Assembly (NCBI GenBank): GCA_016841625.1
Contig: JAENYU010000024.1
Span: forward strand, 1-38,569
Direction of reading: 5' to 3'
DNA length: 38,569 nt
From: Methanobacteriota archaeon
GTDB taxonomy: Archaea; Halobacteriota; Methanosarcinia; Methanosarcinales; Methanosarcinaceae
Shown in pieces: positions 1 to 38,569 of the stretch. Position 1 is the first letter of the stretch; each line of letters begins with the position of its first letter. The notes under the pieces were generated by a model that was given only the letters and a program-made list of their open reading frames with translations, was not told where the DNA came from and did not search any database. The translations under genes were made by a program, and so were the position numbers.

Positions 1-545
1 TGTTCTGAACCCAAAACTTTCTCTCGGATTTCTAAGGCACGAATGTAAAGTGGTTCGGCATCAGAATATTTACCCTGGGACTTGTAGAGTAAAGCTAAAT
101 TATTGAGTGAAGTTGCCACGTCAGGGTGTTCTGAACCCAAAACTTTCTCTCGGATTTCTAAGGCACGAATGTAAAGTGGTTCGGCATCAGAATATTTACC
201 CTGGGACTTGTAGAGTAAAGCTAAATTATTGAGTGAAGTTGCCACGTCAGGGTGTTCTGAACCCAAAACTTTCTCTCGGATTTCTAAGGCACGAATGTAA
301 AGTGGTTCGGCATCAGAATATTTACCCTGGGACTTGTAGAGTAAAGCTAAATTATTGAGTGAAGTTGCCACGTCAGGGTGTTCTGAACCCAAAACTTTCT
401 CTCGGATTTCTAAGGCACGAATGTAAAGTGGTTCGGCATCAGAATATTTACCCTGGGACTTGTAGAGTAAAGCTAAATTATTGAGTGAAGTTGCCACATC
501 AGGGTGTTCTGAACCCAAAATTATCTCTCGGATTTCTAAGGCACG
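1..545 (-). repeat. 126-bp tandem repeats encoding identical 42-residue TPRs
   Basis: Units begin at 1, 127, 253 and 379 and are identical or nearly so. A diverging fifth unit begins at 505 and decays near 545. Each 126-bp unit keeps frame and encodes one 42-residue TPR containing LNNLALLYKSQGKYSDAEPL. Near-perfect identity at DNA level, including silent sites, indicates very recent expansion or gene conversion. The array continues beyond the left edge, so the total copy number is unknown. Confidence 0.95.
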
Positions 546-3500
546 AATGTAAAACAGTTCACATTCTTCGAAACGTACATGTTCGCACAAGTAATTACCT
601 ACAGAATTTAGCAATTTTGCAAATTCTTCAATCTCTAAATCATACTCTTCGATAAATTCGATACAAGTTTGCACATGTGGCAGAAGTCTGTCACAAAGTT
701 GCCAATCAGAAAAATCAACTTCAGGAAATATATGATTTAAAGCTTTCAGTGTTCTTTCAGCCCAAAAACACTGCGTGCCTTTGTCCATTCTATCTCTGAA
801 AACGGCTTGCACAAGTGGATGAATGTCGTAAGTATGACTATTAGTGTTTCGATGAATAAGGGAATATTGTGTAAGTGGTTCAAGAATTTCATCTAAAACC
901 AGAGGATCACTTTCAACATTTTCAAGAGTTGATGAAACTAAAGGTCCCAGTTCGATTGAGCCTTTTGTAAAAATTTCAACTGGAATTTGAGAGGGATTAA
1001 GAAAAGCACTAACAAATAATATCTCTGCTGAAGATTTTGAATTTTGTTCCACCTGTTCGAAGTTCAAAAGCCAGGTAGTGGATACTGACTTAGGATAGTT
1101 ATCTGCTGCAACTGAAGATTTTTCCAATAAATATAATCCATATTTTTTGTAGCTGAAAAGATAATCTTCAAAGCTACATTTTATTTTTTTAATATAGGCT
1201 CCAGCTTGCTCTATCGCCAATGGTAAACAATCAAGTTCAGATATAAGTTCGTCAAGTGCTTTAAGTTCTGATGATTTTAAGTTTTTATACCCCGTAAGTT
1301 TGATGAAAAAATTTCGAGCCTCTTCGGGAAGCATTTTATCTATTTCAACCTGTCTCGTAATTCCCAAGTTATCAAAAAATGATGCCCTTGAAGTTAGTAA
1401 TATGTATCCTTTTGGATTTGAAGGCAAAAAATCTTCGATCAGATAAGGGGAATCAGCATTATCAAGAACTAATAACCAACCATAATTAGTTTTTAGCCAA
1501 TTTTTTACAACAGAAATGACAAGATTCTGGTCAGAATCATCTTTTACAGGCAGGTTCAAGAGTTTCGCAATAGAAACATAATCTGAAATAATTGAATCCT
1601 CTGAACCAGCTTTCACCCAAAGCACGCATTTGTACGCATCTTGGTAGCGATATGCGTATTCAATTGCTACTTGTGTTTTTCCAATACCACCAAGTCCACA
1701 TACCGCCACAGGCTGCGATAAAGCTGCTACTTTGTTTGAGAGAAGAGCTTTGTGTATTTGTTCTAATATAATTTCTCGACCTGTGAAATAGTGGTTCCGT
1801 GCGTAGGGAATGTTTGATTTATTATTTTGGAAGTATGCCATAGATTGAGATGAAGAGAAGCTAACGTTCTTTTTATCCAAATTTCCACTATTGTTTTGAA
1901 TATGAGTCCTGAAAGAATGAGAGCTGGAAGAAAAATTACTAATTAGCCATTTATCCAAAATAGCAGTTATCTCAGTGGGAAACTTCTCAGCATGGTTATG
2001 TACCACGACACCAGAGTTATTATCGATTATGATAGGAATATTTTGTCCTACCAGAACGTCTAAAACGGGTTGGTTTTTGTTTTTAAAGTTAGTAATATAG
2101 TCTTCACGAACAAATGAACCATATGATTCAAAATCATCGGGATGCAAATAAACTTTAAGAAGAACTTTGTTAGAATTAACAAAATTGATTTTTGTATAGT
2201 TGTGTAACCACCAATAAACACTGTTCTCCGAGTTTATGGAAAAAATCTTTACAGTCCCTATATCAACACGTCTACTGCTGATGTCAAGTTCATCTGCAAA
2301 ACGCAAAAGTGCAGCGACCATTTTTTTGCGACTGTTTGGATCTGAGTTAAAAGAGTCAGGACAATCGTTTATTGGCAATTTTGAATGGAATTTGCACACA
2401 TCAATTAAGTCATCCACAAGATCATAAGGTATACTTCTGATCGAAGGAGATAAATAAGGATCATTTCCTTCATACAGGTAGTCAACCCAGGCTGCGGAAA
2501 GAAGAGCATGGTTCTTGCGAATCTCACTCTGCTCTTCTGGAGAATATCCATTTGTTGTTACCTGAATGAACGCCTCATCGAAATTTGCACCTAAATTTTC
2601 TGCCTTTGCTTTTACTTCAGGATATTTGACGATATCGCACTGCATTCCGATATCATGCAAATAAACACCTGCGAGAAGCAGGTAAATTTCTTGTTCTGAA
2701 AATTCTGCATATGGATTTACCTGAAGTAGTCTTTCTACAAAAACCGCAACTCTTTTGCTGTGTTCTATGCCATGATCCGTGTAGTTCTGTACTATTCTTG
2801 GTGCATCATTTGCCCAGATACTTTCCACTGCCCTCCGAATTAAAACAAGACTGTTAGATAACTGAGGGTCCGAAATATATTTATTTAAGATACGATTTTC
2901 GACTGTAGTAAATTTGGTCATCGATGTAACTTTGGGTATTGTTGCAACTTTGTTAATGTTACTGTCATTTGATCTCTGCCAAAGAGCACTGGATTCAAGT
3001 AACCATCCGGTAAAAACTCTATAACTCTCAGATAATGAAAACCTGTCTTCAATTTTTTCAACCTTTACAGCAATCTCTTCTCCGTAAGCATAATCAGGGC
3101 TGTGCTGTATTTGAACCTCCTCAAAATATCTTTTGAGATTGCAATCTCGAATATCATAAACTTCCCCAAGCAATTCCTCGAACATTGGCTGATAGCCTTT
3201 AATATCTTTATCTGAGTTCCCAAAACGCCATTCTGCTCGAAGATCATCTCTAGATGATTCTATACGTGCAGGAAGAGGATAAACCAGAAGAGGACGTAAA
3301 TCTTCAGACCTCCGGCGATAATCCGTTGCCGTTCGGGCAACCTCTGAAACTCCGGTGTAATTTTGTCTATTAGGAGTAAAAACCACTACCAATTTCTGAG
3401 GCATCAGCGAAGTACAGATTCCACTTATGTCTGTGTATCCTGTGCGAGAATCGATAAGTACATATCTGTACTCCCTAGCTAATTTTTCGGCAAATGCGAT

Positions 3501-3983
3501 GAACAAATAAGGTGATCGATTATACAAATCTTCCCAATTGAAGGTGTTTACCTTTGTAGAGTACTGTTCATCAAAGCATCCAGCTTTAAGCAGGCTAAGG
3601 TTAGGAATATCGGTTTCAATCACAAACTTTTTGAGATCGATACTATTTAGAATTTTATTTGCACTTTCTTCAACTTCTTCATCACTGTCTGAACTTACTT
3701 CCGGTGCGAGACTTTCGAGTTCTAAGAATAAATCAATAAGACCAGGAATCCGGTTAAACTCTTCAATAGGCTCATTTGAACTCTCTAACCGTCGCTTAAA
3801 TTTATCATGGAAATATCGATGAAGACCTGGAGCCTCCAGATCCCAATCAATCATCAAAACCCCCTTACCTTTTGACTGACTTTCTGCAAGAATGCAAGCA
3901 ACATTACTCAATGCCATTGATCGGCCAGTTCCACCTTTGTATGAGTAAAAAGTAATAATTTCCCCAAGTTCATTTGATGACAT
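1..3983 (-). CDS. Giant KGGTGR-ATPase / HD / NB-ARC / TPR protein (partial, runs off left edge)
   Basis: I read every codon from the ATG at 3983 to the left edge and found no in-frame stop, so this is one frame of at least 1,327 residues. Residues 1-300 are a ParA/MinD-like ATPase with the deviant Walker A KGGTGRS at 16-22 and DWDLEAPGL at 46-54. Residues 390-570 look like an HD phosphohydrolase domain: TDHGIEH 402-408, HDIG 443-446, ADELD 563-567. An NB-ARC STAND ATPase follows, with GLGGIGKT near 763-770, Walker B LVLDNAD near 838-844 and CLPLAIEQAG near 920. Kinesin-light-chain-type TPRs of 42 residues occupy the C-terminal end. KGGVGR-type ATPase plus NB-ARC plus TPR beside a TIR gene is the layout of actinobacterial FxsT/FxsC; the HD domain is an extra. 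The ATG lies 2 bp after the TIR stop, implying co-translation. The gene is AT-rich compared with ileS, which suggests transfer. A sensory or defence role is inferred; the end is outside the window. Confidence 0.85.
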   Translation of the reverse strand, partial: MSSNELGEIITFYSYKGGTGRSMALSNVACILAESQSKGKGVLMIDWDLEAPGLHRYFHDKFKRRLESSNEPIEEFNRIPGLIDLFLELESLAPEVSSDSDEEVEESANKILNSIDLKKFVIETDIPNLSLLKAGCFDEQYSTKVNTFNWEDLYNRSPYLFIAFAEKLAREYRYVLIDSRTGYTDISGICTSLMPQKLVVVFTPNRQNYTGVSEVARTATDYRRRSEDLRPLLVYPLPARIESSRDDLRAEWRFGNSDKDIKGYQPMFEELLGEVYDIRDCNLKRYFEEVQIQHSPDYAYGEEIAVKVEKIEDRFSLSESYRVFTGWLLESSALWQRSNDSNINKVATIPKVTSMTKFTTVENRILNKYISDPQLSNSLVLIRRAVESIWANDAPRIVQNYTDHGIEHSKRVAVFVERLLQVNPYAEFSEQEIYLLLAGVYLHDIGMQCDIVKYPEVKAKAENLGANFDEAFIQVTTNGYSPEEQSEIRKNHALLSAAWVDYLYEGNDPYLSPSIRSIPYDLVDDLIDVCKFHSKLPINDCPDSFNSDPNSRKKMVAALLRFADELDISSRRVDIGTVKIFSINSENSVYWWLHNYTKINFVNSNKVLLKVYLHPDDFESYGSFVREDYITNFKNKNQPVLDVLVGQNIPIIIDNNSGVVVHNHAEKFPTEITAILDKWLISNFSSSSHSFRTHIQNNSGNLDKKNVSFSSSQSMAYFQNNKSNIPYARNHYFTGREIILEQIHKALLSNKVAALSQPVAVCGLGGIGKTQVAIEYAYRYQDAYKCVLWVKAGSEDSIISDYVSIAKLLNLPVKDDSDQNLVISVVKNWLKTNYGWLLVLDNADSPYLIEDFLPSNPKGYILLTSRASFFDNLGITRQVEIDKMLPEEARNFFIKLTGYKNLKSSELKALDELISELDCLPLAIEQAGAYIKKIKCSFEDYLFSYKKYGLYLLEKSSVAADNYPKSVSTTWLLNFEQVEQNSKSSAEILFVSAFLNPSQIPVEIFTKGSIELGPLVSSTLENVESDPLVLDEILEPLTQYSLIHRNTNSHTYDIHPLVQAVFRDRMDKGTQCFWAERTLKALNHIFPEVDFSDWQLCDRLLPHVQTCIEFIEEYDLEIEEFAKLLNSVGNYLCEHVRFEECELFYIRALEIREIILGSEHPDVATSLNNLALLYKSQGKYSDAEPLYIRALEIREKVLGSEHPDVATSLNNLALLYKSQGKYSDAEPLYIRALEIREKVLGSEHPDVATSLNNLALLYKSQGKYSDAEPLYIRALEIREKVLGSEHPDVATSLNNLALLYKSQGKYSDAEPLYIRALEIREKVLGSE

Positions 3984-3985
3984 AA

Positions 3986-4618
3986 TTATTCCACACCTCG
4001 CCCAGGAAAAGGAATGGGTTTATTTGAGTTAGTACCCCAAGGCTTTGCCTCCTCCTCAGAAGGCAGACAAAAAGAATCACATTCAGAACATGGATCCAAA
4101 CCCTTGTCATCGAAAGTTGTGTAGTATTCATGAATAGTTTGAGCAATCATCTCTATTTTGGCAACATACTCCGGGTTCTCTTCGATGTGTGGACTGGCTG
4201 TTGTGAACTTAGAAAAATCACAATAATGGATATTATCTTTAATTTCTGGTGGTAGATCTCTATCACCACGAAAAATGATGGGAATGATCATTCCCATGTT
4301 ATTAACTCTATTTCCTAACAATTTGATGCGTTTTTTTTCTACACATTCCATCGCCCGGTACTCGCGCAAACAGTAAAGGTGCTTTTTGTATTTCGGAGTA
4401 TAAACCACAATCATGCAGACACTTTGACAAATGGAACTTGCTAATTCCTTGTTATAGTGGCAACCACCTCGCAACCGGCCCTCATCTATGTACACTTCTT
4501 CATCAAGATATATGCCGATGTAATCTTCAAGAGACTCTTTGAGCTGTTCAACAAAAGTCTTCATGAAAGTACCATTACTATGGCAGTAGCTTATGAAACA
4601 TGAGTATTTGAATGACAT
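3986..4618 (-). CDS. TIR-domain protein
   Basis: This 210-residue protein starts with a TIR fold. Strand A is CFISYCHSN (residues 7-15), a BB-loop-like stretch YIDEGRLRGG lies at 43-52, a hydrophobic strand MIVVYTP at 69-75, and CLREYRAM at 83-90. E86 in C-x-x-E matches the position of the catalytic glutamate of NAD-cleaving TIR domains, so NADase activity is possible but unproven. The last 50 residues are a proline- and cysteine-containing tail (DPCSECDSFC). An SD-like GAGAAAGG precedes the ATG by 6 nt. The stop is 2 bp before the ATG of the giant STAND gene, so the two are almost certainly one operon: TIR as effector or adaptor, the giant protein as sensor. FxsC-like TIR proteins pair with FxsT in the same way. 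Confidence 0.8.
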   Translation of the reverse strand: MSFKYSCFISYCHSNGTFMKTFVEQLKESLEDYIGIYLDEEVYIDEGRLRGGCHYNKELASSICQSVCMIVVYTPKYKKHLYCLREYRAMECVEKKRIKLLGNRVNNMGMIIPIIFRGDRDLPPEIKDNIHYCDFSKFTTASPHIEENPEYVAKIEMIAQTIHEYYTTFDDKGLDPCSECDSFCLPSEEEAKPWGTNSNKPIPFPGRGVE

Positions 4619-4772
4619 GTAAAACCTTTCTCATTGTTGCTAAGTGTAATCCGGTTACATACTTAAATAATCAACATATCAAGAATTTTACTTTATAGAA
4701 GCAATCCTCAGCTGTTAAAAATTTCTATTTGACTTTATCTCATTTAACTTGTTCAAATAGATCCTAAAGACC

Positions 4773-4781
4773 TTATATATC
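4773..4781 (+). promoter_or_regulatory. TATA-like box upstream of small ORF
   Basis: TTATATATC lies about 30-40 bp before the ATG at 4812, the right distance for an archaeal TATA box driving a short-leader transcript. It is the main reason to take the 59-codon frame seriously. Confidence 0.35.
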
Positions 4782-4811
4782 TTAATCTTTCCTAGATTTC
4801 AACGGGTAGCC

Positions 4812-4991
4812 ATGTGCGAAAGGTTTGAAAAAGAGGTATACATATGGAATCACTCATCGATTCTACTTTCCTTAACTGATTGTGATAAGTGTGAAAAGAA
4901 CAACTTTTCATTGAAGTTGAAGAATCTGAAAGCAAATCATGGTGGGGAAACAGAGTCTTCAGAAGAAACTAATTTGAAAACAATTCAATGA
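4812..4991 (+). CDS. Possible small Cys-containing protein (59 aa)
   Basis: An ATG-to-TGA frame of 59 codons begins MCERFEKEVYIWNH and contains DCDKCEK, so it has one CxxC pair plus an N-terminal cysteine; the C-terminal half is polar and charged. I do not recognise a family. In its favour is a TATA-like box at a sensible distance, divergent from the TIR operon. Against it are the absence of a clear ribosome binding site and its short length. It could be a small regulator or partner of the TIR/STAND module, but that is only positional inference. Confidence 0.3.
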   Translation: MCERFEKEVYIWNHSSILLSLTDCDKCEKNNFSLKLKNLKANHGGETESSEETNLKTIQ

Positions 4992-5079
4992 ACAGAGGTT
5001 AAATAATAATTGGAAGATCGCAAATGGGTGTACCCTCACTATTTTCTTTGTTTTAATCTTTTGGACAGTTTTGGGCAGG

Positions 5080-5092
5080 CGCGCTTCGCGCG
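5080..5092. other. GC-rich hairpin in AT-rich spacer
   Basis: CGCGC-TTC-GCGCG forms a perfect 5-bp stem with a 3-nt loop, followed by GGGCAAAAAA. There is no T-run on the plus side, so it is not a classical terminator for rightward transcription. A comparable hairpin occurs at 32150-32168. Confidence 0.4.
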
Positions 5093-5209
5093 GGCAAAAA
5101 AGACAGAAATACGGTATTCCGGCAGCCCCGGAAAAGGATTTGAAAAGATTAGTTAAAAACTACCCCGAAAAAGAAAACAAAAATAGTAGTTAAAAACAAG
5201 CCCCGCTTT

Positions 5210-5860
5210 TCAAATCCCGCACATCTCAATAAGTTCCTTCGCCCACACCAATTTCTTCTTCTTAATCGGGTTCACGCCGGGATCTTCAAAATCAAATCCT
5301 GCAAGCCTGATGCTCGCTGCACCAAACTCCTTTGCCACAAAGACGCAGCGGTCGCCGTCACTGAAGCCGCCGAAGTTGTAGACGCTGTCAAAGGGCTCAG
5401 CCTGGGTCGTGGGTATAAAGCGCTTGAAGCGGGAAACGTATTTTTCGAGCTTATCGGTGTTGTCCCCGTGGGCGTGGATGAGGACGAGGGCGCCTTTTTC
5501 ACAGGCGAGGATTTCTTTTTCGATGTCGGCTTCGGAATTGCCGTCAAGGTCAGTGCAGATTACTTCGGGTACGCGGCCAAGGTCCATCAGGACGGCGGCG
5601 GCTCCGTCGGCTGCGATTATTACAAAAGAGGAAAGGTCGATTTCCGAAAGTTCAGCCCGGAGTTTCGGGGCGTTTCCGCAGACAAGGGCGGGTTTTCCGG
5701 AAATCGTGGTTTTGAGTTCGGAGAGGCTGACAGTGTTTTCTTCTGTCAGCATTTTGGAGAGGAGCCGGGCTGCCTCTTCATCCCCGCTGCGGTCGAAGCC
5801 GAAATCAGCCAGGATTCGCTCGTAGATCGGTTCCCAGGCAGCAAAGTCCAGATTAATCAC
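5210..5860 (-). CDS. mptE: 6-hydroxymethyl-7,8-dihydropterin pyrophosphokinase, archaeal MptE type
   Basis: This 216-residue protein matches the archaeal DUF115 family, which replaces bacterial FolK. It transfers pyrophosphate from ATP to 6-hydroxymethyl-7,8-dihydropterin in tetrahydromethanopterin/sarcinapterin synthesis. Visible family blocks are ADGAAAVLMDLGRVPEVICT near 84-103, the adjoining DLDG, and HAHGDNTDKL near 129-138; the C-terminus has NFGGFSDGDRC. The length is normal. The frame starts with GTG at 5860 behind GGAGAGGA. It lies 55 bp downstream of ileS on the same strand and is probably co-transcribed with it. The family call is firm. Confidence 0.9.
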   Translation of the reverse strand: MINLDFAAWEPIYERILADFGFDRSGDEEAARLLSKMLTEENTVSLSELKTTISGKPALVCGNAPKLRAELSEIDLSSFVIIAADGAAAVLMDLGRVPEVICTDLDGNSEADIEKEILACEKGALVLIHAHGDNTDKLEKYVSRFKRFIPTTQAEPFDSVYNFGGFSDGDRCVFVAKEFGAASIRLAGFDFEDPGVNPIKKKKLVWAKELIEMCGI

Positions 5861-5915
5861 TCCTCTCCGTTTTCCTTTTTTCCTTGTTATTTTTTTCTGT
5901 TAGTTGCTTATCCCT

Positions 5916-8900
5916 TCAGTCATCTGATTCCAGGTCCTTTGCGATTCCGATCGTCATTTCAATGCCTTCGACTACCCAGTCCTTGACAAGGTCTCCGGTG
6001 ATTTCGTCTTCGTTGGAGAGCTCAAGGATGCTTGCCCGGACTTCTTCTGCGAGGAGTTCGCCAAGGGAGTCGACCAGGTCCAGGACCCTGTCGTCATCGA
6101 TCTGGACCAGGGCTATGATGTTATCGTCAACAATGAGGTCGAGTTCCTTCCTCATGTCCTGGACCCTGCGGATGACTTCCCTGGTGAAGCCTTCGGCTTC
6201 GAGTTCGGGGGTCAGGTTGGCGTCCACGTAGACGATGCCTGCATCGGAGTCGGCGCTTGCGACACCTTCGGGGAGGGTTTCGTTGAAGTTTGCCATTTCC
6301 GGGGTGATGGTCACGACCGAGCCGTCGGCAAGGGTGAGTTCGAACTCCCCGGCTTCGGCAAAGGCTTTCTTGAGGAAAACGCCGTCGACTTCTTTCAGGG
6401 CGGGGACAACTTTTCCGGCGTCCTTCTTGAAGACGGGGCCGATCTTGCCGGGGTCGGGGATTACTTCGAGGCCCAGTTCGTTCCAGCTTTCGCCGACTCT
6501 CGTGAGCACGATTTCCTTGGAGTTAGTCTGGTCCCGGAGGACAGAGCCGAGTCTTACGACAGCAATTGCGGCTTCCTCGTTTTCCGGGGTCACGACGATC
6601 CGGGAAATCGGCCACCTGAGCTTCCTGCCTGCTTTCTGGCGGGCGTTTGAGGCGGCTTCCACGATTGAGCGGGCGGTGGTCATGGCGGCTTCGAGTTCGG
6701 GGTCCCGGAGCTCCTCGTTTACCGTCGGCCAGTCGCACATGTGGACGGATTCGAGGGCAGCGGGGTCCACGTTCCGGCCCAGGTTCTGGTACATCTCTTC
6801 GGCAAGGAAGGGCATGAAGGGCGCGATCAGCTTTGTGAGGGTCACGTAGATATCGTAGAGCACACGGTAGGCTGCAAGCTTGTCCGGGTCGTCGGCTTCG
6901 GTCCAGGTCCTGGGCCTTATGAGCTGGATGTACCAGCGGGAGAGGTCTTCGAGGGTGAACTCAAAAATTTCCCTGACAGCCTTGTGGAGCAGGTAGCCGC
7001 TCATGGCGTCGTCCACGGATTTGATCACGGACTGCAGCCTGGAAAGGATCCATTTGTCCTCTTCCCTGAGGGCGTCTTTTACGGAGTCCAGGGAGACCTG
7101 CATGGGGTCGAACCTGTCAAGCGCCATGTAGGGCAGGGGGAACCTGAAGACGTTCCAGAGGATGTTGATGGAGCGGTGAACGGTTGCCACTTCTTCCATG
7201 TTGAACTTCAGGTCTTCCCAGGGGGCGCTGGTTGAGAGCACGTAAGCCCTGAGGGTATCGGCTCCGACCTTGTCGATCACTTCCTGGGGGGTGACAACGT
7301 TTCCGAGACTCTTGGACATCTTCTTCCCGGTGGCATCCAGGGTGAAACCGTGCATGAGCACGCTCTTGTAAGGGGCTTTTCCAAAGCCCACCATACTGGC
7401 TCCGAGCTGGGAATAGAACCAGCCGCGGGTCTGGTCGTGGCCTTCGGTGATGAAGTCGGCTGGCCACCATTCGTCAAAGTCTTCCCTGCTGTGCGGGAAC
7501 TTCAGGGTTGCCCAGGAAGCAACAGCCGAGTCAAACCAGACGTCAAAGACGTCTTCCACACGCTTTTTCTCGCCGCCGCATTCACAGGGGATGGTTACTT
7601 CATCCACGTACGGGCGGTGCAGTTCGATTTCCCCGCCTGCGTTGGAGGACTTCTCGATTAGCTCTTCCTTGGTCCCGATGACCTCTAAACTGGAACATTT
7701 CTGGCATTTCCAGACCGGGATCGGGATTCCCCAGTAGCGCTGCCTGGAGATGCACCAGTCCCGTGCGCCTTCCACCCAGGTCCTGAAACGGGCTGAGCCC
7801 GCCCAATCGGGGTACCAGTCCACAGCGTCGATTTCCTCGAGCATTTTCTCTTTAAGGTCGGTAATTTTCAGGAACCACTGTTCGGTTGCCAGGTAGATGA
7901 TCGGGGTCTTGCAGCGCCAGCAGTGTCCGTACCTGTGAGTGATCGTCTCTTCGGCAAGGAGGCGGTCACGCTCATTCAGGTCTTTGACGATCCCGGGGTT
8001 TGCCTCCCGGATGTTCAGGCCTGCGTAGCTCCCGGCTTCCCCGGTGTAGGAGCCGTCAGGGCCTACGGGACAGAAGATGGGCAGCTTATTCTTGATCCCC
8101 ACGGCAAAGTCGTCCATCCCGTGCCCGGGGGCGATGTGCACACAGCCGGTATTTTCTGCGGTTACGTATTCGGCTTCATAGACGTTGTGCTTGAACTCCC
8201 TCTGGAGCGGCACCAGGTCCCCGAGCGGGCTTTCGTACTCAAGTCCAGCAACGTCTTCCCCTAGCATGGTCTCAAGGACCTTGTAATCCGTGTACCTGCC
8301 CTTCTTGAGCACGTTTTCTATGAGGGGGGTTGCGGCGATCAGGATCTCTTCCTTTCCGTCCTGCCGGACTGCCCGGAATTTTGCGTATTCAAAGGACGGG
8401 TGGACTGCAACTGCGATGTTTGAGGGGATGGTCCAGGGGGTTGTGGTCCAGATCACGATGAAGGTGTTTTCCTCCCCCTTAACCTTGAACTTGACATAAA
8501 TGGAAGGGTCGGTCCGGTCCTCATACTCCACCTCGGAGTCGGCAATTGCGGTTTCGCAGCGGGGGCACCAGTTGACCACACGCTTGCCCACGTCCAGAAG
8601 GTCCTTTTCCTGGGCCTGCTTGAGGGTCCACCAGGCGGCTTCGATGTACTCGTCCTTCAGGGTCATGTAGGGGTCTTCCCACAAGAGCCAGGTCCCGAGC
8701 CGCTCGAACTGCTCTGTCATAGCTTCTTTCTGGGTAATGGCAAATTCCTTACATTTCTCGATGAAGTTGCCGACCCCAAAGCTCTCGATATCCTTCTTGG
8801 ACTTGAAACCGAGCAAGCCTTCTACCTTGACCTCAATCGGCAGCCCGTGCATGTCCCAGCCCGGACGCTCCATGATGTTGCGGTTGTTCATGGAATAATA

Positions 8901-9110
8901 GCGGAGAATGGAGTCTTTGATAATCTTGTTCCAGGCAGTCCCCAGGTGGATGTGTCCTGTGGTGTAGGGAGGACCGTCTACGAAGAAGAGCTTTTTTCCG
9001 GGCTTGCGGTGTTCCCGGGTCTTCCGGTACGCGTCGCTGTCTTCCCAGAATTGCGTTACCTTTTGTTCGATTTGTCCTGCATCATACTTGGCAGTAATTT
9101 CTTTTATCAT
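5916..9110 (-). CDS. ileS: Isoleucyl-tRNA synthetase
   Basis: This cytosolic class I synthetase charges tRNA-Ile with isoleucine. It has 1,064 residues, the usual length of the archaeal/eukaryotic type. The HIGH-type motif is GHIHLG at 52-57 and the KMSKS motif lies at 597-601. The editing (CP1) domain is the long insertion between them. Cysteine pairs CQKC and CECGG fall in the catalytic half before KMSKS. The anticodon-binding domain and the long C-terminal extension seen in archaeal enzymes follow. The ATG at 9110 gives the expected N-terminus. GC content is far higher than in the accessory genes on either side. mptE follows after 55 bp. Confidence 0.97.
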
Positions 9111-9773
9111 GTGGGGATCTTCCTGTGAACGATAAGGTTGAGCTGCTCACCAGAGCAGGGATGTATGATTTTAATTCACTTGATTGTTTAATTCACTGGA
9201 TTGTTTTAGGCTATCGATAAATAGCTGACAGCCGGTCCCGAACTGCTGCCCGGCTATATCCGACTGAACGGATGATATTGAATCGATATATAATTAATAT
9301 CTTACCTGAAGGCGGATCTTAAACTAATATCTAACGAATGATCTAACGAATGAGTATACACGCCCTGGCATACTCAGTTCCCTGACATAATCAGTTTATT
9401 CAGGGCAGTTTATTCAGTAATTACTGCACTTAATTTAAGCTTTATTATAGAACCCACTTTCCGCAGATGTCTTTTCAATTTTCGAAATTTTTCCTGCTAT
9501 CGTTTTTTCCGAAAATGCCCTGGTTATTCAAACGTGTGTTTTTGAAATATCCCACACTTTTCGATCTCGTGCCTTCATTGAAAGCTTCAAACTTCCATTT
9601 CCCGAAGATTCAGTTGAGATAATAACTGTGGATTTTTGAGCGATTATCCAAAACGATAGCAAGAAGTATGTTATTTTCTAGAGAACATCTGCGGAATGCT
9701 AGATAGAAAGAAATAGCTCATTTCATACTTATATCCGAGCATTTTTATAATTCGTTGATTATAATGATTTCCT
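9111..9773. other. Intergenic region upstream of ileS
   Basis: There is no credible gene in this 660-bp stretch. It should contain the ileS promoter (leftward), and short direct repeats such as CTAACGAATGA occur near 9336-9352. Its main structure is a nested inverted repeat at 9459-9696. Confidence 0.5.
9459..9696. repeat. Nested inverted-repeat element, about 240 bp
   Basis: The outer arms TTCCGCAGATGT (9459-9470) and ACATCTGCGGAA (9685-9696) are perfect 12-bp inverted repeats. The inner arms TGCTATCGTTTT (9495-9506) and AAAACGATAGCA (9650-9661) are also perfect. Two nested pairs suggest a decayed miniature inverted-repeat element or insertion-sequence ends. I found no convincing target-site duplication. 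A similar string (TTTATTATAGAA, later CCGCAGATG) occurs near 12431-12478. Confidence 0.45.
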
Positions 9774-10376
9774 ATGGTTCAATTGAAAAAAATTAGCCAA
9801 AGTAAAAAAGAACACTTGACAAGCTGGAAACGACTCATGAAAACCGAGAAACTATCAAGAAATTTGAACACAGCTTGAAAATGGATAGACAGAAAACAGC
9901 TACTGTAACTAATTATTTAGAATTTGATTATTTCATCGCGCAAACGATCCAGAAGGATTTCTCAGAAATTGGAGAAGATGATATTTACGACCTCCATGAT
10001 GCTCTGGAGAGTCATGTGGTCGGGGGCAAAGAGAAAAACATGCGCCCTAAGGCGATATTCTGATCCCAAATATAGTTTCATAGGGAAACTTAAAGAAAAT
10101 AATCCTAAAGGCTATTGCAGATATCGGATTCGTAAACGTGGAGTTGAGCTCTATCTTGAATTGAAGCATCGAATAGATCTTGGATTTGATCTGAATCGGC
10201 GCAATAGAGTTCCAAAACGCCTTAATTCATATCTTGGTATTACAAAACAGGGTTCTTTGGAGCTTGGAGTAACAGAGGCAGATCTTGGCTCTCCAGAGAT
10301 CGATTTTGATTTAGTTGAAGTTGATAGCCAAATAGCCGAAGAGTGCTCTAGTTGGGCTTTTGATAACGCTAAATAA
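9774..10376 (+). pseudogene. Frameshifted remnant of a tyrosine recombinase/integrase-like gene
   Basis: Three frames must be joined. ATG at 9774 starts MVQLKKISQSKK. A shift in the A-run near 9808 leads to a frame containing NRETIKKFEHSLKMDRQKTA and TVTNYLEFDYF, typical of the SAM-like core-binding domain of archaeal integrases. A second shift near 10045-10060 leads to a frame with GYCRYRIRKRGVELYLELKH and LGFDLNRRNRVPKRLNSYLG, ending at 10376. No R-H-R-Y catalytic domain is visible between them, so that part is probably deleted. The N-terminal assignment is from sequence feel alone. The C-terminal part is a charged, wHTH-like tail that I do not recognise with certainty. Confidence 0.5.
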
Positions 10377-10528
10377 ACATATTGATTTTAACTTTCATAG
10401 GGCAGCAGTTCCGTGGAGAAGATGGTTATATCTTTATCATGGGCGCCTGGAAGCCACTACTACCCTTTTTATAATTCGGCGCGGCTTGCTCGCCTACGTC
10501 GTGTGAAGGGGTTTTTGGGTTTTTGTAG
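10377..10528. other. Spacer with GC-rich patch between two pseudogenes
   Basis: This is about 150 bp with no gene. A GC-rich patch (near 10478-10500) stands out from AT-rich flanks, and G/T-rich sequence follows. Confidence 0.3.
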
Positions 10529-10672
10529 GAAATCAGTTTCAATATTTCTTATTCTGGGTGGAAAGAGATGGGATTCTCCAAAGGTACTCTCCATTACATG
10601 AAGAAAAACGCTGAAGCTGAGAAATCGTTTACGATGAATGCTCATGTTAGGGAAAGGTTGGAGACGTGGTAA
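10529..10672 (+). pseudogene. Probable 3' remnant of cas1
   Basis: A 47-codon frame without a start codon of its own reads EISFNISYSGWKEMGFSKG and continues TLHYMKKNAEAEKSFTMNAH, then VRERLETW and TAA. To my recognition this matches the extreme C-terminus of archaeal Cas1 (SY-W-K-GFSKGTLHYLKKNA). An in-frame TAG sits directly upstream, and no other part of Cas1, no cas2 and no repeat array is nearby. It is therefore a scrap left by deletion or by transfer. The family assignment is from memory of motif style and needs a search. Confidence 0.45.
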
Positions 10673-10687
10673 TGAGTTTTATGATAA

Positions 10688-11422
10688 TCACCCGATTATG
10701 TCTTGAATCTTTTTTACTGTTGCTTTCCGAGAGCTTGAAAGAAATTTAATATAGTCCTCTTTTTCGTCCCCATTCCAATAATCATCATATTCAAGGTCTA
10801 ATTCTTTTATTATCTTCTTTAATTTTGTTTTTGGGAGCTTATTTAACAAATCCTTTTTACTAATAGCGGATTCTGATTTAATAGACTTTTTTTTGGTCCG
10901 ATTTGTGTCACCAATAATTTCTTGAATCTTTTTTACTGTTGCTTTCCGAGAGCTTGAAAGAAATTTAATATAGTCCTCTTTTTCGTCCCCATTCCAATAA
11001 TCATCATATTCAAGGTCTAATTCTTTTATTATCTTCTTTAATTTTGTTTTTGGGAGCTTATTTAACAAATCATTTTTATTAATAGGAGTGTCAGTTTTAA
11101 GAGTACCTTTTTTTTCAGGAGTGTTTGTGGTCGAAGTACCTACATCTTTAAAATGTGTTTGTTTGTATCTCTCTATAGATATTGTTCCCATTCCCCGATT
11201 ACATGGACCACAAATTGGCCTTAAGTTGTTAATGTGGTCAGTTCCTCCTTTAGCAACTGCTTTATTGTGGCCAATTTGAAAATCAGTTATATGGATATAT
11301 CTTATCTGGCAACAGTAACATTTCCCTTCGGCTTTGTTTCCCATGTACTTTAGCCAAACAGCATCCCTTACATTTTTATCAATTTTTCTCCTTTTTGGCT
11401 TGTCATCTTCGAACCAACTCAT
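10688..11422 (-). CDS. HNH endonuclease with duplicated C-terminal module
   Basis: The N-terminal half holds an HNH nuclease: CYCC, then IGHNKAVAKGGTDHINNLRP (treble-clef histidine and asparagine), then CGPCNRG, so two Cys pairs bind a structural zinc. The C-terminal half carries two almost identical blocks of about 54 residues beginning DLLNKLPKTKLKKIIKELDL, 73 residues apart. They may be a SAP-like DNA-binding helical module, but that is a guess. I prefer the ATG at 11422 because AAGAGGG lies 6 nt upstream; an in-frame ATG at 11440 would add six residues but has no binding site. A miniature element has inserted 24 bp upstream of the chosen start. Related proteins are found in mobile elements and restriction loci. 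Confidence 0.75.
   Translation of the reverse strand: MSWFEDDKPKRRKIDKNVRDAVWLKYMGNKAEGKCYCCQIRYIHITDFQIGHNKAVAKGGTDHINNLRPICGPCNRGMGTISIERYKQTHFKDVGTSTTNTPEKKGTLKTDTPINKNDLLNKLPKTKLKKIIKELDLEYDDYWNGDEKEDYIKFLSSSRKATVKKIQEIIGDTNRTKKKSIKSESAISKKDLLNKLPKTKLKKIIKELDLEYDDYWNGDEKEDYIKFLSSSRKATVKKIQDIIG
10701..11081 (-). repeat. Intragenic direct duplication in HNH gene
   Basis: About 162 bp at 10701-10862 is repeated almost exactly at 10920-11081 (offset 219 bp, 73 codons). Near identity at DNA level points to a recent in-frame tandem duplication. Confidence 0.9.
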
Positions 11423-11445
11423 ATTATCCCTCTTATTCATTTAAT

Positions 11446-11577
11446 GGCTCTGTAGAAAACCTATCAAAATCAACATCAATCGGATAAAATGGATCGTTAA
11501 CCTCGATTTCGGAGAGTACATTTAAAATTACTGTATACTTAAAATCTCAACTAAATATCGAGGATTTCTACAGAACC
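11446..11577. mobile_element. Miniature inverted-repeat element (132 bp) with 8-bp target duplication
   Basis: The left end GGCTCTGTAGAAAACCT (11446-11462) and the right end AGGATTTCTACAGAACC (11561-11577) are inverted repeats matching at 15 of 17 positions. The flanks are identical 8-bp direct repeats CATTTAAT at 11438-11445 and 11578-11585, a clean target-site duplication. There is no room for a transposase, so it must be mobilised in trans by an insertion sequence with GGTTCTGTAGAAA-type ends; which family I cannot say. It lies between the HNH gene and its presumed promoter. Confidence 0.85.
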
Positions 11578-11585
11578 CATTTAAT

Positions 11586-11914
11586 GCAATTTGATATGGA
11601 GATCAGAATCCTAATATATTATAATAAGTTACCTTAATTAAATTTAATAAAAAAATTATTCATGAAATTATAAAATATTATTGAAATGTAACACAGCATA
11701 AAATATTATTGAAGAGTTTGGTTTTTTGACGTTACCTATATCCCCTATTTGCTATACGAGGGATGGGATTCGAACCCCCCTATCCTTCAATCAAGCTGCG
11801 ACATGTAAAGCCCTTTATGGTATCCTACAACTCACACAGAGCCTCTGTGAGGGATTAAAATGGGATTCTTGAGTATTTGGAGAAGGGAGGCTAGTCCCGA
11901 TCCGATCAGGATAT
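11586..11914. other. AT-rich intergenic region
   Basis: No gene is visible apart from the tRNA fragment. The palindrome CACAGAG-C-CTCTGTG lies near 11835-11849. Confidence 0.4.
11753..11785 (-). pseudogene. tRNA 3'-end fragment (T-arm and acceptor 3' strand)
   Basis: Reading leftwards, GGGTTCGAATCCCATCCC then TCGTA resembles the T-arm and acceptor 3' strand of the tRNA-Leu at 31075 (GGGTTCGACTCCCTTCCC, TCGCA). The T-stem is mismatched and no matching 5' acceptor strand or anticodon arm lies upstream, so it is not a functional tRNA. Integrases of archaeal elements recombine in tRNA 3' ends, so this could be an attachment-site scar. Confidence 0.45.
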
Positions 11915-12223
11915 TCAAAAAAGATCACCAGGGACTTTTCTTCTCCTTTTTCGAATAGTTTTCCAAGTATCTTTCCTTTGCTTCTTTTTGTTCTTTGCCC
12001 CTTCTTTCAGCCCATGGAATAAGCCGACTCTCTTCATTCTGGAAGGGGCTGGAGCGTGGAGAAGGCTTTTTCTCTTTCTTTGGAGGGTTAAGTGTTGTGA
12101 AGCTTTTTTGCGGCGCTCTTCGTCATAGGCAAGCTTTTCGGAGCATGAAAGCATGTGTGTTTTTACCCGCTTAAACGATTGATGGCAAAACTGACACTTT
12201 TCCATTTTATCTTTAGTTCCCAT
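11915..12223 (-). CDS. Small putative zinc-finger protein, possibly a remnant
   Basis: This 102-residue frame begins with a zinc-finger-like motif CQFCHQSFKRVKTHMLSC (C-x2-C ... H-x4-C). It continues as a very basic tail rich in lysine and arginine, consistent with nucleic-acid binding. An internal ATG at 12205 (MEKCQFC) is an equally good start. I do not recognise a named family. It sits in a decayed region next to degenerate reading frames, so it may be the surviving N-terminal piece of a longer gene. Confidence 0.4.
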   Translation of the reverse strand: MGTKDKMEKCQFCHQSFKRVKTHMLSCSEKLAYDEERRKKASQHLTLQRKRKSLLHAPAPSRMKRVGLFHGLKEGAKNKKKQRKDTWKTIRKRRRKVPGDLF

Positions 12224-12600
12224 GCAACATGTTTACTTTGTTATGTAAGACATACTTTTGCAAAAAATTTATATTAAACACGTCGTGAAGTTCTTGCATC
12301 CCAAAAGAATTCAGGTATTTAAGGTTAACTCCTAACCTTATTTCTTTGGATTGGCAAGCTTTAGAAAAGCTCGACAAACCCGTAATATCCAAAAACAACT
12401 GAGTAATATAAGTTGGAAAACAATTCATACTTTATTATAGAAACATGAAAAAGGAGCCTGTTGCCTCCCCGCAGATGGGCCTGAAATAGATGTTTCAAAG
12501 TTTTTTTACTGAATTTTGATTGTCCTTTTGCCTGAAGACCCATGATCCCCTGGCGAAAGATCAACTAGCTTTTTTGTTGAAGTTCACACCTGCTTTATTG
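12224..12600 (-). other. Degenerate leftward reading frames, no confident gene
   Basis: Two overlapping short leftward frames (about 67 codons ending at 12361 and 71 codons ending at 12213) look like pieces of one decayed gene; the first contains GLQAKGQSKFSKKTLKHLFQ. I recognise no family. TTGTTGAAGTT occurs twice near 12573-12607. Confidence 0.25.
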
Positions 12601-12732
12601 TTGAAGTTTGGACGACCTTTTTTGCGAAATTCGAGGAATGTCTCCGGAAAAATCCCGACATCCTATAAAAATTTATTATAAGTTAAATAAAATTTATAAC
12701 TTTAGATATAAATATAGGCAGATTTATGTACT

Positions 12733-12744
12733 CCATATAAAATA
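12733..12744 (+). promoter_or_regulatory. TATA box of the BrxD-helicase operon
   Basis: CCATATAAAATA lies 33-44 bp before the ATG at 12777 in otherwise AT-rich DNA, the expected archaeal spacing. GAGGG at 12767-12771 is the ribosome binding site. A second TATA-like run (GATATAAATATAGG) lies near 12705-12719. Confidence 0.55.
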
Positions 12745-12776
12745 CTTTGCTACGATAGCAGGACGCGAGGGTTTGA

Positions 12777-13619
12777 ATGGAAGATATAATCAAACAACTC
12801 GGGAGCCAGGCCACATTAGCAAAAAACATGAGGCTGGCCCTTAGAAAAATCGGCAAAGAGGAAGAGAATCCTTCCAGACGTTTGAGCATCCTGAAAGATG
12901 AAGTGAAAAAAATGGACCGGTATGTGGAAAACTGCCTGTTCGACCCAGTTTTTAAGGGCAGGATAAATTCGGAACTTGGAGCGTACAGGGCTGAGATTTC
13001 AAGTCTTGAAGCCCTCGTAAAGGCGGATTTCGGAAGAAAACTGGCTGAAAACCTGAAAGACCACGGTTTTTCCCTGGAAGGTCATTACCCCCGGCTCAAG
13101 ACTTCGTTATATACATTTGTGGTAAAACTGGATGCAAATAAGGTAGATATCTATTACGGGCCCGAATTCGAGAGGATGGACACGGTTAAAGCCAGCCCGG
13201 ACCTTACTGCGGCAAAGCTGCTGGAATGGAACGAAACCATAACCGGCAGGGAATTCGATGACGACGAGTTCCTGAACAACCTGCTGGAAGCCTACAGGAT
13301 CTGCCTGCTCCGGGAGAATAAGAATTTTGATGAGGAAATCCCGGTTTCCGAGATTATTTCTGCCTACTCTTTTGTCATTCAGGATCAAAAGTTCAGGGAG
13401 AACCCCCTGAAAAAATACTACGGGGAATACACCCGGATCATGTTCAGCTATGACCTCTCACGTTTGAAGAAGCGGAAAACGGGGGATTTCGAAATCAGGC
13501 TCATAACGGCAAGGAGAGCGGAAACAAAGCGAAAATCAACCTTCCTCTGGATCCCTCCGCGCTCCGGAAAAGGGCTTGGGGAGTCCATATCCCAGATAAA
13601 GTTCAGAGAAGTGAAGTGA
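12777..13619 (+). CDS. Unrecognised 280-aa first gene of BrxD-helicase operon
   Basis: I do not recognise this family. The first 100 residues are strongly helical and charged (LRKIGKEEENPSRRLSILKD, then KKMDRYVENC), possibly coiled-coil. A mixed alpha/beta centre follows (SLYTFVVKLDANKVDIYYGP near 110-130), then a basic C-terminus (LKKRKTGDFEIRLITARRAE). There is no signal peptide, membrane segment or nucleotide-binding motif. The ATG has GAGGG 5 nt upstream and a TATA box at about -40, so this gene opens the operon. The next gene starts 24 bp after its stop. Position suggests a dedicated partner of the two ATPases and the helicase-like protein, perhaps the specificity or adaptor subunit; that is inference only. 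Confidence 0.8.
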   Translation: MEDIIKQLGSQATLAKNMRLALRKIGKEEENPSRRLSILKDEVKKMDRYVENCLFDPVFKGRINSELGAYRAEISSLEALVKADFGRKLAENLKDHGFSLEGHYPRLKTSLYTFVVKLDANKVDIYYGPEFERMDTVKASPDLTAAKLLEWNETITGREFDDDEFLNNLLEAYRICLLRENKNFDEEIPVSEIISAYSFVIQDQKFRENPLKKYYGEYTRIMFSYDLSRLKKRKTGDFEIRLITARRAETKRKSTFLWIPPRSGKGLGESISQIKFREVK

Positions 13620-13643
13620 AATTATACTAATGGGAGAGGAAAA

Positions 13644-14888
13644 ATGTCTGGTGAAACCGAATTTGAAAATCTCGACAAAACCCTGGCAAAGCGGATAATC
13701 AACGAGGTGGGGGGGACCGGACAGCCTCCCCTGTACGGATACCAATTTTTCACGGCTGGCCTGGACAGGTACATGGAAACGATCGAAGCCGAGTACCTGA
13801 AAGACTACATAAAATACGGGGGTAGCTCCTTCAAGATGGTCGTGGGTGCCTACGGAGGGGGAAAGACTCATTTTCTATACAATGTACTCGGGAGGGCCTG
13901 GGAACACAATTACATTACTTCCTACATCGAGCTGAGTGCCAATTCCGTTCCCTTCCACAAGCTGGAAGAGGTGTACAGGGCCATTGTTTCCAACCTGATC
14001 TTTCCCCAGGAAGCAGCCGCCCTTTTGAACGATCCCGAAAAAGGAATAGAGGCGGTTTTGAGGAAGTGGTACAGGGAAACTATTGAGACTCTGCCCCTGG
14101 TCCCCCCCTACCGTCCGGGAGAAGAGGTGGAGAAGTACCTCAAGGAACTGGGCTCCTTTGAAAGCACCAGCTTCCAGAACGCGGTAAAAAAAGCTTTTAC
14201 GGCCCTTTACCAGGGCGACGAAGAACTTTTCGACCTCATCGTGCAGTGGCTGAAAGGGGAGAACCCCTCCTCAAAACTGTTAACCGATCTCCACATATAT
14301 GAGAAAATTGATCGGTCGACAGCCTTCAAAATGCTCCGCTGTCTTGTCCAGTTTCTTTTGAAAACCGGGTTTTCGGGGCTTATAGTCCTGCTGGACGAAG
14401 CGGAACAGACCCCCAGCATGAGCACAAGGGAACGCAGCACCCTCCTCCAGAACCTCAGGGAACTGGTGGACGCCTGCAGCCGGGGTGCCCTGAAAGGGAC
14501 CATGGTTTTCTATGCCGTACCTGACGAGAGTTTCCTGGAAGGCAGGACAAATGTCTACGAAGCCCTCAACCAGCGCCTCTCGACCACCTTTGAAGGAGAG
14601 ATCAACCCTACAGGGGTCAAGATCGACCTTGAAAACCTCTCAAAGGACCCCGTGGAACTCCTGGTAGAAATCGGGGCAAAACTTGCCAGGATCTATGAAA
14701 TCGCCCACGAAATGAAATTCGACGAGGCAGAACTGGAAGCCACGATCAGGGAAGTTGCCGAAAAAGCCGACCAGGAAAGCTACGGGGAAATTGCATACAA
14801 CCGTCTCTTTGTCCAGCTGATCGTCCCTTCTTTCCACGCCCTGAAGGCGAACATCGTTGAAAGTGCAAAGGAAGCGGAAAAAACCTGA
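13644..14888 (+). CDS. BrxD-like (DUF2791) P-loop ATPase
   Basis: This 414-residue protein matches the BREX-system ATP-binding family. Walker A is GAYGGGKT at 68-75 and is followed by THFLYN. ANSVPFHKLEEVYRAIVSNL at 99-118 is the family-specific block after the P-loop. Walker B is GLIVLLDEAE at 245-254, and EALNQRLSTTF at 306-316 offers a possible arginine finger or sensor 2 region. In BREX type 2, BrxD is encoded next to a BrxHI Lhr-like helicase, as here, but no PglX, PglZ or BrxC gene is present. GGGAGAGG lies just before the ATG. It is cytosolic and probably oligomeric. Intact motifs predict ATP hydrolysis. Confidence 0.85.
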   Translation: MSGETEFENLDKTLAKRIINEVGGTGQPPLYGYQFFTAGLDRYMETIEAEYLKDYIKYGGSSFKMVVGAYGGGKTHFLYNVLGRAWEHNYITSYIELSANSVPFHKLEEVYRAIVSNLIFPQEAAALLNDPEKGIEAVLRKWYRETIETLPLVPPYRPGEEVEKYLKELGSFESTSFQNAVKKAFTALYQGDEELFDLIVQWLKGENPSSKLLTDLHIYEKIDRSTAFKMLRCLVQFLLKTGFSGLIVLLDEAEQTPSMSTRERSTLLQNLRELVDACSRGALKGTMVFYAVPDESFLEGRTNVYEALNQRLSTTFEGEINPTGVKIDLENLSKDPVELLVEIGAKLARIYEIAHEMKFDEAELEATIREVAEKADQESYGEIAYNRLFVQLIVPSFHALKANIVESAKEAEKT

Positions 14889-15015
14889 CAAAACTTAAGC
14901 ATTAAAAAAATTTTAACGCATTTAACTCTTCAAATCTTTAATTTTTATTTAAATTATTAATTTTTCAAGATTGATTTCAAGATTGATTTTCAAATTACTC
15001 CCTCTGGGTGGTGCC

Positions 15016-18000
15016 ATGGCCGGAAAAAATTTTTTAGGACTTAGACTCCCTGACTTTGGGAAATTCACTGAAATTTTGAGTAAATTGAGCCGCTGGATTT
15101 TTGACGGCTCTTCGAAAACAGAAGCCGAACGGAAAACAAAAGACAGTGGGAAAGCAAAGGAAAGGCTGGAAAGCAGCAAGCCCCCTGAAAAAGCAATTGA
15201 AACAGTTGAGGTTCTGCCTTTACTCCTGCCTGAGGAAACAAGCCTTCTGGCCTCTGAAGGCAGCAGGGTGGAAAAAAGAAGCCCTCTTCCACGAGAGTCC
15301 CTTGACCTTAAAACCCTTTCCTCAATCAGTCTTCCGGATTCAATAGAAACCCCTAATTCGGAAAAAACCCCCGAGCTGGTAAAAACAGCTGATCTGGCAA
15401 AAGCAGCTGATCTGGCAAAAGCAGCTGATCTGGCAAAAGTGGCTGATCTGGCAAAAGCGGCTGATCTGGCAAAAGCGGCTGATCTGGCAAAAGTAGCTGA
15501 TCTGGCAAAAGCAGCTGATTTTACGAAAATCCCTGACTCAAAGGAAACAACAGAAGCAGCACAAATCACTACTGTGCCCGGAATCTCTGATCTGCTGAAA
15601 TTCTCAAGTCAACTGGAAAATCCCGAACCAGAAAGAATAAAGGAGCCTGTCGAGGAAAAAACCGTATTGGAGGTTCCTGCTCCGGTTGAAAGCCCGACTC
15701 CCCTAAAAATGGAGCCGATAGAAATTTCGGATATTGTGAAGATCCCTGAACTCCCGGAAGTAACACATACCGGAGAACTGATAAGTCCGCTGGAAATCCA
15801 GGGTAATTCGACAAGCTCAAACTCTGGAAAAACAGCTTATTTAACGGACTCACAAAGAACCGACTTACCAAAGCCATCACCTCTTGATGAAATTCTGAAT
15901 TTGCTGAAAACCCCTGAGCCTTTAGAGGATAAAAGGGAAGCTGAAGGTCAATCCCCGAAAGTTTCCTGCTCAGAAGAAGTATCAGACCCTTCGCAAAAGA
16001 CGGAACCTGTAGCAACTTCAGCTCCTGCGGAAACTTCGGAAGCGGGTAAAAATAAGGATTCGACAGGCAGCTCTGATTTGCTGGCTACCATAAATTCGAT
16101 TACTTCGACTGAAAAGCAGAAATACGAAAAAATTGATGAAACAGAAGAAGAAAAAGGCCACGTACCTGCCGAAATGACTCCGGGGCCAGACCTCGAACCT
16201 TTAGCACCTGAACCAGTGGAATCTGAATCTGCATTCTCTGAACCTGTTGTGTCTGAACCAGTGGAATCCGAATCTGCATTCTCTGAACCTGGTGTGCCTG
16301 AACCAGTAGAATCTGAATCTACAGCATCTGAGCCTGCTGTTCCTGCGACTCCTGTGGCTCCTGCTGAGATAAGTGCTGAAACACTCCTAAAATCAGTTGC
16401 TGAAATTACCGGAGAAGTGAACGAACTTCCAGAACTCGAAGCTCAAGAAATTGAAGCACCAGAAATTGAAGCTCAAGAAATTGAAGCTCTGGAAATCGAA
16501 GCTCCAGAAATTGAGGCTCCAGAAATTGAATCTGCAGAACTTGAGGCTCCGGAACTTGAAGTTCCAGAAATTGAAGCACCAGAAATTGAAGCTCAAGAAA
16601 TTGAAGCTCAAGAAATTGAAGCTCAAGAAATTGAAGCTCCAGAAATCGAAGCTCCAGAAATTGAAGCTCCAATATTTGAATCTCCAGTAATTGAGGCTCC
16701 GGAAATTGAAGCACCAGAAATTGAGACTCCGGAAATTGAATCTGCAGAACCTGAGGCTCTGGAACTTGAGACTCCGGAAATTGAATCTGCAGAACTTGAG
16801 GCTCCGGAAATTGAAGTTCCAGAACTTGAAGCACCAGAAATCGAAGCTCAAGAACTCGAAGTTCCGGAAATTGAAGCACCAGAAATTGAGGTTCCAGAAC
16901 TCGAACAAAATGCTGGCGAAGCTAAAGCAGAAGTTCCGGGTCCAGGAAATGGAAACGTTCCAGAGGATATCGCACCGAGAATTGCAGCCCGCAAGATAAT
17001 TGAGGCGCTCAGGCTTGGAGGTGTGCCTCCTTCCTGCATTGAACAGTATTCCGTGGGCAGGGAGAAAGAGTTCCTTGAAGCCTGTAGCTGGCTCGATTCA
17101 GAAAGAGGGGCACTGCAGGTCATAGGGGAATACGGGAGCGGAAAGACTCATTTCCTTGAGATGCTCTCGGAAACGGCGCTCAGGAAAAACTGGGGGGTTG
17201 CAAGGATCGAAATCGATGCCCAGGAGACTCCGTTCCACAAGCCTCACCAGCTGTATGAAAGCTTTGTGAACAATTTCTGTTTCAGGGAGAACGGGAATTT
17301 GATGGATTTCAGGGCATTCCTGACCCGCCTGAACGAAAGCACAGACCCTGAAGCAGAAAAGCTCCGGAGCCATCCCTACCTTGGCAAAATGCAAGAGGCC
17401 TGGCAGGAAGGGAAGAATAGGGAATGGCTATGCGAATGGATCGAAGGCAGGAGGGAAGGGCCTGCAGGTTTCCCGCTCCTCCAGAAGCACCAGACTGCGG
17501 CAAACATTTACGCCAACCTGCTCAGCGGCTTAGGCTGGGCTGCAAAGCACGTCCTGGGGCTGGAAGGAGTCTTCATCCTTTTCGACGAAGCCGAGACGGT
17601 TGACCCTTACTGGTATACGGATTACCAGTTTGACAAGGCCCTTAACACCCTCAGGGGTCTTGTCCTGCTGAGCAATTCCGACGAGTCCCTGATAGACGAT
17701 ACCCCGGACGCTGACAACCTGGGGAAGAAAAGCGGTCTGATCTACAGCAAAATGACGCGGGAGCCTGTCCCCTACCTCTGGGAGAGGGAATCTGACCTGA
17801 AACTCATCTTTTCATTCGTTCCCGAAATGCTTGAATCCATGGAAATGTTTTCAAAAATATCCTCCCTCTTTGGCTCCATGGACCGGATAGAACTCAAAAC
17901 CCTGGACGAAACGTCCCTGCAAACCCTGCTAGGGAACATAGAAAAAATCTACTCCGAAGCCTACGGTTATTCGGCTGAAAAAAGCCTTTACTCCTATCTC

Positions 18001-18099
18001 CCGCTTGACAGGCCCCGGAACTTTGTCAAGGCTGCGGTGGAAGGGCTGGACCTCATGCGCTACCGCCCGGACAGCGGTTCCGATGGGATATTCAAATGA
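15016..18099 (+). CDS. Second BrxD-like ATPase with long repetitive N-terminal extension
   Basis: This protein has about 1,027 residues, more than twice the usual family length. Residues 653-1027 form a DUF2791-type ATPase: Walker A GEYGSGKT at 704-711, DAQETPFHKPHQLYESFVNN soon after (equivalent to the PFHK block of the preceding gene), and Walker B GVFILFDEAE at 851-860. The N-terminal 650 residues are low complexity: ADLAKA hexapeptide repeats near 125-172, Pro/Glu/Ser-rich stretches, and about 32 acidic pentapeptides EIEAP/EIEAQ near 472-632. I chose the ATG at 15016 because GGGTGGTG precedes it; an in-frame TTG at 14971 lacks a binding site. The paralogous ATPase ends 127 bp upstream. 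The extension is probably a flexible acidic tether; the domain itself looks active. Confidence 0.8.
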   Translation: MAGKNFLGLRLPDFGKFTEILSKLSRWIFDGSSKTEAERKTKDSGKAKERLESSKPPEKAIETVEVLPLLLPEETSLLASEGSRVEKRSPLPRESLDLKTLSSISLPDSIETPNSEKTPELVKTADLAKAADLAKAADLAKVADLAKAADLAKAADLAKVADLAKAADFTKIPDSKETTEAAQITTVPGISDLLKFSSQLENPEPERIKEPVEEKTVLEVPAPVESPTPLKMEPIEISDIVKIPELPEVTHTGELISPLEIQGNSTSSNSGKTAYLTDSQRTDLPKPSPLDEILNLLKTPEPLEDKREAEGQSPKVSCSEEVSDPSQKTEPVATSAPAETSEAGKNKDSTGSSDLLATINSITSTEKQKYEKIDETEEEKGHVPAEMTPGPDLEPLAPEPVESESAFSEPVVSEPVESESAFSEPGVPEPVESESTASEPAVPATPVAPAEISAETLLKSVAEITGEVNELPELEAQEIEAPEIEAQEIEALEIEAPEIEAPEIESAELEAPELEVPEIEAPEIEAQEIEAQEIEAQEIEAPEIEAPEIEAPIFESPVIEAPEIEAPEIETPEIESAEPEALELETPEIESAELEAPEIEVPELEAPEIEAQELEVPEIEAPEIEVPELEQNAGEAKAEVPGPGNGNVPEDIAPRIAARKIIEALRLGGVPPSCIEQYSVGREKEFLEACSWLDSERGALQVIGEYGSGKTHFLEMLSETALRKNWGVARIEIDAQETPFHKPHQLYESFVNNFCFRENGNLMDFRAFLTRLNESTDPEAEKLRSHPYLGKMQEAWQEGKNREWLCEWIEGRREGPAGFPLLQKHQTAANIYANLLSGLGWAAKHVLGLEGVFILFDEAETVDPYWYTDYQFDKALNTLRGLVLLSNSDESLIDDTPDADNLGKKSGLIYSKMTREPVPYLWERESDLKLIFSFVPEMLESMEMFSKISSLFGSMDRIELKTLDETSLQTLLGNIEKIYSEAYGYSAEKSLYSYLPLDRPRNFVKAAVEGLDLMRYRPDSGSDGIFK
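15388..15531 (+). repeat. 18-bp repeats encoding ADLAKA hexapeptides
   Basis: Seven near-identical 18-bp copies of GCTGATCTGGCAAAAGCA plus one diverged copy encode A-D-L-A-K-A/V. The charge pattern with period six residues would favour an amphipathic helix. Confidence 0.9.
16429..16911 (+). repeat. 15-bp repeats encoding acidic pentapeptides
   Basis: About 32 units of 15 bp encode E-(I/L)-E-(A/V/S)-(P/Q). Units vary at silent and replacement sites, so the array is older than the 126-bp TPR repeats. The product is extremely acidic and proline-punctuated, probably an extended rod or DNA-mimic-like linker. Confidence 0.9.
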
Positions 18100-18236
18100 A
18101 GATAAAATGCAAAAGTCAAAGAGTAAAAAATTAGATAGAGAAAAGTAGACCAAAAAAGTAGACCAAAAAAGTAGGCCAGAAAAGCTCAGATGAAAAATTC
18201 AGATCGAAAAAAAGGCAAAAAAGAGCCCTATGAAAA
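18100..18236 (+). other. Spacer with short A-rich repeats
   Basis: This 137-bp spacer inside the operon contains AAAAAAGTAGACC-type direct repeats near 18143-18180. There is no terminator-like hairpin, so read-through into the helicase gene is likely. Confidence 0.35.
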
Positions 18237-19931
18237 ATGCCGGAAGCCCTGAGTATGAGTGAGAATGAAGGAAATGAGCGAGCTGAAAACGAAGGAAGAG
18301 TAAAAGCAGGAGAAGAAAACCAGGATATAAAGAGGCTCCTGAAAAGGACCTGGTACACCTTTTTCAGCCGGGCCGGGCCCCTATCTCCTGCCCGGAAACT
18401 GGTTATCCGGACCGTACTCGAGGGAAAAAATGCGGTCATCGTGGCTCCGGAAACAGAGGGAATTTCCGAAGCTTTGCTTGCCCCGTTGTGCGAAACTGTC
18501 CTCAAAGAAAAGAGGAAAGGGCTGGCTGTGCTTTACCTCCCCCCTACCAGGGCGCGGGCAAATGAAATTTTTGACAGGCTCCGCGAGCAGCTTGCCAGGT
18601 CCAACCTGAGGGTATCTAAAAAAACAACGGGAAGAGCCAGTATAAACGCGGATAACCCCCCGGACTTTTTGGTAACAACCCCCGAAACCCTGGACTCCCT
18701 GCTTTGCAGGTATCCGGAGGGGCTGGAACGGGTACGGGCCGTAGTCCTTGATGAAATCCACAGTATCGACGGAGGATACCGGGGAGACCAGGTCCGTCTC
18801 CTTCTGGAACGTTTAAGGGAGATTGCAGGGAAGTTATCCGTCTATGCCCTCTCAGCTCCTGCCGGAAACGTAGTACAGGTCGGGGAAAGGTACATGGACG
18901 ATTTCCAGGTAATCCGAACGGAAGGAGAGAGAGAGATAAAGGAGACTTATGCAGCCTCGTTCGAGGAAATCTTTGAGATTGCCGGGAAGGAAAACATAAA
19001 AAAAATCCTTGTTTTTTGTGGCAGCAGGAAGAAAACCGAAGAAGTTGGAGTCCTGCTGAAAAAGTTCCGGAACCCTTCGACAGCAACCGCCCACCTGTCC
19101 ATCCTCCACGAGGGACTTTCAAGGTCCGAACGGGAAGAAGTGGAAAACTTCATCAAAAATTCCGAAAGAGCCGTTTGCGTTTCCTCACTTACCCCGGATT
19201 CCGGGATCGGTGTTGGGGACGTCGACGCCGTTGTCCTTGCCGAAATTCCCGGGAACCTTTCTTCATTTGCACAGGCCCTTGAATGCGCTGGGAAAACAAC
19301 AGGGGTCATGAGGGTCTTTTTTCTCTGCGACAGCAAATCAAAGCCCTTATTCGAACTTCTTCTGGACCATGCAAAAGAAAATTGCCCTGGAAACAGCCCT
19401 GGAAACAAAGTGTATGTCCCGGACCTTTCCGTAACAGTCCAGCAAATTTTTTCCGTCCTGTTCTCAGACCCCTGGGGCGTGGATGAAGACTACCTGTACA
19501 GGCTGTTCAACAATTTCTGTGCCTACGAAGACCTGAAAAGCATCATAGAAGAACTGCTGGATGCAGGGCTGATAACGTCCAAGAACCGGAAGATCTACGC
19601 CTCGGAGTTCATCATGAACCTCGGAGAAGAGGGAACACTCCATTCCAATATCCCTCCCGAAAGGACCGTGGAAGTCGTGAACTCCCGGACAAACAAAAAA
19701 ATAGGGGAAGCCCGGCTTCCTCCAGGCTGCATCAGAGCCCGCCAGAGCTTTTCTCTTGCCGGGAAGTCCTGGGAGGTCGTGAAGCTTGAAGAAGACAGTG
19801 TCCACGTTAAAAAATCGACAGTAAAGGGCGTATTTAATAGCTTAAAATGCGCAGCAGGGCTCGGAGCTTTTTTTGAGTATTTGCCCGAAAAAATCCAGGA
19901 AGCTGAAATTGAAAAAAGAAAGGAAGTTTGA
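18237..19931 (+). CDS. Lhr/BrxHI-like superfamily 2 helicase with degenerate ATPase motifs
   Basis: This 564-residue protein has two RecA-like lobes followed by a wHTH-like region (about 400-564). Recognisable motifs are Ia YLPPTRARANE 100-110, Ib TTPETLDSLL 147-156, II LDEIHS 171-176, III SAPAG 206-210, IV VFCGSR 259-264 and V TPDSGIGVGDVD 319-330. The Walker A position reads APETEGISEA (70-79): the expected GxGKT is missing, including the catalytic lysine. Motif VI reads QALECAGKTTG (346-356) instead of QRxGRAGR, so the arginine fingers are gone. ATP hydrolysis is therefore unlikely. It is the last gene of the operon and ends 10 bp before the convergent fasciclin gene. I infer a DNA-binding scaffold worked on by the two BrxD-like ATPases. 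Confidence 0.8.
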   Translation: MPEALSMSENEGNERAENEGRVKAGEENQDIKRLLKRTWYTFFSRAGPLSPARKLVIRTVLEGKNAVIVAPETEGISEALLAPLCETVLKEKRKGLAVLYLPPTRARANEIFDRLREQLARSNLRVSKKTTGRASINADNPPDFLVTTPETLDSLLCRYPEGLERVRAVVLDEIHSIDGGYRGDQVRLLLERLREIAGKLSVYALSAPAGNVVQVGERYMDDFQVIRTEGEREIKETYAASFEEIFEIAGKENIKKILVFCGSRKKTEEVGVLLKKFRNPSTATAHLSILHEGLSRSEREEVENFIKNSERAVCVSSLTPDSGIGVGDVDAVVLAEIPGNLSSFAQALECAGKTTGVMRVFFLCDSKSKPLFELLLDHAKENCPGNSPGNKVYVPDLSVTVQQIFSVLFSDPWGVDEDYLYRLFNNFCAYEDLKSIIEELLDAGLITSKNRKIYASEFIMNLGEEGTLHSNIPPERTVEVVNSRTNKKIGEARLPPGCIRARQSFSLAGKSWEVVKLEEDSVHVKKSTVKGVFNSLKCAAGLGAFFEYLPEKIQEAEIEKRKEV

Positions 19932-19941
19932 AAGAAGAAAT

Positions 19942-20370
19942 TTAAAGGGGAGCGGCATGTATTTGCGCGGATTTCGGAATCAATACCCTGTCAATTACAT
20001 GGATGACCCCGTTAGAACACTCGATATCCGGCTGGGTTACCTGAGCCTCTCCAATCTGGACTCCCTGGGTGATATCTATCTTGAGTTCCTCGCCCTGCAG
20101 GGTCTTGACCGAATCCAGGCTCACAATATCCCGGGACATGACCTGCCCTGAAGCCACATGGAAGAGCAATACCTGTCTCAGGCTCTCCCGATCCTTTAAA
20201 AGGCTTTCCAGGGCTCCCCCAGGAAGTTTTGAAAATGCCTCATCATCCGGGGCACAGACCGTAAAAGGCCCCCCCTCACTCAAAGTTTCGGTCAGGTCTG
20301 CAGCCTCTACAGCCTGGACGAGGGTCTTGAATACTCCTGCGTCAATAGCAGTTTCCACGATATTTCTCAT
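19942..20370 (-). CDS. Fasciclin (FAS1) domain protein
   Basis: A single FAS1 domain fills the protein of about 142 residues. The H1-type block is GPFTVCAPDDEAFSKLP, the middle has LRQVLLFHVASGQ, and the H2 block near the end is SNGVIHVIDRVLIP. No signal peptide or membrane segment is visible, unlike most secreted FAS1 proteins, so it may be cytosolic or exported by another route. I chose the ATG at 20370 because GGAGTGGG lies just upstream; a GTG three codons earlier is possible. FAS1 domains usually mediate adhesion or protein contacts; the specific role here is unknown. Confidence 0.85.
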   Translation of the reverse strand: MRNIVETAIDAGVFKTLVQAVEAADLTETLSEGGPFTVCAPDDEAFSKLPGGALESLLKDRESLRQVLLFHVASGQVMSRDIVSLDSVKTLQGEELKIDITQGVQIGEAQVTQPDIECSNGVIHVIDRVLIPKSAQIHAAPL

Positions 20371-20435
20371 GTTTCCCACTCCACTCGTTTAATTCCATTA
20401 ATTTCGGATTTACGGTTTTTGAGCAGCTATGTTCT

Positions 20436-20630
20436 TTATTTCAGGATTTTCCATATTGCTGCAATACTTTCGATATCGATATGTGTGTAGCCTTCTTCTT
20501 TTATATTCCACTTAAGGCTCAGGACCCCGTCCTTACATTCGGCAGCAACCCCACGGTATGTGTTTCTCCCACAAACGTCAATTTCAACTTCCTTTCCCAG
20601 ATAGTACTTCTCAATGAATTCCTGATTCAT
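20436..20630 (-). CDS. Small conserved protein, MM0484-like
   Basis: This 64-residue protein contains YLGKEVEIDVCGRNTYRGVA followed by GVLSLKW and IDIESIAAIWK. The alternation of short strands suggests a small SH3- or Sm-like barrel. It resembles a small methanosarcinal family (MM0484-like) of unknown function, recalled from memory. The ATG is preceded by GGGGAGTTGAA. It is too short and generic to assign a role. Confidence 0.65.
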   Translation of the reverse strand: MNQEFIEKYYLGKEVEIDVCGRNTYRGVAAECKDGVLSLKWNIKEEGYTHIDIESIAAIWKILK

Positions 20631-20784
20631 GTTTCAACTCCCCTATGATCAATTCATTTTAACCTTCGTTTTCATATTGTTAATTATATTTTAATGGTAA
20701 TATACATTTTGAAAACAAAGGTTCTGAATATTGATACCAGGAAAAAAGCACAGACAAGAAAAAATTAAAAGAAAAATTAAAAAA

Positions 20785-21885
20785 TTAAAATCCCTTTAGT
20801 TCCGGTTCGGAACGGGAAAAACCGTCAAACATCGGCATACCTGCCTCGGGATACCAGGCTTCAAGGAAACTCAGCATGTGATACTTGGTGAAAACAGCAA
20901 AGGGCACGCCCAGAAGGAGCAGGACCACAAAGACCACCAGCAGCTCAAGCAGTACGAAGGGTGTGAGAAGCACCCAGAGCAGGGGTCCTGATAGGAAGGC
21001 CGAAAAGAGGAAATACAGGACTCCGTCAACAAGCAGGAATACCAGCCCGAAAGCCAGCATGAGGAGGGCAAAGAGAACAAATGCAAAGATTGCAACCCCT
21101 AGCCCGAGGAGGAACCTGACAACCCAGTAAACCAGCACCTCTTTCCAGCTTTTCCTGAAATACCCGAAGACAAGCCCGAAAGCCGATAGGATCCCGCTTT
21201 CCCGGTAGATGGAAAGAGGAATCGCAAAGCCCAGGAAAGAGCTGATAACCGCCCCCAGGATTGCAAGCCCCATAATCACAGCAAAGAGCCAGATAAATCC
21301 GCCTACAAAGGCAGGCCAGGGAAAATGAGACCAGGAAAAATCCGAGGTATTTTCAAGCAGTTTAGGGACTAAGGGGAGTGCAGCGATTCCAATGAGCAGC
21401 AGGAAAACAAGCCCGATACCGAACCTTATGAGCAGGAGATAGAACCCTTTACCCAGGAATTTTTTAGAATAAGCCCAGAAGAGAACCTCGTTTTTTACCA
21501 GAGACTCCACAAACACGAACTCCATAACGCTGGAGATGTAGGAAAAAACAAGAACCAGTAAAACAAGCAGTACTATCCCTGCAATTATGACTCCGGCAGC
21601 AGCCGGCAGCTGCATATGGTTCATGTCAGGCCAGGTCCCGTCAAAAGGAAAGCCAGGAATCTGCACGGGGTCGATATTCGGGAAAGTGTCTTCGAAGTCA
21701 TTGGGACCCACCCGGTAGTTAGTCCCTGAACCACTGTAATTGCCCCCGTAATTGGAACCTGCACCGCCTAATAAAAATATGATGAGCGCAAGCTTTACCC
21801 ATTTCCAGAAGTCAAAAGGTTCAAAGAGAGCTTCCCTGGTTCGGGAAAAAGCCCTGTCAACCGCATCTATGCTGTACCATCCCAT
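20785..21885 (-). CDS. Multi-pass membrane protein, unknown function
   Basis: This 366-residue integral membrane protein has a short amphipathic start (SIDAVDRAFSRTREALFEPF) and one hydrophobic segment. A Gly/Tyr/Asn-rich extracytoplasmic loop follows (near 43-85), then about six to seven further hydrophobic segments with small Gly/Ala-rich helices. The C-terminus is polar. This pattern occurs in uncharacterised archaeal glycine-rich membrane proteins (DUF7544/DUF4013-like, from memory). No catalytic motif or transport signature is visible. Confidence 0.7.
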   Translation of the reverse strand: MGWYSIDAVDRAFSRTREALFEPFDFWKWVKLALIIFLLGGAGSNYGGNYSGSGTNYRVGPNDFEDTFPNIDPVQIPGFPFDGTWPDMNHMQLPAAAGVIIAGIVLLVLLVLVFSYISSVMEFVFVESLVKNEVLFWAYSKKFLGKGFYLLLIRFGIGLVFLLLIGIAALPLVPKLLENTSDFSWSHFPWPAFVGGFIWLFAVIMGLAILGAVISSFLGFAIPLSIYRESGILSAFGLVFGYFRKSWKEVLVYWVVRFLLGLGVAIFAFVLFALLMLAFGLVFLLVDGVLYFLFSAFLSGPLLWVLLTPFVLLELLVVFVVLLLLGVPFAVFTKYHMLSFLEAWYPEAGMPMFDGFSRSEPELKGF

Positions 21886-21976
21886 GATACAGAGTCAATT
21901 TTAAGGAATAAGTAAATATCATATGGACAAAATTTCAACAGTCACGCAGTCAAACAGTTAAACAGTTTGTAGTGGT

Positions 21977-22423
21977 TCACATTTTTTTCATCATACCGAT
22001 ATGCTCAATATTAGATTCCAGGAAAGTTTCCCCGTAAGCCACAAAGCCCAGCTTTTCGTAAAAACCCGTAGCATAGGTCTGGGCGTGGACATGGACTTCT
22101 CCTGCTTGCAGCTCAACGGCTCTTTCAAGCAGCTTTTCTACAACCAGTTTGCCGACCTGCTTTCCCCTGTATTCTTTCAGGACGGCGATGCGGCCTATCA
22201 ACCACGCCTCAACGTCCTTAAAAATTCTTCCGGTAGCCACAGGTTTCGAATTTTCGTATACGACAACGTGCCAGGAAACGGCATCTGCGGCATCCATCTC
22301 CTCATCTTCCGGAACATTCTGCTCTTTCATGAAGACCTCCCGGCGGACATGGTAGGGGTCCTCCAGATCCAGGCTGCCCCTCATCCATTTTATCTCAAAA
22401 AAGTGCTTTTGCTTCAGATCCAT
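21977..22423 (-). CDS. GNAT family N-acetyltransferase
   Basis: This 148-residue GNAT-fold protein should move an acetyl group from acetyl-CoA to an amine substrate. The acetyl-CoA loop is RIAVLKEYRGKQVGKLVVE (Q/R-x-x-G-x-A/G type), preceded by ATGRIF and followed by HVHAQTYATGFYEKLGF, the usual C-terminal GNAT motif. The N-terminal block REVFMKEQNVPEDEE matches the ElaA/YjcF-like branch. I chose the ATG at 22423 because GGAAG lies 8 nt upstream; a TTG five codons earlier is unlikely. The substrate is unknown. Confidence 0.85.
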   Translation of the reverse strand: MDLKQKHFFEIKWMRGSLDLEDPYHVRREVFMKEQNVPEDEEMDAADAVSWHVVVYENSKPVATGRIFKDVEAWLIGRIAVLKEYRGKQVGKLVVEKLLERAVELQAGEVHVHAQTYATGFYEKLGFVAYGETFLESNIEHIGMMKKM

Positions 22424-22506
22424 ATTAAAAACTTCCAAATTTATTTAATATTCAACATCACGTCCTGGATATATTAAGGAAGCAAATTTTGTTTATACGG
22501 GTTCTC

Positions 22507-22830
22507 TTACTGAGTACCTGATAAGTGATTTGCTGAGTACCCTGATAAATGGTTTACTGAGCACCTAATAGGTGGTTTACTGAGTACCTGATAAGTGATT
22601 TGCTGAGTACCCTGATAAATGGTTTACTGAGCACCTAATAGGTGGTTTACTGAGTACCTGATAAGTGATTTGCTGAGTACCCTGATAAATGGTTTACTGA
22701 GCACCTAATAGGTCGTTTACTGAGTACCTGATAAGTGATTTGCTAAGTACCCTGATAAATGGTTTACTGAGCACCTTAATAATTGATTTGCTGAATAACT
22801 TACGGAGATCTTTACTAAGGGACTTACTGA
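22507..22830. repeat. Nested 70-bp tandem repeats (satellite)
   Basis: Copies begin at 22507, 22577, 22647 and 22717, exactly 70 bp apart, and decay after about 22790. Each 70-bp unit is itself three diverged subunits of 23-24 bp (TTACTGAGTACCTGATAAGT, TTGCTGAGTACCCTGATAAA, TTTACTGAGCACCTAATAGG). There is no unique spacer between copies, so this is not a CRISPR. It lies between the GNAT gene and tRNA-Arg. Confidence 0.95.
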
Positions 22831-22983
22831 TAACTTACTAATTACCCAACCTGCAATTAATTTTCGGATTTGTTTAAATATAGAAGGAACGTAAGTACCT
22901 CTTAAGAATATGCATGAAGATCTTGTAGAACATTTACTTCAATGAAGTACAGGAAAAAACAAACTGCAAGCAAAAATACTGAA

Positions 22984-23097
22984 CGGGCCCGCCGCGATTC
23001 GAACACGAGTCAATGGGTATCTTCGTAAAAGACTTTACTCACCGTGAAAGACCTTACTTCGAAGCCCATTAGGATATCCTGGCTACCCTACGAGCCC
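22984..23097 (-). tRNA. tRNA-Arg (anticodon UCG) with 40-nt intron
   Basis: Read leftwards, the acceptor strands GGGCTCG (23091-23097) and CGGGCCC (22985-22991) pair fully, with discriminator G at 22984. The D-loop has GG and A21, the T-loop is TTCGAAT, and the anticodon stem is ATGGG/CCCAT. The loop is CTTCGA-A with anticodon TCG at 23060-23062. Exon 1 is 23059-23097, the intron 23019-23058 lies at the canonical 37/38 site, and exon 2 is 22984-23018, giving a 74-nt mature molecule. CCA is not encoded. Confidence 0.85.
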
Positions 23098-23520
23098 GCA
23101 ATACAGCAGTAGTGATAGGAACTACCTATATTAAAGGTTTCTCTTAAAATGAAAGAGCTCCAGGCAGGAGAGAGACATTTACTTAAACCTATCAACTGGG
23201 AGAAAGCCTGAATATTCTGCCCCGGACAGTCTGCAAAATGCCAGGTGTAATGCAAAATAAAATGCGAAGTTACGTATGGTTCAGTCAGCGGACGTAAACC
23301 TTTTACAATCGAACAAAATGTAAAAGATTTGCATAAAGTTATTCATATCAAAAATATTAAATATGAAGATAAGTTTTACATTTAGTTAACAGAGTGGGTA
23401 CCAAAATCTTAAGGTCAGTTTGAGTGGGACATAGCTACATACGGAAAGCCTTCCGATTCGATCCGGTTCGAAATCCGGAGAAAAGCTGGAGGTCCAAAAA
23501 CATAAAGGATCAGGGTAAAA
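23098..23520. other. Intergenic region upstream of KaiC-like gene
   Basis: This is AT-rich spacer holding the tRNA-Arg promoter (leftward) and the promoter of the KaiC-like gene. A T-arm-like palindrome CCGGTTCGAAATCCGG occurs near 23461-23480 but has no tRNA around it. I see no gene. Confidence 0.4.
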
Positions 23521-24243
23521 ATGGATAGGTTTTCAACGGGAATAGACGAAATGGATAAGAAGCTGAGCGGGGGCTATCCCAGGGAGAAGTTGATCCTTAT
23601 AACAGGGGTAGCCGGTTCCGGGAAAACCATTTTCGGAATCCATTTTCTTTACAGGTCCTGCCTTGAAGGCAAAAAGTGTATGATGATAGCAACGGAGGAA
23701 ACCCCCGAAGAAATCCTCTACCAGGCAAGTTTGCTGGACCACGACCTTAAGCCTTACTACGAAAGCGGGCAACTTCTCATCGAACGGATCTTCGAAAACC
23801 GTTCGGAAAAGATAGGGCAGACCAGGTTCGGATTCAAACCCGAAAGTTTTGAAATCGAACTCCCCAATCTCGCAGAGCTTGTACCCGAAGATAGGGAATG
23901 CCTTGTTATTGATAATATAGGTGTGTTCGTCCTCCGGATTTCTACAAGAAAATTGCGGGACCAGCTGGACGGCATGAACTACCTCCTGAGAAAGAAATGC
24001 TGTACAACCCTTTTAATTATGGACGAAGCCGCATACAACATGAGCCAGCAACTGGCGGAGTACGCGGCATACGGCTCAATCCGGCTTCTTGTAAAAGAAA
24101 ACGCATACCTTGGGAAAATGGAGCGCTACCTGAATATATCCAAAATGCGCAGTACTCCCATTTCTCCGGAAATGTCCGTCTTTGAGATTACATCCGAAGG
24201 GATCAAAATCCGGGAATCCGGAGGAATAGAAATTGTCGATTGA
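23521..24243 (+). CDS. Single-domain KaiC-like ATPase
   Basis: This 240-residue RecA-superfamily protein has one KaiC domain: TGIDEMDKKLSGGYP at 6-20, Walker A GVAGSGKT 29-36, catalytic glutamate pair ATEETPEE at 57-64 (E59, E60) and Walker B LVIDNIG 128-134. Such archaeal single-domain KaiC proteins act in signalling, not in a clock. It overlaps the start of the response regulator gene by 11 bp, so the two are translationally coupled and probably work together. AGGG precedes the ATG. A related KaiC-like gene lies in opposite orientation beyond the regulator. Confidence 0.88.
   Translation: MDRFSTGIDEMDKKLSGGYPREKLILITGVAGSGKTIFGIHFLYRSCLEGKKCMMIATEETPEEILYQASLLDHDLKPYYESGQLLIERIFENRSEKIGQTRFGFKPESFEIELPNLAELVPEDRECLVIDNIGVFVLRISTRKLRDQLDGMNYLLRKKCCTTLLIMDEAAYNMSQQLAEYAAYGSIRLLVKENAYLGKMERYLNISKMRSTPISPEMSVFEITSEGIKIRESGGIEIVD
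24220..24224 (+). promoter_or_regulatory. Ribosome binding site deciding the TTG start of the response regulator
   Basis: GGAGG lies inside the end of the upstream KaiC-like gene, 8 nt before the TTG at 24233. This supports TTG initiation and translational coupling. Confidence 0.6.
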
Positions 24244-25093
24244 AGATAAAACACCCAAAATCCTGATTGTCGACGACGAAGAGATCAATGTAGAACTGAT
24301 GGAAGCTTACCTTTTATCGGAACCCTGCACAACGATTACCGCTTACGGCGGAAAAGAGGCTCTCCAGAAGGTCAGGGAAGAAAAACCGGACATGGTACTC
24401 CTGGACGTCATGATGCCCGAAGTGGACGGGTATAAGGTTTGCAGGATCCTTAAGGCTGAGAGCGAAACCCAGTTCACCCCGGTCCTGATGCTTACGGCCC
24501 TCTCGGAACTCGAGCACCGCATAACAGGGATCGAGGCGGGAGCGGACGATTTTCTTATAAAGCCCATAAACAAGCTGGAACTCACTACAAGAGTGAAGTC
24601 CCTGCTCAGGGTAAAAGACCTCCACGACAGGCTGGCGGCAGAACGCGACTGTCTAGAGGTTAAAAACAGGATCCAGAGCATCCTGACCGAAATAATTCCC
24701 ACTCTTCTCCAGGCAATTTCTTACGAAGAAAAAACGATCATGATCAACCAGATGACCGGCATGGTCCAAAAAACCCTGATCGATATGTACTCCTTTGACA
24801 TGGAAAACATGGACCTTGCCTACACCGGAAAAGTCTGTGAAGACATCATGAACCAGCTAGGGGGAGATTTCAGTTCGAAAACAGACGAAGAAGGAAACGT
24901 CTGCATAATTGAAGGGACAGCCTGTCCCTGGGGGAAAGAACAGGCGCGCAGAAACCCGATTCTCTGTACCCTAACAAGAAAGATCTTCTCAAACGTTGCC
25001 TCGAAAATGCCCGGCAGGTGGGGAGTCGAAGTTCATAAAACCATCGGAAACCGGAATGAATGCTGTTATTTCAGTATAAAGGAAATAAAGTGA
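24233..25093 (+). CDS. Response regulator with cysteine-containing C-terminal domain
   Basis: This 286-residue protein begins with a CheY-like receiver: acidic pair VDDEE 13-17, phosphoacceptor D58 in LLDVMMPEVDG, T88 in MLTAL and K110 in LIKP, all intact. A coiled linker (near 125-150) leads to a C-terminal domain containing CIIEGTACPWG, NPILCTLTRKIF and NECCYFSIKEIK, so it has several cysteines that may bind a metal or sense redox. There is no DNA-binding helix-turn-helix. This fits an output domain acting on a protein partner, most simply the KaiC-like ATPase encoded just upstream. It starts with TTG behind GGAGG. No histidine kinase gene is in the window. Confidence 0.85.
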   Translation: MSIEDKTPKILIVDDEEINVELMEAYLLSEPCTTITAYGGKEALQKVREEKPDMVLLDVMMPEVDGYKVCRILKAESETQFTPVLMLTALSELEHRITGIEAGADDFLIKPINKLELTTRVKSLLRVKDLHDRLAAERDCLEVKNRIQSILTEIIPTLLQAISYEEKTIMINQMTGMVQKTLIDMYSFDMENMDLAYTGKVCEDIMNQLGGDFSSKTDEEGNVCIIEGTACPWGKEQARRNPILCTLTRKIFSNVASKMPGRWGVEVHKTIGNRNECCYFSIKEIK

Positions 25094-25153
25094 ACAAAGC
25101 GACCGAAATAAGGGAAATTAAAGAAAAATATTAGGGAAAAAAGACTCTGAAAT

Positions 25154-25873
25154 TCATAAAGTTCCCTTTATGCTGTTGATTATTTCAATCCCCCTTGAAC
25201 TAATATCATACAGGGAATATTTTACCGGAACTTTCTTGTTTCGCATTTTCTGGACGTAAATATATTGGCTGGTTCTCCCGACACTAAGGTTCTCTTTCAC
25301 CAGAAAACGGATAAGTCCGGCAACCATGTAGCCGGTAAGCCTGTGGGTAAGTTCGTAGGAATCCTCATCCATGACGAAGAAGCCCGTACAGTTGTTTTTC
25401 ATAAGGATAATACTGATAGAGCTGAACTTGTCCGCGAATTCTTTGATATCATGGTCAATGGCCATTACCCCGATGTTGTCGAGGACCACGACCTCGACAT
25501 CAGGGCTCATGCCGCTCAGGTGGTCGAGAATGTCCGCATCTACCGTACTGAGCCCTTTCCCGAATTTTGAGAAACTTTTGATCTTGTTAAGCTTGTCCTC
25601 AAAGATGTTCTTTATGGTAAGCTGCCCGTTTTCAAGGAATGGGTCGAGTTCAAGCCCAAGGCTTTTCGACTGCATGAGGAGGTCTTCCGTGAGTTCCCGG
25701 GTAAGGATCATGACACATTTCTTGCCTTCCACACAGTTCCTGTGCAGGAAATGTAGTCCGAGAATGGTTTTCCCGGAACCCGACGGACCCGTAATAAGTA
25801 CGCTTCTCCCCTTAGGGTATCCGCCATCTATCATCAAATCAAGCCCCTCAATCCCGGTCGATAAACTCTCCAT
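25154..25873 (-). CDS. Second single-domain KaiC-like ATPase
   Basis: This 239-residue homologue of the protein encoded at 23521 has the same layout: TGIEGLDLMIDGGYP at 6-20, Walker A GPSGSGKT 29-36 and Walker B VVVLDNIG near 127-135. At the glutamate pair it reads ILTRELTED, so the first glutamate is arginine (R59) while E60 remains; activity may differ from the other copy. It is convergent with the response regulator gene, 60 bp away. Two diverged KaiC-like ATPases around one response regulator suggest an ancient duplication within a signalling module. Confidence 0.87.
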   Translation of the reverse strand: MESLSTGIEGLDLMIDGGYPKGRSVLITGPSGSGKTILGLHFLHRNCVEGKKCVMILTRELTEDLLMQSKSLGLELDPFLENGQLTIKNIFEDKLNKIKSFSKFGKGLSTVDADILDHLSGMSPDVEVVVLDNIGVMAIDHDIKEFADKFSSISIILMKNNCTGFFVMDEDSYELTHRLTGYMVAGLIRFLVKENLSVGRTSQYIYVQKMRNKKVPVKYSLYDISSRGIEIINSIKGTL

Positions 25874-26097
25874 GTTATCACATCTTTAACGGCAAATAAT
25901 TTGTAACTGTACTTTATTATTGACTGTAAATAATTACCTGTGAATCAGTAACTGTAACTATCATTTAACTATAAATAATCTTTAACTGTTTTCCAGTTTC
26001 CATTTGTTGCATTAGCTATAATAACAGATATATTCCCCTTGAAATTTCCCTAATAAGTTCCCCCTAAAATTTTTCCCTGAAATTACACCCCAAATTC

Positions 26098-26775
26098 TTA
26101 TTTAATGTATTTTTCCTTAAATTCTGAAATCTGTTTACTACTCCCGACGACAGCAATCACGTCTCCGGCCCTGATTAAAGTCTTCTTAGTGAGGTCGATC
26201 ATGGCAAGGCCCTCGCGTTCAATGGCAACTATGGTGCATCCGATCTTATTTTCAAGGTCCATGGTCCCTATTGATTTTTTATCCATGGAAGAGCCCTTTT
26301 CCACATGATGTATTTCGATTTCTATGCCTTCGTAAAGCATTATATCTTCGTCCATCCTGCAGGACTTTCCCACGCAACTGGCAGTCATTTTGGCAAGCAT
26401 CTGCCCTGCCACGATGGAAAGGGAACCCACGTAATCCGCCCCCGCCTTGTAGATCTTGTCGATGGACCTCACTGAGTTTGCCCTGGCTACGATGGTTGAG
26501 TCCGGATTCAGGCTCCTCGCAATCAGGGTTGCAAAAATGACATTCGTATCGTCGTTCAGGGCAACGAAAACAAAGGATGATGTCTTCACCCCTGCCGAAA
26601 TAAGCACTTCTTCGTCGGCTCCGTTCCCAACGATATGCTCGAAGTCTGCGTATTCGAAGACCTTTTCATTCGAATCCACAACAACAAAACGAAAAGGCCC
26701 GTCCCTGAGCACCTTTACGAGGCTCTTCCCGACGTCTCCATATCCCAGCACGACCAGATGTCCTTTTGTCTCCAT
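26098..26775 (-). CDS. TrkA-type (RCK) potassium-uptake regulator
   Basis: This 225-residue soluble protein has an RCK-N Rossmann domain starting with VVLGYGDVGKSLVKVL (GxGxxG) and the acidic end of strand 2 at VVVDSNE, so it should bind NAD(H) or a nucleotide. It has an RCK-C domain near 140-225 (GIEIEIHHVEKGSS to GDVIAVVG). There is no membrane part. GGGGTGA precedes the ATG. It lies 148 bp downstream of the channel gene on the same strand and may regulate that channel or a Trk/Ktr transporter elsewhere. Confidence 0.88.
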   Translation of the reverse strand: METKGHLVVLGYGDVGKSLVKVLRDGPFRFVVVDSNEKVFEYADFEHIVGNGADEEVLISAGVKTSSFVFVALNDDTNVIFATLIARSLNPDSTIVARANSVRSIDKIYKAGADYVGSLSIVAGQMLAKMTASCVGKSCRMDEDIMLYEGIEIEIHHVEKGSSMDKKSIGTMDLENKIGCTIVAIEREGLAMIDLTKKTLIRAGDVIAVVGSSKQISEFKEKYIK

Positions 26776-26786
26776 TTTTCACCCCG

Positions 26787-26828
26787 GAATCATCAGACCG
26801 AAATCATCAGACCGAAATCATCAGATTC
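26787..26828. repeat. Short 14-bp tandem repeat
   Basis: AATCATCAGACCGA occurs twice in tandem and a third time as a partial copy, in the spacer just before the RCK gene. Confidence 0.8.
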
Positions 26829-26923
26829 GTCCTTCGACTGCCAGTATTTTCACTGCCTGTTATGTTCCTAAATAATAAAATTTTTTTGTTACATTGTCAG
26901 GGAACCGGACCCGGACAACAGGT

Positions 26924-27967
26924 TCAATGGGTTAGTTTTTTCAGTTTAGAAAGCTGTCCAGGAGTTCCCACGGCAAGGAGGACGGAATTGTCCTGGATCA
27001 AATCGTCCTCTTTCGGGTCAAAGGAAAGGCTCCCGCTTTTCCAGATCCCCACAATGCGAGCTCCGGTAAGTCTCTGACTGGAAACTTCCCTCAGGGTTTT
27101 TCCTATAAGGGGGCTTTTCAGGTATATGGGAAACTCGGTGATGTGCACCCCTTCAAAGATTTCGGTTGCCCCGGTAACCCTGCTCACGAGCCTGTCCATC
27201 GCCTTTCTCCCTATGAACTGTCCGAACATGGACTTGGGGGAGACCACGGTGTCGGCTCCTGCATACTTGAGGTATTTGGAGTTGGAACGGTCCTCTACGA
27301 TGGCAATGATCCGGAGATGTTCGAACTCCCGCGAGGTCAGCACGATATTTGCGTTCCTTTCATCGGACATGTTTGCAATCAGGATCCTGGCCTTTTCAAC
27401 GTTGGCGTTCAGAAGCGTCTGTTTGTCGCTGGGGGTCCCGAGGATGCAGGGAACGTCCTTGTAGGCAAGTTCCCTTATAAGTTCCGTATTATCGTCGACT
27501 ATCACAAACAGGATATCCTGCTCGGCCAGTTCGTCGATAAGGGTTTCCACCAGCTGATTGTATCCGCAAATGATTATGTGCTCTTTCAAGCCGGCAGGAA
27601 CTTTCCTGGTAAGCCTGAACTTGATTGACCTATCCAGCCAGGGCATCAGCGCATACGAAAGCAGGAAGCCGGAAATCAGGATGATGCCTACTACCTGCAC
27701 GACCACCGAAAAGAGCTGGCCTGCAAGGGAAGTGAAGACCACGTCCCCGTAACCTACCGTCGCAATAGTACTGGTCGCCCAGTAGATGGCAGTTATCGGG
27801 TTTGCATTCTCGGGCTGCCCCTCCAGGATCATCAGGTACTCGAAGAGAAGGATGTAAATGATGACTATAAGCAACGTTACAATCCTGTAAGCCGCTTGCG
27901 GTCTTTTCCGCATTATTCTTCGAACATTTGTCTTGCCCGCGGGCCTACCGGATCTGGGAAGAGCCAT
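26924..27967 (-). CDS. MthK-like potassium channel (two-TM plus RCK)
   Basis: This 347-residue membrane channel has a basic N-terminus, TM1 near 28-48, a pore helix and selectivity filter TIATVGYGD near 91-99, and TM2 near 105-128. A cytoplasmic RCK-N domain (HIIICGYNQLVETLI) and an RCK-C domain ending in AVGTPGQLSKLKKLTH follow. The architecture equals MthK, in which RCK rings gate a potassium pore. In the usual GxGxxG position it reads GYNQLV, so nucleotide binding is doubtful. AGGGTG precedes the ATG. Confidence 0.9.
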   Translation of the reverse strand: MALPRSGRPAGKTNVRRIMRKRPQAAYRIVTLLIVIIYILLFEYLMILEGQPENANPITAIYWATSTIATVGYGDVVFTSLAGQLFSVVVQVVGIILISGFLLSYALMPWLDRSIKFRLTRKVPAGLKEHIIICGYNQLVETLIDELAEQDILFVIVDDNTELIRELAYKDVPCILGTPSDKQTLLNANVEKARILIANMSDERNANIVLTSREFEHLRIIAIVEDRSNSKYLKYAGADTVVSPKSMFGQFIGRKAMDRLVSRVTGATEIFEGVHITEFPIYLKSPLIGKTLREVSSQRLTGARIVGIWKSGSLSFDPKEDDLIQDNSVLLAVGTPGQLSKLKKLTH

Positions 27968-27975
27968 TAATACAC

Positions 27976-28063
27976 CCTGTCTTCTTGCACTCTGTTATCA
28001 ATACATCCTATTCATTACAGCCTGTCTTCTTACACTCTGTTATCAATACATCCTATATTCATT
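27976..28063. repeat. 45-bp tandem duplication upstream of channel gene
   Basis: CCTGTCTTCTTGCACTCTGT begins a 45-bp unit at 27976 that is repeated at 28021 with few changes. It sits directly upstream of the channel ATG, so it may double promoter or operator elements. Confidence 0.85.
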
Positions 28064-28225
28064 TTTCCTGTTTGTAAGTTAGCCGGGATGTCTTATAACT
28101 ATTATGAAAGCCGGTTAGCATGCCACCTCAAAAAAGAAAATAAAATCCGGGGCTTTACGGATGAAAAGTCCCGAAACTTCCGGGCTTTACCGCAGTGCCC
28201 GGGATGTTAACTGAAAAATTTCATA

Positions 28226-30031
28226 TCACTTCAACCACTGCCCTATGAAAGGCCCGATTATCATAAAGATAAACGAGAACAGGATTAGCATTGAGAAGGT
28301 TGCTGCGATGGAATTGGAGACTCTCGCAGAGACGTCATCCTTTCCTGTAATCCGGTACACAAGGGAGTAAGTGTAGTCCTTGAACACGTGGCCTCCGTCC
28401 AGGGGTACCGCGGGCAGGCAGTTGAAAAGCCCCACATAGAAGTTTAGCCAGCCTACCCAGAGCAGGGTATTGGCAATCCAGAAGATGCCCACTCCCAGAG
28501 GTTCGGCCCATCCCACAGGCTGGTAGAACTGGGCAATGGTGCCGGAAAAGCCGCGGAAACCTTCCCCGGCAAACCCGTAGACGGGAAGCCCGAAGAGGAT
28601 CAGCCAGCCGGCAAGTCCCGTGAGCAGGGAGGGGATCTGTTTGAGGGCCTCAAGATAGAATTTTGATTGGGGCATCCAGAAGGAAATGCCGAGCGTCGGG
28701 CATTCGACAATCCCGTTCATTCCGTACATAATTCCCAGGAAACCCCGTTCGCTGTCAATGGAGTGGGGAGCCAGTTTAACATCAAGTACAACCGTGCCGT
28801 TTTCCGTCAGGGCTTTTGTATAATTCGCAGGGGGAAGCAGTTCCGCCCGGATGGTCTGGTTAGCCTGGGTATTTTCCATGAAACTTACAAAATTGGCGAC
28901 GTTTTGCATCTCCGTGTCATCAAGCCGGAGCATGGTCATCCCTTCCTCGAAACCGGCGGCTTCCGCAGGGCTCCCTTCCACAACCCCGCCAACAGGTACC
29001 CCATTGATTTGACCTTCGGACGGCTCGGGAGCTTCGACCTCATACACCGAAACAACCCCGTCTTCCAGGGCATGTATTTGCATTATCTCGCCGGGTTCGA
29101 CGGTATCCAGATAGTAGAGGACGTCCAGGGCATTGGTGATGTCCGTGTCATCTATCCGGATAATTACCATGTCCTCCCGGATTCCTGCAAGGTCAGCAGG
29201 GGAACTTTCGTTTACACCCAGGACCATGGCGTCACTCAGGGGAGCGATTGCCCCGAGCACGGGTCCGAAGAAGAGCAGTAAGGCTATGAATGCAACACAG
29301 AAGTTTGCCATCACCCCGGCAGCCAGGATCCTGGACCGCTGGGTCCTTGTGGCAATTATTTCAGGTTCCTGAGCAGGTTTTTGCTCATTAATTTTGTGAT
29401 GTATTTCCTTTTTTCTTTCCTCTTCCTTCCGTTCCCATTCTTTGATTTCATCAATCGAGGCAGTCAGGGGAAGTCCGGTCTCGACCATCTCTTTTTTGCC
29501 GAAAAGCTGTTCTTCATCGGGTTCCGCAAAACCTCCGATAGGCACAAGGGCAAGCAGGATCCCCATGGACTTGACCCGGATACCTTCCACCCGGCAGAGG
29601 ATTGCGTGGGAAAACTCATGCACCACGAGAGTGACGATTAGCGCAATAATCCCCCAGGTAAAGGGGATAAACTCGTTTAAGCCGGGGATAAGCAGGATAT
29701 TCCTGGGGGCATTGTACTTGCCCGGTTCCGGAACGTTGTTGTTCAGGAAAGACGTGTACAGCGCAAAGTCCGAGACCGCGATTACCAGGAACATGGCGAT
29801 CATGCCCACAAACATAAGCCAGATCCCAATGTTTGCAAAAACCCGCCAGTAGAACTTCGGCCGGGCCAGGATGTCAAGCAGTTTGAGCCCTTTTGTGGTC
29901 CTGATCATAAGGATAGGCAGTGGACCGAATGTACTTATGTTGTATTTTTCAAGAATTCCCCGCCTGTCCAGAATAGAGACAAGGAACCAGTACAGTATGA
30001 ATATGCCTATTGCAATGCTTGTGCCACTCAA
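28226..30031 (-). CDS. Site-2 protease family membrane metalloprotease (M50) with PDZ domains
   Basis: This 601-residue intramembrane zinc protease has several N-terminal hydrophobic segments, the zinc motif HEFSH at 138-142 and the second metal-ligand motif LPAVPLDGGH with D545. A charged insertion near 195-230 and two PDZ-like domains (about 275-420) lie between the motifs. Such enzymes cut membrane-bound regulators after a first cleavage. I accept the TTG start at 30031 because GGAG lies 8 nt upstream and the first transmembrane segment follows at once. The substrate is unknown; no anti-sigma-like gene is possible in an archaeon, so a membrane-tethered regulator is more likely. Confidence 0.92.
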   Translation of the reverse strand: MSGTSIAIGIFILYWFLVSILDRRGILEKYNISTFGPLPILMIRTTKGLKLLDILARPKFYWRVFANIGIWLMFVGMIAMFLVIAVSDFALYTSFLNNNVPEPGKYNAPRNILLIPGLNEFIPFTWGIIALIVTLVVHEFSHAILCRVEGIRVKSMGILLALVPIGGFAEPDEEQLFGKKEMVETGLPLTASIDEIKEWERKEEERKKEIHHKINEQKPAQEPEIIATRTQRSRILAAGVMANFCVAFIALLLFFGPVLGAIAPLSDAMVLGVNESSPADLAGIREDMVIIRIDDTDITNALDVLYYLDTVEPGEIMQIHALEDGVVSVYEVEAPEPSEGQINGVPVGGVVEGSPAEAAGFEEGMTMLRLDDTEMQNVANFVSFMENTQANQTIRAELLPPANYTKALTENGTVVLDVKLAPHSIDSERGFLGIMYGMNGIVECPTLGISFWMPQSKFYLEALKQIPSLLTGLAGWLILFGLPVYGFAGEGFRGFSGTIAQFYQPVGWAEPLGVGIFWIANTLLWVGWLNFYVGLFNCLPAVPLDGGHVFKDYTYSLVYRITGKDDVSARVSNSIAATFSMLILFSFIFMIIGPFIGQWLK

Positions 30032-30440
30032 AGAAATTCTCCGAGAATATGAAATGATCTTGGGTATGAAATGATCTTATGTATGAATCGAATTATTCGG
30101 AACTTGAACCATATAAAGCGTTTTATTATATTACGTTATAGGCCAAATCTCGAGACAGTGCAGAAGAGTCAAAAGGCCAAATAGCAATCAAATAAAACGT
30201 ATTACATAAAACACAGAACAATTATGTTAAAATTGATATATAAATACTCGTACTGACCTTCCTGCGTGAAGATTAGTTTTTGTAATTATCATTTATAATT
30301 TATCACACGGCATAACACTCTCGATTTGCCAAAATTACTTATTAGCTGGGACTAATTAGTAGCTTAATCTAATTTTAGCTTGAAATCGTTAAACAATAAC
30401 AGCCTTTTAAATGTTAATGTTTCCGGAGGTTCCGGGTCAG
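30032..30440. other. Divergent promoter region between site-2 protease and cutA
   Basis: There is no gene in this 409-bp stretch. TATGAAATGATCTT is repeated near 30047-30078. A strong TATA-like box GATATATAAATA lies at 30235-30246, about 195 bp before cutA, so the cutA leader may be long or an untranslated RNA may start here. Confidence 0.45.
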
Positions 30441-30791
30441 ATGCAGGGAATCGTATACATAACAGCGGGAGATATGAAGAACGCATCAACTATTGCAAGG
30501 GCACTGGTCTCAAAGAAGCTTGCAGCCTGCGTGAACATGTTTCCCATATCATCGGTCTACACCTGGGAAGGCAAAATTGAGGAAGATTCCGAAATTGCAA
30601 TGATCGTTAAAACCAATTCTTCCCGCTTTGATGAGATCTGCAAGCTTGTAAAAGCCCTCCATACATATGAACTGCCTGCTATCGAGTTCTGGGAGATCGG
30701 AGGGGAGCAGGACTACCTTGACTGGGTACTGGCAAACAGTTCGGAAGAAAAAATAAACAATTTAGAGGAGAAAAATTCCGAGGACCTCTAA
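30441..30791 (+). CDS. cutA: CutA1-family divalent-cation tolerance protein
   Basis: This 116-residue, ferredoxin-like trimeric protein family is recognised by IVYITAGDMKNASTIARALV, then KKLAACVNMFPISSVYTWEG, and YELPAIEFWEIGGEQDYLDW near the end. CutA proteins bind divalent metals; the physiological role in archaea is unclear. I chose the ATG at 30441 because family members start just before the IVYIT strand and GGAGG lies 11 nt upstream. An in-frame ATG ten codons earlier would place that GGAGG inside the gene. Confidence 0.92.
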   Translation: MQGIVYITAGDMKNASTIARALVSKKLAACVNMFPISSVYTWEGKIEEDSEIAMIVKTNSSRFDEICKLVKALHTYELPAIEFWEIGGEQDYLDWVLANSSEEKINNLEEKNSEDL

Positions 30792-31074
30792 GCCTGTGCC
30801 CGGAGTTTATGGAGGAAGAGAGGTTACGAAAAAGAATTTCAAAAGAGAGCCCCTTCTACCGTCCGGGCCCGGGAGAAACTTTTACTTTTCCCTACCGGCT
30901 CCCGGACGCTGTCTGAGTCCTGTTCACAGGATTAGCTTTATATGGTAGTTTCATCGTTACCATATTGGTACTCATCAATAAGCGAGAGTAACCAGGCGGT
31001 CAACGGTTACAGGCTCAAGATATAATTAATTAGGAAGCCTGGAGAATATTTAGACCGTGAAAAAAATCAATTGC

Positions 31075-31157
31075 GCGAGGGTTGCCGAGTGGTTAAAGGC
31101 GATGGGCTCAAGATCCATTCCCGCAGGGGTTCAAGGGTTCGACTCCCTTCCCTCGCA
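31075..31157 (+). tRNA. tRNA-Leu (anticodon CAA)
   Basis: The acceptor strands GCGAGGG and CCCTCGC pair fully with discriminator A. The D-loop has GTGG, the anticodon loop is CTCAAGA with CAA, a class II long variable arm is present (CCCGCAGGGG), and the T-loop is TTCGACT. It is 83 nt long with no intron and no encoded CCA. Its 3' end is imitated at 33261-33290 and, leftwards, at 11753-11785. Confidence 0.93.
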
Positions 31158-31256
31158 CTAAACTTATTATACTTTGCAATTTTTGCTTGAGTTCTTATTT
31201 CCGTATAAATTCTTATTTTCACCTAATTTTTCAATGTTAATTGTAAAAGGTCCCGT

Positions 31257-31853
31257 CTATTCCTTGTCCGGATCAGGGTACTGCGGGGGGGTTTTGCCCA
31301 CTTTATCTATGATTTTCGGAAACTTTTCTTTTCCCGGTGAATCCTCAATGGATTTGACGTCTATCTGATGCAGCCAGTCGTCCCCGAAATCGAAGCGATA
31401 TCCAAAAGCCCGGTCAACCTCAAGGCCCAGCGAATCAATGGTAGTGGTGCGGACGTCACCCGCCATCTCTTCCTCTAACCCCGTGATCTCCATGTCCATG
31501 GGCAGGGAGTAAATGGCAGACCTATCATCCGGGCCTTCCCCCAATAAAAACTCATAAAGATGTTCATCGAAACGGTCGAAGGCCTTGTATATGATACTGT
31601 GGAGGTTTTCCAGGGTCTGATCTCCCCTGATCTGGATGGTGCGGGAAATGGTTTCCCCGTCGAACTCGATACTAATCGGGCCTTCAATCAGATAGACTTC
31701 CAGAGTGTATAGTTTGGATGTCTTGAGCATTGAGATCTCGCCTCTGGCACTTTCATCAGGGACTTGCCCTTTCTTCTTTCCCTGGGGCATATTCTTAGAT
31801 ATTGGTGGTGAGTTTAGATATGCCTTGCGAAAGACAGATACTAAATATTCCAT
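31257..31853 (-). CDS. Plasmid pRiA4b ORF-3 family protein
   Basis: This protein has 198 residues. The family core is clear: RTIQIRGDQTLENLHSIIYK, then AFDRFDEHLYEFLLGEG, and FGYRFDFGDDWLHQIDVKSI near 150-170. These small proteins are widespread on plasmids and mobile regions; their biochemical role is not established. The first 40 residues are a poorly conserved lead; an ATG at codon 22 is an alternative start, and neither has a good binding site. It lies between the tRNA-Leu and a second tRNA-Leu-like 3' end, which fits carriage on an integrated segment. Confidence 0.85.
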   Translation of the reverse strand: MEYLVSVFRKAYLNSPPISKNMPQGKKKGQVPDESARGEISMLKTSKLYTLEVYLIEGPISIEFDGETISRTIQIRGDQTLENLHSIIYKAFDRFDEHLYEFLLGEGPDDRSAIYSLPMDMEITGLEEEMAGDVRTTTIDSLGLEVDRAFGYRFDFGDDWLHQIDVKSIEDSPGKEKFPKIIDKVGKTPPQYPDPDKE

Positions 31854-32368
31854 CGTTACATGGTTGACATTTTAAGTGAAAAGGGATGATAGCTGGCTCG
31901 AAATCCTGAATTCTAGCCCGTAAAAGCAGAATTTGTCACCTTACGCCGTTTTTGTTCCCGGCTACCGAAGGTGGACGGCCTTTCCAGAGTGAAAAGAAAA
32001 TAAATGGCAAAAAGTAAAAATGGCAAAAAGTAGAAACGGCAAAAGTAAAAATAACCGAAAAAACGGCAAGCTTGTAAGCAAAACAGAAATAAATACAGCT
32101 TACAAAATATTATTTATCATATATTTTTCTTATTTCTTTTGGGGAGGCGCCGCCAGGCAAGCTGGCGGGGGCACTTCTTATGATTGGATTGAAAAACGGT
32201 TTTCGGGGTCAAGAGACGTATTTATTGGACCATGTAGATTCTAAGATATCAACCGATTAATCGAGACCAACAGAGCATAATAAAGTTTTAATTGAATCCA
32301 GTAGTGTTATTTATTAAAAATTCAAAGAGAAAAGTAAAGATAGAAAAAAAATTCAGAGAGGAATATCT
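31854..32368. other. Intergenic region with GC-rich hairpin
   Basis: There is no confident gene in about 515 bp. Low-complexity lysine-codon-like repeats (GGCAAAAAGTA) occur near 32004-32050. A hairpin CCGCCAG-GCAAG-CTGGCGG spans 32150-32168. Confidence 0.4.
32150..32168. other. GC-rich hairpin
   Basis: A perfect 7-bp stem CCGCCAG/CTGGCGG with a 5-nt loop GCAAG sits in AT-rich DNA. It lacks a T-run, so it is not a classical terminator. Confidence 0.5.
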
Positions 32369-33040
32369 ATGAAAATAATCGGAATATCATCAAGCCCGAG
32401 AGGCAAGAACAGCAGTACTTTAAAATTGCTGGACGCAGCCCTGAAAGGAGCAGAAGAAGCAGGAGCAGAAGTTGAGGCCATCGATGTTGCAAAGTTGAAA
32501 ATCAAATTCTGCACTGCATGCGATTCCTGCTATGAGACTGGAGTATGCTCAATAAAAGATGACTATCAAGCTGTACTGGAAAAGCTTCTGGATGTGGACG
32601 GCATAATCCTGAGCAGCCCCAATTACATAACAAACGTGACAGCCCAGCTCAAGACAGTGTTCGATAGAAGTCCGCTTGTTATTCATGAGCAGCTCTTTGA
32701 CGGCAAGTATGGCTTTTCCCTGACAACTGCGGGCAGCAGTGAGATCGATTTTGTCCTCGACATCATGAACAATTTTATGGCACACTGCGGAGGCAACAAC
32801 ATCGGAGGAGTGGGCTGCGCAATGTCAGAGGGTCCTTCAGCAATGGAAACAGCAATTGAAAAATCGCATGAAATGGGCAAAGACCTCGTTGAAGCGATAA
32901 AAGAGAAGAGACCATACCCGGAACAGAAAGCTGCACATGAAGTCTGGAGAGAAGGGTTCAAGTATGTCATCCTTGCTAACAAAGACCAGTGGACGCACAA
33001 CTGCGACTACTGGATGGAAAAGGGCTGGATCAAAGAATAA
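32369..33040 (+). CDS. Iron-sulfur flavoprotein (NADPH-dependent FMN reductase family)
   Basis: This 223-residue flavodoxin-like protein has an FMN phosphate loop SSSPRGKNSST at 7-17 and the compact cluster motif C48-x2-C51-x2-C54-x5-C60 (CTACDSCYETGVC). The motif is diagnostic of the Isf family, homodimers carrying FMN and a 4Fe-4S cluster that accept electrons from ferredoxin in methanogens. The block SSPNYITNVTAQLKTVFDR contacts FMN in the family. GAGAGGA precedes the ATG. The physiological electron acceptor is not known (oxygen or peroxide reduction has been proposed for the family). Confidence 0.9.
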   Translation: MKIIGISSSPRGKNSSTLKLLDAALKGAEEAGAEVEAIDVAKLKIKFCTACDSCYETGVCSIKDDYQAVLEKLLDVDGIILSSPNYITNVTAQLKTVFDRSPLVIHEQLFDGKYGFSLTTAGSSEIDFVLDIMNNFMAHCGGNNIGGVGCAMSEGPSAMETAIEKSHEMGKDLVEAIKEKRPYPEQKAAHEVWREGFKYVILANKDQWTHNCDYWMEKGWIKE

Positions 33041-33086
33041 CGGTTAATTCAAGAATAACGGTTAATTCAAGAATAACGGTTGATTG
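33036..33086 (+). repeat. 18-bp tandem repeat over the stop codon
   Basis: AATAACGGTTAATTCAAG occurs twice in full and once in part, starting within the flavoprotein stop codon. A second short tandem array (CAGAATATAAAT-type, 12-13 bp) follows near 33186-33227. Confidence 0.85.
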
Positions 33087-33260
33087 TTTCTTTCCTTTAT
33101 AATGCTGAAAAAATATTCAAAAGCAGTAGAAGGGAACACTGGAGAAAAACATATTTAAATCCGGGCGTGTAATTCTCAGAAAAACCAGAATATAAATCAG
33201 AATACAAATCAGAATATAATCCAGAATCTATTCGCGCAAAGAATCTTTTAGTGCAAACGT

Positions 33261-33290
33261 CCAGGGTTTCGAATCCCTTCTCTTGCACTT
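33261..33290 (+). pseudogene. tRNA-Leu 3'-end-like fragment (possible attachment-site copy)
   Basis: CCAGGGTTTCGAATCCCTTC followed by TCTTGCACTT copies the T-arm, acceptor 3' strand and downstream TTATT of the tRNA-Leu at 31075, with a few changes. No 5' half is present. A duplicated tRNA 3' end is the usual mark of an integrated element. Confidence 0.5.
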
Positions 33291-33324
33291 ATTTTCTATC
33301 ATATGATCCATTTTGGTGGTCTTT

Positions 33325-34167
33325 TTGTCTTCGAAACTTAGCCGTGAAACTTTTATCCGGTCTCTTGTGGACCTTCTCAGAAAAGCGGAAACCGAACTTT
33401 CCGATGATGTTGTGAATTCAATCCGAAAAGCCGAAGCTCGGGAGGAAAGCCCGGTTGCAAAGTCCCAGTTCCAGGCAATTTTGAAAAACATCAAAATTGC
33501 CGAAACCCACGGCGTGCCCATGTGCCAGGACACAGGCATCCTGATCTTTTTTGTGGAGCTCGGAAGTGAGTTTCGGCCCGAATTCGACCTTGAAGCCGCA
33601 ATCCGGGAAGCTGCCGCCCTTGCGACCAGGGAAATACCGCTCCGTCCCAATGCCGTAGACCCCCTGACCCGCAAGAACAGCGGGGACAATACGGGAAACG
33701 GGATCCCGGACATTCACTGGAAACTCGTACCCGGTAGGCAGCTCAAGGTCACGGTTGCCCCCAAAGGTGCGGGCTCGGAAAACATGAGCGCCCTTCGGAT
33801 GCTGAACCCAACCGAGGTAGGGAGCATAAAAAACTTCGTGCTCGAAACGGTTATTAACGCAGGTGGGATGCCCTGTCCTCCCCTGACGCTCGGGGTGGGG
33901 ATCGGAGGCTCCTTTGACAAAGCCGCAAGGCTGGCGAAAGAAGCTCTCTTAGAACCCCTGGACACTCCCATGAGCGAATTTGAAAAGGAAATCCTTGAAG
34001 CCGTAAACGCCCTCGGTATCGGCTGTATGGGCCTGGGGGGCAGCACAACCGCCCTTGCAGTTCACGTAAAAACCGCCCACTGCCACACAGCTTCCCTTCC
34101 CGTGGCGCTGAACATCCAGTGCTGGGCAAACCGGCACGCTTCAATCGTATTCGGAGGGGATGAATAA
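33325..34167 (+). CDS. Fumarate hydratase class I, alpha subunit
   Basis: This subunit supplies the iron-sulfur half of the heteromeric fumarase that hydrates fumarate to malate in the partial TCA pathway of methanogens. Family blocks are VPMCQDTGILIFFVELG, RKNSGDNTGNGIPDIH, GAGSENMSALRML, GGMPCPPLTLGVGIGG and GIGCMGLGGSTTAL; the cysteines in MCQDTG, GMPCPP and IGCMG are the expected 4Fe-4S ligands. The length of about 280 residues is normal. I prefer the TTG at 33325 because GGTGG lies 5 nt upstream; a TTG four codons earlier is possible. The stop overlaps the beta-subunit ATG (TAATG), so the two are translationally coupled. Confidence 0.93.
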   Translation: MSSKLSRETFIRSLVDLLRKAETELSDDVVNSIRKAEAREESPVAKSQFQAILKNIKIAETHGVPMCQDTGILIFFVELGSEFRPEFDLEAAIREAAALATREIPLRPNAVDPLTRKNSGDNTGNGIPDIHWKLVPGRQLKVTVAPKGAGSENMSALRMLNPTEVGSIKNFVLETVINAGGMPCPPLTLGVGIGGSFDKAARLAKEALLEPLDTPMSEFEKEILEAVNALGIGCMGLGGSTTALAVHVKTAHCHTASLPVALNIQCWANRHASIVFGGDE

Positions 34168-34796
34168 TGGAGTGGCACATGAAGACCCCCCTTGGCCTAG
34201 AGGACATCGAAAAACTTGAAGCCGGGGACATAGTCTATATCTCCGGAGAGATCCTGACAGCCCGGGACGAGGCCCATGCCCGCATCCTGGAATTTGCAGA
34301 AAACGGAGAAGAGCTTCCTTTCTCCCTGGAAGGAGCGGTGATTTACCACTGTGGCCCCCTCATGCATCAAACCGGGGAAGGAAAAGACGAAGAGAAAAAA
34401 GAAAGAGAAGAAGGGAAGGAAGAGAAAGTCGGATGGAAAGTGGTCTCAGCCGGCCCCACCACCAGCGGCAGGATGTCAAAGATGACCCCTCCACTTCTGG
34501 AAGTCCACAGGGTGCGGGCAGTCATCGGGAAAGGCGGGATGAAAAACGTTTCTGAAGCCATGAAGGGCAGCTGTGTCTACCTGGCCTACACCGGAGGCTG
34601 TGCAGCCCTTGCCGCCGAACTGATAAAGGAAGTAGTAACTGTCCACTGGCTTGACCTGGGGATGCCCGAAGCTGTCTGGGTCCTGAGGGTCGAGGAGTTC
34701 GGGCCCCTTATCGTGGGGATTGATTCGAAATGCAGGGACATTTTTGCGGAAATAAGGGAAAAGGCTGAAAAAGTACTTGCAGAAATGAAAAACTGA
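34167..34796 (+). CDS. Fumarate hydratase class I, beta subunit
   Basis: This 209-residue partner of the alpha subunit has family blocks GDIVYISGEILTARDEAHAR, IYHCGPLMH, SAGPTTSGRMSKMTPPLLE, AVIGKGGM and TGGCAALAAELI. Between HCGPLMH and the SAGPTTSGRM block lies a very charged insertion of about 20 residues (DEEKKEREEGKEEKVGW) that most homologues lack; it is probably a surface loop. The ATG overlaps the alpha stop by one base. Confidence 0.93.
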   Translation: MEWHMKTPLGLEDIEKLEAGDIVYISGEILTARDEAHARILEFAENGEELPFSLEGAVIYHCGPLMHQTGEGKDEEKKEREEGKEEKVGWKVVSAGPTTSGRMSKMTPPLLEVHRVRAVIGKGGMKNVSEAMKGSCVYLAYTGGCAALAAELIKEVVTVHWLDLGMPEAVWVLRVEEFGPLIVGIDSKCRDIFAEIREKAEKVLAEMKN

Positions 34797-34849
34797 GAAA
34801 GCGCTTGCAGAAATGAAAAGTTGAGCTCAAAACGAGCTCAAAACCTGTT

Positions 34850-36487
34850 TCATTCCTGTTGAGATATCAGGATTTCGGGTGGCAGGAAGATCGAGGCGAT
34901 TATGCCGAAGCTTACGAAAATCACCAGCCCCCAGAGAGAAGTTTTTATCCCCTGAATGCGGGCGATTTCATTGATCCTCAGGATTTCCTGTGCAAGGTCA
35001 GGAGGTGCACCTTCCAGGATGGCCTGCAATTCTTCATCGCTCAAAAAGCGCACATTCTCTTCTACTGCCGATATCAGGTCGGGCTTGAGTTCCTCCGGAA
35101 TGACAGGGCTTTCTTCGATCATGGAAATAGCTCCAACTGCCAGGCCTGCAACAAGGATAGAGCCCATCAGGGCAGTCCCGAGCGCCATGCCGAGGTTCTC
35201 GGAAGTGCTCATCAGGGCAGCCGTCTCGCTTGTCCTTTCGGGAACTACCTGGGAAAGCACGAGGTTCATCACCTGGGACGCTATGAGCCCTCCGCCTATA
35301 CCTATCAGGGCAAACCCTGTCATCAGGCCAAGTCCTTTGACCTCCACATCAATGGTTGCGATAGACAGAAGAAGCCCCAGGATAATTACGAAAAATCCGG
35401 ACTGGATGATGCGCTTCGGGGCTATAAAGGCAGATAACCGGGACGCTGCTAGCGAGGCAATTAAAAGCGGTATTGAAAGGGGCAGGTAGACAAAGCCGGT
35501 CTGCATCGCGTTTAAGCCCAGGGCGATCTGGAGGAAGAGGGCCATGCTGAACAGGAAACCTCCAAAAAGGAGGGTCTGGACCAGCTGGATGAATATTCCC
35601 GATGTGACCCTGCGGTCCCTGAGCACATCGAGCTTTACGAGCGGCATCTTCCCTCGCGTAATGACATAGCGTTCCCAGGCGGCGAAGGCCAGCAGGATAA
35701 CGGCTCCTGCTGCAATGAATACGGGGGTGGGGGAAAGCCCGAACGGGGAAATTTCGATCCCTGCTATGGAGAAAGTCTGGCGTGCCTCCCACCAGCCGTA
35801 GGTCCCTGCCAGCAATATGCCAAAAACGATAAGACCAATCCCCAGCGCGGAGAGGATAGACCCGACTATATCCAGCTTCGGCTTTTCTTCTGTCTCGAGG
35901 GGTGCGTCCAGGATATAGCGGCTTAATGCCAGGACAAGGATCACAACCACCACCTCTCCGGCAAAGGCAAGTCTCCAGGTGTATGCAGTTGTCAGCCAGC
36001 CCCCTATAATTGGCCCGAGGGCGATTCCGCCAGCAACGATTCCCCCCAGTATCCCATAAGCCACGGCACGGTCTTCCCCCCTGTAGTTTGAGGTAACAAG
36101 CGTCTGGATAGCGGGCATGACAAGGGTTGCTCCAAGCCCTTCAAGGATCGACCAGCCTACAAACAGTACAGCTATTGTCGGGCTGACTGCCGTCAGGAGA
36201 GAGCCCACCCCGTATATCACCAGTCCGATCCTGAATGCCCGTTTTCTCCCGACGATGTCCCCGATCTTTCCCCCTGTGATCATCAGGGACGCCATCACGA
36301 GTGCATACAGGGTAATGGCAGCCTGGACGGTGGCAACGTCCGTATTGAAGTCACTGATAAGTGCCGAAATCGAGACGTTCATGATCGTCGTATCAATAAC
36401 GAGCACGAACATTGCAAGCGATAGGGCGACAATTACGATCTTTTTCTCCACAGTAAGCACCATCGGGTTGGGGTAATAAAGTGCCAT
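34850..36487 (-). CDS. MFS drug exporter, DHA2 (EmrB/QacA) family
   Basis: This 545-residue integral membrane protein has about 14 hydrophobic segments. Motif A GGKIGDIVGRKRAFRIG near 72-88 and motif C-like GGIVAGGIALGPIIGGWLTT near 148-167 identify a proton-driven drug:H+ antiporter of the 14-TM DHA2 type. A large loop near 450-510 carries many acidic residues (LSDEELQAILEGAPPDLAQE). It is convergent with the fumarase genes. Substrates cannot be told from the sequence. Confidence 0.9.
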   Translation of the reverse strand: MALYYPNPMVLTVEKKIVIVALSLAMFVLVIDTTIMNVSISALISDFNTDVATVQAAITLYALVMASLMITGGKIGDIVGRKRAFRIGLVIYGVGSLLTAVSPTIAVLFVGWSILEGLGATLVMPAIQTLVTSNYRGEDRAVAYGILGGIVAGGIALGPIIGGWLTTAYTWRLAFAGEVVVVILVLALSRYILDAPLETEEKPKLDIVGSILSALGIGLIVFGILLAGTYGWWEARQTFSIAGIEISPFGLSPTPVFIAAGAVILLAFAAWERYVITRGKMPLVKLDVLRDRRVTSGIFIQLVQTLLFGGFLFSMALFLQIALGLNAMQTGFVYLPLSIPLLIASLAASRLSAFIAPKRIIQSGFFVIILGLLLSIATIDVEVKGLGLMTGFALIGIGGGLIASQVMNLVLSQVVPERTSETAALMSTSENLGMALGTALMGSILVAGLAVGAISMIEESPVIPEELKPDLISAVEENVRFLSDEELQAILEGAPPDLAQEILRINEIARIQGIKTSLWGLVIFVSFGIIASIFLPPEILISQQE

Positions 36488-36580
36488 CTCCGCGGCAAAG
36501 AGCCCCCTTATCCTGCTGACTGCCTGGAAACCCCTTAATTAAAGCCGGAGCAGGATATCAGGAGCCTTTTTTCATCAGCC

Positions 36581-36961
36581 TTAATCCGTTCCGAATGCAC
36601 TCCTTACTCCGGGCAGCATGAGGTATACAAGGAGGAGGCCGTTCAGGAGAACTGAAACGTTGATATCATACCATGCACCTCCGGTGATTAGCACCACAAA
36701 GTCTATACAGAGGTTGAAGACAACGATGACAGCCAGGAACATCCAGGCTTGCGGATTCACATTCCAGAGCATCCCGGTAAGCCACGCCCATACGTAAGCC
36801 AGCAGGCCGTACAGAAACGCATACCAGAGGTTGAAAATGCGGACGTCAAGCGGTCCCAGGAACGGTAAAAATCCCAGGAACCGAATCATTATGATACCAT
36901 TGATCACTGCCAGAAGGGCAGCCCCGATGGCCAGAATAGTAACACCTATAGGTCTTCCCAT
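36581..36961 (-). CDS. Small four-TM membrane protein
   Basis: This membrane protein of about 126 residues has hydrophobic segments near 5-25, 40-60, 70-95 and 105-120. It begins MGRPIGVTILAIGAALLAVI, a start common in small archaeal membrane proteins of unknown function. I chose the ATG at 36961 since AAGGAG lies 6 nt upstream; a TTG two codons earlier is less likely. It shares orientation with the HdeD-like gene behind it. Confidence 0.7.
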   Translation of the reverse strand: MGRPIGVTILAIGAALLAVINGIIMIRFLGFLPFLGPLDVRIFNLWYAFLYGLLAYVWAWLTGMLWNVNPQAWMFLAVIVVFNLCIDFVVLITGGAWYDINVSVLLNGLLLVYLMLPGVRSAFGTD

Positions 36962-37152
36962 ACACAAATCTCCTTATTCTGCTTTCTTTTTGTCTCCTTA
37001 TTGTTTGTTAGATACTGAAGTCGTATAACAGCGTATAACAGCGTTTTACATGGCAAATCCGTCTGATGCCAGAGTTTCTGATACCTCCTGATTGTTGGAA
37101 GGGAAAAGATTCCCTTTCATCTCACAGGATGCACCCGGTTCGGGACCCTTTT

Positions 37153-37701
37153 TCAGGACCGCATTTTGAATCCTACGATAAGTGCCCCGAATCCCCCGGC
37201 AACAAGGAAGAGTCCGTATAACCATGGAATGGCAAGGGTTCCGGCCATCGGGTCGCTTAGCAGGAGTAGTCCGAGGAGCAGGGTCAGGATTCCGAGGATC
37301 CCCACCCCCCAACCTCCTCCCTTAAGGCCCCAGGCGATTTTGATCGCTCCGCTTATGACAGCCCATACTCCAATAATTATAACGAATAATCCTAGAACGA
37401 CATAGGGGCTGAGGACAGGGTATATCAGGATCAGGGCTCCGGCAATGATGGTCAGGATACCTGAAATTAGCTTCCAGAACCAGTCTTCCCTGTTAAACAG
37501 AATCCCTATAATCGAAATAATTCCGCCCAAAAGCCAGAAGATGGCCAGGATCCTCAGGAGTACGACGGTGGTAACTCCCGGACTGTATAAGAGGAATATG
37601 CCGACAATAATGGCGACAATCCCTTCCAGAACGACTAACCACCACGGTGCCTCCAGTGCTTCATACTCGGTACCATAGTCAGCAGTAGTTGATTGTTCCA
37701 T
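37153..37701 (-). CDS. HdeD-like (DUF308) membrane protein
   Basis: This 182-residue protein has six short hydrophobic helices in the DUF308 pattern: WWLVVLEGIVAIIVGIFLLY, then ILAIFWLLGGIISIIGIL, GILTIIAGALILIYP, VLGLFVIIIGVWAVISGAIK, GILGILTLLLGLLLLSDP and YGLFLVAGGFGALIVGF. HdeD of enterobacteria is linked to acid tolerance; archaeal members are unstudied. A strong GGAGGTGA lies before the ATG. Confidence 0.88.
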   Translation of the reverse strand: MEQSTTADYGTEYEALEAPWWLVVLEGIVAIIVGIFLLYSPGVTTVVLLRILAIFWLLGGIISIIGILFNREDWFWKLISGILTIIAGALILIYPVLSPYVVLGLFVIIIGVWAVISGAIKIAWGLKGGGWGVGILGILTLLLGLLLLSDPMAGTLAIPWLYGLFLVAGGFGALIVGFKMRS

Positions 37702-38055
37702 CTATTTTCACCTCCGGAATTCTTATCAGTGCCTCAACGTCTATACTGTCTGCTACCAGGTGCAAGTAGAGGCGGATAAGAAGTCCTAATTTATCCCTGA
37801 ACAAGGGACCCCCATCCCCGGGATAATTGCACAATACAGGTAGAGCCAAAGTCTAAGAGAAAACGTCGTCTTTCCCCACTTACAAAGACGGACACTTCCT
37901 TCTGCCAGGGAGAATGCACCGGTGAAAAAACCACGAATGTAATACACAGCTCGTCCCCGGCTTAGTCCTCCGGTTTAGGGATGGACTTTTTGCAAAGGTG
38001 ACGGGCTAAAAGTATTATTTCCACCGTTACAGGCACCTGGCACGACGCAGGCGGC

Positions 38056-38103
38056 AATGAAATGCACAATGAAATGCACAATGAAATGCTCAATGAAATG
38101 CTT
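38056..38103. repeat. 12-bp tandem repeats
   Basis: Four head-to-tail copies of AATGAAATGCAC, the last two diverged at the end. Confidence 0.9.
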
Positions 38104-38514
38104 CAGTCATGTATTACTAAATCATGTATAGACAGGGTTCTGGTTAAATCCCTGCTCAAAAATCGTTTTCAATACACTTTTCCGCACCCAATCGGATATG
38201 GGCTAGTGTCATTATCAAATATATATAAAGCATTATATATAAACTAGCTCATTTTTAAATAACAAAAAAATTCTTATTATAGCCCTAAATGTAATCCCTG
38301 CATTAACTTATCCCGCAAACCTTTTTTGAGCTGCTTTTCAGACACCAGTACTTTCACAGGCTTCGAAGTAGACGGCTTTTTCCAAAAAAAGACATGGGGA
38401 AATTAAATTCAAACACAGTATCATTTTGAATTTAAGGCCCGGGCAGATAAAGGGTATTCAGATGCATATAATGGATAGTATCATAACTATTATGTATATA
38501 AGGATGACTAAAAA

Positions 38515-38569
38515 TATAGTCCAATGAATAAAAAATGCAGTGCAATAACTATAAACTATAGTCCAATGA
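38515..38569. repeat. 13-bp direct repeat at window end
   Basis: TATAGTCCAATGA at 38515-38527 and again at 38557-38569, 42 bp apart. The second copy touches the window edge, so a longer array may continue. Confidence 0.7.

Follow-up and report, generated by a model that had tools for sequence, protein, structure and literature searches.

A four-gene operon of two BrxD-like ATPases, a new protein family and a BrxHI/SngC-like helicase as a candidate defence module in archaea and on bacterial plasmids

Introduction

BrxD and BrxHI are described as a tight dyad in the available part of a 2026 BREX survey, in which BrxD is an AAA+ protein of the ORC/Cdc6 type that may load BrxHI (PMC12839542). Shango, a system of TerB, an ATPase and a helicase, confers modest protection against phages (PMC10250203), and its helicase SngC was placed with BrxHI, DruE and DpdJ in a potential clade of helicases that is defined by antiphage functions (PMC12278908).

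Four genes, three of which encode proteins of these kinds, are located on contig JAENYU010000024.1 of a Methanosarcinaceae archaeon, of which a stretch of 38,569 nucleotides was analyzed (referred to as the window). They had been predicted from the sequence alone to form an independent machine for defence or DNA maintenance. This raises the question whether the operon belongs to BREX type 2 or to Shango or represents a module of its own, and which function such a module might have.

Gene content of the operon

An ORF check confirmed the four predicted same-strand genes, designated A to D, as consecutive ORFs at positions 12777-19931 with intergenic gaps of 24 nt (A-B), 82 nt (B-C) and 137 nt (C-D). 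The features are as follows:

12777..13619, + strand: gene A, 280 aa, new family; no match in Pfam, NCBIfam or PADLOC and no meaningful match to a solved structure
13644..14888, + strand: gene B, 414 aa, BrxD-like AAA+ (ORC/Cdc6-type) ATPase; PF10923 with 4e-50
14971..18099, + strand: gene C, 1042 aa from TTG, second, diverged BrxD-like ATPase; PF10923 with 2.4e-17
15016..16950, + strand: acidic low-complexity arm of gene C, defined by composition and tandem repeats
16951..18099, + strand: ATPase domain of gene C with Walker A, PFHK and Walker B
18237..19931, + strand: gene D, 564 aa, BrxHI/SngC-like SF2 helicase, short form, predicted pseudohelicase

Promoter and terminator scans resulted in counts close to the shuffled mean. 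The flanks had been described as fasciclin and decayed DNA; fasciclin is indeed among the neighbours, but the left side holds more than decayed DNA, namely ileS and an HNH protein (10688-11440), which has two near-identical C-terminal repeats. Between ileS and gene A, which are 3.7 kb apart in the window genome (9111-12776) and about 0.7 kb apart in G001 (L014), there is also a small zinc-finger-like ORF (11915-12223).

The product of gene A, correctly described as unrecognised, has a helical N-terminal half and contains the conserved blocks GHYPxLK...YGPE, FSYDLxRL and TATRAxT...FLWIP. AF2 models of A and of the ATPase domain of C, calculated from few sequences comprising close homologues only, had pLDDT values of 49 and 44, which are too low, and were not used. 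SngA, the TerB subunit of Shango, was considered as a counterpart of A and rejected, as hhalign of A against an SngA alignment gave a probability of 0.1%. None of 13 members of the A family has a TerB match in Pfam and, judged by these searches, A is unrelated to the Shango subunit.

The best PADLOC match of B is BrxD (1.6e-42), followed by SngB (2.7e-21), and the NCBIfam BrxD model scores it at 144 bits, with a cut-off of 350. The Walker A and PFHK blocks predicted for two of the genes are intact in both ATPases, and so is Walker B: B contains GAYGGGKTHF (13845-13874), PFHK (13947-13961) and LLDEAEQTPS (14388-14417), and C contains GEYGSGKTHF (17125-17154), PFHK (17227-17241) and LFDEAETVD (17578-17604). 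The PF10923 match on C covers residues 672-773.

For C, the ATG at 15016 is the more likely start codon than the TTG at 14971. About 650 acidic, repeat-rich, low-complexity residues (20% Glu, 11% Ala, 11% Pro) precede the ATPase part (about residues 670-1042), with tandem repeats at 15376-15519 (18 nt), 16207-16345 (45 nt) and 16428-16899 (15 nt, around 31 copies). This arm replaces a short N-terminal domain of the other lineages, which weakly resembles the Tudor domain of UvrD/PcrA (Pfam 0.0087 in one member, PDB E-value 0.77).

In the ATPase tree, C forms a clade of its own (99/97, with a long-branch warning that also applies to the grouping of archaeal with bacterial C), from which BrxD and SngB are each separate. 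B is placed outside the BrxD clade, the SngB clade contains neither B nor C, and archaeal and bacterial B were not recovered as sisters. Of the predicted duplication of ATPase subunits, the presence of two BrxD-like ATPases is therefore correct, but they are ancient paralogues and not the result of a recent duplication.

Distribution and co-occurrence

The gene order A-B-C-D recurs in archaea across six or seven families of the Halobacteriota. Searched against 120 close genomes, A has relatives in 13, one of which is the window's own genome; its profile matches 15 of 393 Halobacteriota genomes. Within these 393 genomes, full-length A and C are inseparable according to their profiles, as each genome with one also has the other, and the exceptions consist of debris (C fragments in G247, A fragments in G328). 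In both G002 and G379, B is interrupted and spans two frames. No D was found within the available stretch of G106 and G085; some of the metagenome copies end at contig ends. At the C-D junction, homology ends at the identical point, the start codon of D, in G074, G106, G115 and G085 (L019:913-1934; also L020, L021 and L023). In G074, D resumes about 1 kb further on; the inserted sequence contains no long ORF, and Rfam gave no match in it or in the window.

Furthermore, complete sets were found on two bacterial plasmids, pDESTI.01 of Desulfomonile tiedjei (279, 430, 397 and 701 aa) and plasmid3 of the cyanobacterium Aulosira laxa NIES-50 (279, 420, 398 and 697 aa), the only carriers in the plasmid collection. 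The Desulfomonile set occupies positions 10215-15641 of NC_018026.1. A direct search with A returned no match in viral contigs, phages or plasmids; the bacterial A proteins, which are 38% identical to each other and which the archaeal A profile scores at 36 and 30 bits, were reached only via C. The module was likewise absent from the phage collection. A BrxD-like ATPase match was also seen on plasmids of Klebsiella (445) and Salmonella (136), and most of the matched plasmids are conjugative. Weak PF10923 matches elsewhere in the carrier genomes were checked and are no copies of the module.

The operon is thus no chance arrangement, since the same genes recur in the same order in other archaeal genomes and on two bacterial plasmids. 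A lack of co-occurrence, which had been named as evidence against a four-gene unit, was not observed among the carriers of full-length A and C.

Genomic neighbourhood

Outside the Methanosarcinaceae, the flanks of the operon contain type IIG restriction-modification (RM) genes (L044, L045), OLD-like and SbcC-like genes (L045), an HNH gene with an AAA ATPase (L046), a type I RM locus immediately next to the operon (L049), Druantia DruE (L050) and HEC-01A/B (L051). At L050 (323-8866), the Druantia-like DruE (1616 aa) and an unrecognised neighbour of 1225 aa lie directly upstream of the module.

The proposed scoring for defence-island enrichment was carried out with PADLOC at an E-value cut-off of 1e-25. 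Of the flank proteins, at least 11 of 85 were matched, compared to a single match among 56 proteins in control stretches taken from these genomes (Fisher p values of 0.017 for proteins, about 0.02 when rounded, and 0.014), and 7 of 12 loci were positive, one of them (L019) by inference. The flanks are thus richer in PADLOC proteins than the controls, which is moderate evidence, since the controls are short, arbitrary contigs and some of the 12 loci are related. Neighbourhood and homology together make a defence role of the module likely.

A scan of 22 carrier genomes revealed no PglZ (PF08665) near the archaeal copies, and 13 of these genomes lack any PglZ match. None of the window's flanking genes that were scanned or named encodes a methylase, and the methyltransferases near some other copies fit type I or type IIG RM better than PglX. 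The predicted absence of BREX core genes from the locus is therefore borne out. In the window's own genome, B and C are the sole PF10923 matches. Another contig of this genome (C28; L054:4028-17077) carries a possible BREX-type locus unlinked to the operon, which encodes a marginal PglZ (785 aa, Pfam) and, by eye, BrxL-like (682 aa), DUF262-like, 1133-aa and BrxC-like (1142 aa) proteins.

Linked pglX and pglZ genes had been named as evidence against independence. They were encountered once, on the Aulosira plasmid, where the module directly follows a BREX-2-like cassette of BrxC/PglY, PglX, PglZ, BrxD and BrxHI. As this cassette has a BrxD and a BrxHI of its own, the locus contains two ATPase-helicase sets, of which A-B-C-D is the additional one. 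No BREX gene is present on the Desulfomonile plasmid. The conserved order and co-occurrence, together with the absence of PglZ near the archaeal copies and of BREX genes on this plasmid, speak for the independent unit that had been predicted.

Loss of helicase motifs in the Methanosarcinaceae

D matches DEAD, Helicase_C and, weakly, WH_Lhr in Pfam, and in PADLOC BrxHI (9.5e-49) followed by SngC (2.2e-37). The prediction of a gene with SF2/Lhr motifs holds insofar as SF2 blocks are present, but it overlooked that motifs I and VI are lost. In the window, motif I reads APETEGISEA (18444-18473; SATASGKTEA in relatives) and motif VI reads QALECAGKTTG (19272-19304); motif II (DEIH, 18750-18770) is retained and motif III is ALSAP (18846-18860). 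In the five Methanosarcinaceae D proteins, GKT of motif I is changed to GIS or GIP and QRIGRGSR of motif VI to QALECAGK or similar, and the DEAH box is also gone in three of the five. In the alignment, motifs I, II and VI are intact in every other lineage. D of the Methanosarcinaceae is therefore predicted from its sequence to be a pseudohelicase, and since the loss is common to their copies, it is older than the divergence of these.

All four operon genes are under purifying selection. The dN/dS values are 0.03-0.19 for A, 0.07-0.14 for B, 0.06-0.23 for the ATPase part of C and 0.21-0.32 for D, the highest of the four (ileS: 0.06-0.12), and the reading frames have stayed open across genomes at dS values of up to about 1. 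D is thus under purifying selection despite the loss of its motifs.

Proposed function and alternative explanations

The reading that we favour, with somewhat more confidence than doubt, is that A-B-C-D is a stand-alone, horizontally spread module against mobile elements (antiviral), a sister of SngB-SngC in Shango and of BrxD-BrxHI in BREX type 2. We infer a defence role, a loader mechanism, DNA as the target and a role of A in target contact as follows. B and C, as ATPases of the ORC/Cdc6 type, would join into a mixed ring or loader. The contact to the target, which may be DNA or the replication or transcription machinery, would be made by A and, in most lineages, also by the Tudor-like N-terminus of C. 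The nucleotide-driven assembly would then load the SF2 translocase D onto invading DNA, which would be remodelled, stalled or unwound and thereby either not replicated or exposed to host nucleases or to those of a neighbouring defence system. No nuclease or toxin was found among the four core genes, which speaks against this reading.

In the Methanosarcinaceae, the motor-less D may be kept as a DNA-binding or docking subunit. As its ATPase motifs are lost, the ATP-driven step is proposed to be left to B and C there. Either the ATPases alone work in this clade or the module has been domesticated. The wider claim, that the operon represents an undescribed defence system of archaea and bacteria with two ORC/Cdc6-type ATPases, a new family and a helicase, whose motor-less form in the Methanosarcinaceae provides ATPase-driven immunity or is a domesticated successor, is put forward tentatively.

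The strongest alternative, although on balance unlikely, is that the Methanosarcinaceae module is a former defence set domesticated for a vertically inherited role in the cell, e.g., chromosome maintenance or transcription control, with the helicase as a non-motor scaffold. The operon occupies a fixed site here, with ileS on one side (window, G001, G003 and Methanosarcina sp. KYL-1) and a fasciclin/DUF7544/GNAT cluster on the other (window, L014, L016 and L017). This housekeeping position counts against the favoured reading, as does the presence of the operon in each of the four genomes from the genus of the window, and both fit domestication as well. Domestication is also consistent with the purifying selection on all four genes, with the loss of motifs I and VI and the new acidic arm of C being confined to this clade, and with the fact that no defence system was recognised beside the Methanosarcinaceae copies. 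However, only 5 of 101 Methanosarcinaceae genomes carry the operon, the fifth being that of Methanosarcina sp. KYL-1, and in seven other Methanosarcina genomes ileS is located near DUF7544 without it, so that the operon is dispensable. In other lineages, moreover, the module lies among defence genes and has an intact helicase.

It is rather improbable that the operon is a divergent Shango, acting by the Shango mechanism with A in place of SngA (TerB) and a doubled ATPase gene. Both have the same core of ATPase and helicase and a leading non-ATPase gene, the SngB model matches B and the SngC model D, and Shango occurs in the same phylum. In a tree of 24 helicases, however, archaeal and bacterial D together with the helicase of a related locus (L094, see below) are split from BrxHI and SngC at 100/100, and SngC groups with BrxHI in a clade that excludes D. 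Profile comparison gives no similarity of A to SngA, and the constant ATPase family C is without a Shango counterpart.

That the window copy is a decaying relic of an operon being lost, as its D motifs and the dN/dS of D might suggest and as the decayed remnants in G247 and G328 illustrate, is very doubtful in view of the open frames at dS of about 1, the dN/dS values of D and B and a motif loss that predates the divergence of the copies. Least credible, and already largely refuted, is the reading as a BREX type 2 accessory block that at times stands alone, for which the position on the Aulosira plasmid could be cited, as the cassette there owns BrxD and BrxHI, the archaeal copies and 13 of the 22 carriers lack a nearby or any PglZ, respectively, and the Desulfomonile plasmid is free of BREX genes.

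If the favoured reading of a stand-alone defence module is correct, it would add a third, separate lineage, which works with neither BREX nor TerB components, to the little-understood class of BrxD/SngB-helicase pairs and provide a minimal set for asking what these pairs do. The natural loss of the motor predicted for one clade lends itself to testing whether the helicase motor is needed. Methanosarcina is genetically tractable, and an antiviral function in archaea could be tested directly there.

Comparison with known systems

The module is made of the same kinds of ATPase and helicase as BREX type 2 and Shango. From the trees, the unrelatedness of A and SngA, the absence of PglZ and the double set on the Aulosira plasmid, it follows that it is part of neither. 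A search of open-access journals and a minority of preprints found no publication on the four-gene set, and the set is not among the new BREX-related systems in the available part of the 2026 survey (PMC12839542). The expectation of an undescribed system thus stands for this gene set, but not for a stand-alone BrxD-helicase pair as such, which is already known from Shango.

Given the lack of PglZ beside the archaeal copies, the self-sufficient BREX-2 cassette of Aulosira and the split of the helicase clades, Shango and not BREX type 2 is the closest known system. Like the module, it is a stand-alone operon in which a BrxD-type ATPase is followed by a BrxHI-type SF2 helicase and which adjoins other defence genes. 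Shango examples in the present data are L095 and L101-L103, including archaeal operons of TerB, ATPase and helicase in G411 (C9, L095:7377-13070) and on a Halocatena salina plasmid (L101:5629-11490), the latter lying two genes from an annotated BREX-5 PglZ. The module differs in its first gene, in its separate helicase clade, in having C, a further ATPase family whose N-terminus is Tudor-like or acidic, and in its archaeal D, which is shorter and, in the Methanosarcinaceae, motif-dead.

A five-gene relative is located in G051 (C12, L094:8832-16493). It encodes a possible A homologue (296 aa), a BrxD-like ATPase, a NERD-BrxD fusion (646 aa), a BrxD-like ATPase of 472 aa that has an additional N-terminal domain, and a helicase (705 aa). 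Its helicase groups with D at 99/98, and the weak similarity of its first gene to A (hhalign E-value 5e-4, probability 33%) is suggestive of homology at most; among 294 genomes searched, only one contained this gene. In contrast to the module, L094 has three ATPases, one of which is fused to a NERD nuclease domain (PF08378, 6e-13), and a full-length helicase. The fusion is a hint that such a machine can be combined with DNA cleavage.

With BREX type 2, the module shares ATPases that match the BrxC/BrxD family, a helicase that matches BrxHI and the same order of adjacent ATPase and helicase genes. Membership in BREX type 2 was rejected, as PF10923 is limited to B and C, D lies outside the BrxHI clade and PglZ is absent near the archaeal copies. 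In comparison to that system, the module is without BrxC/PglY, PglX, PglZ and PglW and contains A and C as additional components.
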